Below are positions 1-39,613 of a stretch of DNA of 39,613 bases, in pieces. Below the pieces are notes generated by a model. The model was not told the origin of the DNA and made no database searches. It saw only the letters and a program-made list of their open reading frames with translations. The translations under genes and the position numbers were made by a program. Numbering within the stretch: position 1 is the stretch's first letter; every line of letters starts with the position of its first letter. Where the stretch lies: IMG/VR virus record IMGVR_UViG_3300027759_004016, positions 1-39,613 of that record; one strand, 5' to 3'. The DNA is from a virus.

Positions 1-2
1 AA

Positions 3-263
3 GATGGAATTATAACAGATGCCAGGTTCAAAACATACGGATGCGGAAGTGCGATTGCCTCATCCTCTCTTGTTACCGAGTGGGTTAAAGGACGAACGCT
101 TGACCAAGCCGCAGCTCTTAAAAATTCAGAGATTGCTCAGGAACTCGCACTGCCACCAGTCAAGATTCATTGTTCTATTCTTGCTGAAGATGCTATACGA
201 GCAGCCGTAGAAGATTACAAAAAGAAACACAGTGAATATGCTGACACACTTTCGGCAACATGA
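3..263 (+). CDS. iscU: IscU Fe-S cluster scaffold protein (5'-truncated by window edge)
   Basis: This is the C-terminal 86 residues of an IscU/NifU-type scaffold, on which iron-sulfur clusters are built before transfer to target proteins. The reading frame is open from base 3 to the TGA at 261-263. It shows the IscU signatures FKTYGCGSAIASSSLVTEWV, the LPPVKIHCSILAEDA motif that contains the HscA-recognition LPPVK, and two of the three cluster-ligand cysteines (YGC and HCS). The first cysteine would lie upstream of the window. The ending VEDYKKKHSEYADTLSAT is close to the usual IscU C-terminus, so the gene looks intact as far as it is visible. It overlaps the start of the radical SAM gene and is followed by iscA. 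Family assignment is very secure; that it is viral rather than host is inferred from the neighbourhood. Confidence 0.93.
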   Translation, partial: DGIITDARFKTYGCGSAIASSSLVTEWVKGRTLDQAAALKNSEIAQELALPPVKIHCSILAEDAIRAAVEDYKKKHSEYADTLSAT

Positions 264-1983
264 TGTTGTTGAACAAGACATCGTTGTTGCACCAAAAAAT
301 AAATTAAAAATACTATTCTACCATGCTGGTGGCCACACAGCCTGGCTGTATCCAGCCGCGCTTCAATTAAAAACATATATTGATTTATTTTATCAAGACG
401 TTGCGGATCAGTTAGAATGGTTGATTCCTATACAACAAGAAGTGTCAGATGAGAATTTAATTGAACATATTGAACAAACCGGCACTGATATCTTGTGCAC
501 CAGTCATTACCTTTGGAATCATGCATTTTTAACCTCCCAACTGTTTCGCATTAGATCCAAACTAAAACACACTATCAAGGTGGTGGCGGGCGGTCCCAGC
601 ATTGATGTTAACAACAATCACAGTTTTTTTGAACAATATCCTTACATTGACTATGCAGTGTACAGTGCTGGAGAACAGGCATTTGCAGACATAGTTGATC
701 ATCTAGTTACTAATAAACCCATGATTGCGTTTAATACATCAAACTGTGCATGGAAAAATCACAACACTGGAAAATCCATTGTTGCTGATTACAAATTTGT
801 AAAAATGATAGAAACCAGTCCTTTTGTACACAACAAGGATTTGTTTTCTGCAATGGTGTCAGACGCTAAAAAGAAAAATGCACCGGTATGGTTACCTTAC
901 ACACTCACGAGAGGTTGTCCGTACTCTTGTACATTTTGTGACTGGAACAGCGGTCTTGGCAACAAAGTGTCAAGAAGAAAAAACACTTACCAACAAGAAA
1001 TTGACTTGTTTCAACAGTTGGGAGTGACCAATATATACCTGTCAGACGCCAATGTTGGCCAGTACACTGAAGATGTCGAAATGATTGATTATTTCGCTCA
1101 AAAAAATCTCAATGAAAATGCAGGGTTTCATGTGGGTGGAAATTTTAGTAAGTTGAAAAAAGAAAATAATTTAAAAATTTTCAACATCATGGCACGTGGT
1201 CACCTGGTCAACAAAACTTTAAATTTTTCAGTGCAAGACATTAACCAACAAGTACTAGATAACATCAATCGTCCAGATGTGGGGTGGAAAACACATGTGG
1301 CCATGGCCGACGAACTGCGAGAAAAATACCCCCACTTGATTGTCAAAGCACAACTGATTTATGGATTGCCTGGACAAACTCCCGCCACATGGAAACACAC
1401 TCTTGAACAAGTGACACAGCAAAATATTTTACCTGTTATTTTTTTAAATGAACCGTTGCCGGCCAGTCCGGCTTTATATGATCCAGAATATCAGCGTAAA
1501 TTTCAATATGAATATGTTCACAGTAATAGAATGCTAATGCACCGAGGAAAAATTTACTCTAGTAAAATTCCAAAAAAAAGCAGTTCATTTGATCAACAAG
1601 ATCTTGTACAAATGAACTTGCTGTCTACAATCTATTTGGCTCTCAGCGTGATTAACTTTGCAATACAAAAAACCAATTCTACGATTTTAAATACTACTCA
1701 TATTGTTGATGATTTTTTAACCAGCACATACTATAAAAATCTTTACAACAATCTTTATCACAATTGGACTGTGGAAAACAATTTTTATTACACAGTAGAT
1801 TTTTCTGGAAATCCAACACAGATTTCTGATTTAGAACTAGGACTAAAATTGGCTACAGACGTTTCTTTTTTGAAGTACGTATCCACTTTTCTTTTGATAG
1901 ACCATCAACGTGAATTTTTAAAAATGGCAGTTAATTCTGGGTTCCAAAAAATGTTAAGTGAAATCTGTTCAGACGTTGATTAA
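232..1983 (+). CDS. Radical SAM enzyme with probable B12-binding-type N-terminal domain
   Basis: Residues ~25-165 resemble a cobalamin-binding-type Rossmann domain (KILFYHAGGHTAWLYP, VVAGGPSID, YSAGEQAF). A radical SAM core follows with the cluster motif RGCPYSCTFCDW, cysteines 229, 233 and 236 counted from the GTG at 232 (CX3CX2C). Further signatures are IYLSDANVG, GGNFSKL and LIYGLPGQTPATW. The 583-residue length fits B12-dependent radical SAM proteins; the last ~170 residues are of unknown role. The start is GTG 232 or ATG 238, both inside iscU. There is no canonical DXHXXG cobalamin motif that I can see, so B12 use is uncertain. The substrate cannot be named. Placement between iscU and iscA suggests the phage supplies Fe-S assembly factors for this enzyme (inference). 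The gene is more A+T-rich than most neighbours, a possible sign of separate acquisition. Confidence 0.85.
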   Translation: MNMLTHFRQHDVVEQDIVVAPKNKLKILFYHAGGHTAWLYPAALQLKTYIDLFYQDVADQLEWLIPIQQEVSDENLIEHIEQTGTDILCTSHYLWNHAFLTSQLFRIRSKLKHTIKVVAGGPSIDVNNNHSFFEQYPYIDYAVYSAGEQAFADIVDHLVTNKPMIAFNTSNCAWKNHNTGKSIVADYKFVKMIETSPFVHNKDLFSAMVSDAKKKNAPVWLPYTLTRGCPYSCTFCDWNSGLGNKVSRRKNTYQQEIDLFQQLGVTNIYLSDANVGQYTEDVEMIDYFAQKNLNENAGFHVGGNFSKLKKENNLKIFNIMARGHLVNKTLNFSVQDINQQVLDNINRPDVGWKTHVAMADELREKYPHLIVKAQLIYGLPGQTPATWKHTLEQVTQQNILPVIFLNEPLPASPALYDPEYQRKFQYEYVHSNRMLMHRGKIYSSKIPKKSSSFDQQDLVQMNLLSTIYLALSVINFAIQKTNSTILNTTHIVDDFLTSTYYKNLYNNLYHNWTVENNFYYTVDFSGNPTQISDLELGLKLATDVSFLKYVSTFLLIDHQREFLKMAVNSGFQKMLSEICSDVD

Positions 1984-1991
1984 ATACCATT

Positions 1992-2315
1992 ATGATAACA
2001 ATAACTGATCAAGCGCAATCTAAAATACAAAAATTGGTAACAACCAAAGGCTATGCTGGTATACGATTGGGTGTAAAAACCACAGGTTGCTCAGGGCTTG
2101 CTTATGTGTTAGAATACGTTAAACAATATGACCCCGATGCTGCCACTATAAATTATGCTCAAAATAATTTTTGCGTGTTGGTTGATAAAAAACACGAGGT
2201 GTATTTGAAAGGTACCCAGGTAGACTATGTACGCCAAGGCCTCAATGAAGGTTTTGAATTCACCAATCCCAATGAACGTGACCGCTGTGGTTGCGGAGAA
2301 AGTTTTAGAGTTTAA
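1992..2315 (+). CDS. iscA: IscA/ErpA-type Fe-S cluster carrier
   Basis: This is a 107-residue A-type carrier, which receives or delivers iron-sulfur clusters or iron. The start MITITDQAQSKIQKLV and the core GIRLGVKTTGCSGLAYVLEY are typical. All three ligand cysteines are present: C33 (GCSG) and C99/C101 in CGCGESF, at almost the same positions as in E. coli IscA. Length is normal for the family. It starts 8 bases after the radical SAM stop codon. No strong Shine-Dalgarno is visible, but a TAAATA element lies at 1981-1986, just upstream. IscA versus ErpA cannot be separated by eye. With iscU it forms a split Isc pair around the radical SAM gene. Confidence 0.95.
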   Translation: MITITDQAQSKIQKLVTTKGYAGIRLGVKTTGCSGLAYVLEYVKQYDPDAATINYAQNNFCVLVDKKHEVYLKGTQVDYVRQGLNEGFEFTNPNERDRCGCGESFRV

Positions 2316-3033
2316 TTTGTTAAATCCCAGATTTGATTACCAACCAGTGCCACGTGTCACAATTGAAGGCAAACGATACTATGCCACACCCGATGGCAAC
2401 AAACTGCCCAGTGTCACCACTATACTTGACAAAACCAAAAGCGAGGAAAGCAAACGGGCCTTGCAAAATTGGCGCAACCGAGTGGGTCATGACCGAGCAC
2501 AGGCTATTACTACCGAAGCAGCCAACCGTGGCACACGTATGCACACATATCTTGAACAGTATGTTCGAGATGGTGTGATCAAAGAACGTGGCACAAATCC
2601 GTTCTCATGGGCCAGTCATGCCATGGCACAAAAAGTTGTAGAACACGGATTGAAGAATGTTTCGGAATTTTGGGGCATTGAAGTTCCGCTGTACTTTCCC
2701 AAGGTGTACGCAGGCACCACAGACGGCGCAGGCATACATTTGAATGAAGAAGCCATATTGGACTACAAGCAAACCAACAAGCCTAAAAAGCGTGAATGGA
2801 TTGATGATTACTTTGTGCAGTTGTGCGCCTATGCCGAAGCACACAACGAATTACATGGTACAAAAATACGAAAAGGCGTAGTTTTGATGTGTGTCAAACC
2901 ACAGTTGGATGAACAAATGAACATGATCTCCCAGCCAGAATACCAGGAATTTGTACTGGAAGGCAGCGAGTTTGATCGGTATCGTGATTTGTGGTGGAAA
3001 AAGGTGGAACAGTATTACTTGCTAAATATGTGA
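2272..3033 (+). CDS. PD-(D/E)XK exonuclease (phage Cas4/MGME1-like)
   Basis: This is a PD-(D/E)XK-fold nuclease of the kind found in T4-like aquatic phages and related to mitochondrial MGME1. The family start pattern is RYYATPDGNKLPSVTTIL. The RGTRMHTYLE helix is followed by the active-site strands GTTDGAG (Asp) and EAILDYKQTN (motif E-x-D-Y-K), then the QLCAYAEA helix typical of RecB-like nucleases. The likely role is processing of single-stranded DNA ends in replication or recombination. The frame is open from 2227, inside iscA. ATG 2245 (AAGG five bases upstream), ATG 2272, GTG 2287 and TTG 2317 are possible starts; homology begins only near FDYQPVPRV (~2329), so a short N-terminus is plausible. 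Family confidence is high; the start is uncertain. Confidence 0.85.
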   Translation: MNVTAVVAEKVLEFNLLNPRFDYQPVPRVTIEGKRYYATPDGNKLPSVTTILDKTKSEESKRALQNWRNRVGHDRAQAITTEAANRGTRMHTYLEQYVRDGVIKERGTNPFSWASHAMAQKVVEHGLKNVSEFWGIEVPLYFPKVYAGTTDGAGIHLNEEAILDYKQTNKPKKREWIDDYFVQLCAYAEAHNELHGTKIRKGVVLMCVKPQLDEQMNMISQPEYQEFVLEGSEFDRYRDLWWKKVEQYYLLNM

Positions 3034-3052
3034 TACCCGAAGGAATCACACT

Positions 3053-4804
3053 GTGGCAATTGTACAAATATCCAGAATTACCGCCCGCAAGGGTTTGCAA
3101 ATAGATTTACCTCAACCCCTGGCAGGTGCTGAACTAGGTTGGGCAGTTGACGATCGTAGGCTGTTCATTGGCAACGGCACATTGGAGGAAGGTGCCCCTA
3201 TAGTGGGCAATACAGAAGTCCTTACTGAATTTTCGGACATCCTGAGTTTTGCCGGTCAATACACTTACAAAGGCGAAGCAGCTGGATACACTGCACAAAC
3301 AGGTGCTACGCCCAGTAGCCCAATTTCTCAAAGTATCCAAAGCAGACTGGATAGTTATGCAGTGGCCACTGACTTTGGTATATTAGGAGACGGAGTAACT
3401 GATGACACAGCGGCTATCAATCGTGCATTGTACCAAATATTTTGTGTGCAAACCAACACAGCCATTCGCCGCAGTTTGTTTTTTCCTGCTGGCACTTACA
3501 TAGTCACAGACACAATAAAAATTCCTCCATATGCCAAACTCTACGGCGAAGGTGCCAACAGCAGTATTATCAAGTTCTTGGTACAAAATTGGGCAGCCAA
3601 CACTGCCTATGCTGAAGCCACACTGGTATACTACGTTCCTACCAGCACATACTATAGAAGTATTGCACCAGTGCCTGCCACAGGCATTGTGATTTCAAAT
3701 GCGTTGTACTGGGCTGCTGAATCATTGCCCAGTTATGTGGTACAGACTGCTGACAGTTTGCAACAAACAGGCGTGAACATTGCCACCAACGGTGCTGCCC
3801 CGCCACAGAATATTGAAATGTCTAGCATGGCCATTGTGACAGATCAGATGAATAACACATTGTTAATTGAAAATGCACAACAATGTTCTTTTAGCAATAT
3901 GGACTTTACTGGACCATTGACCACTGCTGATCTCACTACCTCTGTAGATGGCACAGTTGCAGTTGACTGGGCCAGTACCGCAAGTTTGCCATGCAAACAA
4001 GTAAATTTTAATAATTGTAAGTTTTCAGGATTTACCTACAGCATGAATACTGCACAACAAATACAAGGATGCGTGGTCAGCAATGGCCAACTTGACACAT
4101 TGTACCAAGGAGCAATACTAGGTGGTGCCGCTCCCAGCAATGGTGGACCCACTGGTGTAAAATTCATAGGCAATGTGTTTGACAACATCTACGAAGAAGG
4201 TATTTACATCAATGGTGTAAGTTTGAATGCCACAGGTTACAATGTTTTTTATGATGTAGGCAATCACTTCAGCGGGACTTCAACTCCTGCATCAGCAGTG
4301 ATTACAATTGACGCTATCAACAACATCAGCGTTGGTGACATGTTCCAACGTACCACAGCTTTCAGTGGTACCTATCCTAGAATCAAAATCTTTAATGCTG
4401 CCACACAAACTGTACCGGCTAGTATTGGCATTGACAGTGCTGCCCAGATTCAAATGGGCAGTTTTGTTAGGGAAACTGGTACACAAGCAACACTGAGTGC
4501 TGGTGCTACTGCTACCACATTGTTCACAGTGAGTTCAGCACAAATCAAAGCGTTCAGTATGGAATACACAATCACTAGAGAAACATCAGTAAGAACAGGC
4601 ACTCTAACAGTGGTCAATGATGCTGACGATTCAGCAGGAGACGGACTGAGTTATACAGACGATTTTGTACAAAATTCAGACACTGATGTAATATTAGAAG
4701 TCACTGATGTAGGCAGCACAATGAGTGTAAAGTATACTACCAATTCTGTTAGAGCCGCTGGTAAAATTTATTACAGTTTGACACATCTGGGCCGTAGTTA
4801 TTAA
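3053..4804 (+). CDS. Tail fibre / tailspike protein with pectate-lyase-type beta-helix
   Basis: This is a 583-residue virion protein starting at GTG 3053, with AAGGA eight bases upstream. Residues 1-60 match the short attachment domain common at the N-terminus of phage fibres (VQISRITARKGLQIDLPQPL, AELGWAVDDRRLFIGNG). From about residue 108 a pectate-lyase-3-like segment starts with FGILGDGVTDDTAAINRAL and YIVTDTIKIPPYAKLYGEG, followed by repetitive Ser/Thr/Asn-rich strands typical of a right-handed beta-helix. The C-terminal ~100 residues look like a beta-rich tip. It probably binds or degrades a host surface polysaccharide; the ligand cannot be read from the sequence. The unrelated 141-residue gene follows after 5 bases. 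Confidence 0.85.
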   Translation: MAIVQISRITARKGLQIDLPQPLAGAELGWAVDDRRLFIGNGTLEEGAPIVGNTEVLTEFSDILSFAGQYTYKGEAAGYTAQTGATPSSPISQSIQSRLDSYAVATDFGILGDGVTDDTAAINRALYQIFCVQTNTAIRRSLFFPAGTYIVTDTIKIPPYAKLYGEGANSSIIKFLVQNWAANTAYAEATLVYYVPTSTYYRSIAPVPATGIVISNALYWAAESLPSYVVQTADSLQQTGVNIATNGAAPPQNIEMSSMAIVTDQMNNTLLIENAQQCSFSNMDFTGPLTTADLTTSVDGTVAVDWASTASLPCKQVNFNNCKFSGFTYSMNTAQQIQGCVVSNGQLDTLYQGAILGGAAPSNGGPTGVKFIGNVFDNIYEEGIYINGVSLNATGYNVFYDVGNHFSGTSTPASAVITIDAINNISVGDMFQRTTAFSGTYPRIKIFNAATQTVPASIGIDSAAQIQMGSFVRETGTQATLSAGATATTLFTVSSAQIKAFSMEYTITRETSVRTGTLTVVNDADDSAGDGLSYTDDFVQNSDTDVILEVTDVGSTMSVKYTTNSVRAAGKIYYSLTHLGRSY

Positions 4805-4809
4805 AAACA

Positions 4810-5235
4810 ATGTGGCCTAGAGACTTCAGTGAGCGGCTGGAGAGTTGGGCACAGTTAAGACAGCAATGTCGTCAACTGGACTCAGAGCCTGCTTTGATCA
4901 AAATTAATCAGTGGTGGTTCCAGACTCCTTGGACAGCCTATCATTTGCACTGGGACGACCAAGCAGATTGGCCTGATCCTTGGCAATTATTGAGTGATGA
5001 CCAGTATTGTCCGGTTGCAAGAGGGCTGGGAATCATGTATACTATTACTATGCTAGACCGTGAAGACCTGCAGGATGCCTGCATGATTGAGTATCAAAGT
5101 GACAATTTAGTCCTGGTTGCCCAAGAGAAATATATACTGAATTGGGATCCTGATCAAGTGTTAAATATCAGTCTGGGTAAGTCAAAACCCCGACACCGTG
5201 TCAGTCAAGAACAAATAAAACAAAAAATTCGTTAG
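4810..5235 (+). CDS. Hypothetical phage protein, Trp-rich
   Basis: A 141-residue acidic protein rich in tryptophan and aspartate (KINQWWFQTPWTAYHLHWDD, ADWPDPWQLL). No known domain was recognised, and there is no signal peptide or membrane segment. It sits 5 bases after the tail fibre gene and 6 bases before nrdA, so it is probably co-transcribed with both. A tail- or fibre-assembly role is possible only by position. Confidence 0.75.
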   Translation: MWPRDFSERLESWAQLRQQCRQLDSEPALIKINQWWFQTPWTAYHLHWDDQADWPDPWQLLSDDQYCPVARGLGIMYTITMLDREDLQDACMIEYQSDNLVLVAQEKYILNWDPDQVLNISLGKSKPRHRVSQEQIKQKIR

Positions 5236-5241
5236 GAAGAG

Positions 5242-7563
5242 ATGAAAAGTATTACAGTTGTAAAGCGCAGTGGCCTTCGTGAGCCTTTGCAAATTGAAAA
5301 ATGGCAAGCACAAGTGGCCAAAGTGTGTGCCGGAACAGCTGACGTAAGTCAGAGCATGATAGAAATCAAAGCACAGTTGCATTTTTATGATGGTATCACC
5401 ACCAAAGAAATTGATGGTATTACCCTACGTGCCATTGTGGACCTGATTGATGTGGAATCCAATCCTGATGTTGGACACACCAACTATCAGTACGTGGCAG
5501 GCAAGCAAAGATTATCAATGCTACGCAAAGATGTCTACGGTTCATACGATCCTCCACACTTGTATGACATTGTGAAAACCAATGTGGCCACTGGCCTGTA
5601 CACTCCTGAACTCTTAGAGTGGTATTCGGAAGATGACTGGAACCGCATGAACGACATGATTGATCATGCCAAAGACGAAAGCTACAGTTATGCCGCAGTG
5701 GAGCAGTTGATTGAAAAATATCTAGTAAAAAATCGTAGTACAGGACAAATATATGAAACTCCGCAAGTTAGGTACATGGTGGCAGCGGCCACGGTGTTTC
5801 ACACAGAAGAGCCTAACACGGCCAGGATGCGTTACATAAAGGAATATTACAATGCGGCTAGTGACGGACTTTTTACTTTGGCCACGCCGGTGTTGGCAGG
5901 CCTTGGTACTCCTACTAAACAGTTTAGTAGTTGCGTACTTATTAGGTCGGATGATGATTTGGACAGTATTTTCGCGTCCGGAGAAATGATGGCCAAGTAT
6001 GCCAGCAAACGTGCTGGCATAGGCCTGGAGATAGGTCGCTTGCGTCCACTGGGCAGTCCCATCCGTGGTGGTGAAATCATGCACACAGGCATGATTCCTT
6101 TTTTGAAAAAGTGGTTTGGTGATTTACGTAGTTGTAGTCAAGGAGGTATTCGCAATGCAAGTGCTACTGTTTTCTATCCTATTTGGCACCTTCAGTTTGA
6201 TGATCTTATTGTGCTTAAAAATAACCAAGGTACAGAAGAGACCCGGGTCAGGCACATGGATTACGGTGTGGTCCTTTCGGCCTTTTTCTGGAGACGTTTC
6301 AAGAACAAAGAAAACATCACATTCTTTGACCCCAACCAAGTGCCTGACTTGTACGAAGCATTTTATCAAAACACAGAACGCTTTGAAGATCTGTATGTGA
6401 AATACGAAAAAGCGCCCGGTCTCCGTAAGAAAACGATGGCTGCGGAGGAAGTGTTTAGGTCAGGCATTTTGAAAGAACGCACTGACACCGGACGCATTTA
6501 TCTTGTGTTTATTGACAATGTCATGAACCAAGGTCCTTTTGATCCTGAATATCATACCATTTACCAGAGTAACCTTTGCTGTGAAATACTTCTTCCTACT
6601 AAACCCTTTAAACGTCTGGATGACCGTGATGGTCGTATTGCTCTTTGCACACTTGGCTCAATCAACTGGGGTGCGTTCCGTAATCCAGAAGACATGCGTC
6701 GGGCTTGTCGCATACTTCAGCGTAGCCTGTGTAACATTCTTGACTATCAAGACTTTCTCTCCATCCAGTCTCAACTATCCAACGACGAGATCCAGCCCTT
6801 GGGCATTGGAATCACCAACCTGGCCTACTGGCACGCCAAACGCAGTCTCAAATACGGAGAACGAGACGCCTTGGCTGAAGTCAAGACGTGGATGGAACAT
6901 CAAGCCTACTACTTGACCGAAGCCACTGTGGAACTGGCCAAGGAACGTGGTCGTTGTAAAGACTCAGATAAGACACGCTATGGACAAGGAGTATTTCCTT
7001 GGGAACTACGTGCCCAAGGTGTGAACGAACTCACAGACTTCACACCAGATCCTGCACTAGACTGGAATACCCTGCGTGGCAACATGCAAGCCCATGGTGT
7101 GCGCAATGCCACCTTGATGGCAGTGGCACCTGTGGAGTCAAGTTCAGTGGTTATCAATAGCACCAATGGGATTGAAATGCCCATGAGTTTGATCTCAGTC
7201 AAAGAAAGCAAGGCAGGGAGCCTTACACAAGTTGTGCCCGAGTACCACAGACTCAAGAACCGATATCAAATGATGTGGGCACAAAAAGATTGTGTGGGCT
7301 ACTTGAAAACAGCCGCAGTATTGGCAGCATATATTGATCAGTCAATATCCACCAACACATTCTACAATCCTGCACACTTTGCAGATCGCAAAGTACCTAC
7401 CACCTTGATTGCTCGAAATCTAATGCAAGCACATCACTGGGGTATCAAGACATTTTATTACAGTCTGATCAACAAACAAGGTGCCCGAGCAGCCAAAGAA
7501 GAAGCACCCTTGGAAGTGATTGACTTTGACGATGCGGAAGACTGCGAATCTTGTAAACTATAA
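5242..7563 (+). CDS. nrdA: Ribonucleotide reductase class Ia, large (alpha) subunit
   Basis: This enzyme reduces ribonucleoside diphosphates to deoxyribonucleotides for phage DNA synthesis. It has 773 residues, near the usual ~760. An N-terminal ATP-cone-like region is present (VKRSGLREPLQIEKW). The catalytic core shows ATPVLAGLGTPTKQFSSCVLI (redox Cys), SNLCCEILLPTKP (Asn, thiyl-radical Cys and Glu), GRIALCTLGSIN (second redox Cys) and TLMAVAPVESSSVVINSTNG. The tail ends DCESCKL, giving the C-terminal CX2C (C768, C771) that is re-reduced by thioredoxin or glutaredoxin. The start is ATG 5242 behind AGGAAGAG. It is transcribed with a methyltransferase, nrdB and a glutaredoxin, so the full reduction chain is in one operon. 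Confidence 0.97.
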   Translation: MKSITVVKRSGLREPLQIEKWQAQVAKVCAGTADVSQSMIEIKAQLHFYDGITTKEIDGITLRAIVDLIDVESNPDVGHTNYQYVAGKQRLSMLRKDVYGSYDPPHLYDIVKTNVATGLYTPELLEWYSEDDWNRMNDMIDHAKDESYSYAAVEQLIEKYLVKNRSTGQIYETPQVRYMVAAATVFHTEEPNTARMRYIKEYYNAASDGLFTLATPVLAGLGTPTKQFSSCVLIRSDDDLDSIFASGEMMAKYASKRAGIGLEIGRLRPLGSPIRGGEIMHTGMIPFLKKWFGDLRSCSQGGIRNASATVFYPIWHLQFDDLIVLKNNQGTEETRVRHMDYGVVLSAFFWRRFKNKENITFFDPNQVPDLYEAFYQNTERFEDLYVKYEKAPGLRKKTMAAEEVFRSGILKERTDTGRIYLVFIDNVMNQGPFDPEYHTIYQSNLCCEILLPTKPFKRLDDRDGRIALCTLGSINWGAFRNPEDMRRACRILQRSLCNILDYQDFLSIQSQLSNDEIQPLGIGITNLAYWHAKRSLKYGERDALAEVKTWMEHQAYYLTEATVELAKERGRCKDSDKTRYGQGVFPWELRAQGVNELTDFTPDPALDWNTLRGNMQAHGVRNATLMAVAPVESSSVVINSTNGIEMPMSLISVKESKAGSLTQVVPEYHRLKNRYQMMWAQKDCVGYLKTAAVLAAYIDQSISTNTFYNPAHFADRKVPTTLIARNLMQAHHWGIKTFYYSLINKQGARAAKEEAPLEVIDFDDAEDCESCKL

Positions 7564-7565
7564 TC

Positions 7566-8480
7566 ATGGACTTTCTAGATCGCGTTGATTTTGACAATCA
7601 CGATGGGGTATATCTCTCCATGCTAAATGACGTCTCGCGAAATCACTTCTATGATCAAATATTGACTGAAGTGCGAGATCAGCATTGTGTGGAGATTGGA
7701 TTTGGCACAGGCCTGTTGAGCATGCTGGCCTTGAAACATGGTGCTCGTAGCATTGTGGCCTACGAGTCAGATCCTGATCGTTATCGGTTGGGCTGTGAAG
7801 TAATCAAGGTACTCAAACTGCAAGACCGCATCACACTAATCAATCAACGCTATGATCATGCCTGTGAGCATGACCAAACCGTGGTGTTCACTGAAACTGT
7901 AGATGACAACATCTGGGGCGAAGGACTTTACAACAGCTTGCCCAGGCAGCCGTGCAAGAGATTTTTGCCCGGGCAGTATTTCTTAGAAATATATGCTGTG
8001 CCGATATCCACGGACATTGCCAGCAGTTTGATTCAAGCACATGAACAACATAAGTTCTCTCCAGGCGTGGACGTTGATCCTCGCTTTGTGGCATACATCG
8101 ACTTGTTGTTGTCAAAGAGATACAAAAAACCCATCAAGTCAAAAGTGGGATTGCCTGTGGGTGCGACAGAACTAACACCCATACCAACCTATGTAGACTG
8201 GGCTACCAACAACACCTATGCTGGTCGATATGTAATTGATGCCAACGCACAGTTTGTGAATGAGTCTGTTCGCCGACTGCGAGTTGACACAGACAAGCAG
8301 CCAGTGTTGATTGTGCCCAGAGCAGGCATGCAACACGGCGGTAATAGACTTTATTTGGACACAGGACATTGGAAACTGCCGGCAAACCCTGCGGTGATCA
8401 ATGCACCCAACAGCCAGGTAATGGTGGAACATGATCTCCACACAGGAAAAATAACATATAAAATAAAGGAACTAACATGA
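7566..8480 (+). CDS. SAM-dependent methyltransferase (PRMT-like Rossmann fold) inserted between nrdA and nrdB
   Basis: A 304-residue protein with a class I methyltransferase core. Motif I is CVEIGFGTGLLSMLAL (E43-G49), and an acidic SAM-ribose strand is at IVAYESD. A double-E-like stretch VVFTETVDDNIWGEGL sits where protein arginine methyltransferases carry their catalytic glutamates. The C-terminal half (QYFLEIYAVPIS onward) resembles the beta-barrel of PRMT-type enzymes. The substrate is unknown; an arginine or other protein side chain is possible but unproven. It starts 2 bases after nrdA and overlaps nrdB by 4 bases (ATGA), so it is translationally coupled to both reductase genes. Confidence 0.8.
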   Translation: MDFLDRVDFDNHDGVYLSMLNDVSRNHFYDQILTEVRDQHCVEIGFGTGLLSMLALKHGARSIVAYESDPDRYRLGCEVIKVLKLQDRITLINQRYDHACEHDQTVVFTETVDDNIWGEGLYNSLPRQPCKRFLPGQYFLEIYAVPISTDIASSLIQAHEQHKFSPGVDVDPRFVAYIDLLLSKRYKKPIKSKVGLPVGATELTPIPTYVDWATNNTYAGRYVIDANAQFVNESVRRLRVDTDKQPVLIVPRAGMQHGGNRLYLDTGHWKLPANPAVINAPNSQVMVEHDLHTGKITYKIKELT

Positions 8481-9589
8481 GCCAAGCACAATACAACCTA
8501 GCCACCAAAACTGATTACTTACATCGCAAGATGTTTTTGGACCCAGCAGGTCCTGTAACCATCCAACGCTTTGAAGAAGTCAAGTACAACAAACTTGTGA
8601 AATTTGAACAAGAAGCACGTGGCTTCTTCTGGATTCCAGAAGAAGTATCATTAACCAAAGATGCCAATGACTTCAAGGAAGCGTCAGACACTGTGCGGCA
8701 TATCTTTACATCAAACTTGTTACGCCAAACAGCATTAGACAGTTTGCAAGGACGTGGTCCAGCACAGGTGTTTACTCCTGTGGTGGGCATTCCAGAACTG
8801 GAAGCACTGATGTACAACTGGAGTTTCTTTGAAACCAACATCCACAGTCGTTCATACAGTCACATCATTCGCAACATCTACAACGTGCCCAAGGATGTGT
8901 TCAACACCATTCACGACACACAAGAGATTGTGGACATGGCATCAAGTGTTGGCAAGTACTACGACGAACTACACAGAATAAATTGCCATAAAGAACTCAG
9001 CAGTGAAATGACAGGTATGGTTCTTGAACAAGAACATATCAAAGCAATTTGGTTGGCACTGAATGCTAGTTATGCATTGGAAGCATTCCGCTTCATGGTA
9101 AGTTTTGCTACATCACTGGCCATGGTAGAGAACCGTATCTTTATTGGCAACGGCAACATCATTAGCCTGATCCTGCAGGACGAAATTCTGCACCGGGATT
9201 GGACTGCTTGGATTATCAATCAAGTTGTCAAAGAGGATCCGCGCTTTGCCGCTGCCAAAGCAGAATGTGAAGCCGAAGTGTACCAAATGTACCTGGATGT
9301 GATCTGTGAAGAAAAGGCCTGGGCTGACTACTTGTTCCAGAAAGGTCCAGTGATCGGACTCAATGCACAGATTTTGAAAGACTTTGTGGACTACACAGCA
9401 GTGGGCGCACTCAAAGAGATTGGTATCAAGTATCAAGAGCCTGCACCTAGAAGCACACCCATTCCCTGGTTCATGAAGCATGTGGACACAAGCAAGAAAC
9501 AAACTGCACTGCAAGAGAACGAATCAACTAACTATGTTATCGGCGTCATGAGTGATCAACTAGACTACGACGAATTACCAGATTTATAA
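8477..9589 (+). CDS. nrdB: Ribonucleotide reductase class Ia, small (beta) subunit
   Basis: This subunit houses the di-iron centre and tyrosyl radical that starts catalysis in NrdA. It has 370 residues, full length. Expected residues are visible: D88 (TALDSLQGR), E119 and H123 with the radical tyrosine Y127 in ETNIHSRSYSHIIRN, the helix EQEHIKAIWLALNASY, AMVENRIFIGN (Glu ligand) and QDEILHRDW (Glu and His ligands). The spacing E119-H123 is one residue longer than in E. coli NrdB (E115-H118), from an extra Asn. The C-terminus DYDELPDL fits the acidic tail that docks on the large subunit. It overlaps the methyltransferase stop by 4 bases. Confidence 0.97.
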   Translation: MSQAQYNLATKTDYLHRKMFLDPAGPVTIQRFEEVKYNKLVKFEQEARGFFWIPEEVSLTKDANDFKEASDTVRHIFTSNLLRQTALDSLQGRGPAQVFTPVVGIPELEALMYNWSFFETNIHSRSYSHIIRNIYNVPKDVFNTIHDTQEIVDMASSVGKYYDELHRINCHKELSSEMTGMVLEQEHIKAIWLALNASYALEAFRFMVSFATSLAMVENRIFIGNGNIISLILQDEILHRDWTAWIINQVVKEDPRFAAAKAECEAEVYQMYLDVICEEKAWADYLFQKGPVIGLNAQILKDFVDYTAVGALKEIGIKYQEPAPRSTPIPWFMKHVDTSKKQTALQENESTNYVIGVMSDQLDYDELPDL

Positions 9590-9599
9590 AAGGAAAAAT

Positions 9600-9827
9600 A
9601 TGTACAAACCCAATACTGCAATAAGAGATTCTGAAGACTTTCAGAACATTCGCAACGTGATGCAAAAGTTTGAAAAGATTCAAGAAAAGAATCGATGCCT
9701 GAGAGTGCAATTTTTAGACTGGTTGTCAGTTAAGATGCATGCCTGGGCAGACGGTGTCAAAGCCATGTCGGATCGTATTGATTCACCATGCATTATTAAA
9801 GTAGAGCCCAAAAGGAAAACAAAATGA
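9600..9827 (+). CDS. Small hypothetical protein between nrdB and glutaredoxin
   Basis: A 75-residue basic protein behind a good ribosome-binding site (AAAAGGAAAAATATG), ending by a 4-base ATGA overlap with the glutaredoxin gene. It is mostly helical by eye (FQNIRNVMQKFEKIQEKNR) with a lysine-rich end. No family was recognised. Conserved spacing in the nrd operon suggests it is real. Confidence 0.7.
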   Translation: MYKPNTAIRDSEDFQNIRNVMQKFEKIQEKNRCLRVQFLDWLSVKMHAWADGVKAMSDRIDSPCIIKVEPKRKTK

Positions 9828-10045
9828 AAGCAATAGTATGGAGCAAAGACCAATGCGCCTTCTGCGAACAGGCCAAGGGCTTGTTGGAAATGAAAGGCAT
9901 CGAATACGAAGTACGCAACATCAGTCAAGACTGGACACGTGAACAACTGTTGGAGTCAGTGCCCACTGCACGTTCTGTACCACAGATCTTCTTGGACGAT
10001 GAGTATGTGGGTGGATTTCAGGAACTGCGCCAAAGGTTGATGTAA
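9824..10045 (+). CDS. nrdC: Glutaredoxin (NrdC-like)
   Basis: A 73-residue glutaredoxin with the CAFC active site (C11, C14), the cis-proline segment ARSVPQIFLDD and the YVGGFQEL glutathione-binding loop. It should re-reduce the C-terminal cysteine pair of NrdA, which fits its place at the end of the nrdA-nrdB run. The TKPQ-type proline loop is replaced by RSVPQ, common in phage glutaredoxins. It overlaps its neighbours on both sides (ATGA at the start, TAATG at the end). Confidence 0.93.
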   Translation: MKAIVWSKDQCAFCEQAKGLLEMKGIEYEVRNISQDWTREQLLESVPTARSVPQIFLDDEYVGGFQELRQRLM

Positions 10046-10650
10046 TGCCACAATTTACATCTGACTGGTTCAGCAATGCACTGGTCAATTTTGATTACAT
10101 CACCAACTACTTACAAAAACAAAAAACAGTTGATAGCATATTGGAAATAGGCAGCCACGAAGGCCGCAGTACCTGCTGGATGTTGGAAAACATGCTGGCA
10201 GACACAGGCACCATTACCTGCATTGATCCATTTGCTGACCGTCCTGTCACAGCATTCAGTTATGATTCAATACCTGAAGATCGTAGTATCGAACAACGCT
10301 TCCGTGCCAACACAGCAGAGGTTAAAAAGCCTGGACAAACACTTGAAGTCCACGCTAACATGAGTTTCCCTGCACTGGCACAACTGATCGTAGATCAACG
10401 TCAATACGACTTCGTCTATGTGGATGGCAGTCACAACGCAGATGATGCACTAGCAGATGCTGTGATGTGTTTTGGTTTGTTGCGTCCCGGTGGTGTGATG
10501 TTGTTTGACGACTATCTTTGGGAAGATGACCAGCATTACCTGGGTCGTTGCAAACAAAGTATTGATGCCTTTGTGAACATGTTTTATCACAGGCTCAAGT
10601 TGGGGTTGGTAAATTATCAGTTGGCAATAGTTAAAAAGGAACTAGAATGA
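10045..10650 (+). CDS. Class I SAM-dependent methyltransferase (Methyltransf_24-like)
   Basis: A 201-residue protein with the short class I methyltransferase layout: motif I ILEIGSHEGRSTCWML, acidic strand ITCIDPF, motif near FVYVDGSHNADDALADA and LLRPGGVMLFDDYLW. The DGSH and DDYLW pattern is typical of the O-methyltransferase-like Methyltransf_24 group often found beside glycan genes. The substrate is unknown. It starts in the stop codon of the glutaredoxin gene (TAATG) and overlaps the next gene by ATGA. Confidence 0.85.
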   Translation: MPQFTSDWFSNALVNFDYITNYLQKQKTVDSILEIGSHEGRSTCWMLENMLADTGTITCIDPFADRPVTAFSYDSIPEDRSIEQRFRANTAEVKKPGQTLEVHANMSFPALAQLIVDQRQYDFVYVDGSHNADDALADAVMCFGLLRPGGVMLFDDYLWEDDQHYLGRCKQSIDAFVNMFYHRLKLGLVNYQLAIVKKELE

Positions 10651-10946
10651 GCATTGAAACAGGAAAAACATATACCATGCGCATGGGCTATGGTGAAGAA
10701 ATTGTGGCCAAGGTCACAGCATTTGACAGCAGTACTCTCACACTGAGCAAGCCTGTGGCAGTGGTACCCGGTCAGCAAGGCATACAGTTGATGAACTCAT
10801 TGTTCACTGCAGATCCCGAAGCAGATGTCACGGTAAATAGATCTAGCGTGGCCATGATTGCCCCTGTGCGTGAAGACGTTGGGGACAGTTATTTGGAAGC
10901 CACAACAGGTATCAAGCCTGTTCGCAGCAAAATCTTAATGGGGTAA
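10647..10946 (+). CDS. Small conserved-type phage protein, possible Sm-like beta-barrel
   Basis: A 99-residue protein starting by ATGA overlap with the methyltransferase. The first ~65 residues are beta-rich (YTMRMGYGEEIVAKVTAFD, STLTLSKPVAVVP), followed by NRSSVAMIAPVREDVGDSYLEATTGI. The strand pattern resembles the small Sm-like proteins common in T4-like aquatic phages; this is pattern recall, not an alignment. No function is assigned. Confidence 0.65.
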   Translation: MSIETGKTYTMRMGYGEEIVAKVTAFDSSTLTLSKPVAVVPGQQGIQLMNSLFTADPEADVTVNRSSVAMIAPVREDVGDSYLEATTGIKPVRSKILMG

Positions 10947-10949
10947 CAA

Positions 10950-11894
10950 TTGAAAAAACACAAACTGTCACAACCAGTGCAACAGCAAAAAAACGCTGTG
11001 TACATCTGCGGTGATAGTTTTAGTTATGTAAGTCCCGAAACGGACATGCAGATGCATTGGTCATCTAAGTTAAAACATCAATTGACTCAAATTATTCCCG
11101 GAGTGCAAGTATATAATCTTTCTATTCCTTCGTGTACTAATTTTACAATTTCTTTGCAGATTGAAAAGGCACTGTCTGACACAGCTACTTTTTTTATCAT
11201 AGTAAATGGTACAGAGGTATTCAAAACACTGATGCCTACAAAAGGATATCGTCGAGTCAGTAAACAATTTTGGAAATACAAAGGTATGCTCGACGAAGGT
11301 TATCATAACATGTTGCATGAACCATTCTTGCATGATGCCAAAGTAAACGGCATGTTTCTTGGCAGTGAATTGTTAGATCACATTGGCCGACCGTATCTGC
11401 CGGAATATTATGCAGAAAAACGATTGTACGAAACTGTAGGACCTGTATCTTTATATTTTGAAAAAAAATCTAGACTAGAAAAAAATCCACAGTGGGAGCC
11501 AAGATTTTCTGATGAAATATACGAATATGCAAAACAGTTTTTTGAATTAGAATTCAGCATCAACATACACTGGAATCAAGATTTTGCGTTGCTTGAAGGA
11601 AAGTTTTACAAAATACTGGCTAAAGGGATTGGATTGGTATTCAATCTTGGCGGAATATCTGAAGAAAAATTAGTTCAACTCAATGAAGGGTGTGCAAAAT
11701 TGATATCTCCCGAACTTGAACCATATCAATCAAACATAAATTTTTGGAATTTATCTAGACCCGATTTGCACCAAACACCGACGTTTCATATCAATGATCC
11801 TGAAGATAATGCTAGAATAGCCAAAGAATATTTCAACAGAATTCAATCTCATTTGAACAAGGAACCGTATGCCAGCAGTACAACGACAAGGTGA
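10950..11894 (+). CDS. SGNH/GDSL-hydrolase-like protein
   Basis: A 314-residue protein starting at TTG 10950, three bases after the previous stop. The N-terminus has the block I serine motif YICGDSFSYVSP (G21-D22-S23), a block II-like NLSIPSCTNF and a block III-like IIVNGTEV. The C-terminus has DLHQTPTFHINDPEDNARIA, where block V would supply Asp and His. Together these suggest an SGNH-fold esterase or acetyl-hydrolase, but the block III Asn arrangement is not canonical, so activity is unsure. It overlaps the PAAR gene by 26 bases. The region is visibly richer in A+T than the genes on both sides, suggesting acquisition as a cassette. Confidence 0.65.
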   Translation: MKKHKLSQPVQQQKNAVYICGDSFSYVSPETDMQMHWSSKLKHQLTQIIPGVQVYNLSIPSCTNFTISLQIEKALSDTATFFIIVNGTEVFKTLMPTKGYRRVSKQFWKYKGMLDEGYHNMLHEPFLHDAKVNGMFLGSELLDHIGRPYLPEYYAEKRLYETVGPVSLYFEKKSRLEKNPQWEPRFSDEIYEYAKQFFELEFSINIHWNQDFALLEGKFYKILAKGIGLVFNLGGISEEKLVQLNEGCAKLISPELEPYQSNINFWNLSRPDLHQTPTFHINDPEDNARIAKEYFNRIQSHLNKEPYASSTTTR

Positions 11895-12153
11895 TCCAAA
11901 TGGATCAGGTGGTGTCAACACTTCAGGTGTGGCTTCTGTGCGAGTAAATAACCGTCCCATCGTCATACCCGGTATTTCAGTAACACCGCATCCTTGTTGT
12001 GGACAACCAGGTTGTGGCATACACTGTTCGGCAGTGACCGCAGGAGGGTCGGGCACAGTACGTGCTGGTGGAAACCCAGTCATACGTGATGGTGATAGTG
12101 ATACTTGTGGACACAGTCGTGTGGCAGGTTCTAGCACAGTGAGAGCAGCATAA
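11869..12153 (+). CDS. PAAR-repeat tail spike tip protein (gp5.4-like)
   Basis: A 94-residue PAAR protein that caps the membrane-piercing spike of contractile tails. It shows the early PAAR strand AVQRQGDPN, then glycine-rich strands with metal-ligand candidates HPCCGQPGCGIHC and GDSDTCGHS. It also has the typical repeats VRVNNRPIVIPG and VRAGGNPVIRDGD. This is direct evidence that the virus has a contractile tail. It ends in TAATG, coupling it to the next tail gene. Confidence 0.9.
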   Translation: MPAVQRQGDPNGSGGVNTSGVASVRVNNRPIVIPGISVTPHPCCGQPGCGIHCSAVTAGGSGTVRAGGNPVIRDGDSDTCGHSRVAGSSTVRAA

Positions 12154-13307
12154 TGGCAGAGTCGACCGCAACACCCTTACAACTCACAGCAGGTGTGGGA
12201 TTTTACTCGGGCAATGCAATAACAGCCAACACACAATTGGCCAACAATATTGCCGCATACAATTCCCTTGCACCCATAGCCAATTTGATTTACACCATTG
12301 GTCAGGCCGCCAGCAATGTTTCATTGAGCATTGGTGCGGGCACATTGGCCAATCTCAAAGCCATTGGGGCCAATGTGTCAGGCAACTATTGTCCTGCCTT
12401 GGGAGATAGTGTGCCCAGCAATGTGTCGTGGACTGTGGGCAATGCCGGTTATGCTACTACTATTACCACAGCAGCCAGCACTTATTTGGGCGGTGGAGAC
12501 TTTGGCAAGTTTGCACAGGCCTTTGGTGCCGCACAAGGGTACATCAGTCTCACCAACAACATTATCAACAGTGCAGTCAACGCCAATAGTACAGATTATC
12601 TTGGTCCCACATTCAGCAACATGAACAATTTGATCACAGGCGACATAGCACAGGTTAATTTGGCATTTCCTGCTTTTGGAGCAGATTTGGCCAATGTTGG
12701 ATGTGTAATCAAATTTTCTAGACCAAATTCAATTGGTACACCTGCAGGATTGCTTCAAAATTTAGCCGAGTGTGGTAATATATTAAATGGATCAACTCCG
12801 TGTGTGACCACTGCATTACGAACTCAAGGACTAACTGATTCAGACATTTCAGATCTTGTGAACAACAATGTGCAAAGTTTGTTTAATTCTGAAGGACTCA
12901 CACAAAATCAATTTGATATATTACAAAAACGTGCATATCCTGCATTGCTCAATGTGACTGGAGATTGTTTAACAGATGTGTTGTCCATATTAGATTGCAC
13001 CACACCTGGAATTGAGACTATGGCTGACTTGTTGAATCCTTCAAAACTGTTTCCCACAAGTTTCAGCAGTCTAACACTGCCCACGCCAGATGGCCCTGTG
13101 TTGATATACGATGAAACTGGTGCAGTAAATTCTGTTATAGTACCTATTTTGAATTCAGGTTCTGTCAGTCCCACAGGCTGTGACGAGTTGGCCAAAATTG
13201 TTCCTCAAGCCAATGCTGCCGCTAGTCGTGCATTGCAAATTGCATTCCAACAGGTCAAAGGCATAACAGGGACAACCACACAACAACTGGCAGCAATACT
13301 ACAATGA
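12153..13307 (+). CDS. Probable baseplate/tail structural protein
   Basis: A 384-residue protein rich in Ala, Gly, Ser, Thr and Asn, with low charge and long stretches such as AYNSLAPIANLIYTIGQAASNVSLSIGAG (shown here only as a guide to composition at residues ~35-62). Starting directly after PAAR and followed by another Ala/Thr-rich protein, it is probably a baseplate or tail-hub component, as such proteins follow gp5.4 in T4-like aquatic phages. No enzymatic motif was seen. Confidence 0.75.
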   Translation: MAESTATPLQLTAGVGFYSGNAITANTQLANNIAAYNSLAPIANLIYTIGQAASNVSLSIGAGTLANLKAIGANVSGNYCPALGDSVPSNVSWTVGNAGYATTITTAASTYLGGGDFGKFAQAFGAAQGYISLTNNIINSAVNANSTDYLGPTFSNMNNLITGDIAQVNLAFPAFGADLANVGCVIKFSRPNSIGTPAGLLQNLAECGNILNGSTPCVTTALRTQGLTDSDISDLVNNNVQSLFNSEGLTQNQFDILQKRAYPALLNVTGDCLTDVLSILDCTTPGIETMADLLNPSKLFPTSFSSLTLPTPDGPVLIYDETGAVNSVIVPILNSGSVSPTGCDELAKIVPQANAAASRALQIAFQQVKGITGTTTQQLAAILQ

Positions 13308-14149
13308 CCACACTGACGCAAACAGCAGCCGAGACGGCAGCATATTCACAAAAATTAGGCACACTAAAAGGTCTGCCCTTGGCGGCCAATACCACAACAC
13401 CTATTCCTGCCGCAGTGGCCACATATTACCAAAGCACATTGGCCAAAGGGTCAGGGCCAAATGGCACCTATTTGACCACAGACTTTTTTGGATCAGCAGC
13501 CGGCATTCCTTATAATACTGACTTGACTTCTGTGACTTCAATAATCACAGCACAACTGGCTGCTGGTACACTGACCGCACTCAACACAATATATTCACAA
13601 ATGGTCAGTGTTGTAACCAGTGCCTACGGAACTCCGCCTGCAATTACAATTCCGTCAGGTCCTGCCGCCGGCTTGTATGCCACATATGATTCAGCATTGA
13701 CAGCATTGATCACAGCCGCTAATGCTGCCATTGGCACGGCCATCACTGCCATGGGAACGGCCACCACTACCTTGAATACTGCCTGGACTGAAATGACCAA
13801 GCACAGTGCCAACGAAGCCACGTTCCAAACACAAGCAAGCATCAACTACGCCACACTCACTGCTGGTGCTCAGTTGCCTATCACTGCTTTTATTCCTGCA
13901 TTGGCCGGGTACGGACAAGAAACACAAACTGGAATGGCTGCTGAATTTTTAGAAGCCATTGCCAACACAGCCAATCAGTACGGCCAGGCCATGGTGGGTG
14001 CGCTACGTGAAGGACGCAACACCGCAGGCATCAACGCTGTGGGCCTCAAAGCAGACAATGACGTTCCACAGCAACCTAATGCAGTGCCACCACAAGCCAC
14101 ATTGAGTAGCAGTGAATACACCCCCGCAGAAGCACGAGCCTTAGTGTAA
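13304..14149 (+). CDS. Probable structural protein, Ala/Thr-rich
   Basis: A 281-residue low-complexity protein (long Ala-Thr-Ile stretches around residues 145-165, e.g. ANAAIGTAITAMGTATTTL). It is linked by ATGA to the upstream tail protein. The C-terminus (VPQQPNAVPPQATLSSSEYTPAEARALV) is Pro/Gln-rich and probably flexible. A virion or baseplate role is inferred from position and composition. Its TAA stop lies inside a palindrome. Confidence 0.7.
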   Translation: MTTLTQTAAETAAYSQKLGTLKGLPLAANTTTPIPAAVATYYQSTLAKGSGPNGTYLTTDFFGSAAGIPYNTDLTSVTSIITAQLAAGTLTALNTIYSQMVSVVTSAYGTPPAITIPSGPAAGLYATYDSALTALITAANAAIGTAITAMGTATTTLNTAWTEMTKHSANEATFQTQASINYATLTAGAQLPITAFIPALAGYGQETQTGMAAEFLEAIANTANQYGQAMVGALREGRNTAGINAVGLKADNDVPQQPNAVPPQATLSSSEYTPAEARALV

Positions 14150-14163
14150 TACTCAAGTACTAC
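14146..14163. repeat. Palindrome over a stop codon, copy 1 (imperfect)
   Basis: GTAATACTCAAGTACTAC: 8-base arms around CA with one mismatch. It includes the TAA stop of the upstream gene and is followed by TTTTT at ~14164. It lies 10 bases before a promoter. Copies 2 and 3 are at 14506 and 37792. It may be a weak terminator or an operator. Confidence 0.7.
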
Positions 14164-14173
14164 TTTTTGTTGG

Positions 14174-14202
14174 TTGACCAGAAATGCCCATTTTGCTATA
14201 AT
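14174..14202 (+). promoter_or_regulatory. Sigma70-type promoter, phage promoter family copy 1
   Basis: TTGACC at 14174-14179, a 17-base spacer and TATAAT at 14197-14202, with TGC before the -10 box (extended -10-like). The spacer and downstream bases resemble copies at 14535, 37842 and 38389. It drives the 91-residue gene at 14234. Confidence 0.88.
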
Positions 14203-14233
14203 ATAGGCATAGAGTAACAAAAAGGAGCCAAAG

Positions 14234-14509
14234 ATGTATTACATTGTTTCAAAGGGTACTGGACTTATTGTAACAGATGGTCCCATGAAAACCCGGGCAT
14301 ACAAAACGTTCGGTGCCGCACGTGCCACTCGCACTCGTCTTTGCAACAAGGCAGGGTGGACTGTGGACCAACTCAGCATCATTGCCACCAAGTACTACAA
14401 ACCCAAGATGGTCACACGTACCAATCTCATGACAGGTCAAGAGTATGAAGAGGATGTCAACACCCCCAACTGTTGCTCACCCGCCAGCGAAACTTTCTGG
14501 AGCATGTAA
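14234..14509 (+). CDS. Small hypothetical protein
   Basis: A 91-residue basic protein behind AAAGGAGCC and a strong promoter of its own. The first half (YYIVSKGTGLIVTDGPMKTRAYKTFGAARATRTRLCNKAG, residues ~2-41) suggests a small alpha/beta fold. No family was recognised. Strong early-type expression suggests a host-takeover or housekeeping role, but that is inference. Confidence 0.75.
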   Translation: MYYIVSKGTGLIVTDGPMKTRAYKTFGAARATRTRLCNKAGWTVDQLSIIATKYYKPKMVTRTNLMTGQEYEEDVNTPNCCSPASETFWSM

Positions 14510-14523
14510 TACTTGAGTATTAC
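14506..14523. repeat. Palindrome over a stop codon, copy 2
   Basis: GTAATACTTGAGTATTAC: perfect 8-base arms around TG. It is the exact reverse complement of copy 3 (37792). It includes the TAA stop of the 91-residue gene and precedes the next promoter by 11 bases. A short T-run (TTTT) follows. Confidence 0.75.
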
Positions 14524-14534
14524 CGTTTTGGTGG

Positions 14535-14563
14535 TTGACCAATAATTGCCAAAATGCTATAAT
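14535..14563 (+). promoter_or_regulatory. Sigma70-type promoter, phage promoter family copy 2
   Basis: TTGACC at 14535-14540, 17-base spacer, TATAAT at 14558-14563, with TGC just before the -10 box. The downstream ATGGACATATTGTAACAAAAGG matches copy 1 closely up to the ribosome-binding site. Confidence 0.88.
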
Positions 14564-14593
14564 ATGGACATATTGTAACAAAAGGAGCCTGAG

Positions 14594-14878
14594 ATGACAT
14601 ACGCAACAATCCAAGAAGTAAACACTGCCATCATGTTTGGCAACTTCACAAACGAACAGCTCAACAGCATTGTGAGTGCGGTGCAGTATGCTCGTGCCCA
14701 GTTAGGCAAGCAAAAGATCCGCACATTCACCAAAGGTGACACAGTCAAGTTCACCAGCGCCAAACGTGGTGGTCTTGTGGTACAAGGCACAGTGACCAAG
14801 GTTGCCATCAAGTATGTCACAGTCAAAGACGGTGTGATGCTGTGGAAGGTGCCTGCCAACATGTTGGAGGCTGTATGA
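14594..14878 (+). CDS. Small hypothetical protein, probable beta-barrel C-terminus
   Basis: A 94-residue protein behind AAAGGAGCC. The N-terminal half is helical (YATIQEVNTAIMFGNF, LNSIVSAVQYARAQLG). The C-terminal half looks like an SH3/KOW-like barrel (FTKGDTVKFTSAKRGGLVVQ, GTVTKVAIKYVTVKDG). Such a fold often binds nucleic acid or ribosomes, but no function is claimed. It overlaps the next gene by ATGA. Confidence 0.75.
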   Translation: MTYATIQEVNTAIMFGNFTNEQLNSIVSAVQYARAQLGKQKIRTFTKGDTVKFTSAKRGGLVVQGTVTKVAIKYVTVKDGVMLWKVPANMLEAV

Positions 14879-15096
14879 TAAACGAATGGGTATTGATTGT
14901 TGCCTTTATCAGTCCTGGTGGCAACTTCATAGACAAAGTGCCTGTGACCATGCCCAGCAAAACTGCATGCGAGCGAGCAATCAAAACACTGCCCAAAAAA
15001 GGTGAGCACCCAATGGGTGTACAGTACCGAGGCGTGTGTGTGACACAGGCACACTGGACGGGTACTGAGCCAATGAAAAATGTTCCACTTGATTGA
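14875..15096 (+). CDS. Small hypothetical protein with two cysteines
   Basis: A 73-residue protein. The frame is open further upstream, but ATG 14875 is chosen because it gives the ATGA overlap and has TTGGAGG in front. The first 20 residues (INEWVLIVAFISPGGNFID) could be a short hydrophobic strand or weak membrane segment. KTACERAI and YRGVCV hold the cysteines. No family was recognised. Confidence 0.7.
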   Translation: MINEWVLIVAFISPGGNFIDKVPVTMPSKTACERAIKTLPKKGEHPMGVQYRGVCVTQAHWTGTEPMKNVPLD

Positions 15097-15108
15097 CGGA
15101 GACAAACA

Positions 15109-15234
15109 ATGAAACGTTTTAGAGATCCCAAATTCCTTGAAGGCTTTTTGATATTCTTTGTGATTCAGCCTGTGCTGTTTTTTGGCGCCATGGCAGTCTT
15201 CATCTGTGCCATTATTCAAAGTATCTGGGGGTAA
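15109..15234 (+). CDS. 41-residue single-pass membrane peptide
   Basis: ATG 15109 behind ACGGAGAC, ending TAA 15232-15234. The basic start MKRFRDPKF is followed by a ~25-residue hydrophobic segment (LIFFVIQPVLFFGAMAVFIC). This is the pattern of a small inner-membrane protein. It sits between two translated small genes with 1-12 base gaps, so it is likely expressed. Function unknown. Confidence 0.65.
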   Translation: MKRFRDPKFLEGFLIFFVIQPVLFFGAMAVFICAIIQSIWG

Positions 15235-15235
15235 C

Positions 15236-15661
15236 ATGGGACTAGACATGTACGCATACGTGGCCGCCAGAGCAGGCCAGCAAGCAGAATTTTACGAAGG
15301 TTCAGAGTGGGATCCAGATCACAAAGAACACCGCAACCCCAACGTCAATAAACCGCGAGACATTGCATACTGGCGCAAACACCCCAACCTGCATGGCTGG
15401 ATGGCTCGATTGTGGTTGGCTCGTGAAGGCAATGAACTGCGTGAACTAGACAACTTCAACGGCATTGAACTGGAACTTGACGCTGACGATTTGGATTTGC
15501 TGGAGTACGTGGTAAAAGCCCGTGAACTGCCGGGCACGTCAGGATTCTTTTTTGGCAATGATGCAGATGACTACTACTACGAGAATGATTTAAAATTCAT
15601 CCAGATGGCCCGGGCAGAATTGTTCCTGGGCTTGAAAGTATTCTATAACTCATCATGGTAA
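15236..15661 (+). CDS. MGLDMYAYV-type conserved phage protein
   Basis: A 141-residue acidic protein. Start ATG 15236 is chosen because MGLDMYAYVA is a recurrent N-terminus among small phage and bacterial proteins of unknown function; the frame also opens upstream at 15182. It has YWRKHPNLHGWMARLWL and an Asp-rich C-terminal half (ELELDADDLDLLEY, GNDADDYYYEND). No catalytic motif was recognised. Confidence 0.8.
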   Translation: MGLDMYAYVAARAGQQAEFYEGSEWDPDHKEHRNPNVNKPRDIAYWRKHPNLHGWMARLWLAREGNELRELDNFNGIELELDADDLDLLEYVVKARELPGTSGFFFGNDADDYYYENDLKFIQMARAELFLGLKVFYNSSW

Positions 15662-15673
15662 CACTGTAAATAT

Positions 15674-17062
15674 ATGAATGACATTGACTTCACCCACCAC
15701 CAATTCAACGGTATCCCTGTGGCAGCCGATTGGATAAGAGATCTTGAAAGTTCCGACAGTCGCTTGCACAAAGAGCGAGTGATTGAAAAAGCCTTGATGG
15801 CGGCCAAGTTGGGCAGTGCCAATGCTCAGTGTTTTTTGTTCAACTGCTACCAAGCCTACAATCCCTACTACACATTCCATGTGCGACAAGTGCCCGAGAG
15901 CGAGGGCATTGAACATGCACCCAATCCTTGGCCTGTGTTCTGGGGCTTGTTGGAAGGCCTGCGCACAAGAACATTCACTGGACATCGTGCTAGAGATGCC
16001 ATTGCAGAGTGCATGAAGCATTTTGACAGTGTAGAATGGAACAATCTTTGCCGACGTGTGCTGATCAAAGACCTGCGTTGTGGCATATCAGAAAAGACCT
16101 TGAACAAGGTGCTGGGCAAAACACAGTGGCGAATTCCGGTGTTTACTTGTCAGTTGGCACAAGACTCAACAGACCAACCCAAAAAACTCAAAGGCATCAA
16201 ACGCCTGGAGTGCAAACTGGATGGTGTGCGTGTGTTGGCAGTGATTGAAGATGGTGATGTCACACTGTACAGCCGCAATGGCAAGGTGTTTGAAAACTTC
16301 CCTGAAATTGAGGATGCTGTCAGACAACACAGCACCAAGTTCATGCTGGGCGATGGTGGTGGACACAGAGTACATCAACGACTGGTCTTGGATGGTGAGA
16401 TTGTGGGCGAGAGTTTTCAGAAGTTGATGAAGCAAGCACATCGCAAAAGCAATGCAGTGACCACAGGTATGACATATCATATTTTTGACATGTTGCCCTT
16501 GGCCAGTTTTCAAGAAGGTCACTTCAACGCACAACAACACAAACGTATTGAGAGTTTGGAACGTATCCGAGTGAAACTGCCTGAAGATGGTCCTCTACAG
16601 ATCATGAACGGCCTGGACGTGGACCTGGACACAGCCGAAGGACATGACATCATGCAACGCTATGCCGAAGCCGCTGTGGAAGGTGGCTTTGAAGGCATCA
16701 TGATCAAGAGCATGGATGCTCCGTACTTGTGCAAACGCACTGACTACTGGATGAAATGGAAGCCCACCATCACAGTGGATTTGAAAATTGTAGGTTTCGA
16801 GCAAGGTACTGGTCGCAATGCTGACCGATTGGGTGCTATAATCTGTGAAGGAGATGACAATGGAAGACATATCTGTGTTAATGTTGGCAGTGGCCTGTCT
16901 GATGGCGATAGGGATGAATATTGGCGTAGCCGGGATCTTCTTCTTGGTCATTTGGTTGAGATCCAGGCTGATGCAGTTACGCAAAACCAAGACGGATCAT
17001 ACAGTTTGAGATTCCCCAGATTTTTACGTTTCCGTGATTTCGAAGCAGGTGAAAAAGTTTGA
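15674..17062 (+). CDS. ATP-dependent DNA ligase
   Basis: This enzyme seals nicks in DNA using ATP, forming a lysyl-AMP intermediate. It has 462 residues, close to T4 gp30 (487). An N-terminal helical domain spans ~1-150. Motif I is ECKLDGVRVL with nucleophile K181. Then come YSRNGKVFENFPE (motif Ia-like), LVLDGEIVGE (motif III/IIIa region), EGGFEGIMIKSMDAPY (motif IV) and YWMKWKP (motif V), followed by an OB-fold (VDLKIVGFEQGTG onward). ATG 15674 lies 12 bases after the previous stop with no strong Shine-Dalgarno, but with a TAAATA element at 15667. It overlaps the next gene by 4 bases. Confidence 0.95.
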   Translation: MNDIDFTHHQFNGIPVAADWIRDLESSDSRLHKERVIEKALMAAKLGSANAQCFLFNCYQAYNPYYTFHVRQVPESEGIEHAPNPWPVFWGLLEGLRTRTFTGHRARDAIAECMKHFDSVEWNNLCRRVLIKDLRCGISEKTLNKVLGKTQWRIPVFTCQLAQDSTDQPKKLKGIKRLECKLDGVRVLAVIEDGDVTLYSRNGKVFENFPEIEDAVRQHSTKFMLGDGGGHRVHQRLVLDGEIVGESFQKLMKQAHRKSNAVTTGMTYHIFDMLPLASFQEGHFNAQQHKRIESLERIRVKLPEDGPLQIMNGLDVDLDTAEGHDIMQRYAEAAVEGGFEGIMIKSMDAPYLCKRTDYWMKWKPTITVDLKIVGFEQGTGRNADRLGAIICEGDDNGRHICVNVGSGLSDGDRDEYWRSRDLLLGHLVEIQADAVTQNQDGSYSLRFPRFLRFRDFEAGEKV

Positions 17063-17466
17063 AGTATTTTGCATATGGTATGAACACTAATCTAGAGCAA
17101 ATGGCAGCCCGATGTCCGGGCGCTGTTTGTCTGGGACCGGCATGGATCAATGACTATGCGCTAGTATTCCGCCATTTTGCAGACATTGAACCTGCGGCAG
17201 GCAACTGGTGTGACGGTGTGCTGTGGGAAATCACAGATGACAACTTGGCAGCACTGGATCGACTGGAAGGCTATCCGTATCACTACACACGGTTCACGGT
17301 TTTAGTGCATACTGATCGTGGATCAGACACTGCATTGGTTTATCAAATGACTGACCAATCCTATGAACAGCCACCCAGCGGCCACTATTACAACATGGTA
17401 GCAGAAGGCTATGTGCAAAACAGTGTGCCCACAGATCAACTGGTTGCAAACTTGGAACTACAATGA
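17059..17466 (+). CDS. Gamma-glutamylcyclotransferase-like (AIG2/GGCT family) protein
   Basis: A 135-residue protein starting at TTG 17059, overlapping the ligase stop. The GGCT fold is clear from the start KYFAYGMNTN (the YGSN-type substrate loop), PAWINDYALVFRHFADI, GVLWEITDDNLAALDRLEGY (putative catalytic Glu in DRLEGYP) and YYNMVAEGY. Family members cleave gamma-glutamyl-amine bonds or gamma-glutamyl dipeptides and can act on glutathione. In phage the substrate is unknown. Confidence 0.88.
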   Translation: MKYFAYGMNTNLEQMAARCPGAVCLGPAWINDYALVFRHFADIEPAAGNWCDGVLWEITDDNLAALDRLEGYPYHYTRFTVLVHTDRGSDTALVYQMTDQSYEQPPSGHYYNMVAEGYVQNSVPTDQLVANLELQ

Positions 17467-17750
17467 TCAATTTAAAATTTGCAATTGAGTACCCTTTGAC
17501 CAGAGTGTCATTCAATCATATTTTCAATCGTGTTTGGAGTACGCCATTCAAACACAAATATCTTGAATTGGAAGTATTTCAAGACTGTGATCACCTGTTG
17601 CATTTTAACTTTAATTGGACAACTAGATGCGACCACGCAGGTGTTAAACTTGAATTAGGGCTATTCGGCTACGAACTGACGTTTAATCTTTACGATAGTA
17701 GACATTGGGATTACAAAAACAACACCTGGGAGACACCGGATGGGCACTGA
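17463..17750 (+). CDS. Small hypothetical phage protein
   Basis: A 95-residue, Trp/His/Phe-rich protein (FNHIFNRVW, HLLHFNFNWTTRCDHAG, YDSRHWDYKNNTW) coupled by ATGA to the GGCT-like gene. Alternating aromatic strands suggest a beta sheet. No family was recognised with confidence. Confidence 0.7.
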   Translation: MINLKFAIEYPLTRVSFNHIFNRVWSTPFKHKYLELEVFQDCDHLLHFNFNWTTRCDHAGVKLELGLFGYELTFNLYDSRHWDYKNNTWETPDGH

Positions 17751-17751
17751 T

Positions 17752-17898
17752 ATGAAATGGTATGCGATTGTTATGATTGTTATTATTGGTGCACCGTTAG
17801 CAGGCATGGCTCTTAAAGAGTATCAAGACAGCCAATGCCGCATTGAAGCCATTCGTGCCAACATGGATGTAGATAAAATTGCACAAGTGTGTAAATGA
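17752..17898 (+). CDS. 48-residue membrane-anchored peptide
   Basis: ATG 17752 (or in-frame ATG 17740, overlapping the previous stop) to TGA 17898. It has a hydrophobic N-terminus (WYAIVMIVIIGAPLAGMAL) followed by a short charged region with two cysteines (SQCRIEAI, AQVCK). The stop overlaps the next start (ATGA), supporting expression. It could be a signal-anchor peptide facing the periplasm. Function unknown. Confidence 0.65.
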   Translation: MKWYAIVMIVIIGAPLAGMALKEYQDSQCRIEAIRANMDVDKIAQVCK

Positions 17899-18359
17899 CC
17901 AAAAAGATCTATTACGAAAAACGTGGGCGTAGGTATTATCCAGTAATGGAACATGACTATGAACTCATGGATGCCATGCCCAAAGGTAACCATTTGATCA
18001 TGTGCTATCCTGGCGGCCGTAGCACACGCTACAACATTGATCCTGCACTGGCACCAATGATTGCTGCCGGGCGTGTGGCTGAAGACAACATGAGTGAGGC
18101 TGTGCGTGATGCCAGTGCCATGCGTCCACGCCAGCATCCACTAACCCAAAAACAACAACAGGCTTGGCAACGCTTGAACAAGGCCCTGGGCGATGACGTC
18201 TACACTTTGGAAATTGCCAGTGCCAGGGAAATTGTTGATGCTGGTATCCGGGCCATGCAAAAGGAAGCCCAACAACTGTTGACCAATCCTGCTGTGAAAT
18301 TAGCATACGAGCAGTTTCTCCTTGTGTGTGAATTGACCAAGGCACATGATAAAAATTGA
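17895..18359 (+). CDS. Hypothetical phage protein
   Basis: A 154-residue protein linked by ATGA to the upstream membrane peptide and overlapping the next gene by 14 bases. The N-terminus is YYEKRGRRYYPVMEHDYELMDA and GNHLIMCYPGGRSTRYNIDP. The C-terminal half is helical with many Ala/Gln (TQKQQQAWQRLNKALGDD). No known domain. Position suggests co-expression with the ligase operon. Confidence 0.7.
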   Translation: MTKKIYYEKRGRRYYPVMEHDYELMDAMPKGNHLIMCYPGGRSTRYNIDPALAPMIAAGRVAEDNMSEAVRDASAMRPRQHPLTQKQQQAWQRLNKALGDDVYTLEIASAREIVDAGIRAMQKEAQQLLTNPAVKLAYEQFLLVCELTKAHDKN

Positions 18360-19152
18360 CTTTCATGGTAGTACACACGGACATTTCTTAGAATATATAA
18401 GCAATGTCTATATCATGCAAACTGATCCAGGGCAAAGTGTGCTGTTTAATTCTCTTGGTGCTTCGCATGCAGTTGATACCATCTATTTGAGAAATCGACA
18501 CATCAAATGTGGGCATTATTCTTCGGACAATATAAAATTCAACAACACTGATCAGGTCATAAGAATTACTATTGACCCAACAGATGATCAACAATTTTTT
18601 ATTGCACTTACCAATTTGATGTATCGTGCCGGTGATGTTGGGTTCGAAAAACAAATGTTGTCTATCCCTGATGTTATTCGAAAAGACCCAGTTGCGGTCA
18701 GAAATAATTGGTACAGTAAATTCAACGAACGCAATAGTTACAGTGATTTTTACAACGAATTCACTGAGGTCAGCCAACCTTTATTTGAATTCTCTTTCAA
18801 TTCTTTTTATTCTTTTCCAAAGTTTTGTAAGAGTCTAAACGAGTTGGCAATATTTTTAAATCAAACTTTTTTCCCTGATCAATCATTGTTTGCACTTTGG
18901 GAAAAATTCATTGAAATGAATCAAGGGTTTCAATCTTACAACAAATGCAATACAATATTAGAGAATATTTTTGCCAATCGGGACATGACAATTGATTGTA
19001 CCGTAATAGAGCAAGGCTGGATCAATTACAATCTATCTAAAATTTGTAGAATATACAATGGTTCAATGTTTGAACAAGAACAATTTCCAATCAATGCTCA
19101 ATCTATCTACAAAGAAATTGAGCAACATCTTGAGTATCTTCAAACTTGTTGA
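18346..19152 (+). CDS. Hypothetical protein, A+T-rich gene, possible acquired cassette
   Basis: A 268-residue protein starting DFHGSTHGHFLEYISNVYIM, a pattern (HGSTHGHFLE) seen in aquatic phage proteins near glycan-modification genes, but I cannot name a family. It has many Phe/Asn/Ser codons and A+T-rich stretches (e.g. 18790-18830) unlike the flanking genes. The stop TGA overlaps the -35 box of the next promoter (19149). An origin separate from the flanking replication genes is plausible. Confidence 0.75.
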   Translation: MIKIDFHGSTHGHFLEYISNVYIMQTDPGQSVLFNSLGASHAVDTIYLRNRHIKCGHYSSDNIKFNNTDQVIRITIDPTDDQQFFIALTNLMYRAGDVGFEKQMLSIPDVIRKDPVAVRNNWYSKFNERNSYSDFYNEFTEVSQPLFEFSFNSFYSFPKFCKSLNELAIFLNQTFFPDQSLFALWEKFIEMNQGFQSYNKCNTILENIFANRDMTIDCTVIEQGWINYNLSKICRIYNGSMFEQEQFPINAQSIYKEIEQHLEYLQTC

Positions 19153-19177
19153 CAACGCCTAGCAGTCGCAGTACAAT
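19149..19177 (+). promoter_or_regulatory. Sigma70-type promoter upstream of a long leader
   Basis: A perfect TTGACA at 19149-19154 (overlapping the preceding stop), 17-base spacer and TACAAT at 19172-19177. It differs from the TTGACCA family. The expected start of transcription is near 19184, leaving about 190 untranslated bases before ATG 19376. Confidence 0.75.
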
Positions 19178-19183
19178 CACTGT

Positions 19184-19375
19184 GCATGATCAGGGAGGTG
19201 GGTTGTTTAATGGGCACTGTAGGAATAGATCTGTAACCGGTCCTGCCGTGCGCCGTGGCATCAGAAACGTAAATCCCGTAGGATGAGACACTGGCTAGAC
19301 CTGGCAACAGGTCAAAACACTGGCTGGTACCCAGTGGAGTATGCCTTGTAGATAAAAACAGTGAGAAGGATAGCA
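19184..19375 (+). ncRNA. Possible structured leader RNA or small RNA
   Basis: About 190 bases lie between a good promoter and the next start. There is a perfect 6-bp hairpin with a GNRA loop (GACCTG-GCAA-CAGGTC, 19298-19313) and a second hairpin CACTGG / CCAGTG (19318-19336). The word CACTGGCT occurs twice, at 19289 and 19318, flanking the first hairpin. No known riboswitch, RNase P, tmRNA or tRNA core was recognised. Only a very short ORF (ATG 19187, 16 codons) is present. It could be a cis-acting leader or an independent RNA. Confidence 0.45.
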
Positions 19376-19693
19376 ATGTCTGTTGAAATTGAAACCTCTG
19401 CGTTGAGCACGTTTGAATCCCTTAACTCTCTTAGATCAACGCCCTTGGTCATGCACCGTATTCAGGTTGAGTTGCGTGATATCAAAGTCTGGTATGCAGT
19501 GATTCGTGAACTCAATCAGGCCTTTGGTGTCAACAACTGGAAGGGTCAAAATCATGTTCGACGTCGACTGGAAGATTTAATCTGGAATGACAGCAAGACC
19601 CTCTGGGTGTGGTTTGATGTACCAGATGAGAAGATTGCCACATGGTTGGCCGTTAAACTAGCCGTCACAGTTCGTATACCACCCAATAAATAA
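19376..19693 (+). CDS. Hypothetical phage protein
   Basis: A 105-residue protein; ATG 19376 is chosen over upstream GTG 19361 because GAGAAGGA lies 5-10 bases before it. It has a helical region (VMHRIQVELRDIKVWYAVIRELNQAF) and basic VRRRLEDLIW. No family was recognised. It ends just before the membrane protein gene. Confidence 0.7.
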   Translation: MSVEIETSALSTFESLNSLRSTPLVMHRIQVELRDIKVWYAVIRELNQAFGVNNWKGQNHVRRRLEDLIWNDSKTLWVWFDVPDEKIATWLAVKLAVTVRIPPNK

Positions 19694-19697
19694 ATCT

Positions 19698-21215
19698 ATG
19701 TTCCTCAGTTATTTCACACTATTAACCGCTCTTTCATTGAGCGTGGTTGCGGCCTGGTACAGTATCCTGGGCCTTACTGCTATTTTTGCCAGTGCCGTTA
19801 TCCCTATTATTATTATGGGATCCATACTAGAAGTGGCCAAGGTCACTGTCACAGTGTGGTTGCACGAGTATTGGGATCGTTGTAGACTGCTGATGAAAAT
19901 ATACCTTGTGCCGGCTGTGGGCATGCTCATGGTTATCACTAGCATGGGTATTTTTGGTTTCCTATCAAAAGCACACAGTGATCAAAATTTAATCAGTGGC
20001 GATGTAATAAGCCGGATTGCAATATATGATGAAAAGATCAAGACCCAAAAGGAAAATATTGAAGCAAACCGTAAGGCACTTAAACAGATGGATGAGGGAG
20101 TGGACTCGGTATTGGGCCGCTCAGCAGATGAAAAAGGTGCCGACAAGGCTGTGGCTCTGCGAAAAGCCCAGCAGAAAGAGCGTGTTAGACTTCAAAATGA
20201 AATACTACAGTCGCAGAAGTCCATTGCGGAACTTAACGATGCCCGTGCGCCTATTGCCGCCGAGGTACGTAAGGTCGAAGCAGAAGTTGGGCCAATTAAG
20301 TATATCGCGGCGTTCATCTACGGGGACAACCCGGACGCCAATCTCTTAGAACGTGCTGTGCGTTGGGTCATCATCATACTTGTGGTGGTGTTTGATCCGC
20401 TAGCCATCATGATGGTGTTGGCTGCCACAGAGAGTCTAAAGTGGGAACGTGAACGCAGACTGCGTCCTGCGTACGAAGCTGACGATGGACCATTGTCAGA
20501 AGAACAAATAGAACAACTACGTGCAACTGCGGAACCAGAACTGCCCCAAGGCAAAACAGTTACTACAAGTCAACTGTTTACAGATCCAGGAGAACATCCT
20601 GCAGACACATTTGACCATGAACTACCACAAGACCCACATCCGCCAGGTTGGATGTATGATGAACTCAAGACATACCCCCTCAACGAAGCGGAAGTAGAAG
20701 AAGTTATTGCTGAGTTTGATCAAGCACGTCACATCCAACCTATAGAGTTTAATCAGGATTACTTAAATGCAGTGGCACAAGACATTGAGTCGGAAGATCA
20801 TGACAACCCAGGTATCAAAGCCGCAATCAAACAATGGAAGAGTGAAAATCCTGACCGCACAATCAAAGAAGAACGTGCCAAATTAGCCGCAGGCAAAATT
20901 CAAGAATTGCCTTGGATGGGTCTAATAGCAGACAATGATTTGGGCAGAGAACCCACGTCAGGATTTGGTATTGGTTTCCCTGCCAATCCAGTCAAGGGTG
21001 ATACCTACATGCGTGTGGATCAAATGCCCAATGTGTTGTATAAATTCAACGGATTTCACTGGATTATTGTGGACAAAAATTTAACTGATAACTACACATA
21101 CGATGATGCATATATTGAGCACCTGATTGCCAAACTCACAAGTGGTGAATACGATCCAGATATGTTGAGTGACGCAGAAGCCGATGCCATTGCTCGTCGT
21201 GTAAAACCAATTTAA
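19698..21215 (+). CDS. Large membrane protein with periplasmic or cytoplasmic coiled coil
   Basis: A 505-residue protein. Three hydrophobic segments lie in the first ~95 residues (LLTALSLSVVAAWYSILGL, FASAVIPIIIMGSILEV, LVPAVGMLMVITSMGIFGFL). A coiled coil follows at ~105-195 (IYDEKIKTQKENIEANRKAL, KAQQKERVRLQNEILQSQ), then a fourth membrane segment at ~220-245 (WVIIILVVVFDPLAIMMVL). A long acidic soluble tail ends in a compact domain (KGDTYMRVDQMPNVLYKF). Comparable membrane-plus-coiled-coil proteins occur in T4-like aquatic phages. The role is unknown; lysis timing, superinfection control or membrane remodelling are possible. A TAAATA element (19687) precedes it. Confidence 0.8.
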   Translation: MFLSYFTLLTALSLSVVAAWYSILGLTAIFASAVIPIIIMGSILEVAKVTVTVWLHEYWDRCRLLMKIYLVPAVGMLMVITSMGIFGFLSKAHSDQNLISGDVISRIAIYDEKIKTQKENIEANRKALKQMDEGVDSVLGRSADEKGADKAVALRKAQQKERVRLQNEILQSQKSIAELNDARAPIAAEVRKVEAEVGPIKYIAAFIYGDNPDANLLERAVRWVIIILVVVFDPLAIMMVLAATESLKWERERRLRPAYEADDGPLSEEQIEQLRATAEPELPQGKTVTTSQLFTDPGEHPADTFDHELPQDPHPPGWMYDELKTYPLNEAEVEEVIAEFDQARHIQPIEFNQDYLNAVAQDIESEDHDNPGIKAAIKQWKSENPDRTIKEERAKLAAGKIQELPWMGLIADNDLGREPTSGFGIGFPANPVKGDTYMRVDQMPNVLYKFNGFHWIIVDKNLTDNYTYDDAYIEHLIAKLTSGEYDPDMLSDAEADAIARRVKPI

Positions 21216-21217
21216 AT

Positions 21218-22429
21218 ATGAAATCATCCGAAACGTTAGACAACTGTAGTTTCTGCGGCAAACACAAAGATTCAGTGGCCAAGCTCATTGTGGGCAGTGA
21301 AGTTTCAATCTGCAATGAGTGTGTGGACCTGTGCCAAACTCTACTTAAAGAAGAGCTATCGGTCAAAGCTAAAGATGCAATTGATGATACCTTGGATCCC
21401 AGAGCCATCAAAGACCACTTGGATCAATATGTGATTGGGCAAGACCATGCCAAAATGGTACTGAGTGTGGCCATTGCCAATCACTACAAACGCATTGCCA
21501 ATGCAGATCCTGACACCGAGATTGAAAAAGCCAACATACTCATGTTAGGCCCAACAGGCTCGGGCAAAACATTGCTGGCACGTACTGTGGCACGTTATTT
21601 AGATGTGCCGTTTGTTATTGCAGATGCCACCAGTTTGACCGAAGCAGGATATGTGGGCGACGATGTTGAAAGTTTAATCACAAGACTGTACACAGCCGCT
21701 GGCGGCGATGTGGCCAAGACACAGCGCGGTATTGTGTTTGTGGATGAAATTGACAAAATTAGTCGCCGTGGCGAGAGTGCCAGTATCACAAGAGATGTGT
21801 CGGGAGAGGGTGTGCAACAAGCCTTGCTCAAGCTGGTAGAAGGTACCAAGTGTAGGATCACTCCACAAGGTGGACGCAAGCATCCTGCAGGCGACACAGT
21901 GGAAATTGACACAGCCAACATCTTGTTCATTGCCGGTGGCGCATTTGTTGGACTAGACAACATTGTGAAGAGTCGAGTAAAAGGTACCTCAATAGGATTT
22001 TCTGCACAGGTTGTAGCAGACAGCACTAGCGTTACATTAGACAAAACCACACCCGAAGACTTGATTAAATTTGGCATGATTCCAGAGTTTGTGGGACGTT
22101 TCCCCAGTTGGGTGGCGTTGGCAGAACTCAACAAAGAAGATTTAGTGCGCATACTGCAAGATGTTAAACACAGTTATGTCAGCCAGTACCAATGGATATT
22201 CAAACGTGATCAAGTCGAACTGGAATTCAGTGCAGACAGTTTGGATCTGATCGCAGAACGCACCATTGCCAACAAAACTGGTGCTCGTGGCCTGCACTCA
22301 GAACTAGAACGTGTGCTATTGCCACACATGTACAATTTGACACGTTATCGCAAGGGCGGAATCCAGACCTTGAATATCAACACTGACCTGGTAAATAATC
22401 CTGAATCACTTCGGGAAATAAATGAATAA
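21218..22429 (+). CDS. clpX: ClpX-type AAA+ unfoldase
   Basis: A 403-residue, full-length ClpX. The zinc-binding domain has C10, C13, C32 and C35. Walker A is GPTGSGKT (111-118), pore loop GYVG (144-147), Walker B IVFVDEID (172-178), the substrate-gripping RKH loop at 220-222 and RDVSGEGVQQALLKLVEG. The ClpP-docking loop is kept as IGF (259-261). ClpX unfolds tagged proteins and feeds them to ClpP. No ClpP is in this window, so the phage enzyme most likely docks on host ClpP or works as a free unfoldase (inference). The intact zinc domain suggests it still uses adaptors. Followed by bS21 with an 8-base overlap. Confidence 0.96.
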   Translation: MKSSETLDNCSFCGKHKDSVAKLIVGSEVSICNECVDLCQTLLKEELSVKAKDAIDDTLDPRAIKDHLDQYVIGQDHAKMVLSVAIANHYKRIANADPDTEIEKANILMLGPTGSGKTLLARTVARYLDVPFVIADATSLTEAGYVGDDVESLITRLYTAAGGDVAKTQRGIVFVDEIDKISRRGESASITRDVSGEGVQQALLKLVEGTKCRITPQGGRKHPAGDTVEIDTANILFIAGGAFVGLDNIVKSRVKGTSIGFSAQVVADSTSVTLDKTTPEDLIKFGMIPEFVGRFPSWVALAELNKEDLVRILQDVKHSYVSQYQWIFKRDQVELEFSADSLDLIAERTIANKTGARGLHSELERVLLPHMYNLTRYRKGGIQTLNINTDLVNNPESLREINE

Positions 22430-22646
22430 ACCACATGCTAGATCAGTATTAGTACAAGACAACAACATTGAAAAAGCCCTGCGCAAGTTCAAGAAAAAAG
22501 TGCAAAATTCTGGCATACTGAATGACCTCCGCGAACATGAATTTTACATCAAACCCACTACTGCTAGAAAACTCAAACGCAGTGCAGCCAAAAATCGTTG
22601 GCGCAAACAACTACAAGCCCAACAACTTCCTCCCCGAACATATTAA
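22422..22646 (+). CDS. rpsU: Ribosomal protein bS21
   Basis: A 74-residue homologue of the small-subunit protein bS21 (E. coli 71 residues). The family signatures are VQDNNIEKALRKFKKKVQ, GILNDLREHEFYIKPTTA and RKLKRSAAKNRWRKQL. bS21 sits near the anti-Shine-Dalgarno end of 16S rRNA and influences initiation. Phage-encoded bS21 is known and is thought to replace the host copy and shift translation toward viral messages. It overlaps clpX by 8 bases and ends before a new promoter. Confidence 0.94.
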   Translation: MNKPHARSVLVQDNNIEKALRKFKKKVQNSGILNDLREHEFYIKPTTARKLKRSAAKNRWRKQLQAQQLPPRTY

Positions 22647-22660
22647 TTTTTCCAAATATT

Positions 22661-22689
22661 TTGACACAGAATGAAATTTGTGTTATAAA
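22661..22689 (+). promoter_or_regulatory. Promoter of the hsp20 leader
   Basis: TTGACA at 22661-22666, 17-base spacer, TATAAA at 22684-22689. TATAAATA (22684-22691) also matches the T4-type late promoter consensus, so the site may serve host and late viral polymerase. Transcription would begin near 22696, giving a ~60-base leader. Confidence 0.78.
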
Positions 22690-22695
22690 TATACA

Positions 22696-22757
22696 TGTAG
22701 TGCCCATAGTGGGGCTACAATTCAAACCGTCATCTTGCTTAATAAAGGAGAAAACAA
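22696..22757 (+). promoter_or_regulatory. Candidate ROSE-type RNA thermometer in the hsp20 leader
   Basis: Just before the start codon, TTGCTT (22735-22740), loop AATA and AAGGAG (22745-22750) can fold over the ribosome-binding site. The pairing is U-A, U-A, C-G, a G/G mismatch, U-A, U-G. A UUGCU word facing the Shine-Dalgarno with a G/G pair is the hallmark of ROSE elements upstream of Hsp20 genes. A first hairpin with arms GTAG..CCC / GGG..CTAC lies at ~22698-22719. Confidence 0.55.
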
Positions 22758-23216
22758 ATGACAAAAACTCTAACCCTTCGCAGTTTCGATATCCCCGCAA
22801 TTCACAAATTTGGTATTGGTTTCGACAACCTGTTTGATGATCTCATGCGTGTGAATGCCCAACAAAGCAACAACAACTACCCACCTTATGACATTGTGCA
22901 AATCAATGATGATGAGTACATGATCAGTTTGGCTGTGGCTGGCTTTGGGCATGACAACCTGAGTATTACCAAGGACAAAAAATTCTTGATAATTGAAGGC
23001 AAGCACAGTCGTGAGGCTGTGGACAATGAAGACTCTACTACAAAGTACTTGCACAAAGGCATCAGCGAACGAAGTTTCCGCAGGGAATTTCAATTGGCTG
23101 ACCATGTGGAAATCAGCAATGCACATCTTGAACTTGGTATTCTTAACGTTCACCTAAAACGTGAAGTACCCGAAGAAGCCAAACCAAAGACCATTGCTAT
23201 TACCTACAAAGAGTAA
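22758..23216 (+). CDS. Hsp20-family small heat-shock protein (IbpA-like)
   Basis: A 152-residue small heat-shock protein. The IbpA-type start has FDIPAIHKFGIGFDNLFDDL. The alpha-crystallin domain runs ~45-140 with YPPYDIVQINDDEYMISLAVAGF, ISERSFRREFQLADHVE and LELGILNVHLKREVPEE (the G-x-L motif is GIL). It lacks an obvious IEI-like tail beyond KTIAITYKE. It holds unfolding proteins in a soluble state, possibly nascent virion proteins. It has its own promoter and a candidate thermosensor leader. Downstream is a strong hairpin and clpS. Confidence 0.95.
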   Translation: MTKTLTLRSFDIPAIHKFGIGFDNLFDDLMRVNAQQSNNNYPPYDIVQINDDEYMISLAVAGFGHDNLSITKDKKFLIIEGKHSREAVDNEDSTTKYLHKGISERSFRREFQLADHVEISNAHLELGILNVHLKREVPEEAKPKTIAITYKE

Positions 23217-23229
23217 TATAATGTAAATA

Positions 23230-23255
23230 CAGTGACAGCAATCCTGCTGTCACTG
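23230..23255 (+). terminator. Strong intergenic hairpin between hsp20 and clpS
   Basis: CAGTGACAGCA (23230-23240), loop ATCC and TGCTGTCACTG (23245-23255): 11 perfect pairs. There is no T-run afterwards, so it may stabilise or process the transcript, or attenuate clpS, rather than act as a classic terminator. Confidence 0.65.
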
Positions 23256-23276
23256 ATTGAGTAGCAAGGAATAGAA

Positions 23277-23588
23277 ATGTCACAAAGCGATACCCGCACA
23301 AGAATCAAGCCATCAGAGGCTGTAAAAGAGCCTCCCATGTTTAAAGTTATCTACTTGAATGATAATCAAACCACAATGGATTTTGTTGTAGACAGTCTGA
23401 TTGAATACTTTGATTATACTGCTGAAACTGCTGAACAAATCACTGTAGATATTCATCAAGCCGGGCAAGCTACTGTGGCAGTGTTGCCTTATGAAATTGC
23501 CGAACAAAAAGGCATCGAAGTCACACTCAGCGCACGTTCACAGAGTTACCCACTGCAAATCAAACTGGAACCCGAGACAGTAAATTAA
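23277..23588 (+). CDS. clpS: ClpS-type N-degron adaptor
   Basis: A 103-residue ClpS homologue, with AAGGAATAG before the ATG. The core FKVIYLNDNQTTMDFVVDSLIEYF matches the ClpS start, and VDIHQAGQATVAVLPYEIAEQK the central helix. Pocket residues that read N-terminal degron residues are mostly kept: N28, D29, M34 and H60 (E. coli N34, D35, M40, H66); D36 is replaced by N30. In bacteria ClpS hands substrates to ClpA, which is not in this window, so it must act with host ClpA or have another partner. The N-terminal tail is ~20 residues. Confidence 0.93.
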   Translation: MSQSDTRTRIKPSEAVKEPPMFKVIYLNDNQTTMDFVVDSLIEYFDYTAETAEQITVDIHQAGQATVAVLPYEIAEQKGIEVTLSARSQSYPLQIKLEPETVN

Positions 23589-24373
23589 TCGTCTACAACA
23601 ATGCGCAAGGGATGATATACGTATTGACGCCATTCGGTATCTCCCCGGCCCCTGCAGTTGTTGACAAAACGCACACCTTGACGTATTTGATCCACTGATC
23701 CGTGATAGTGACCAAAACACCAGGTGTGCAATTTCTTTTCGGTATCTGCACTCAATGCTCGCATCATGAATCCGTTGCCCATTGTGTTAAATCGCAATGT
23801 ATCAGCAAGACCGATGTCGTGTGCTATCAAACTTGAGTTGGGTACAGTGTGTGTGACACAAACAATTTTTTTAACATCTGTATGAGTTTGAAGTCGTTTG
23901 ATACTGGTAGTCATATAACTGGCATCTGTTGTGGCCAGCCGTCCCACAGTTTTTGCAACTTGACCATTGACTCGGCATTGATCTTGAAACCACAATGAAG
24001 TTTGTTCTGCATCTATTGAAGGGTCAAGGTGATATGTCCACCAACCGTTGGTACCTACCACAGCCACTCCGTCGATTACTACAACATTGTCTTGCAAAAA
24101 TACCACGTTGGGTATTTTCTTTAATCTACGAGCAAGATCGGCATAACTGGCATTCAAGTCGTCGTAATGATATCGATGCTCATCGTTGCCATCAACATAA
24201 AATACTGCTTGATAACACGATCCAAGATGCTTCAGGGTGTTTACCACAATCTCGCGGTCACGTGCAAGATCTCCAGCCACAATACAATAAGGGCTGGTGG
24301 CTAGACCAGTCCAATCAAATTTTTCCCAGGTCTCTGCATGCAAATCAGAAATTAAATCAAACGCAACACTCAT
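23585..24373 (-). CDS. Calcineurin-like metallophosphoesterase
   Basis: A 262-residue protein with the two-metal phosphoesterase motifs: LISDLHAE (D10, H12), IVAGDLARD, YVDGNDEHRYH, CVTHTVPNS and CFGHYHGS. The third motif is normally GNHE; here it reads GNDEH, so the asparagine is kept but the histidine has moved, which may alter catalysis. It could act on a nucleotide, phosphodiester or phosphoprotein. It overlaps the clpS stop by 4 bases on the opposite strand. A TTAAATATG element precedes its start (24380-24385). Confidence 0.88.
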   Translation of the reverse strand: MSVAFDLISDLHAETWEKFDWTGLATSPYCIVAGDLARDREIVVNTLKHLGSCYQAVFYVDGNDEHRYHYDDLNASYADLARRLKKIPNVVFLQDNVVVIDGVAVVGTNGWWTYHLDPSIDAEQTSLWFQDQCRVNGQVAKTVGRLATTDASYMTTSIKRLQTHTDVKKIVCVTHTVPNSSLIAHDIGLADTLRFNTMGNGFMMRALSADTEKKLHTWCFGHYHGSVDQIRQGVRFVNNCRGRGDTEWRQYVYHPLRIVVDD

Positions 24374-24397
24374 GATACATATTTAAAAGGATTACAC

Positions 24398-24751
24398 ATG
24401 AACATTATATTTGGAGACGCCTTAGACACACTGCCAGACAACTACACTGTGCTGGAGTTGGATACATTTGTATTTCCCCCTGACAGTAATAAACGTACCA
24501 GTTATTGTGTGGTTGAAAAGGTTCCCTTGGGAGATTTTCCACTATTGGAACCATATCTCAAGGTGCATGCTGACATGATGCAGGCCTATAGAGATCAAAA
24601 CTGGGATTATTGTTTGCATGCCATCAAAGGATTGACAGGACGATGGAATGGTGAGTTAGACAGTTTCTATGCCAACTTGTTGACGCGTGTGGAAAACTAT
24701 AAGGCCAACCCACCAGGTGAATATTTCACTGGTTACATAGATAAACGTTAA
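24398..24751 (+). CDS. Hypothetical phage protein
   Basis: A 117-residue acidic protein (IIFGDALDTLPDNYTVLELDTF, HADMMQAYRDQNWDYCLHAI, LTGRWNGELDSFYANLLTRVE) behind AAAAGGATTACAC. No known domain. Similar ORFs occur as conserved unknowns in T4-like aquatic phages (recall only). It runs convergently into the aminotransferase with a 4-base overlap. Confidence 0.75.
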   Translation: MNIIFGDALDTLPDNYTVLELDTFVFPPDSNKRTSYCVVEKVPLGDFPLLEPYLKVHADMMQAYRDQNWDYCLHAIKGLTGRWNGELDSFYANLLTRVENYKANPPGEYFTGYIDKR

Positions 24752-25917
24752 TCTCTGCGATCTTGCAGTTGTTTAAGACCAACCTTGAGTTGGCTAAAAT
24801 AATTTGCATCTGCACCTAATGGTGCAAATACCTTTACACTGTGTCCGCCAGGTAAACTGGCTGCAAATTTTGCCACGTCAGACAATTCAGCCAACGAAAC
24901 TTCTGTATCAAAATCATAGGCCATGTACGTGTTGGCGCCACGGCAGTTGAGATCTAGTTCTTGCGCTATTTTGCGCAATTCCCATTCAATTCGTTTGGCG
25001 TCAGATAATAGTCCTGTGATCAACCCTGTGGCTATAAGTGCGGCTGCAACACCAGACATGTTGGGCTGCCATGTGTGCCCATGATTCCATGTTTGTTGAT
25101 TTAACTGCGCATTGACTTTTTGATTGCAAACAGCCGCGCCCAACGGACTGTACCCTGCTGTGAGTGATTTGCCAATGGCACATATGTCTGGTTGCACCAG
25201 ATAAGACTCATAACCAAACATTGTGCCATTTGTGCCCCAACAAAATGCCACATCATCCACAATCATCAGTACATTGTTGTCGGTGCAGAGTTTTCTAATC
25301 TCTTGCCAAAATTCCATGCTATACGGAGCCATAGTAGTAGACCAACTCACAGTTTCCATGATCAAGCAACCAATTTTTTTGTTAGTAGTAAAATGCTGTT
25401 TAATTTTGGCCAAGGTAAACTGTTCCCGACCTTTTTGTTGATACGCATATTGCCATTGAGGTCCAGGAACAATAACTGAACGCCTAAGACTGGGGTACTC
25501 TCCACGCAAGTGTTTGGCCAGCATGGTGGTACCATGATAACTGCAATCAAAACTCAAAATTTGTGGGCGATCCTCACCTTGTGCTTGCCAGTATGAATCA
25601 TTCATGGCAACAGCAGCCTCTACAGCATCTGACCCACTTACGGCCCAGGTCAATGCTGCCCAGTTGCCCAGTTTGCAAATCTGATTGACCAATGCACTAT
25701 TCCCTTGTGAACTTTCGCCTGTATTGCCACGAATAAAATTCACAGTGTTTTGTGCAACAGAATCAATGATTTCACGCTGACCATAGCCCAGTATGTAAGC
25801 CATGTTGCCACATTGTATGTCTATGTGTGTTTCACCGTTTTCATACTCAACAAAGTATCTGTGAGTACATCTAACTTTTTTTTCCTGTTCGCCAGGTGAC
25901 CAATATTTTATTTCCAT
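24748..25917 (-). CDS. Class III PLP-dependent aminotransferase
   Basis: A 389-residue fold-type I aminotransferase. It shows CGNMAYILGYGQREI, VSGSDAVEAAVAM (94-106), SYHGTTMLAKHLRG, LIMETV, VDDVAFCWGTNGTMFGYES (D221 region) and the cofactor lysine K250 in AIGKSLTAGYSPLGAAV. Members include glutamate-1-semialdehyde aminomutases and diamine or amino-sugar aminotransferases; which reaction applies is not readable. It lies 3' of the exported protein and glycosyltransferase on the same strand and may share their transcript. It could serve surface glycan or amine metabolism (inference). Confidence 0.9.
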   Translation of the reverse strand: MEIKYWSPGEQEKKVRCTHRYFVEYENGETHIDIQCGNMAYILGYGQREIIDSVAQNTVNFIRGNTGESSQGNSALVNQICKLGNWAALTWAVSGSDAVEAAVAMNDSYWQAQGEDRPQILSFDCSYHGTTMLAKHLRGEYPSLRRSVIVPGPQWQYAYQQKGREQFTLAKIKQHFTTNKKIGCLIMETVSWSTTMAPYSMEFWQEIRKLCTDNNVLMIVDDVAFCWGTNGTMFGYESYLVQPDICAIGKSLTAGYSPLGAAVCNQKVNAQLNQQTWNHGHTWQPNMSGVAAALIATGLITGLLSDAKRIEWELRKIAQELDLNCRGANTYMAYDFDTEVSLAELSDVAKFAASLPGGHSVKVFAPLGADANYFSQLKVGLKQLQDRRD

Positions 25918-25947
25918 GCAAATATATAGCAGGGAAAACTGGGCAGT

Positions 25948-26238
25948 TTAAATTTCTGGTTTGCTGGAGATTTCGCCTGCACCTAATACGCAGGCCATGC
26001 TGGCATCATATTCAATCATGGTCCATGATCGTGTTTCCCGATTGACCAACAGTGTAATATGTGTGCCTGTTGTGGTTTTGCCCACCCACAATGGCGTTTC
26101 TTGAAAGTTGATTGAAAAATAACTCATCACGCTAGATGCGTCAGAACATTTGATTTGCTTTTGCATGTCGACAATTTGTTGGGCGTGGGCTATAGAGCTG
26201 ATTAGGCAGAATAACAACGCCACTGCTGTGTTTTTCAT
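25948..26238 (-). CDS. Small exported (periplasmic) protein
   Basis: A 96-residue protein with a clear signal peptide (MKNTAVALLFCLISSIAHA, cleavage before QQ). ATG 26238 is chosen over the longer frame because GGAGAAG precedes it. The mature part has two cysteines (IKCSDAS, MACVLG), likely a disulphide, and a beta-rich middle. No family was recognised. TATAAT and ATAAATATC elements lie just upstream at ~26258-26268. Confidence 0.75.
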   Translation of the reverse strand: MKNTAVALLFCLISSIAHAQQIVDMQKQIKCSDASSVMSYFSINFQETPLWVGKTTTGTHITLLVNRETRSWTMIEYDASMACVLGAGEISSKPEI

Positions 26239-26263
26239 AGTGGCTTCTCCTGTGTGATATTTA

Positions 26264-27262
26264 TTATACAACAGGTACCAAATTGTCTCGGAATATTTCC
26301 CAGGCTGTTTGCCATGACCAGCGTTGACTGCCGTCCCACACACGATGTCTGGGCAAGAACAAGCAATCTGTCACAGCTTGCTTCAAGTAAGGATTCATGC
26401 ATCCTGTGATGCCTTCGTCTATGACATCCAAGGGACCAGTGGCAGGATACGCAGCCACAGGAGTTCCGCAGGCCATAGCTTCGATCATCACAATGCCAAA
26501 TGTTTCCCATTGACTGGGAAACACAAACACATCTGCTAGGTTGTAGTAGTAGGCTAGATCAGCACCAGTTTTGAATCCCACATACTCTACGTCTGGATAA
26601 CGTGATTGCAATTCTGCACGATAAGGTCCATCGCCTACTAAGATCTTGCGTGAGTTGGGATAACTCATGCCACAGAAATCATCCAAGTTCTTTTCTCGGC
26701 TGACTCTACTGACACACACCAAGGTAGTCTTGTCGTTGGGCAAGCGTTCTCTGGGATAGAATATTTCACGGTCTACACCGCGAGTCCATGGTATGATGTC
26801 ACCGTCAAACCCATGTTCTCGTAGTTCTTGCACCATGGTCTCAGTTGTGGTCAACACCTTGCCCGAGTGTTTGTGAAACCAACGCACTAGAGGCCAAGTA
26901 ATGGCTTCAGGTATGCCAAACAGTTTTCTAAGTCCTTCTGGAAACTTAGTATGATAAGCAGTGTTGTAGCGATAATGATGTTTGTCAAGATATTGTCTAA
27001 CACGCAGACCAACAGGACCCTCTGTGGCGATGTGGATATGATCCGGACGGATCTCCTCAAGTATCGCGCCCACATTCCTGGGAAGGGCAATCTTGACTTG
27101 GTTGTAGCCAGGGCAATCAAAGTAGCGGAACCGCCCGGGATCAAGATATACAACACGATAGTTGTCGCGAATCGCACACGCCTCAATATTTTTGTAAGTG
27201 GTAACCACGCCATTGATTTGATCCGGTAAATTGTCTGTAACGATCAAGATTGTTTTTGACAT
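26264..27262 (-). CDS. GT4 glycosyltransferase, Agt-like, partner of PlcP
   Basis: A 332-residue GT-B glycosyltransferase. It has the donor-site ETFGIVMIE motif (E253...E261), PSQWETFG, LVCVSRVSREKNLDDF and LVGDGPYRAEL. The N-terminal half (VTDNLPDQINGVVTTY, DHIHIATEGPVGLRVRQY, TAYHTKFPEGLR, IIPWTRGVDREIF) is the pattern of bacterial Agt proteins next to plcP. In marine bacteria Agt moves a sugar to diacylglycerol released by PlcP, giving glycolipids that replace phospholipids under phosphate starvation. The gene starts 34 bases after plcP. The length is slightly short for the family (usually ~350-400). Substrate identity is inferred, not shown. Confidence 0.85.
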   Translation of the reverse strand: MSKTILIVTDNLPDQINGVVTTYKNIEACAIRDNYRVVYLDPGRFRYFDCPGYNQVKIALPRNVGAILEEIRPDHIHIATEGPVGLRVRQYLDKHHYRYNTAYHTKFPEGLRKLFGIPEAITWPLVRWFHKHSGKVLTTTETMVQELREHGFDGDIIPWTRGVDREIFYPRERLPNDKTTLVCVSRVSREKNLDDFCGMSYPNSRKILVGDGPYRAELQSRYPDVEYVGFKTGADLAYYYNLADVFVFPSQWETFGIVMIEAMACGTPVAAYPATGPLDVIDEGITGCMNPYLKQAVTDCLFLPRHRVWDGSQRWSWQTAWEIFRDNLVPVV

Positions 27263-27295
27263 TGCCCTGTTACCTTGAATGTTTTAAACTTTAAA

Positions 27296-28168
27296 TCATA
27301 TTTCATAGTCGCCAGCACCTGTTCGCAACTGAGCTGATTTGGGAAAACTAATTCTATTCTTCCGGGTTGATCTTGCGGGTTCGTTGTATGTACTGCTATC
27401 AATATCATCAACCACATTGTCACTCTCCTGTGTCCATGTTACAATTCCCCAGGTACCATCATGACGTTCTACCAAGGCAGTGCATGACTCCACCCAGTCG
27501 CCATCATTCATGTATGTTACGCCATCTATATCTTTAATCTCTGCATGATGTATGTGTCCGCAAATCACACCGTCAAATCCGCGTTTCCGGCAGTACTGGG
27601 CAAGATTATGTTCAAAGTGAAATATAAAGTCTACTGCTTTTTTGACCCGGTGTTTAAGGAACAGGCTAAGGCTAAAGTAACCAAAACCAAAACGATGACG
27701 AATCCAATTAATCCTAGTGTTAAGCCCAAGAATGAAATCATATGCTTTGTCTCCTAACATTGCCAACCACGGAGCCAGTCTAGTTATACCGTCAAACAAG
27801 TCGCCATGCACCACAAGATAGTGCCGACCGTCGGCACCTATGTGTTCTGTTTGATTTACCAATTCAATTATGCCAAACCCGATGCCATACTGCATGAAGG
27901 GTCTTAGAAACTCGTCGTGATTACCAGCCACATATACAACCCTAGTACCGCGCTTGCTATGACCCAACACACGACGAATAACATTGGTGTGACTTTGTTT
28001 CCATCGCCATTTGTTTTGTTTAATTTTCCAAGCATCAATTATATCTCCCACAAGATACAGTGTTTCGCAGGTGTTGTGTTTGAGGAAGTTGTTGAGTTTG
28101 TCAGCCTGGCAATCCTTGGTGCCAAGATGTACATCGCTGATGAAAATACTGCGATAAGTTTTTTGCAT
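27296..28168 (-). CDS. plcP: PlcP-like metallophosphoesterase (phospholipase C / LpxH-related)
   Basis: A 290-residue calcineurin-fold enzyme annotated in bacteria as LpxH-like, or PlcP when paired with agt. Metal and catalytic motifs are SDVHLGT (D12, H14), LVGDIIDAW (D42), AGNHDEFLRP (N83, H84), VVHGDLFD (H121) and ICGHIHHAEI (H205, H207). The insert KQSHTNVIRRVL and NDGDWVESCTALVE fit this subfamily. PlcP removes phospholipid head groups under phosphate starvation, supplying diacylglycerol. A Pho-box-like element ends 22 bases before the start and the putative -10 box ends 5 bases before ATG, so the message may be leaderless. Extra ~45 C-terminal residues are of unknown role. LpxH-type lipid A activity is the alternative. 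Confidence 0.85.
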   Translation of the reverse strand: MQKTYRSIFISDVHLGTKDCQADKLNNFLKHNTCETLYLVGDIIDAWKIKQNKWRWKQSHTNVIRRVLGHSKRGTRVVYVAGNHDEFLRPFMQYGIGFGIIELVNQTEHIGADGRHYLVVHGDLFDGITRLAPWLAMLGDKAYDFILGLNTRINWIRHRFGFGYFSLSLFLKHRVKKAVDFIFHFEHNLAQYCRKRGFDGVICGHIHHAEIKDIDGVTYMNDGDWVESCTALVERHDGTWGIVTWTQESDNVVDDIDSSTYNEPARSTRKNRISFPKSAQLRTGAGDYEI

Positions 28169-28189
28169 GTATTATTTAAATCTATATGT

Positions 28190-28207
28190 GTTACAATAAC
28201 ATTACAA
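28190..28207 (-). promoter_or_regulatory. Pho-box-like element upstream of plcP
   Basis: Read on the minus strand: TTGTAAT-GTTA-TTGTAAC, two 7-bp repeats with an 11-bp period, as in PhoB sites (CTGTCAT-N4-CTGTCAT). Ten bases further is TTAAATAAT, the same element at the same distance as upstream of pstS. Its direction points to plcP-agt, not to the gene at 28223. Confidence 0.7.
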
Positions 28208-28222
28208 ACCGCCATCACATAA

Positions 28223-28894
28223 ATGTGTAATATACCGGCACATAAATACCCCGTGAAACCCACTATAGCCCTGTTCATCTATGATCCCAAATGCTCAGTA
28301 CAATGCGGCAATGGCATGATACAGGCATTGAGTCCCTACTACAACTTCAAACTGTTCTCAAAGAATCGTGTGGAAGATGTGTTCTTTGATGATGTGGACA
28401 TGGTTGCTGTACCCGGCGGCATCGGTGACGCAGATGTCTTTAAGCAACTGTTCAAAAACAACGGCGACCGTGTGCGTAAATTTATTGCTGATGGTGGTAG
28501 ATATCTGGGCATTTGTATGGGCGCTTACTGGGCAGGAAGCCACTATCTCAACGTGCTTCAAGATGTAGATGCTGTACAATACTTGAAACGCCCAGGTGCA
28601 GACACACGCAGACCGCATGCTAAAAACATGCCTATCACCTGGCGCGGACAACCTGACCACATGTTCTGGTACGACGGATGTGCGCTAGTTGGAGACAACA
28701 CCAAGTTTGAAACTGTGTCAACTTATGTCAACGGTGATGCCATGGCCATCATACAAAATAGAATTGGCCTGATTGGTTGTCATCCTGAAGCAGACAAATT
28801 TTGGTATGATGGTTACTCATGGATGCGCCGACATTGGACCGGCAATCGTCATGCACAACTGGTAGAGTTTACCGACCAAATCATGCGGTCATAA
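28223..28894 (+). CDS. Glutamine-amidotransferase-like protein (BPL_N type)
   Basis: A 223-residue class I GATase-like protein. The nucleophile elbow is LGICMGAYWAGS (C98); the partner His is in IGCHPEADKFW. The start IALFIYDPKCSVQC and VAVPGGIGDADVFK resemble the N-terminal domain of biotin-protein-ligase-like proteins, a group without assigned chemistry. ATG 28223 lacks a ribosome-binding site; GTG 28253, directly after CATAAATACC, is an alternative start and would leave IALFIYD at the N-terminus. Divergent to plcP. Function unknown; hydrolysis or salvage of a small amide is possible. Confidence 0.8.
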   Translation: MCNIPAHKYPVKPTIALFIYDPKCSVQCGNGMIQALSPYYNFKLFSKNRVEDVFFDDVDMVAVPGGIGDADVFKQLFKNNGDRVRKFIADGGRYLGICMGAYWAGSHYLNVLQDVDAVQYLKRPGADTRRPHAKNMPITWRGQPDHMFWYDGCALVGDNTKFETVSTYVNGDAMAIIQNRIGLIGCHPEADKFWYDGYSWMRRHWTGNRHAQLVEFTDQIMRS

Positions 28895-28916
28895 AAAAAG
28901 GCCCTTTTGGGCCCTT
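28893..28916 (-). terminator. Rho-independent terminator of the porin gene
   Basis: On the minus strand AAGGGCCC, loop AAAA and GGGCCTTT form 8 pairs (one G-U), followed by TTTTA. It lies ~60 bases past the porin stop. Read on the plus strand it has no T-run, though it also overlaps the stop of the GATase-like gene. Confidence 0.8.
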
Positions 28917-28974
28917 AGTACTGGTTACGAGGTCCAGTGCCGCTCTATCGTTGCGGTCGGTTTAAAAACTTGGT

Positions 28975-30111
28975 TTAGAAGCGGTATTGCACACCAACTG
29001 CCACAGCCTGTTGTTTGTACTTGCTGTCAGCATAGGTTGATCCGTCACCGTTGGGAACCCAACGATCATAGATTGTGAATGGGCTCACTGCACCACTTGC
29101 ACGGTTGGCCACAACATAGTCAACAAACACTTGTGTGCGCTTGCTGAAGTCATAAGTCGCACCCACAGCAGTCATTTTCACATTGTCTTTGCCAGCAGTG
29201 ATTTTGTCTTGCACATTGTAGTAGCCAGCATTTACACCAACGTTGGCATTGACCTTGTACTTGGCGCCCATAAACCAGGTGTTGGCATCTGTCTTGCCGT
29301 CTACCTTGCTAGAACTTGAGTAGTAGGTGGTCTGTGCTGTGGGGTTACGAGTTTGTGCATAACCAGCATTCACTGTCAATGCAGGGCTCACTGCGTATTT
29401 TGCAGCCACCAAGTCAATGGTTTCGCTGACCACAGCAGTGCTCAAACGAACTTCTGCACGAGAATATGCAACAGCAAGGTCACCAACAGTGTAAGTACCG
29501 CCTAGGTTGTAGCTCTTTTTGTAGTCGTTGTTGTCCAACTGGTTGCCAAAACTATAAGCACCGTCCAACACCAAACCACCAAAACTGGGGGATGTGTAAC
29601 GAACCATGTTGTCAAAGCGGCTAACACCTGAACCTGAGTAGAAACCTGCGTAACGAGCGATTGGCTTCAGGCCACCAAAGTTCCAGTTACTACGTGAGTC
29701 AAATTCATCAGCCACTGAGTACAGGTGTGTTTTGCCACGGCCTAGTTTGACTTCACCAAAACCACCTGACAAGGCCACATTGGCTTCACGGTCAAACAAG
29801 GTGCTTGAACCTGAACCAGTGCCAGCAGAGTCTTTACCAGCACCGCCAGTGCGCAAGCTCATGTTGCCTTCCAGGGTTAATGTGGCTTTCAAGCCATCGC
29901 CCAGGTCTTCTGAACTCTTGATACCAAAACGGTTGCTGTTGTGCAACTGTTCGCCCAGGCCTTGGAAGTTGCTGTTGCTGCTGGAAAACCCAGAACCACT
30001 AACAACACCAGCACCTGCCACACCGTAAAGTTGTGTGCTTTGTGCCTGTGCTGTGCCAGCAGTGATGCCAGCAGCCAACAACGTGGCTAGAACAATATTT
30101 GTAAATTTCAT
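28975..30111 (-). CDS. Outer-membrane porin, betaproteobacterial type
   Basis: A 378-residue trimeric-type porin. It has the signal peptide MKFTNIVLATLLAAGITAGTAQA then QSTQLYGVAGAG. Successive amphipathic strands include SNRFGIKSSEDLGDGLKATLTLEG, FDREANVALSGGFGEVKLGR, DNMVRYTSPSFGG, and it ends QAVAVGVQYRF with C-terminal Phe for BAM-dependent insertion. The pattern NRFGIKSSEDLGDGLKA...FGEVKLGR is that of Burkholderiales Porin_4 proteins. ATG 30111 with GGAGATTCT is chosen over the ATG 18 bases upstream. It has its own promoter and terminator. A porin is a rare phage cargo and points to the host group. It may raise small-anion (for instance phosphate) uptake, or change the receptor; both are inference. 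Confidence 0.93.
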   Translation of the reverse strand: MKFTNIVLATLLAAGITAGTAQAQSTQLYGVAGAGVVSGSGFSSSNSNFQGLGEQLHNSNRFGIKSSEDLGDGLKATLTLEGNMSLRTGGAGKDSAGTGSGSSTLFDREANVALSGGFGEVKLGRGKTHLYSVADEFDSRSNWNFGGLKPIARYAGFYSGSGVSRFDNMVRYTSPSFGGLVLDGAYSFGNQLDNNDYKKSYNLGGTYTVGDLAVAYSRAEVRLSTAVVSETIDLVAAKYAVSPALTVNAGYAQTRNPTAQTTYYSSSSKVDGKTDANTWFMGAKYKVNANVGVNAGYYNVQDKITAGKDNVKMTAVGATYDFSKRTQVFVDYVVANRASGAVSPFTIYDRWVPNGDGSTYADSKYKQQAVAVGVQYRF

Positions 30112-30139
30112 AGAATCTCCTTTTTTCATTTACTTTCCT

Positions 30140-30167
30140 AGTATAACATATTATGTAGTTTTGTCAA
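30140..30167 (-). promoter_or_regulatory. Porin promoter
   Basis: Minus strand: TTGACA (30162-30167), 16-base spacer, TATACT (30140-30145). It lies between the pstS stop and the porin start, so the porin can be expressed independently of the Pho-box unit. Confidence 0.82.
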
Positions 30168-30178
30168 GCCCACATAAT

Positions 30179-31195
30179 TTATTTCTTGATTTGTGTCCAA
30201 ACATCACTGCGGATGCGATCTGTCACTGCTTTTGGTAGCGGGACATAATCAAGATCGGCAGCCAATTTGCCACCATTCGCAAATGCCCAATCAAAGAATT
30301 TTACAACTTCTTGACTGGTTTTGGAATTTTTGGGTTCACGGTACATGAGAATAAAAGTTGCACCTGTGATGGGCCAGGCTTGATCTCCCTTTTGATTCAC
30401 AAGGCTGATGCCCATGCCTGGAGTTGAAAACCAATCTGCTCCTGAGGCAGCAGCCGCAAATGTCAAATCGTCTGGCTCTACGTATTTACCATTACGATTT
30501 TGCAGTTTGACATAAGTCATCTTGTTTTTCTTGGCGTAGGCATACTCTACGTAACCAATTGAGTTCTTGACCCGTGCCACATTGGCTGCAACACCTTCGT
30601 TGCCTTTACCGCCTACACTGCTGGCAGCAGGCCACTTAACAGCCGCACCTTTGCCCACTTGCTCTTTCCAAACTGTACTGACTTCGCTCAAGTAGTCGGT
30701 GAATATGAATGTTGTGCCCGAACCGTCTGCACGATGCACAATGGTAATGGGCTCATCGGGCAGTTTAATTTTTGGATTCAATTCCTGAATGCGCTTGTCA
30801 TTCCACACAACAATATGTCCAACAAAGATTTTGGCCAACACTTCACCGGTCAACTGTAGTTCGCCTGGCTTGACGCCTTCCACGTTGATAATTGGTACAA
30901 CACCACCCAACACTGTGGGGAACTGTACTAGGCCTGCGGCTGTTAATTCATCACCTTTCAGAGGTGCATCTGTGGCACCAAAATCCACTGTGGCTGCCTT
31001 GATCTGTTTGATGCCGCCTGAACTGCCAATGCTTTGATAGTTCAATTGAACGTCAGTTTTATCTTTGTATGCTTCTGACCACTTGCTATAAATGGGAAAG
31101 GGGAAGGTTGCGCCTGCCCCTGTGATTGTTTCTGCGTTTGCTTGTGGGCTCATCAAATACAATGATGCCGCTATAACTGCCAAGATTTTTTTCAT
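30179..31195 (-). CDS. pstS: Phosphate ABC transporter periplasmic binding protein PstS
   Basis: A 338-residue PstS. ATG 31195 with AAAGGAACAAACAC is preferred over the longer frame. It has the signal peptide MKKILAVIAASLYLMSPQANA then ETITGAGATFPFPIYSKW. Phosphate-binding stretches are TGAGATFPFP, SIGSSGGIKQI, DFGATDAPLKG and HRADGSGTTFIFTDYL. It catches phosphate in the periplasm and passes it to host PstCAB, none of which are in this window. PstS is a known cyanophage auxiliary gene under Pho control. The gene is preceded by a Pho-box-like element at 31248. It is followed by the porin gene. Confidence 0.96.
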   Translation of the reverse strand: MKKILAVIAASLYLMSPQANAETITGAGATFPFPIYSKWSEAYKDKTDVQLNYQSIGSSGGIKQIKAATVDFGATDAPLKGDELTAAGLVQFPTVLGGVVPIINVEGVKPGELQLTGEVLAKIFVGHIVVWNDKRIQELNPKIKLPDEPITIVHRADGSGTTFIFTDYLSEVSTVWKEQVGKGAAVKWPAASSVGGKGNEGVAANVARVKNSIGYVEYAYAKKNKMTYVKLQNRNGKYVEPDDLTFAAAASGADWFSTPGMGISLVNQKGDQAWPITGATFILMYREPKNSKTSQEVVKFFDWAFANGGKLAADLDYVPLPKAVTDRIRSDVWTQIKK

Positions 31196-31247
31196 GTGTT
31201 TGTTCCTTTGTGAATGTGCGATGCACAAATTATTTAAACACAAAGAT

Positions 31248-31265
31248 GTTACAGTATTGTTACAG
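31248..31265 (-). promoter_or_regulatory. Pho-box-like element upstream of pstS
   Basis: Minus strand CTGTAAC-AATA-CTGTAAC: two identical 7-bp repeats with an 11-bp period. Ten bases later is TTAAAT (31232-31237), a likely -10 box, giving a start near 31225. The first repeat overlaps the stop codon of the 50-residue gene upstream. Confidence 0.8.
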
Positions 31266-31412
31266 TTTTTTGGCTCGTTTGTTCTTTTTGTCCGGGCCAG
31301 TTGATTTGGCTTCTTCCAGCATGCGTTCTGCGGCTGGAGTGTTTTGGGGAGGATGATACACGTGGGGTTTTGAGGGTTCGTTTCTTCGAGGGCTTCTTTT
31401 AAACCAGCTCAT
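31260..31412 (-). CDS. 50-residue basic protein MSWFKRSPRR-type
   Basis: Too short for most gene finders. ATG 31412 has AAGGAAACAGCAAT in front; stop at 31260-31262. The protein begins MSWFKRSPRRNEPSKP and ends in a Lys/Arg run (DKKNKRAKKL). Similar tiny proteins with an MSWFKR start recur in T4-like aquatic phages (recall). The overlap of its stop with the Pho box suggests the regulatory site was inserted or evolved at its end. Confidence 0.7.
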   Translation of the reverse strand: MSWFKRSPRRNEPSKPHVYHPPQNTPAAERMLEEAKSTGPDKKNKRAKKL

Positions 31413-31472
31413 ATTGCTGTTTCCTTAAAGGTTAAAATACTTAGCATGTGTGTTTGAACTATAAACTCCAGT

Positions 31473-32708
31473 TTAATTTTGTTCTAACAGTTGTTTGATT
31501 ATCACGCGATGTTGGCCTGTACAATGCTGTTGCATTACAATCATGGCCTGATCTAGGTTGGTTTTGTATTCTTCTATCACCTGATCAAATAACCCGTTGA
31601 AAAACCGTTGTTTGTTACGCTGTGCAATCGCATGCAGTTTTGCATACAGAACTTGTTTAGCATCAGTATCAAGTGCAGAAATTCTTTTCATTTCCTGAAC
31701 AACAGCATCTAACCTGTTTTTGCTGTCAGCAATGGCATCATAGGACTCGTCGATTAATCCTGCAAATGTTTCAAACCCGTAGTTCCGTAAATATTGTAAA
31801 CTACCAGATGTGGCTGCTAATATAAACGGTTTGCCGCAAGCAATGGGTCTCAGTGTTTTTTCTGTGAGATGCCAACGATCATCATCAAACAATGTTTCCA
31901 GCACAACTTCGATGCCACAAGCAGCATAGTCCAAATCGCAGTAATCTGCACTACTTCCTGAATCAGCAGTGTTGGGCAAATAAAGTTGTTCCAAATTGTG
32001 CAGGTGAATCTGGAACTTTTTGTTTGCAAACACATGATTTACATAATGCATGTCATTGTCTATGGCAGCAAATGCAATCTGAGTATGTGACAATAGATTA
32101 TGTGTTGCCAGTTGTTGCGCAAAATACAAACGGTATTCTCGTGTGCCGCTCCATGCACGATTGTACACTAAAAAATCTTTTTGTATTTTACCAAGGTCAA
32201 AAATTAACTTTGGATCATGGTTGGCGTACCGAAACCAGTCCAATGCAATCATGGCATGGCTCCAAAAGTAAACAGGAACAAAACCATTTAGTGAAAATTT
32301 AGCAACTTGGTTACTATTCAATTCTGAATGCAGTAATAATGTTAGGTCAAATTGATTAATGCAAGTAGTCAACGCTCTAAGATGTTGGTCAGCCATGTAT
32401 TCAAGAACCCTTACATCAATCATCCAATCAAGATTGTATCCTTCATCCCGTGGACCTGAATTAGAACACAAACAATTTTTTCTAATTTGATTTTTTATAC
32501 TTTTTCTAGTATAAAATTCCCAAGACAACGTTTCTTGATCGTGGCATATTATTGTAGGATTGGTTATATTTTGCACAGCAGTATTAGTGTGCAATGGCTT
32601 TAAGTCCTCAAGTTTTCTTGAGCCATGTGGCATCCAGCGATAAATTAGTAGATCGTGGTTGACACAGTCCGCCAAGTAATGATATAATCTATCTAAAGGA
32701 ACACTCAT
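31473..32708 (-). CDS. Glycosyltransferase-like protein of the phage surface-glycan type
   Basis: A 411-residue protein from ATG 32708; the frame is open to 32894 but the upstream part lies inside the divergent dehydrogenase gene. The C-terminal region GIEVVLETLFDDDRWHLTEKTLRPIACGKPFILAATSGSLQYLRNYGF (summarised: E-K-T-x-R-P-I ... P-F-I-L ... G-S-L-x-Y-L-R) matches glycosyltransferase-like proteins of aquatic phages. The N-terminal half is of unknown fold. The start has no clear ribosome-binding site and abuts the divergent ATG at 32709 (shared CATATG). The gene is A+T-rich. The target may be a phage or host glycan (inference). Confidence 0.7.
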   Translation of the reverse strand: MSVPLDRLYHYLADCVNHDLLIYRWMPHGSRKLEDLKPLHTNTAVQNITNPTIICHDQETLSWEFYTRKSIKNQIRKNCLCSNSGPRDEGYNLDWMIDVRVLEYMADQHLRALTTCINQFDLTLLLHSELNSNQVAKFSLNGFVPVYFWSHAMIALDWFRYANHDPKLIFDLGKIQKDFLVYNRAWSGTREYRLYFAQQLATHNLLSHTQIAFAAIDNDMHYVNHVFANKKFQIHLHNLEQLYLPNTADSGSSADYCDLDYAACGIEVVLETLFDDDRWHLTEKTLRPIACGKPFILAATSGSLQYLRNYGFETFAGLIDESYDAIADSKNRLDAVVQEMKRISALDTDAKQVLYAKLHAIAQRNKQRFFNGLFDQVIEEYKTNLDQAMIVMQQHCTGQHRVIIKQLLEQN

Positions 32709-33950
32709 ATGAAGAAAATTGGTTTTATTGGGATTGGCAAATTGGGTCTCGATTGTGCAGAAGTCATGGCCGAAAAGCATGAAGTACGCGGTTACGATAT
32801 TTACCCACGAGTCAGCGACTCGGTAAAAGTTTGTGATATTGCGGAGTTGGTAAACGAAAGCGAATGGATCTTTATTGCTGTGCCCACACCACATGCTGAA
32901 GGCTACGATGGTTCAGTACCAAGTTCACACATGGAGCCTCGAGACTTTGGGCACGACGCTGTGATTGACGCCATCAAGAATGTGAACCGGTATGCAACCA
33001 CACCCAAGAAGGTGGTGTTGATCTCTACGGTATTGCCTGGCACTACACGCAAACACTTTTATCCATTGCTGGATAGCAAGCATCAGTTCTTGTACAACCC
33101 TTACCTGATTGCCATGGGGTCAGTGAAGTGGGACATGGTCAATCCTGAAATGGTCATGATTGGCACAGAAGACGGCAATCCCAATGCCCTAGCAGGTGAA
33201 CTGATTGACCTGTACAAGACCATCATGGCAAACGATCCGCGCTATGAAATTGGTACCTGGGACGAATGTGAAGCCATCAAGATCTTCTACAACACATTCA
33301 TCTCTGCCAAGGTTGGCTTGGTGAACATGATTCAAGATTTTGCCTTGCGCATTGGCAACATCAACGTTGATGTAGTTACAGATGCATTGGCACGTAGTAC
33401 CATGCGTATCATGGGACCTAAATATATGACAGCAGGCATGGGCGATGCAGGTGCTTGCCACCCACGTGATAACATTGCCCTGCGTTGGTTGGCCAAGGAA
33501 TACAACATTGGCTACGACTTGTTTGACACTGTGATGCATGCTCGTGAAGTGCAGGCCAAGAATCTGGCCATGTACCTGTTGGACTTGAGTGTGATGAACG
33601 ACAACTTGCCCATCGTGATCCACGGCAAAGCCTACAAGCCTGACGTGGAATACTGCATTGGTAGTTACTCGACACTTGTGGGACATTACATTGAACAAGA
33701 AGGACGCCGGGTAGTGTACGTTGATCCCTTGGCAGATGACCCCACCAATGTTGTGGCCACTGTGGACACACCTGCAATCTTTTTGTGGGCACACAACCGC
33801 AAGATCACTTATGAATACACTGGTGATCAATTGGACACATTGCCTTACTGTGACATCAAACCTGGCAGCATCATTGTTGATCCATGGCGCAAACTCACAT
33901 CAACTGCTGAGGTCGAAGTTGTCCACTACGGTAACACCCGAGTTCATTAA
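32709..33950 (+). CDS. UDP-sugar (UDP-glucose/GDP-mannose type) dehydrogenase
   Basis: A 413-residue member of the UDPG/MGDP dehydrogenase family, which oxidises a nucleotide sugar twice to a uronic acid using NAD. The NAD-binding loop is GFIGIGKLG (residues 5-13). It has FIAVPTP, VVLISTVLPGTT, FLYNPYLIAMGS, ECEAIKIFYNTFISAKV (K191) and the catalytic cysteine C250 in GDAGACHPRDNIAL. The C-terminal nucleotide-binding part has IVIHGKAYKPD. It starts at ATG 32709 behind AAAGGA. It probably feeds sugar modification together with the next two genes. Confidence 0.92.
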   Translation: MKKIGFIGIGKLGLDCAEVMAEKHEVRGYDIYPRVSDSVKVCDIAELVNESEWIFIAVPTPHAEGYDGSVPSSHMEPRDFGHDAVIDAIKNVNRYATTPKKVVLISTVLPGTTRKHFYPLLDSKHQFLYNPYLIAMGSVKWDMVNPEMVMIGTEDGNPNALAGELIDLYKTIMANDPRYEIGTWDECEAIKIFYNTFISAKVGLVNMIQDFALRIGNINVDVVTDALARSTMRIMGPKYMTAGMGDAGACHPRDNIALRWLAKEYNIGYDLFDTVMHAREVQAKNLAMYLLDLSVMNDNLPIVIHGKAYKPDVEYCIGSYSTLVGHYIEQEGRRVVYVDPLADDPTNVVATVDTPAIFLWAHNRKITYEYTGDQLDTLPYCDIKPGSIIVDPWRKLTSTAEVEVVHYGNTRVH

Positions 33951-34446
33951 GTATCACATCCCAGTGTTCTGGGATGACGAATACAAGCGGCTGGACTACG
34001 TCAACGAGCCGTTCAATGATCCTGTGAATTTAAAATTGTGGACTCAACAAGGTTATGCCAATCAATTTACAGGAGACATGTGTGACATGCGCAGTCCGCA
34101 TCCTCGATGGAACCAGACGTTTATTGATATCTATCGTGAAATGGGCTGGCAAGACATAGGCACCAGTTACTACAGAATGACCACTGGTACCATACTGCCC
34201 ATGCATCAGGACTTGTATGTGAAATACATCCGGTTATTCAATCTACAAGGTCAAGAACATCGTATCCGTAGAGCGATTGTTTTTTTGGATGATTGGAAAA
34301 GTGGTCACTATTTTGAAGGCGCTCAAGCACCAGTCACACGATGGAAGGCCGGAGATGTGATCGAATGGATGTATGATGCACCGCACATGGCAGCCAACAT
34401 TGGTCTAGAACCTCGGTACACACTACAAATAACAGGATGGGTATGA
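33919..34446 (+). CDS. 2-oxoglutarate/Fe(II)-oxygenase-like (cupin-fold) protein
   Basis: A protein of about 175 residues, starting probably at TTG 33919 within the end of the dehydrogenase gene (frame open from 33721). It has the double-stranded beta-helix pattern: MTTGTILPMHQDLYVKYIRLF (HxD iron ligands), IVFLDDWKSGHYFEG, WKAGDVIEWMYDAPHMAANIGLEPRYTLQITGW (distal His and the Arg that would bind 2-oxoglutarate). The substrate is unknown; hydroxylation of a sugar, amino acid or protein residue is possible. Stop overlaps the next start (ATGA). Confidence 0.75.
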   Translation: MSTTVTPEFIKYHIPVFWDDEYKRLDYVNEPFNDPVNLKLWTQQGYANQFTGDMCDMRSPHPRWNQTFIDIYREMGWQDIGTSYYRMTTGTILPMHQDLYVKYIRLFNLQGQEHRIRRAIVFLDDWKSGHYFEGAQAPVTRWKAGDVIEWMYDAPHMAANIGLEPRYTLQITGWV

Positions 34447-35360
34447 TTTCAACATACAACGAATGGGACCAACTCAAACGCATTGTGGTGGGTCGTGCCG
34501 ACACAGCCAACTGGCCTGTGAATGATCCAGTGTTCAAGAACGAGGGAGAGAAAACCACTTGGAAAGAAACACCTGTGCCCACAGGACCAGTACCACAGTG
34601 GATCATAGATGAAGCCAATGAAGATCTTGAAATACTGACCCAGACATTAGAAGGCTTGGGTGTAAAGGTAGAACGTCCTGATCCATGTTTGAACTTTCAA
34701 ACACACGATGGACTCAGCGCCTACTGCCCCAGAGATAGATTGTTGGTGTATGGTAGTACCATTGTGAACCCTGTGATGATGTATCCCTGCAGAGACATGG
34801 AAGCACAGTGCTACTATGACATCATTGACGAAGCCGAACACTACTTGCACATGCCCAGACACGAAGGCATGATCTTAGAAGCAGCCAATGTGTGCAGGCT
34901 CAATGATGCCTGGTTGGTATTGGAATCAGCTGGCGGCAACCGAGCTGCCTTGAATTGGTTGCGTGAACAGTTTCCTGCTGTCAAGATTGAAATGTGCAAC
35001 TTCTATGCAGGTGTGCATATTGACTCAACCATTGTGCCCATACGTGAAGGCTTGGTGCTGTTGAATGGTACCAGAGTCAATGAATCCAATTGTCCCCGAG
35101 TGTTCGAGAATTGGGACAAGATCTATGTGGATGATGTTGTGGCCCAGGGCTTTTACCAATATCCTTATGCATCAAAATGGGTAGGTATGAACATGCTGGC
35201 TGTGAATCCCGATACTGTGATTATGGATCGTAACCAACCAGACCTAATTGCCCAACTAGAACAACGTGGATTCACAGTGATTCCGTTGGAATTACGCCAC
35301 AGCCGTACCTTGGGCGGTGGGTTTCATTGTGTTACACTGGATTTGGAACGATCAAGTTAG
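34443..35360 (+). CDS. Amidinotransferase (pentein fold, GATM-like)
   Basis: A 305-residue pentein-fold enzyme. ATG 34443 is chosen for the ATGA overlap and AGGA upstream. Family features are ISTYNEWDQLKRIVVGRAD, the catalytic His H192 in YAGVHIDSTIVPI and the nucleophile C296 in TLGGGFHCVTLDL. The acidic residue at the GATM Asp position appears as EAANVCR (E146), which differs from the usual pattern. Glycine amidinotransferases move an amidino group from arginine to an amine acceptor. The acceptor here is not known; sugar-linked amines made by neighbouring genes are possible. Confidence 0.9.
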   Translation: MISTYNEWDQLKRIVVGRADTANWPVNDPVFKNEGEKTTWKETPVPTGPVPQWIIDEANEDLEILTQTLEGLGVKVERPDPCLNFQTHDGLSAYCPRDRLLVYGSTIVNPVMMYPCRDMEAQCYYDIIDEAEHYLHMPRHEGMILEAANVCRLNDAWLVLESAGGNRAALNWLREQFPAVKIEMCNFYAGVHIDSTIVPIREGLVLLNGTRVNESNCPRVFENWDKIYVDDVVAQGFYQYPYASKWVGMNMLAVNPDTVIMDRNQPDLIAQLEQRGFTVIPLELRHSRTLGGGFHCVTLDLERSS

Positions 35361-35653
35361 TCTTCAACTACAGAGATCGAAATCAGTCCATAGTTGTCAT
35401 TGCGCACCCATTCTGCCCATTTTTCGGCGCCTTCACGAGTGGCAAATTGTGTAGTAATTATGGTTCGATCTGCTTCCCAGACAATGTTACTTTCAGTGCC
35501 ACGATATCTGGGTATTTCACCGGTTGCAATTAATTCGGTGAGTATGGCCCACAGTGGAGCATAGTCTCGAGTGGTACTACCCAATCTGTCATAGTTTGAC
35601 TCAGCCGAAATTTCTACAGTCTTGTCCAAAATGTGTATGGTTTTAACAGTCAT
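35357..35653 (-). CDS. Small hypothetical protein
   Basis: A 98-residue protein (KTIHILDKTVEISAESNYD, EADRTIITTQFATREGAEKWAEWV) with a beta-alpha pattern. It converges with the amidinotransferase gene (4-base overlap) and is divergent from uvdE. An ATAAATATTG element lies 6-13 bases upstream of its start. Function unknown. Confidence 0.72.
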   Translation of the reverse strand: MTVKTIHILDKTVEISAESNYDRLGSTTRDYAPLWAILTELIATGEIPRYRGTESNIVWEADRTIITTQFATREGAEKWAEWVRNDNYGLISISVVED

Positions 35654-35668
35654 ATCAATATTTATCAG

Positions 35669-35697
35669 TTGACCATTATTAAAAAATAGTGTATACT
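35669..35697 (+). promoter_or_regulatory. Promoter of uvdE
   Basis: TTGACC at 35669-35674, 17-base spacer, TATACT at 35692-35697. The -10 box ends 6 bases before ATG 35704, so transcription should start at or beside the start codon (leaderless message). Confidence 0.82.
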
Positions 35698-35703
35698 ACA
35701 CAC

Positions 35704-36732
35704 ATGAACACACCTAGAATTGGCTTTTGTTGCAAGTGGCTCAATGACCCCTCAGAATGTGGCGGCATGAAGGTCAATGCAAAGGACCGTGACTTAAACG
35801 GCAGATCGACTACCATGCGATGGCTGCGTGAACACGCGGACGAGGCCGAGCAACGCCAGTGGGACATCATGAACCACAATGCTGCCGCGGCTGTGCGACT
35901 GATCGAGCGTGTGGGCACACTGCCTCCTGAACGCAGAATGGTACGCCTGGGCAGTGAAATGCTACAAGGCTACACTGAAAAAGACTGGATTGCGTGGTGG
36001 CAACGCACAGAGATACAAGAACACTGTGCCAAGATCTTTGCTCCTGTTGGCGAAGCTGCTCGCAGATTGGGTGTGCGTATATCATTCCACCCCGGACAGT
36101 TTTGTGTACTGGCTTCAGAGTCGGACGAGATTGTTCAACGCAGTATACTAGAATTTGAGTATCATGTGGACATGGCTCGTTGGATGGGCTTTGGTGCCGG
36201 CTGGCATGATCATGGGTTTAAAATTAATGTGCATTTGTCAGGCAAAGGCGGGCCTGACAAATTCCTACGCACCTTGGGTCAACTTACCCCAGAAGCAAGG
36301 AATCTAATCGCTATTGAAAATGATGAGATGTCAAATGGTTTGGACGTTACTCTTACTGTGGCTGATAGTGTGGCTCTTACTTTGGATATTCATCACCACT
36401 GGATCAACACCGGTGAATATATCGAGCCCTTGGATCCACGTGCTCAACGGGTTGTTGAGTCTTGGCGTGGTACTCGCCCTGTTTGTCACTACAGTGTTAG
36501 CCGTGAAGATGTTGTTGTGGGACACAATACCTTTGTTAGACCAGACCTATCAGCCCTCCTCAGTCAAGGCCACAAAAAGCAAAAACTGCGAGCACATTCG
36601 GACTTCATGTGGAACACTGCTGTAAATAAATGGGCACTGACATTTGCGGATCAGTGGGACATACAGGTCGAAGCCAAAGGCAAGAACTTGGCCAGTGAAA
36701 TGCTGTACAACCAATGGCGGGCCAATGCCTAA
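35704..36732 (+). CDS. uvsE: UV damage endonuclease (UVDE/UvsE family)
   Basis: A 342-residue TIM-barrel endonuclease that nicks DNA 5' of UV photoproducts. The metal-site motifs are RIGFCCKWL, SFHPGQFCVLASE, KINVHLSGKGGPDK, LIAIENDEM, LTLDIHHHWI, VCHYSVSRED and KLRAHSDFMW. Length fits the family (~300-420). ATG 35704 is chosen since the upstream in-frame GTG 35689 overlaps the -10 box. No Shine-Dalgarno is present, fitting a leaderless message. Its presence suits a virus living in sunlit water (inference). Confidence 0.94.
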   Translation: MNTPRIGFCCKWLNDPSECGGMKVNAKDRDLNGRSTTMRWLREHADEAEQRQWDIMNHNAAAAVRLIERVGTLPPERRMVRLGSEMLQGYTEKDWIAWWQRTEIQEHCAKIFAPVGEAARRLGVRISFHPGQFCVLASESDEIVQRSILEFEYHVDMARWMGFGAGWHDHGFKINVHLSGKGGPDKFLRTLGQLTPEARNLIAIENDEMSNGLDVTLTVADSVALTLDIHHHWINTGEYIEPLDPRAQRVVESWRGTRPVCHYSVSREDVVVGHNTFVRPDLSALLSQGHKKQKLRAHSDFMWNTAVNKWALTFADQWDIQVEAKGKNLASEMLYNQWRANA

Positions 36733-37018
36733 TATCTTAGCAGGAATTTTTGATTGGATACACAGTGATTACAAAACTAATCGCGTTAGATTTTGTGTGG
36801 AAGTGCTGGCTTGGGGTATTAGTATTGGGTGTAGCATCACCATGGCTGCCACTGTTCCAAATCCCCCTTTACTGGTCATGTATCCTATATGGATTACAGG
36901 GTGTGCTATGTATGCTTGGGCTAGTTATACTCGCAGATCGTTTGGTATGCTGGCCAACTACATCTTGCTCACGACGATAGACACAGTTGGCCTGGTGCGG
37001 ATGCTGTTGTTAAGTTGA
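36725..37018 (+). CDS. Small membrane protein, three predicted helices
   Basis: A 97-residue protein starting 8 bases before the uvdE stop (ATG 36725). Hydrophobic segments are at ~25-45 (VEVLAWGISIGCSITMAATV), ~48-65 (LLVMYPIWITGCAMYAW) and ~73-95 (LANYILLTTIDTVGLVRMLL). Most likely an inner-membrane protein; no family recognised. It converges with the gene at 37010. Confidence 0.72.
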   Translation: MPNILAGIFDWIHSDYKTNRVRFCVEVLAWGISIGCSITMAATVPNPPLLVMYPIWITGCAMYAWASYTRRSFGMLANYILLTTIDTVGLVRMLLLS

Positions 37019-37384
37019 CGACTTTTTGGCCGGTGCCCGTTTGGCAGGTGCTTTGGCTGCTGTTTTCTTGGCAGGTGCCTTTTTAGCAGGTTTAACTTCT
37101 TGCACATCGCCGTGTCCATCAACTGTTAACACAGGTGCAGGCTCAACAACTGGCGCAGGTGTTTCTACTCGATCCGCCGCTGATTTTCCGGGCGCAACAT
37201 CAGAAGACTTGACGTGAATCTTGCCTTCGGCCAGTTTCTCACCATAAGGCCAATGTTTGTCCTCTGCCTTGGGCGGTTGCCAATTGTCGAGGGCATCGTC
37301 GTTTTTGGACTTTTGTGTTTTGACCTGATTGCCCCACCACAATGCAATGCCTACTAATACTGCTACTACGATAATAATTTCCAT
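37010..37384 (-). CDS. Membrane-anchored protein with histone-H1-like Lys/Ala/Pro tail
   Basis: A 124-residue protein. The N-terminal signal-anchor is EIIIVVAVLVGIALWW. A polar middle is followed by Pro/Val-rich ETPAPVVEPAPVLTVDG and a strongly basic repeat tail (PAKKAPAKKTAAKAPAKR). The tail resembles the C-terminal region of histone H1 or AlgP-type proteins, which bind DNA or polyanions. Ribosome-binding site AAGGAGA is good, and CTAAATATT lies upstream. Topology (tail inside or outside) is not certain; by positive-inside charge the tail would lie in the cytoplasm. Confidence 0.8.
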   Translation of the reverse strand: MEIIIVVAVLVGIALWWGNQVKTQKSKNDDALDNWQPPKAEDKHWPYGEKLAEGKIHVKSSDVAPGKSAADRVETPAPVVEPAPVLTVDGHGDVQEVKPAKKAPAKKTAAKAPAKRAPAKKSST

Positions 37385-37437
37385 GATAAATCTCCTTGCA
37401 AATATTTAGTAGTCATGTAATCAAAAAGAATAAAAAA

Positions 37438-37470
37438 TATGTTGCGCCGCAACATAAATAGTGCTACAAT
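37438..37470 (+). promoter_or_regulatory. Promoter overlapped by a 19-bp palindromic operator candidate
   Basis: TTGCGC (37442-37447), 17-base spacer, TACAAT (37465-37470). The -35 box lies in the palindrome TATGTTGCGCCGCAACATA (37438-37456; perfect 9-base arms, 1-base centre). The arrangement is typical of a repressor site. It drives the phasin-like gene after a ~65-base leader. Confidence 0.68.
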
Positions 37471-37537
37471 AGAAACACAAGACGCTGAATGGTTCGGGTC
37501 TTGTTTTCTAGAACTTGCTTAATTTAAGGAGAAAAAC

Positions 37538-37795
37538 ATGTTCAATTCTGTAATCGAAGCCGTGCAAACTGCACAAAAAACTTTTGTCAACACTGTGGTC
37601 ACTAACGAAGAAATCGCCAAGCCCATGGTACAAATGATCGACAGCCAGTGCGATGCTGCCAAGTTGACTGCCAAGGCCGTGATGGATATCACCACTTCAA
37701 TGGCTGCAATGACCACTGAAAAAGTGCAAGAAGCAATGAAGTTTGACTTTACCAAGTACACCGAAGCATTCAAGCCAGCCACTGCTAAAAAGTAA
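37538..37795 (+). CDS. Phasin-like small amphipathic protein
   Basis: An 85-residue all-helical protein behind AAGGAGAAAAAC. The pattern FNSVIEAVQTAQKTFVNTVV and IDSQCDAAKLTAKAVMDITT resembles phasin-type proteins that coat polyhydroxyalkanoate granules; related short ORFs occur in T4-like aquatic phages (recall). Betaproteobacterial hosts often store PHB, so granule binding is possible, but the protein is shorter than host phasins (~180) and may do something else, such as membrane binding. Flanked by its own promoter and terminator, so it is likely strongly expressed. Confidence 0.72.
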   Translation: MFNSVIEAVQTAQKTFVNTVVTNEEIAKPMVQMIDSQCDAAKLTAKAVMDITTSMAAMTTEKVQEAMKFDFTKYTEAFKPATAKK

Positions 37796-37809
37796 TACTC
37801 AAGTATTAC
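37792..37809. repeat. Palindrome over a stop codon, copy 3
   Basis: GTAATACTCAAGTATTAC: perfect 8-base arms around CA, exact reverse complement of copy 2 (14506). It includes the stop of the phasin-like gene. Followed by TTTT, then by a separate G+C-rich terminator. Confidence 0.75.
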
Positions 37810-37817
37810 CTTTTATA

Positions 37818-37840
37818 ACCCTGCTGAGTGCAGGGTTTTT
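37818..37840 (+). terminator. Rho-independent terminator after the phasin-like gene
   Basis: ACCCTGC (37818-37824), loop TGAGT, GCAGGGT, then TTTT (to 37840). Seven perfect pairs and a T-run. It is followed within 2 bases by the next promoter. Confidence 0.9.
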
Positions 37841-37841
37841 C

Positions 37842-37870
37842 TTGACCAGAATTTGCCAATCTGCTATAAT
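37842..37870 (+). promoter_or_regulatory. Sigma70-type promoter, phage promoter family copy 3
   Basis: TTGACC at 37842-37847, 17-base spacer, TATAAT at 37865-37870, TGC before the -10 box. The spacer AGAATTTGCCAATCTGC closely matches copies 1 and 2. Confidence 0.9.
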
Positions 37871-37900
37871 TTGGACATGAAAACAAAAAAGGAGAGAGAT

Positions 37901-38113
37901 ATGGAAGCATTTGTAACAGTGAGAGAGATGGTAGAAGCATTGAACCGTTTGCCCCCAGACGCACAACTGGTAGTGACCGAAAGCGGTTATTACAGTTATG
38001 GTGAACTGGCCCGTGTGGGCTTGCCAGAGGCATATACTATGGAAGGCGACGAGGACGACATCCCCCGTGGCACCGTGGTGTACCGTATTGGTCACAGTCA
38101 TCAAAGTTATTGA
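37901..38113 (+). CDS. Small hypothetical protein
   Basis: A 70-residue acidic protein. ATG 37901 has AAGGAGAG 4-11 bases upstream and is preferred over ATG 37877. It has TVREMVEALNRLPPDAQLVV and SGYYSYGELARVGLPEAY, a pattern seen in small phage proteins with a helix then beta strands. No function recognised. Confidence 0.75.
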   Translation: MEAFVTVREMVEALNRLPPDAQLVVTESGYYSYGELARVGLPEAYTMEGDEDDIPRGTVVYRIGHSHQSY

Positions 38114-38127
38114 ACAAGGAGAACAAA

Positions 38128-38379
38128 ATGAGATACCATTTTAAATATCGTGTTGTAACCGATATATCCAGCATGGAAAATGCTGAGATCGACGAGCAGG
38201 GTCGACAGATCCTGCTGAAGACCAACAACTACGAGACTGCACGAAAAGAGTGCATTCAGTGGGCAGCCTACGATGACATTCAGGTTTGGTTGTTGGGACC
38301 ACACGGGCAGAAGCTTTGGGACTGTGACGGTGCCGCAGAAGCCTTTGGGCGTTTTCCAAAGACTGCTGAATTGGCATAA
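38128..38379 (+). CDS. Small hypothetical protein
   Basis: An 83-residue protein; ATG 38128 with AAGGAGAACAAA. It has RYHFKYRVVTDISSMENAEID, ETARKECIQWAAYDDIQVWL and GPHGQKLWDCDG. The alternating strand-helix pattern suggests a compact alpha/beta fold. No family recognised. Confidence 0.75.
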   Translation: MRYHFKYRVVTDISSMENAEIDEQGRQILLKTNNYETARKECIQWAAYDDIQVWLLGPHGQKLWDCDGAAEAFGRFPKTAELA

Positions 38380-38388
38380 ACTCAGTGG

Positions 38389-38417
38389 TTGACCAATAAA
38401 CACCAATCTGTTATAAT
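38389..38417 (+). promoter_or_regulatory. Sigma70-type promoter, phage promoter family copy 4
   Basis: TTGACC at 38389-38394, 17-base spacer, TATAAT at 38412-38417. The -10 box ends 6 bases before ATG 38424, so the message would begin at the start codon (leaderless). Confidence 0.88.
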
Positions 38418-38423
38418 TACAAC

Positions 38424-38573
38424 ATGAAAACACTAGCCTTCACTATACAACTTCCTCGCCAACGCCGTCGTGCGGTGGAGTTGTATAGTCGCGACACTCC
38501 GTTTAAACCCAAGGTTGAACAGAACAAGACAGTGTACAACCGCAAAGTCAAACATCGGAACCGTGATGAATAA
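38424..38573 (+). CDS. 49-residue basic protein
   Basis: Short gene, ATG 38424 to TAA 38571-38573. The protein is Arg/Lys-rich (LPRQRRRAVELYSRDTPFKP, NRKVKHRNRDE). A similar tiny protein with RRRAVExYxRDTPFK occurs in related phages (recall). It could bind nucleic acid. No Shine-Dalgarno; the promoter position suggests leaderless translation. It overlaps the next start by 8 bases. Confidence 0.72.
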   Translation: MKTLAFTIQLPRQRRRAVELYSRDTPFKPKVEQNKTVYNRKVKHRNRDE

Positions 38574-38814
38574 ACTGTTAGCAGTGTTATTGACTGTGGC
38601 TGTGGTAGGCTGTGCAAGTCAGCCTTACCGCCCGCCCTTGGACATCAGTACCATACCAAATGACTGTGCCAACAAGAATTCTCTTATTGCTTGGCTTGAC
38701 CGCCAGGCCGCAATCCCTCAGCAAGCATTAGAATCAAAGGAAGACTATGTTAGAAGCCGTGGACAAATTCGCTCGCGTATTTGGAGCCTGCGTTATTACT
38801 GTCAGCCTGTGTAG
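38566..38814 (+). CDS. Small lipoprotein
   Basis: An 82-residue protein with a lipoprotein signal peptide: MNKLLAVLLTVAVVGC with lipobox VVGC. The mature part (ASQPYRPPLDISTIPNDCANK, IRSRIWSLRYYCQPV) has two further cysteines. Start ATG 38566 lies within the end of the 49-residue gene. Likely anchored in the host outer membrane; function unknown, superinfection exclusion or lysis are candidates. Confidence 0.78.
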   Translation: MNKLLAVLLTVAVVGCASQPYRPPLDISTIPNDCANKNSLIAWLDRQAAIPQQALESKEDYVRSRGQIRSRIWSLRYYCQPV

Positions 38815-39049
38815 TGGATGTGCAACAGGCACACCAACTGCTCAACCTAAAGCACAAGATTTAAATTATTTTCAAGTTGATTGTAAAATTGTTGATCAAC
38901 AACGAGCCTTGCTGGAAAGCATGCGCCCCAGTCAGGAAGAAATTGCCTGGAACAAGTTGAATCCATTTGCAGAAAAGCATGGAGATATTATTACTCAAAT
39001 TAATTTCAATTTGAATCGATTGAACTACTGTGATAGGCCATACTCATGA
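38747..39049 (+). CDS. Second small lipoprotein, overlapping the first out of frame
   Basis: A 100-residue protein whose first 68 bases overlap the previous gene in another frame. AAGGAAGACT precedes ATG 38747. It has the hydrophobic segment VFGACVITVSLCSGC with a lipobox-like CSGC (position -3 is Cys, so less typical), then a helical part (DQQRALLESMRPSQEEI). The tail has YCDRPYS. It overlaps the next gene by ATGA. Probably exported and lipid-anchored. Confidence 0.72.
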   Translation: MLEAVDKFARVFGACVITVSLCSGCATGTPTAQPKAQDLNYFQVDCKIVDQQRALLESMRPSQEEIAWNKLNPFAEKHGDIITQINFNLNRLNYCDRPYS

Positions 39050-39606
39050 AAAGACTATTTGCTCTTGCACTAATTCCTGCCACTGTGTTGGCATCTGACT
39101 GTGTGTTACAAGATCGTACTGTGAGCCGCAGTGCAGTGACCATCTCAGAGCGTAGCCGAATCACACCTGAAGTTGTGCCCTCAGTCAACAACGGCAAAAA
39201 GTGCATGGTCACATTCCGTGTACGCATTGGCGCAGACTGGCACAGTGCTCATGGCGAGTATGAGTGGGCCGGAGACCGTCCCCGAGAAGAAGCCTGTGCT
39301 GTGGCAGTGACCCGTGCGGAAAGTGAAGTGCGTGAACGAGTAGGAAAACTACAAACTGTAAATGAAAAAACAATGATATGCTCGGATCGTCCAGACTTGG
39401 ATGCACTACGAAGCACCAATCCTGGAACTGTTGCGGAACTGCACCAGTTTAGACCGCATCCAGATTTTCCGAGAGAATTTTGGCATAATGGCGCACCCTG
39501 CAGATACTTTTTGGACAGTGCTTATGTCCGATCGGATGTGCGCACCTTTCAAGGAGTGATCTGCAAAATCCATGACTCAAAATGGGTTGTGGTGGATAAA
39601 TGGTAG
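39046..39606 (+). CDS. Exported protein of unknown function
   Basis: A 186-residue protein with the signal peptide MKRLFALALIPATVLA, cleavage before SDC. The mature part has six cysteines (SDCVLQD, GKKCMVTF, EEACAVAV, MICSDRP, APCRYFL, VICKIHD), suggesting disulphides in the periplasm. VTFRVRIGADWHSAHGEYEWAG suggests beta structure. No family recognised. It ends TAG 39604-39606, directly before another TTGACC box. With the two lipoproteins it forms a three-gene envelope cluster. Confidence 0.8.
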   Translation: MKRLFALALIPATVLASDCVLQDRTVSRSAVTISERSRITPEVVPSVNNGKKCMVTFRVRIGADWHSAHGEYEWAGDRPREEACAVAVTRAESEVRERVGKLQTVNEKTMICSDRPDLDALRSTNPGTVAELHQFRPHPDFPREFWHNGAPCRYFLDSAYVRSDVRTFQGVICKIHDSKWVVVDKW

Positions 39607-39612
39607 TTGACC
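39607..39612 (+). promoter_or_regulatory. -35 box of a further family promoter, cut by window end
   Basis: TTGACC followed by A, directly after a stop codon, as in the other family members. The -10 box would lie beyond the window. Confidence 0.5.
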
Positions 39613-39613
39613 A

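Follow-up and report, generated by a model that had tools for sequence, protein, structure and literature searches.

A probable ROSE-like RNA thermometer upstream of an IbpA-type hsp20 gene in a phage

Here we show that the hsp20 gene of a 39.6-kb virus record is preceded by a short two-hairpin leader of ROSE-type anatomy, that this leader is conserved in several groups of phages with covariation in its 5' hairpin, and that it is restricted to a few genes. The leader is probably a short ROSE-like RNA thermometer acting on a phage gene for an IbpA-type small heat shock protein. Masking of the Shine-Dalgarno sequence (SD) in vivo, temperature as the signal, and transcription late in infection are what its structure and upstream sequence lead us to infer. 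If this is true, infecting phages would adjust their chaperone production to temperature or to folding stress, with a bearing on phage performance in warming waters.

Introduction

RNA thermometers are known from bacteria. In Pseudomonas, two-hairpin ROSE leaders of ibpA keep the SD hidden at 25 C and expose it at 42 C, with hairpin I still folded, and the role of the ROSE 5' hairpins has been described as not fully understood (PMC3669281). Only two phage cases are named in a 2023 paper, which lists lambda cIII as one earlier phage thermometer and adds SPbeta blyA, a fourU element (PMC10586365). Both are phage mRNAs with temperature-dependent leaders, like that proposed here, but they belong to other genes, cIII works through alternative structures, and neither is a ROSE element (PMC10586365); we found no report of a ROSE element in a phage, in agreement with an earlier note on the present DNA, which knew of no thermosensor of the bacterial hsp20 type in a phage. 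A literature search for ROSE elements or RNA thermometers in cyanophages, and for phage phasins, returned nothing relevant, and dedicated papers on cyanophage small heat shock proteins leave a thermosensing leader unmentioned.

Methods

Leaders were collected by scans with the Hsp20 of the window (the whole stretch of DNA analysed, 39,613 nucleotides) and three relatives, supplemented with cultured phages. Those with sufficient upstream sequence gave 132 distinct hsp20 leaders, which are related to each other, so that counts over them are not independent events; controls were 232 SD-bearing ORFs from the same loci, chosen mechanically. Hairpin I was counted by anchoring on the words YGCY and GGR, not on pairing, which gave 41 distinct arm pairs. 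Covariance model R1 was trained on 22 leaders with the window excluded, and was built from alignment A4 only because in the MAFFT alignments A1-A3 the window's hairpin I stem is one column out of place; all E-values given for R1 are rough by the tool's own account. Mean unpaired probability of the SD is uninformative per leader and significant for the group only, and the cost of opening the ribosome binding site (RBS) was used instead. Residue numbering of E. coli IbpA was checked on NC_000913.

Results and Discussion

The hsp20 gene and its surroundings

The window carries genes for ribonucleotide reductase, DNA ligase, a ClpX-like protein, ribosomal protein S21, Hsp20 and ClpS, and the nearest relatives of its Hsp20 lie on contigs of up to 364 kb, which together indicate a fragment of a large aquatic phage. 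A DNA search of the phage collection with the window region gave no match. Less usual phage cargo is found at 28975-31243 (minus strand) and 35689-36732 (plus strand), namely a porin (Porin_4), a solute-binding-type protein (PBP_like_2) and UvdE. The hsp20 gene and the features of its leader are as follows.

22684-22691, plus strand: TATAAATA, a T4-late-type promoter word overlapping a sigma70-like -10 (recognized in the sequence)
22696-22719, plus strand: hairpin I, stem UGUAG/CUACA, U22701.G, bulged G22702, CCC/GGG (folding; covariation)
22729-22762, plus strand: predicted outer helix, GUCAU (22729-22733) with AUGAC (22758-22762) (folding; GTCA in 52/52 freshwater leaders)
22734-22750, plus strand: hairpin II core, anti-SD strand CUUGCUU with bulged G22737 against SD AAGGAG, loop AAUA (R1 match at 22697-22760; RNAalifold)
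22758-23216, plus strand: hsp20, IbpA-type small heat shock protein of 152 aa (Pfam HSP20, phrog_432, NCBIfam IbpA)

The ORF whose ATG lies directly downstream of the element is IbpA-like, as previously claimed: it matches Pfam HSP20 with an E-value of 2.4e-16, and its top NCBIfam model is IbpA (E 3e-37), yet under the cut-off of that model. The phage Hsp20s tested group with proteobacterial IbpA proteins, away from more distant bacterial small heat shock proteins. The gene is flanked by those for S21 and ClpS. The adjoining genes for the ClpX-like protein, S21, Hsp20 and ClpS (21218-23588) form a possible protein quality-control cluster, and an inverted repeat of 11 pairs with a T-rich tail on the minus strand lies between hsp20 and clpS (23230-23255).

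Anatomy of the hsp20 leader

The leader (22696-22762) reads TGTAGTGCCCATAGTGGGGCTACA-ATTCAAACC-GTCATCTTGCTTAATAAAGGAGAAAACAA-ATGAC and has the short-ROSE anatomy of two hairpins, a 5' hairpin followed by one that covers the SD. TTGCTT (22735-22740), the loop AATA (22741-22744) and AAGGAG (22745-22750) precede the ATG at 22758 as described before, and the word UUGCU (22735-22739) faces the SD in a predicted pairing with which the RNAalifold consensus agrees. The G/G mismatch that the earlier note saw in this hairpin had to be given up, as its register fails in relatives that carry CUCGCUU. It was replaced by a register with a bulged G22737 (C22734-G22750, U22735-A22749, U22736.G22748, C22738-G22747, U22739-A22746, U22740-A22745), which is retained in nearly all relatives and predicted by RNAalifold from 29 leaders. 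A FourU thermometer, defined by four U opposite the SD, was also considered and rejected, the strand here being CUUGCUU.

Two parts of the leader were absent from the earlier description: hairpin I, of the general form YGCC-loop-GGG with one unpaired G, and the GUCAU/AUGAC pairing. Hairpin I is the half of the leader with the stronger covariation. The outer helix, according to folding, would bury the start codon as well, and the GTCA of the freshwater leaders could pair with the start codon region in the same way; covariation of this helix is unusable as a test because AUGAC is constrained by coding.

Upstream of the leader, TTGACA (22661-22666) and TATAAA (22684-22689) are separated by a 17 nt spacer, the latter being overlapped by TATAAATA (22684-22691). 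The gene had been said to possess its own promoter, and these sigma70-like words are indeed present, but what relatives keep is the T4-late-type NTAAATA, not the -35. NTAAATA occurs 7-11 nt upstream of the hairpin I word YGCC in 49/50 leaders of freshwater phages, 37/60 of cyanophages and 9/16 of the others, against 2/232 in the comparable stretch of other genes, and this word suggests a late promoter and a transcription start. Such a promoter would place hairpin I at the extreme 5' end of the mRNA.

Conservation and covariation among phage leaders

The leaders come from freshwater phages, cyanophages, pelagiphages, the methylophage Melnitz and the rhizobial jumbo phage Phosso (a Sinorhizobium phage), and share the order hairpin I, A-rich linker, U(U/C)GCU, AGGAG and ATG, to which NTAAATA is added in many. 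T[TC]GCT at -35 to -8 is found in 127/132 distinct hsp20 leaders and in 7/232 other SD-bearing ORFs. Among the exceptions, S-TIM5 has ACGCU, compensated by a change in the SD strand. A pelagiphage clade (L268, L270, L273, L275) has UGUCU in place of U(U/C)GCU, retains hairpin I and shows a possible UUAAC/GUUAA outer helix; one freshwater leader (L016) has AAGAAG where others have AAGGAG.

Hairpin I with at least three inner pairs is present in 126/132 leaders and in 2/232 controls, the two control exceptions being exactly the 85-aa gene and the dnaK discussed below. Its inner three pairs form in 41/41 distinct arm pairs, and 3-4 Watson-Crick types occur at each; over five pairs, occupancy is 88% compared with 49% for reshuffled arms (maximum of 5000 shuffles, 62%). 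With this structure, 95% of the cells of alignment A4 are paired, and 41-58% when it is slid. A lack of covariation among homologous phage leaders had been named beforehand as one outcome that would refute the thermometer claim; when run, this test did not refute it, covariation being strong in hairpin I. What does not vary in this hairpin is the Y.G pair, the unpaired G and CC/GG. As the stem that holds them varies so readily, these constant bases may be recognized by a partner, possibly Hsp20. Hairpin II offers little covariation, its core, CUY-G-CUU/AAG-GAG, being nearly invariant: among 49 distinct forms the only changes on both sides are CAC/GUG (S-TIM5) and CUA/UAG (Phosso), and one pair alternates between C-G and U.G among relatives.

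Covariance model and Rfam searches

R1 matches the hsp20 leader of the window at 22697-22760 with 43.7 bits (E 1.6e-10) and has only one further convincing match in the 39.6 kb (37478-37540). Of 30 whole phage records, 30 match at hsp20 with E<=0.1; the weaker of these matches (E 0.009-0.03) are in HTVC008M, HTVC115P, C48C1 and one freshwater contig, and many freshwater records hold a second match. Three other matches (L393, L396, L397; E 0.009-0.08) were dropped as they have no ORF downstream. R1 gave no matches in three bacterial genomes.

The Rfam search for ROSE families that the earlier note had proposed gave a divided answer: the hsp20 leader of the window has no ROSE match, and sister leaders as well as the second element match RF02523 below threshold. 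At gathering score the whole window gave no match, and with RF00435, RF01832 and RF02523 the hsp20 leader remained without a ROSE match even at E<=10. The only Rfam matches there at E<=10 were freshwater-2 (RF02980) and one chance match on the opposite strand; freshwater-2 was rejected, with 25.2 bits against a gathering score of 49.9 and a score that comes mainly from the shared RBS stretch. RF02523 (ROSE_3) matches the leader of Melnitz with 34.1 bits (E 8e-4) and a freshwater leader with 31.9 bits (E 0.006). Phage elements that match ROSE_3 do so at 17-42 bits, below its gathering score of 43, a score that the E. coli genome does not reach either; under strict filters ROSE_3 has 1 match in 229 Gammaproteobacteria. 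As no Rfam ROSE gathering score is reached, we file the element as a ROSE-like viral variant.

Folding energy and predicted temperature response

By folding energy alone the hsp20 leader is unremarkable (z -1.2 to -1.8), and the evidence for the element is therefore comparative. The nearest-neighbour model gives the hairpin II core of the window a probability of about 0.25-0.4, and nearest-neighbour folding from 10 to 55 C showed no sharp melting of this hairpin. The predicted cost of opening the RBS of the window leader is 8.3 kcal/mol at 20 C and 4.2 kcal/mol at 42 C, and lies at the 74-82nd percentile of control genes. Opening costs are higher for hsp20 leaders than for other genes of the same loci; they about halve between 20 and 42 C, and drop with warming in controls too. 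Non-canonical pairs take part in ROSE helices (PMC3669281), which limits what the energy model can tell. The folding energies lend weak backing to hairpin II, and a temperature response of the leader is what we would expect from its predicted structure.

A second element upstream of a phasin-like gene, and a dnaK copy

The further R1 match in the window belongs to a second gene, with the following features.

37443-37454, plus strand: TGCGCCGCAACA, a PhaR-like operator, 1 mismatch to TGCRNYGCASMA (PMC6201568)
37477-37504, plus strand: hairpin I, ACAAGA/UCUUGU, C37483.G, bulged G37484 (R1; RF02523)
37514-37531, plus strand: hairpin II, CUUGCUU against SD AAGGAG (37526-37531) (R1; RF02523)
37538-37795, plus strand: 85-aa helical protein, probably phasin-like (leaders of relatives; weak Pfam Phasin_2)

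Here too UUGCU (37515-37519) faces AAGGAG. R1 matches at 37478-37540 with 27.8 bits (E 5.4e-6), and RF02523 at 37476-37543 with E 1.3e-6 and 37.9 bits, short of its gathering score of 43. The second R1 matches of related freshwater phages precede genes of the same family, of 85-93 aa, which recurs roughly 9-27 kb from hsp20. Most genes of this family were found via the leader, and a fair count has to come from protein search only: 5/7 relatives of the 85-aa protein found by sequence alone have a ROSE-like leader. The other two (L358, L361) lie directly downstream of another gene and have none, which indicates that the element is not obligatory.

The protein is probably phasin-like, judging from sequence features. 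Phasin_2 is the Pfam family most often matched, by 3/16 members with a best E-value of 0.0029, below cut-off. Structure prediction returned a low-confidence long helix for which the PDB fold search gave no match, and the profile of the protein had no matches in 369 Gammaproteobacteria. The consensus of the PhaR operator, TGCRNYGCASMA, is reported in phasin gene promoters (PMC6201568). In the window the PhaR-like site sits between a -35-like TTGCGC (37442) and TACAAT (37465-37470), and the consensus is found near 14/16 leader-bearing genes at <=2 mismatches and 12/16 at <=1, whereas the entire 39.6-kb window, counted over its two strands, has 16 sites at <=1 mismatch. One exact copy of the consensus, TGCGATGCACAA, lies at 31217-31228, close to where the minus-strand PBP-like ORF starts.

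A third element, in the L019 contig (988-1045), precedes a full-length dnaK that is itself directly upstream of hsp20. The dnaK copy (L385 / L401, G016:C1:23604-25458) is on a 103-kb phage contig, and dnaK was found in 1/21 phage records. In phages, ROSE-type control would thus extend beyond genes for small heat shock proteins.

Proposed mechanism and alternative explanations

In the cold, CUUGCUU would pair with AAGGAG around the bulged G and exclude the ribosome, and in the freshwater group GUCAU would additionally pair with the start codon region. Upon warming, hairpin II would open while hairpin I remained folded, and Hsp20 would be made. By analogy, the phage leader may act like that of Pseudomonas ibpA, with an SD that is masked and then opened. 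The late-type promoter leads us to propose that the hsp20 message appears at a late stage of infection and is translated when needed, and the phasin-like gene of the window would be under the same kind of switch. The claim that the element is ROSE-like is borne out by the word facing the SD, the stable 5' hairpin, the IbpA-type gene, and the persistence of both hairpins across unrelated phage groups. Given its occurrence in very different aquatic phages and on a second gene, it appears that phages control chaperone genes of their own by thermosensors of the bacterial kind. Abrupt heat shock is seldom met by aquatic hosts, which we count against a thermometer.

Quite possibly, though we would not bet on it, the leader is mainly a protein switch, in which phage Hsp20 would bind the leader, perhaps at hairpin I with its bulged G, and so repress hsp20 translation, with temperature secondary; by analogy with E. 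coli IbpA, aggregated or unassembled proteins would titrate Hsp20 away. E. coli IbpA represses ibpA via its 5' UTR, which requires R93, an aromatic side chain at position 34 and positively charged residues at both 97 and 98; K98A abolished repression (PMC10474464). In distinct phage Hsp20s, R93 is present in 138/139, Y or F at 34 in 139/139 and R or K at 97 in 139/139, but position 98 is basic in 0/139. Self-repression would also fit a hairpin I whose YGCC/GGG and unpaired G are kept while the stem changes freely, yet the second gene and dnaK would require repression in trans. Aggregate sensing is compatible with thermosensing, of which it is a serious partner or rival, and the confidence that we place in the two overlaps; aggregate sensing would make sense for a phage that, late in infection, produces large quantities of virion protein. 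Since hairpin I keeps its constant sequence while its stem changes, the role of the 5' hairpins is directly testable in these leaders.

The remaining alternatives fare less well against the comparative data. Hairpin I would stand at the putative transcription start and might merely shield the 5' end of a late mRNA, followed by a conserved strong RBS with no regulated masking; AAAGGAGAAAACAAATG alone accounts for most of the weak freshwater-2 match. We regard this as unlikely, as it leaves unexplained the UUGCU/UCGCU near the SD, kept in nearly all groups despite a variable linker, the double changes in hairpin II and the matches to Rfam ROSE_3. The near-invariance of the hairpin II core across phages would suit an anti-SD strand bound by a translational repressor or small RNA, from phage or host, and not a self-contained thermometer, but the same word stands in the same place in the ROSE leaders that bacteria have on this gene family, across different hosts, and no candidate repressor was found, which makes this improbable. 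Freshwater leaders are often near-identical, as they would be had the leader been copied along with the gene by shared ancestry without selection; this we hardly credit, as promoters and linkers are unalignable between groups, yet both hairpins persist with compensating stem changes, and the element is present on two unrelated genes too.

The thermometer and Hsp20 feedback may also be combined. Tentatively, and with more doubt than belief, we suggest a small phage ROSE regulon (hsp20, the PhaR-controlled phasin-like gene and, once, dnaK) controlled both by temperature and by Hsp20 at hairpin I and released upon aggregates or unassembled virion proteins, which would make it a sensor of folding stress during infection.

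Relation to known leaders

To our knowledge, the cyanobacterial hsp17 thermometer is not of the ROSE class. It resembles the predicted freshwater leader in that start codon and RBS lie in two stems with an internal loop between them, and differs in being a single hairpin on a cyanobacterial gene (PMC4477652). The closest likeness is to Pseudomonas ibpA, with about 60 nt, two hairpins, a stable hairpin I, U(U/C)GCU on the SD and an IbpA-type gene (PMC3669281). Unlike it, the phage leaders have the late-type NTAAATA word, where sigma32 control is reported for Pseudomonas (PMC3669281), their hairpin II is AU-rich and weaker, the start codon of the freshwater leaders can be buried, and the element is additionally found on the phasin-like gene and a dnaK. 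The RF02523 consensus shares two hairpins, a hairpin I of AUGCC...GGGU with an unpaired G, and a CUYGCU/AGGAG hairpin II. In E. coli ibpA, our reading gives a similar hairpin II core with the bulged G (CUC-G-CUG/CAG-GAG) and a hairpin I of CGCC-UGAU-GGG, but the leader is longer with more hairpins and R1 does not report it; the E. coli ibpB leader is matched by R1 with 19.5 bits.
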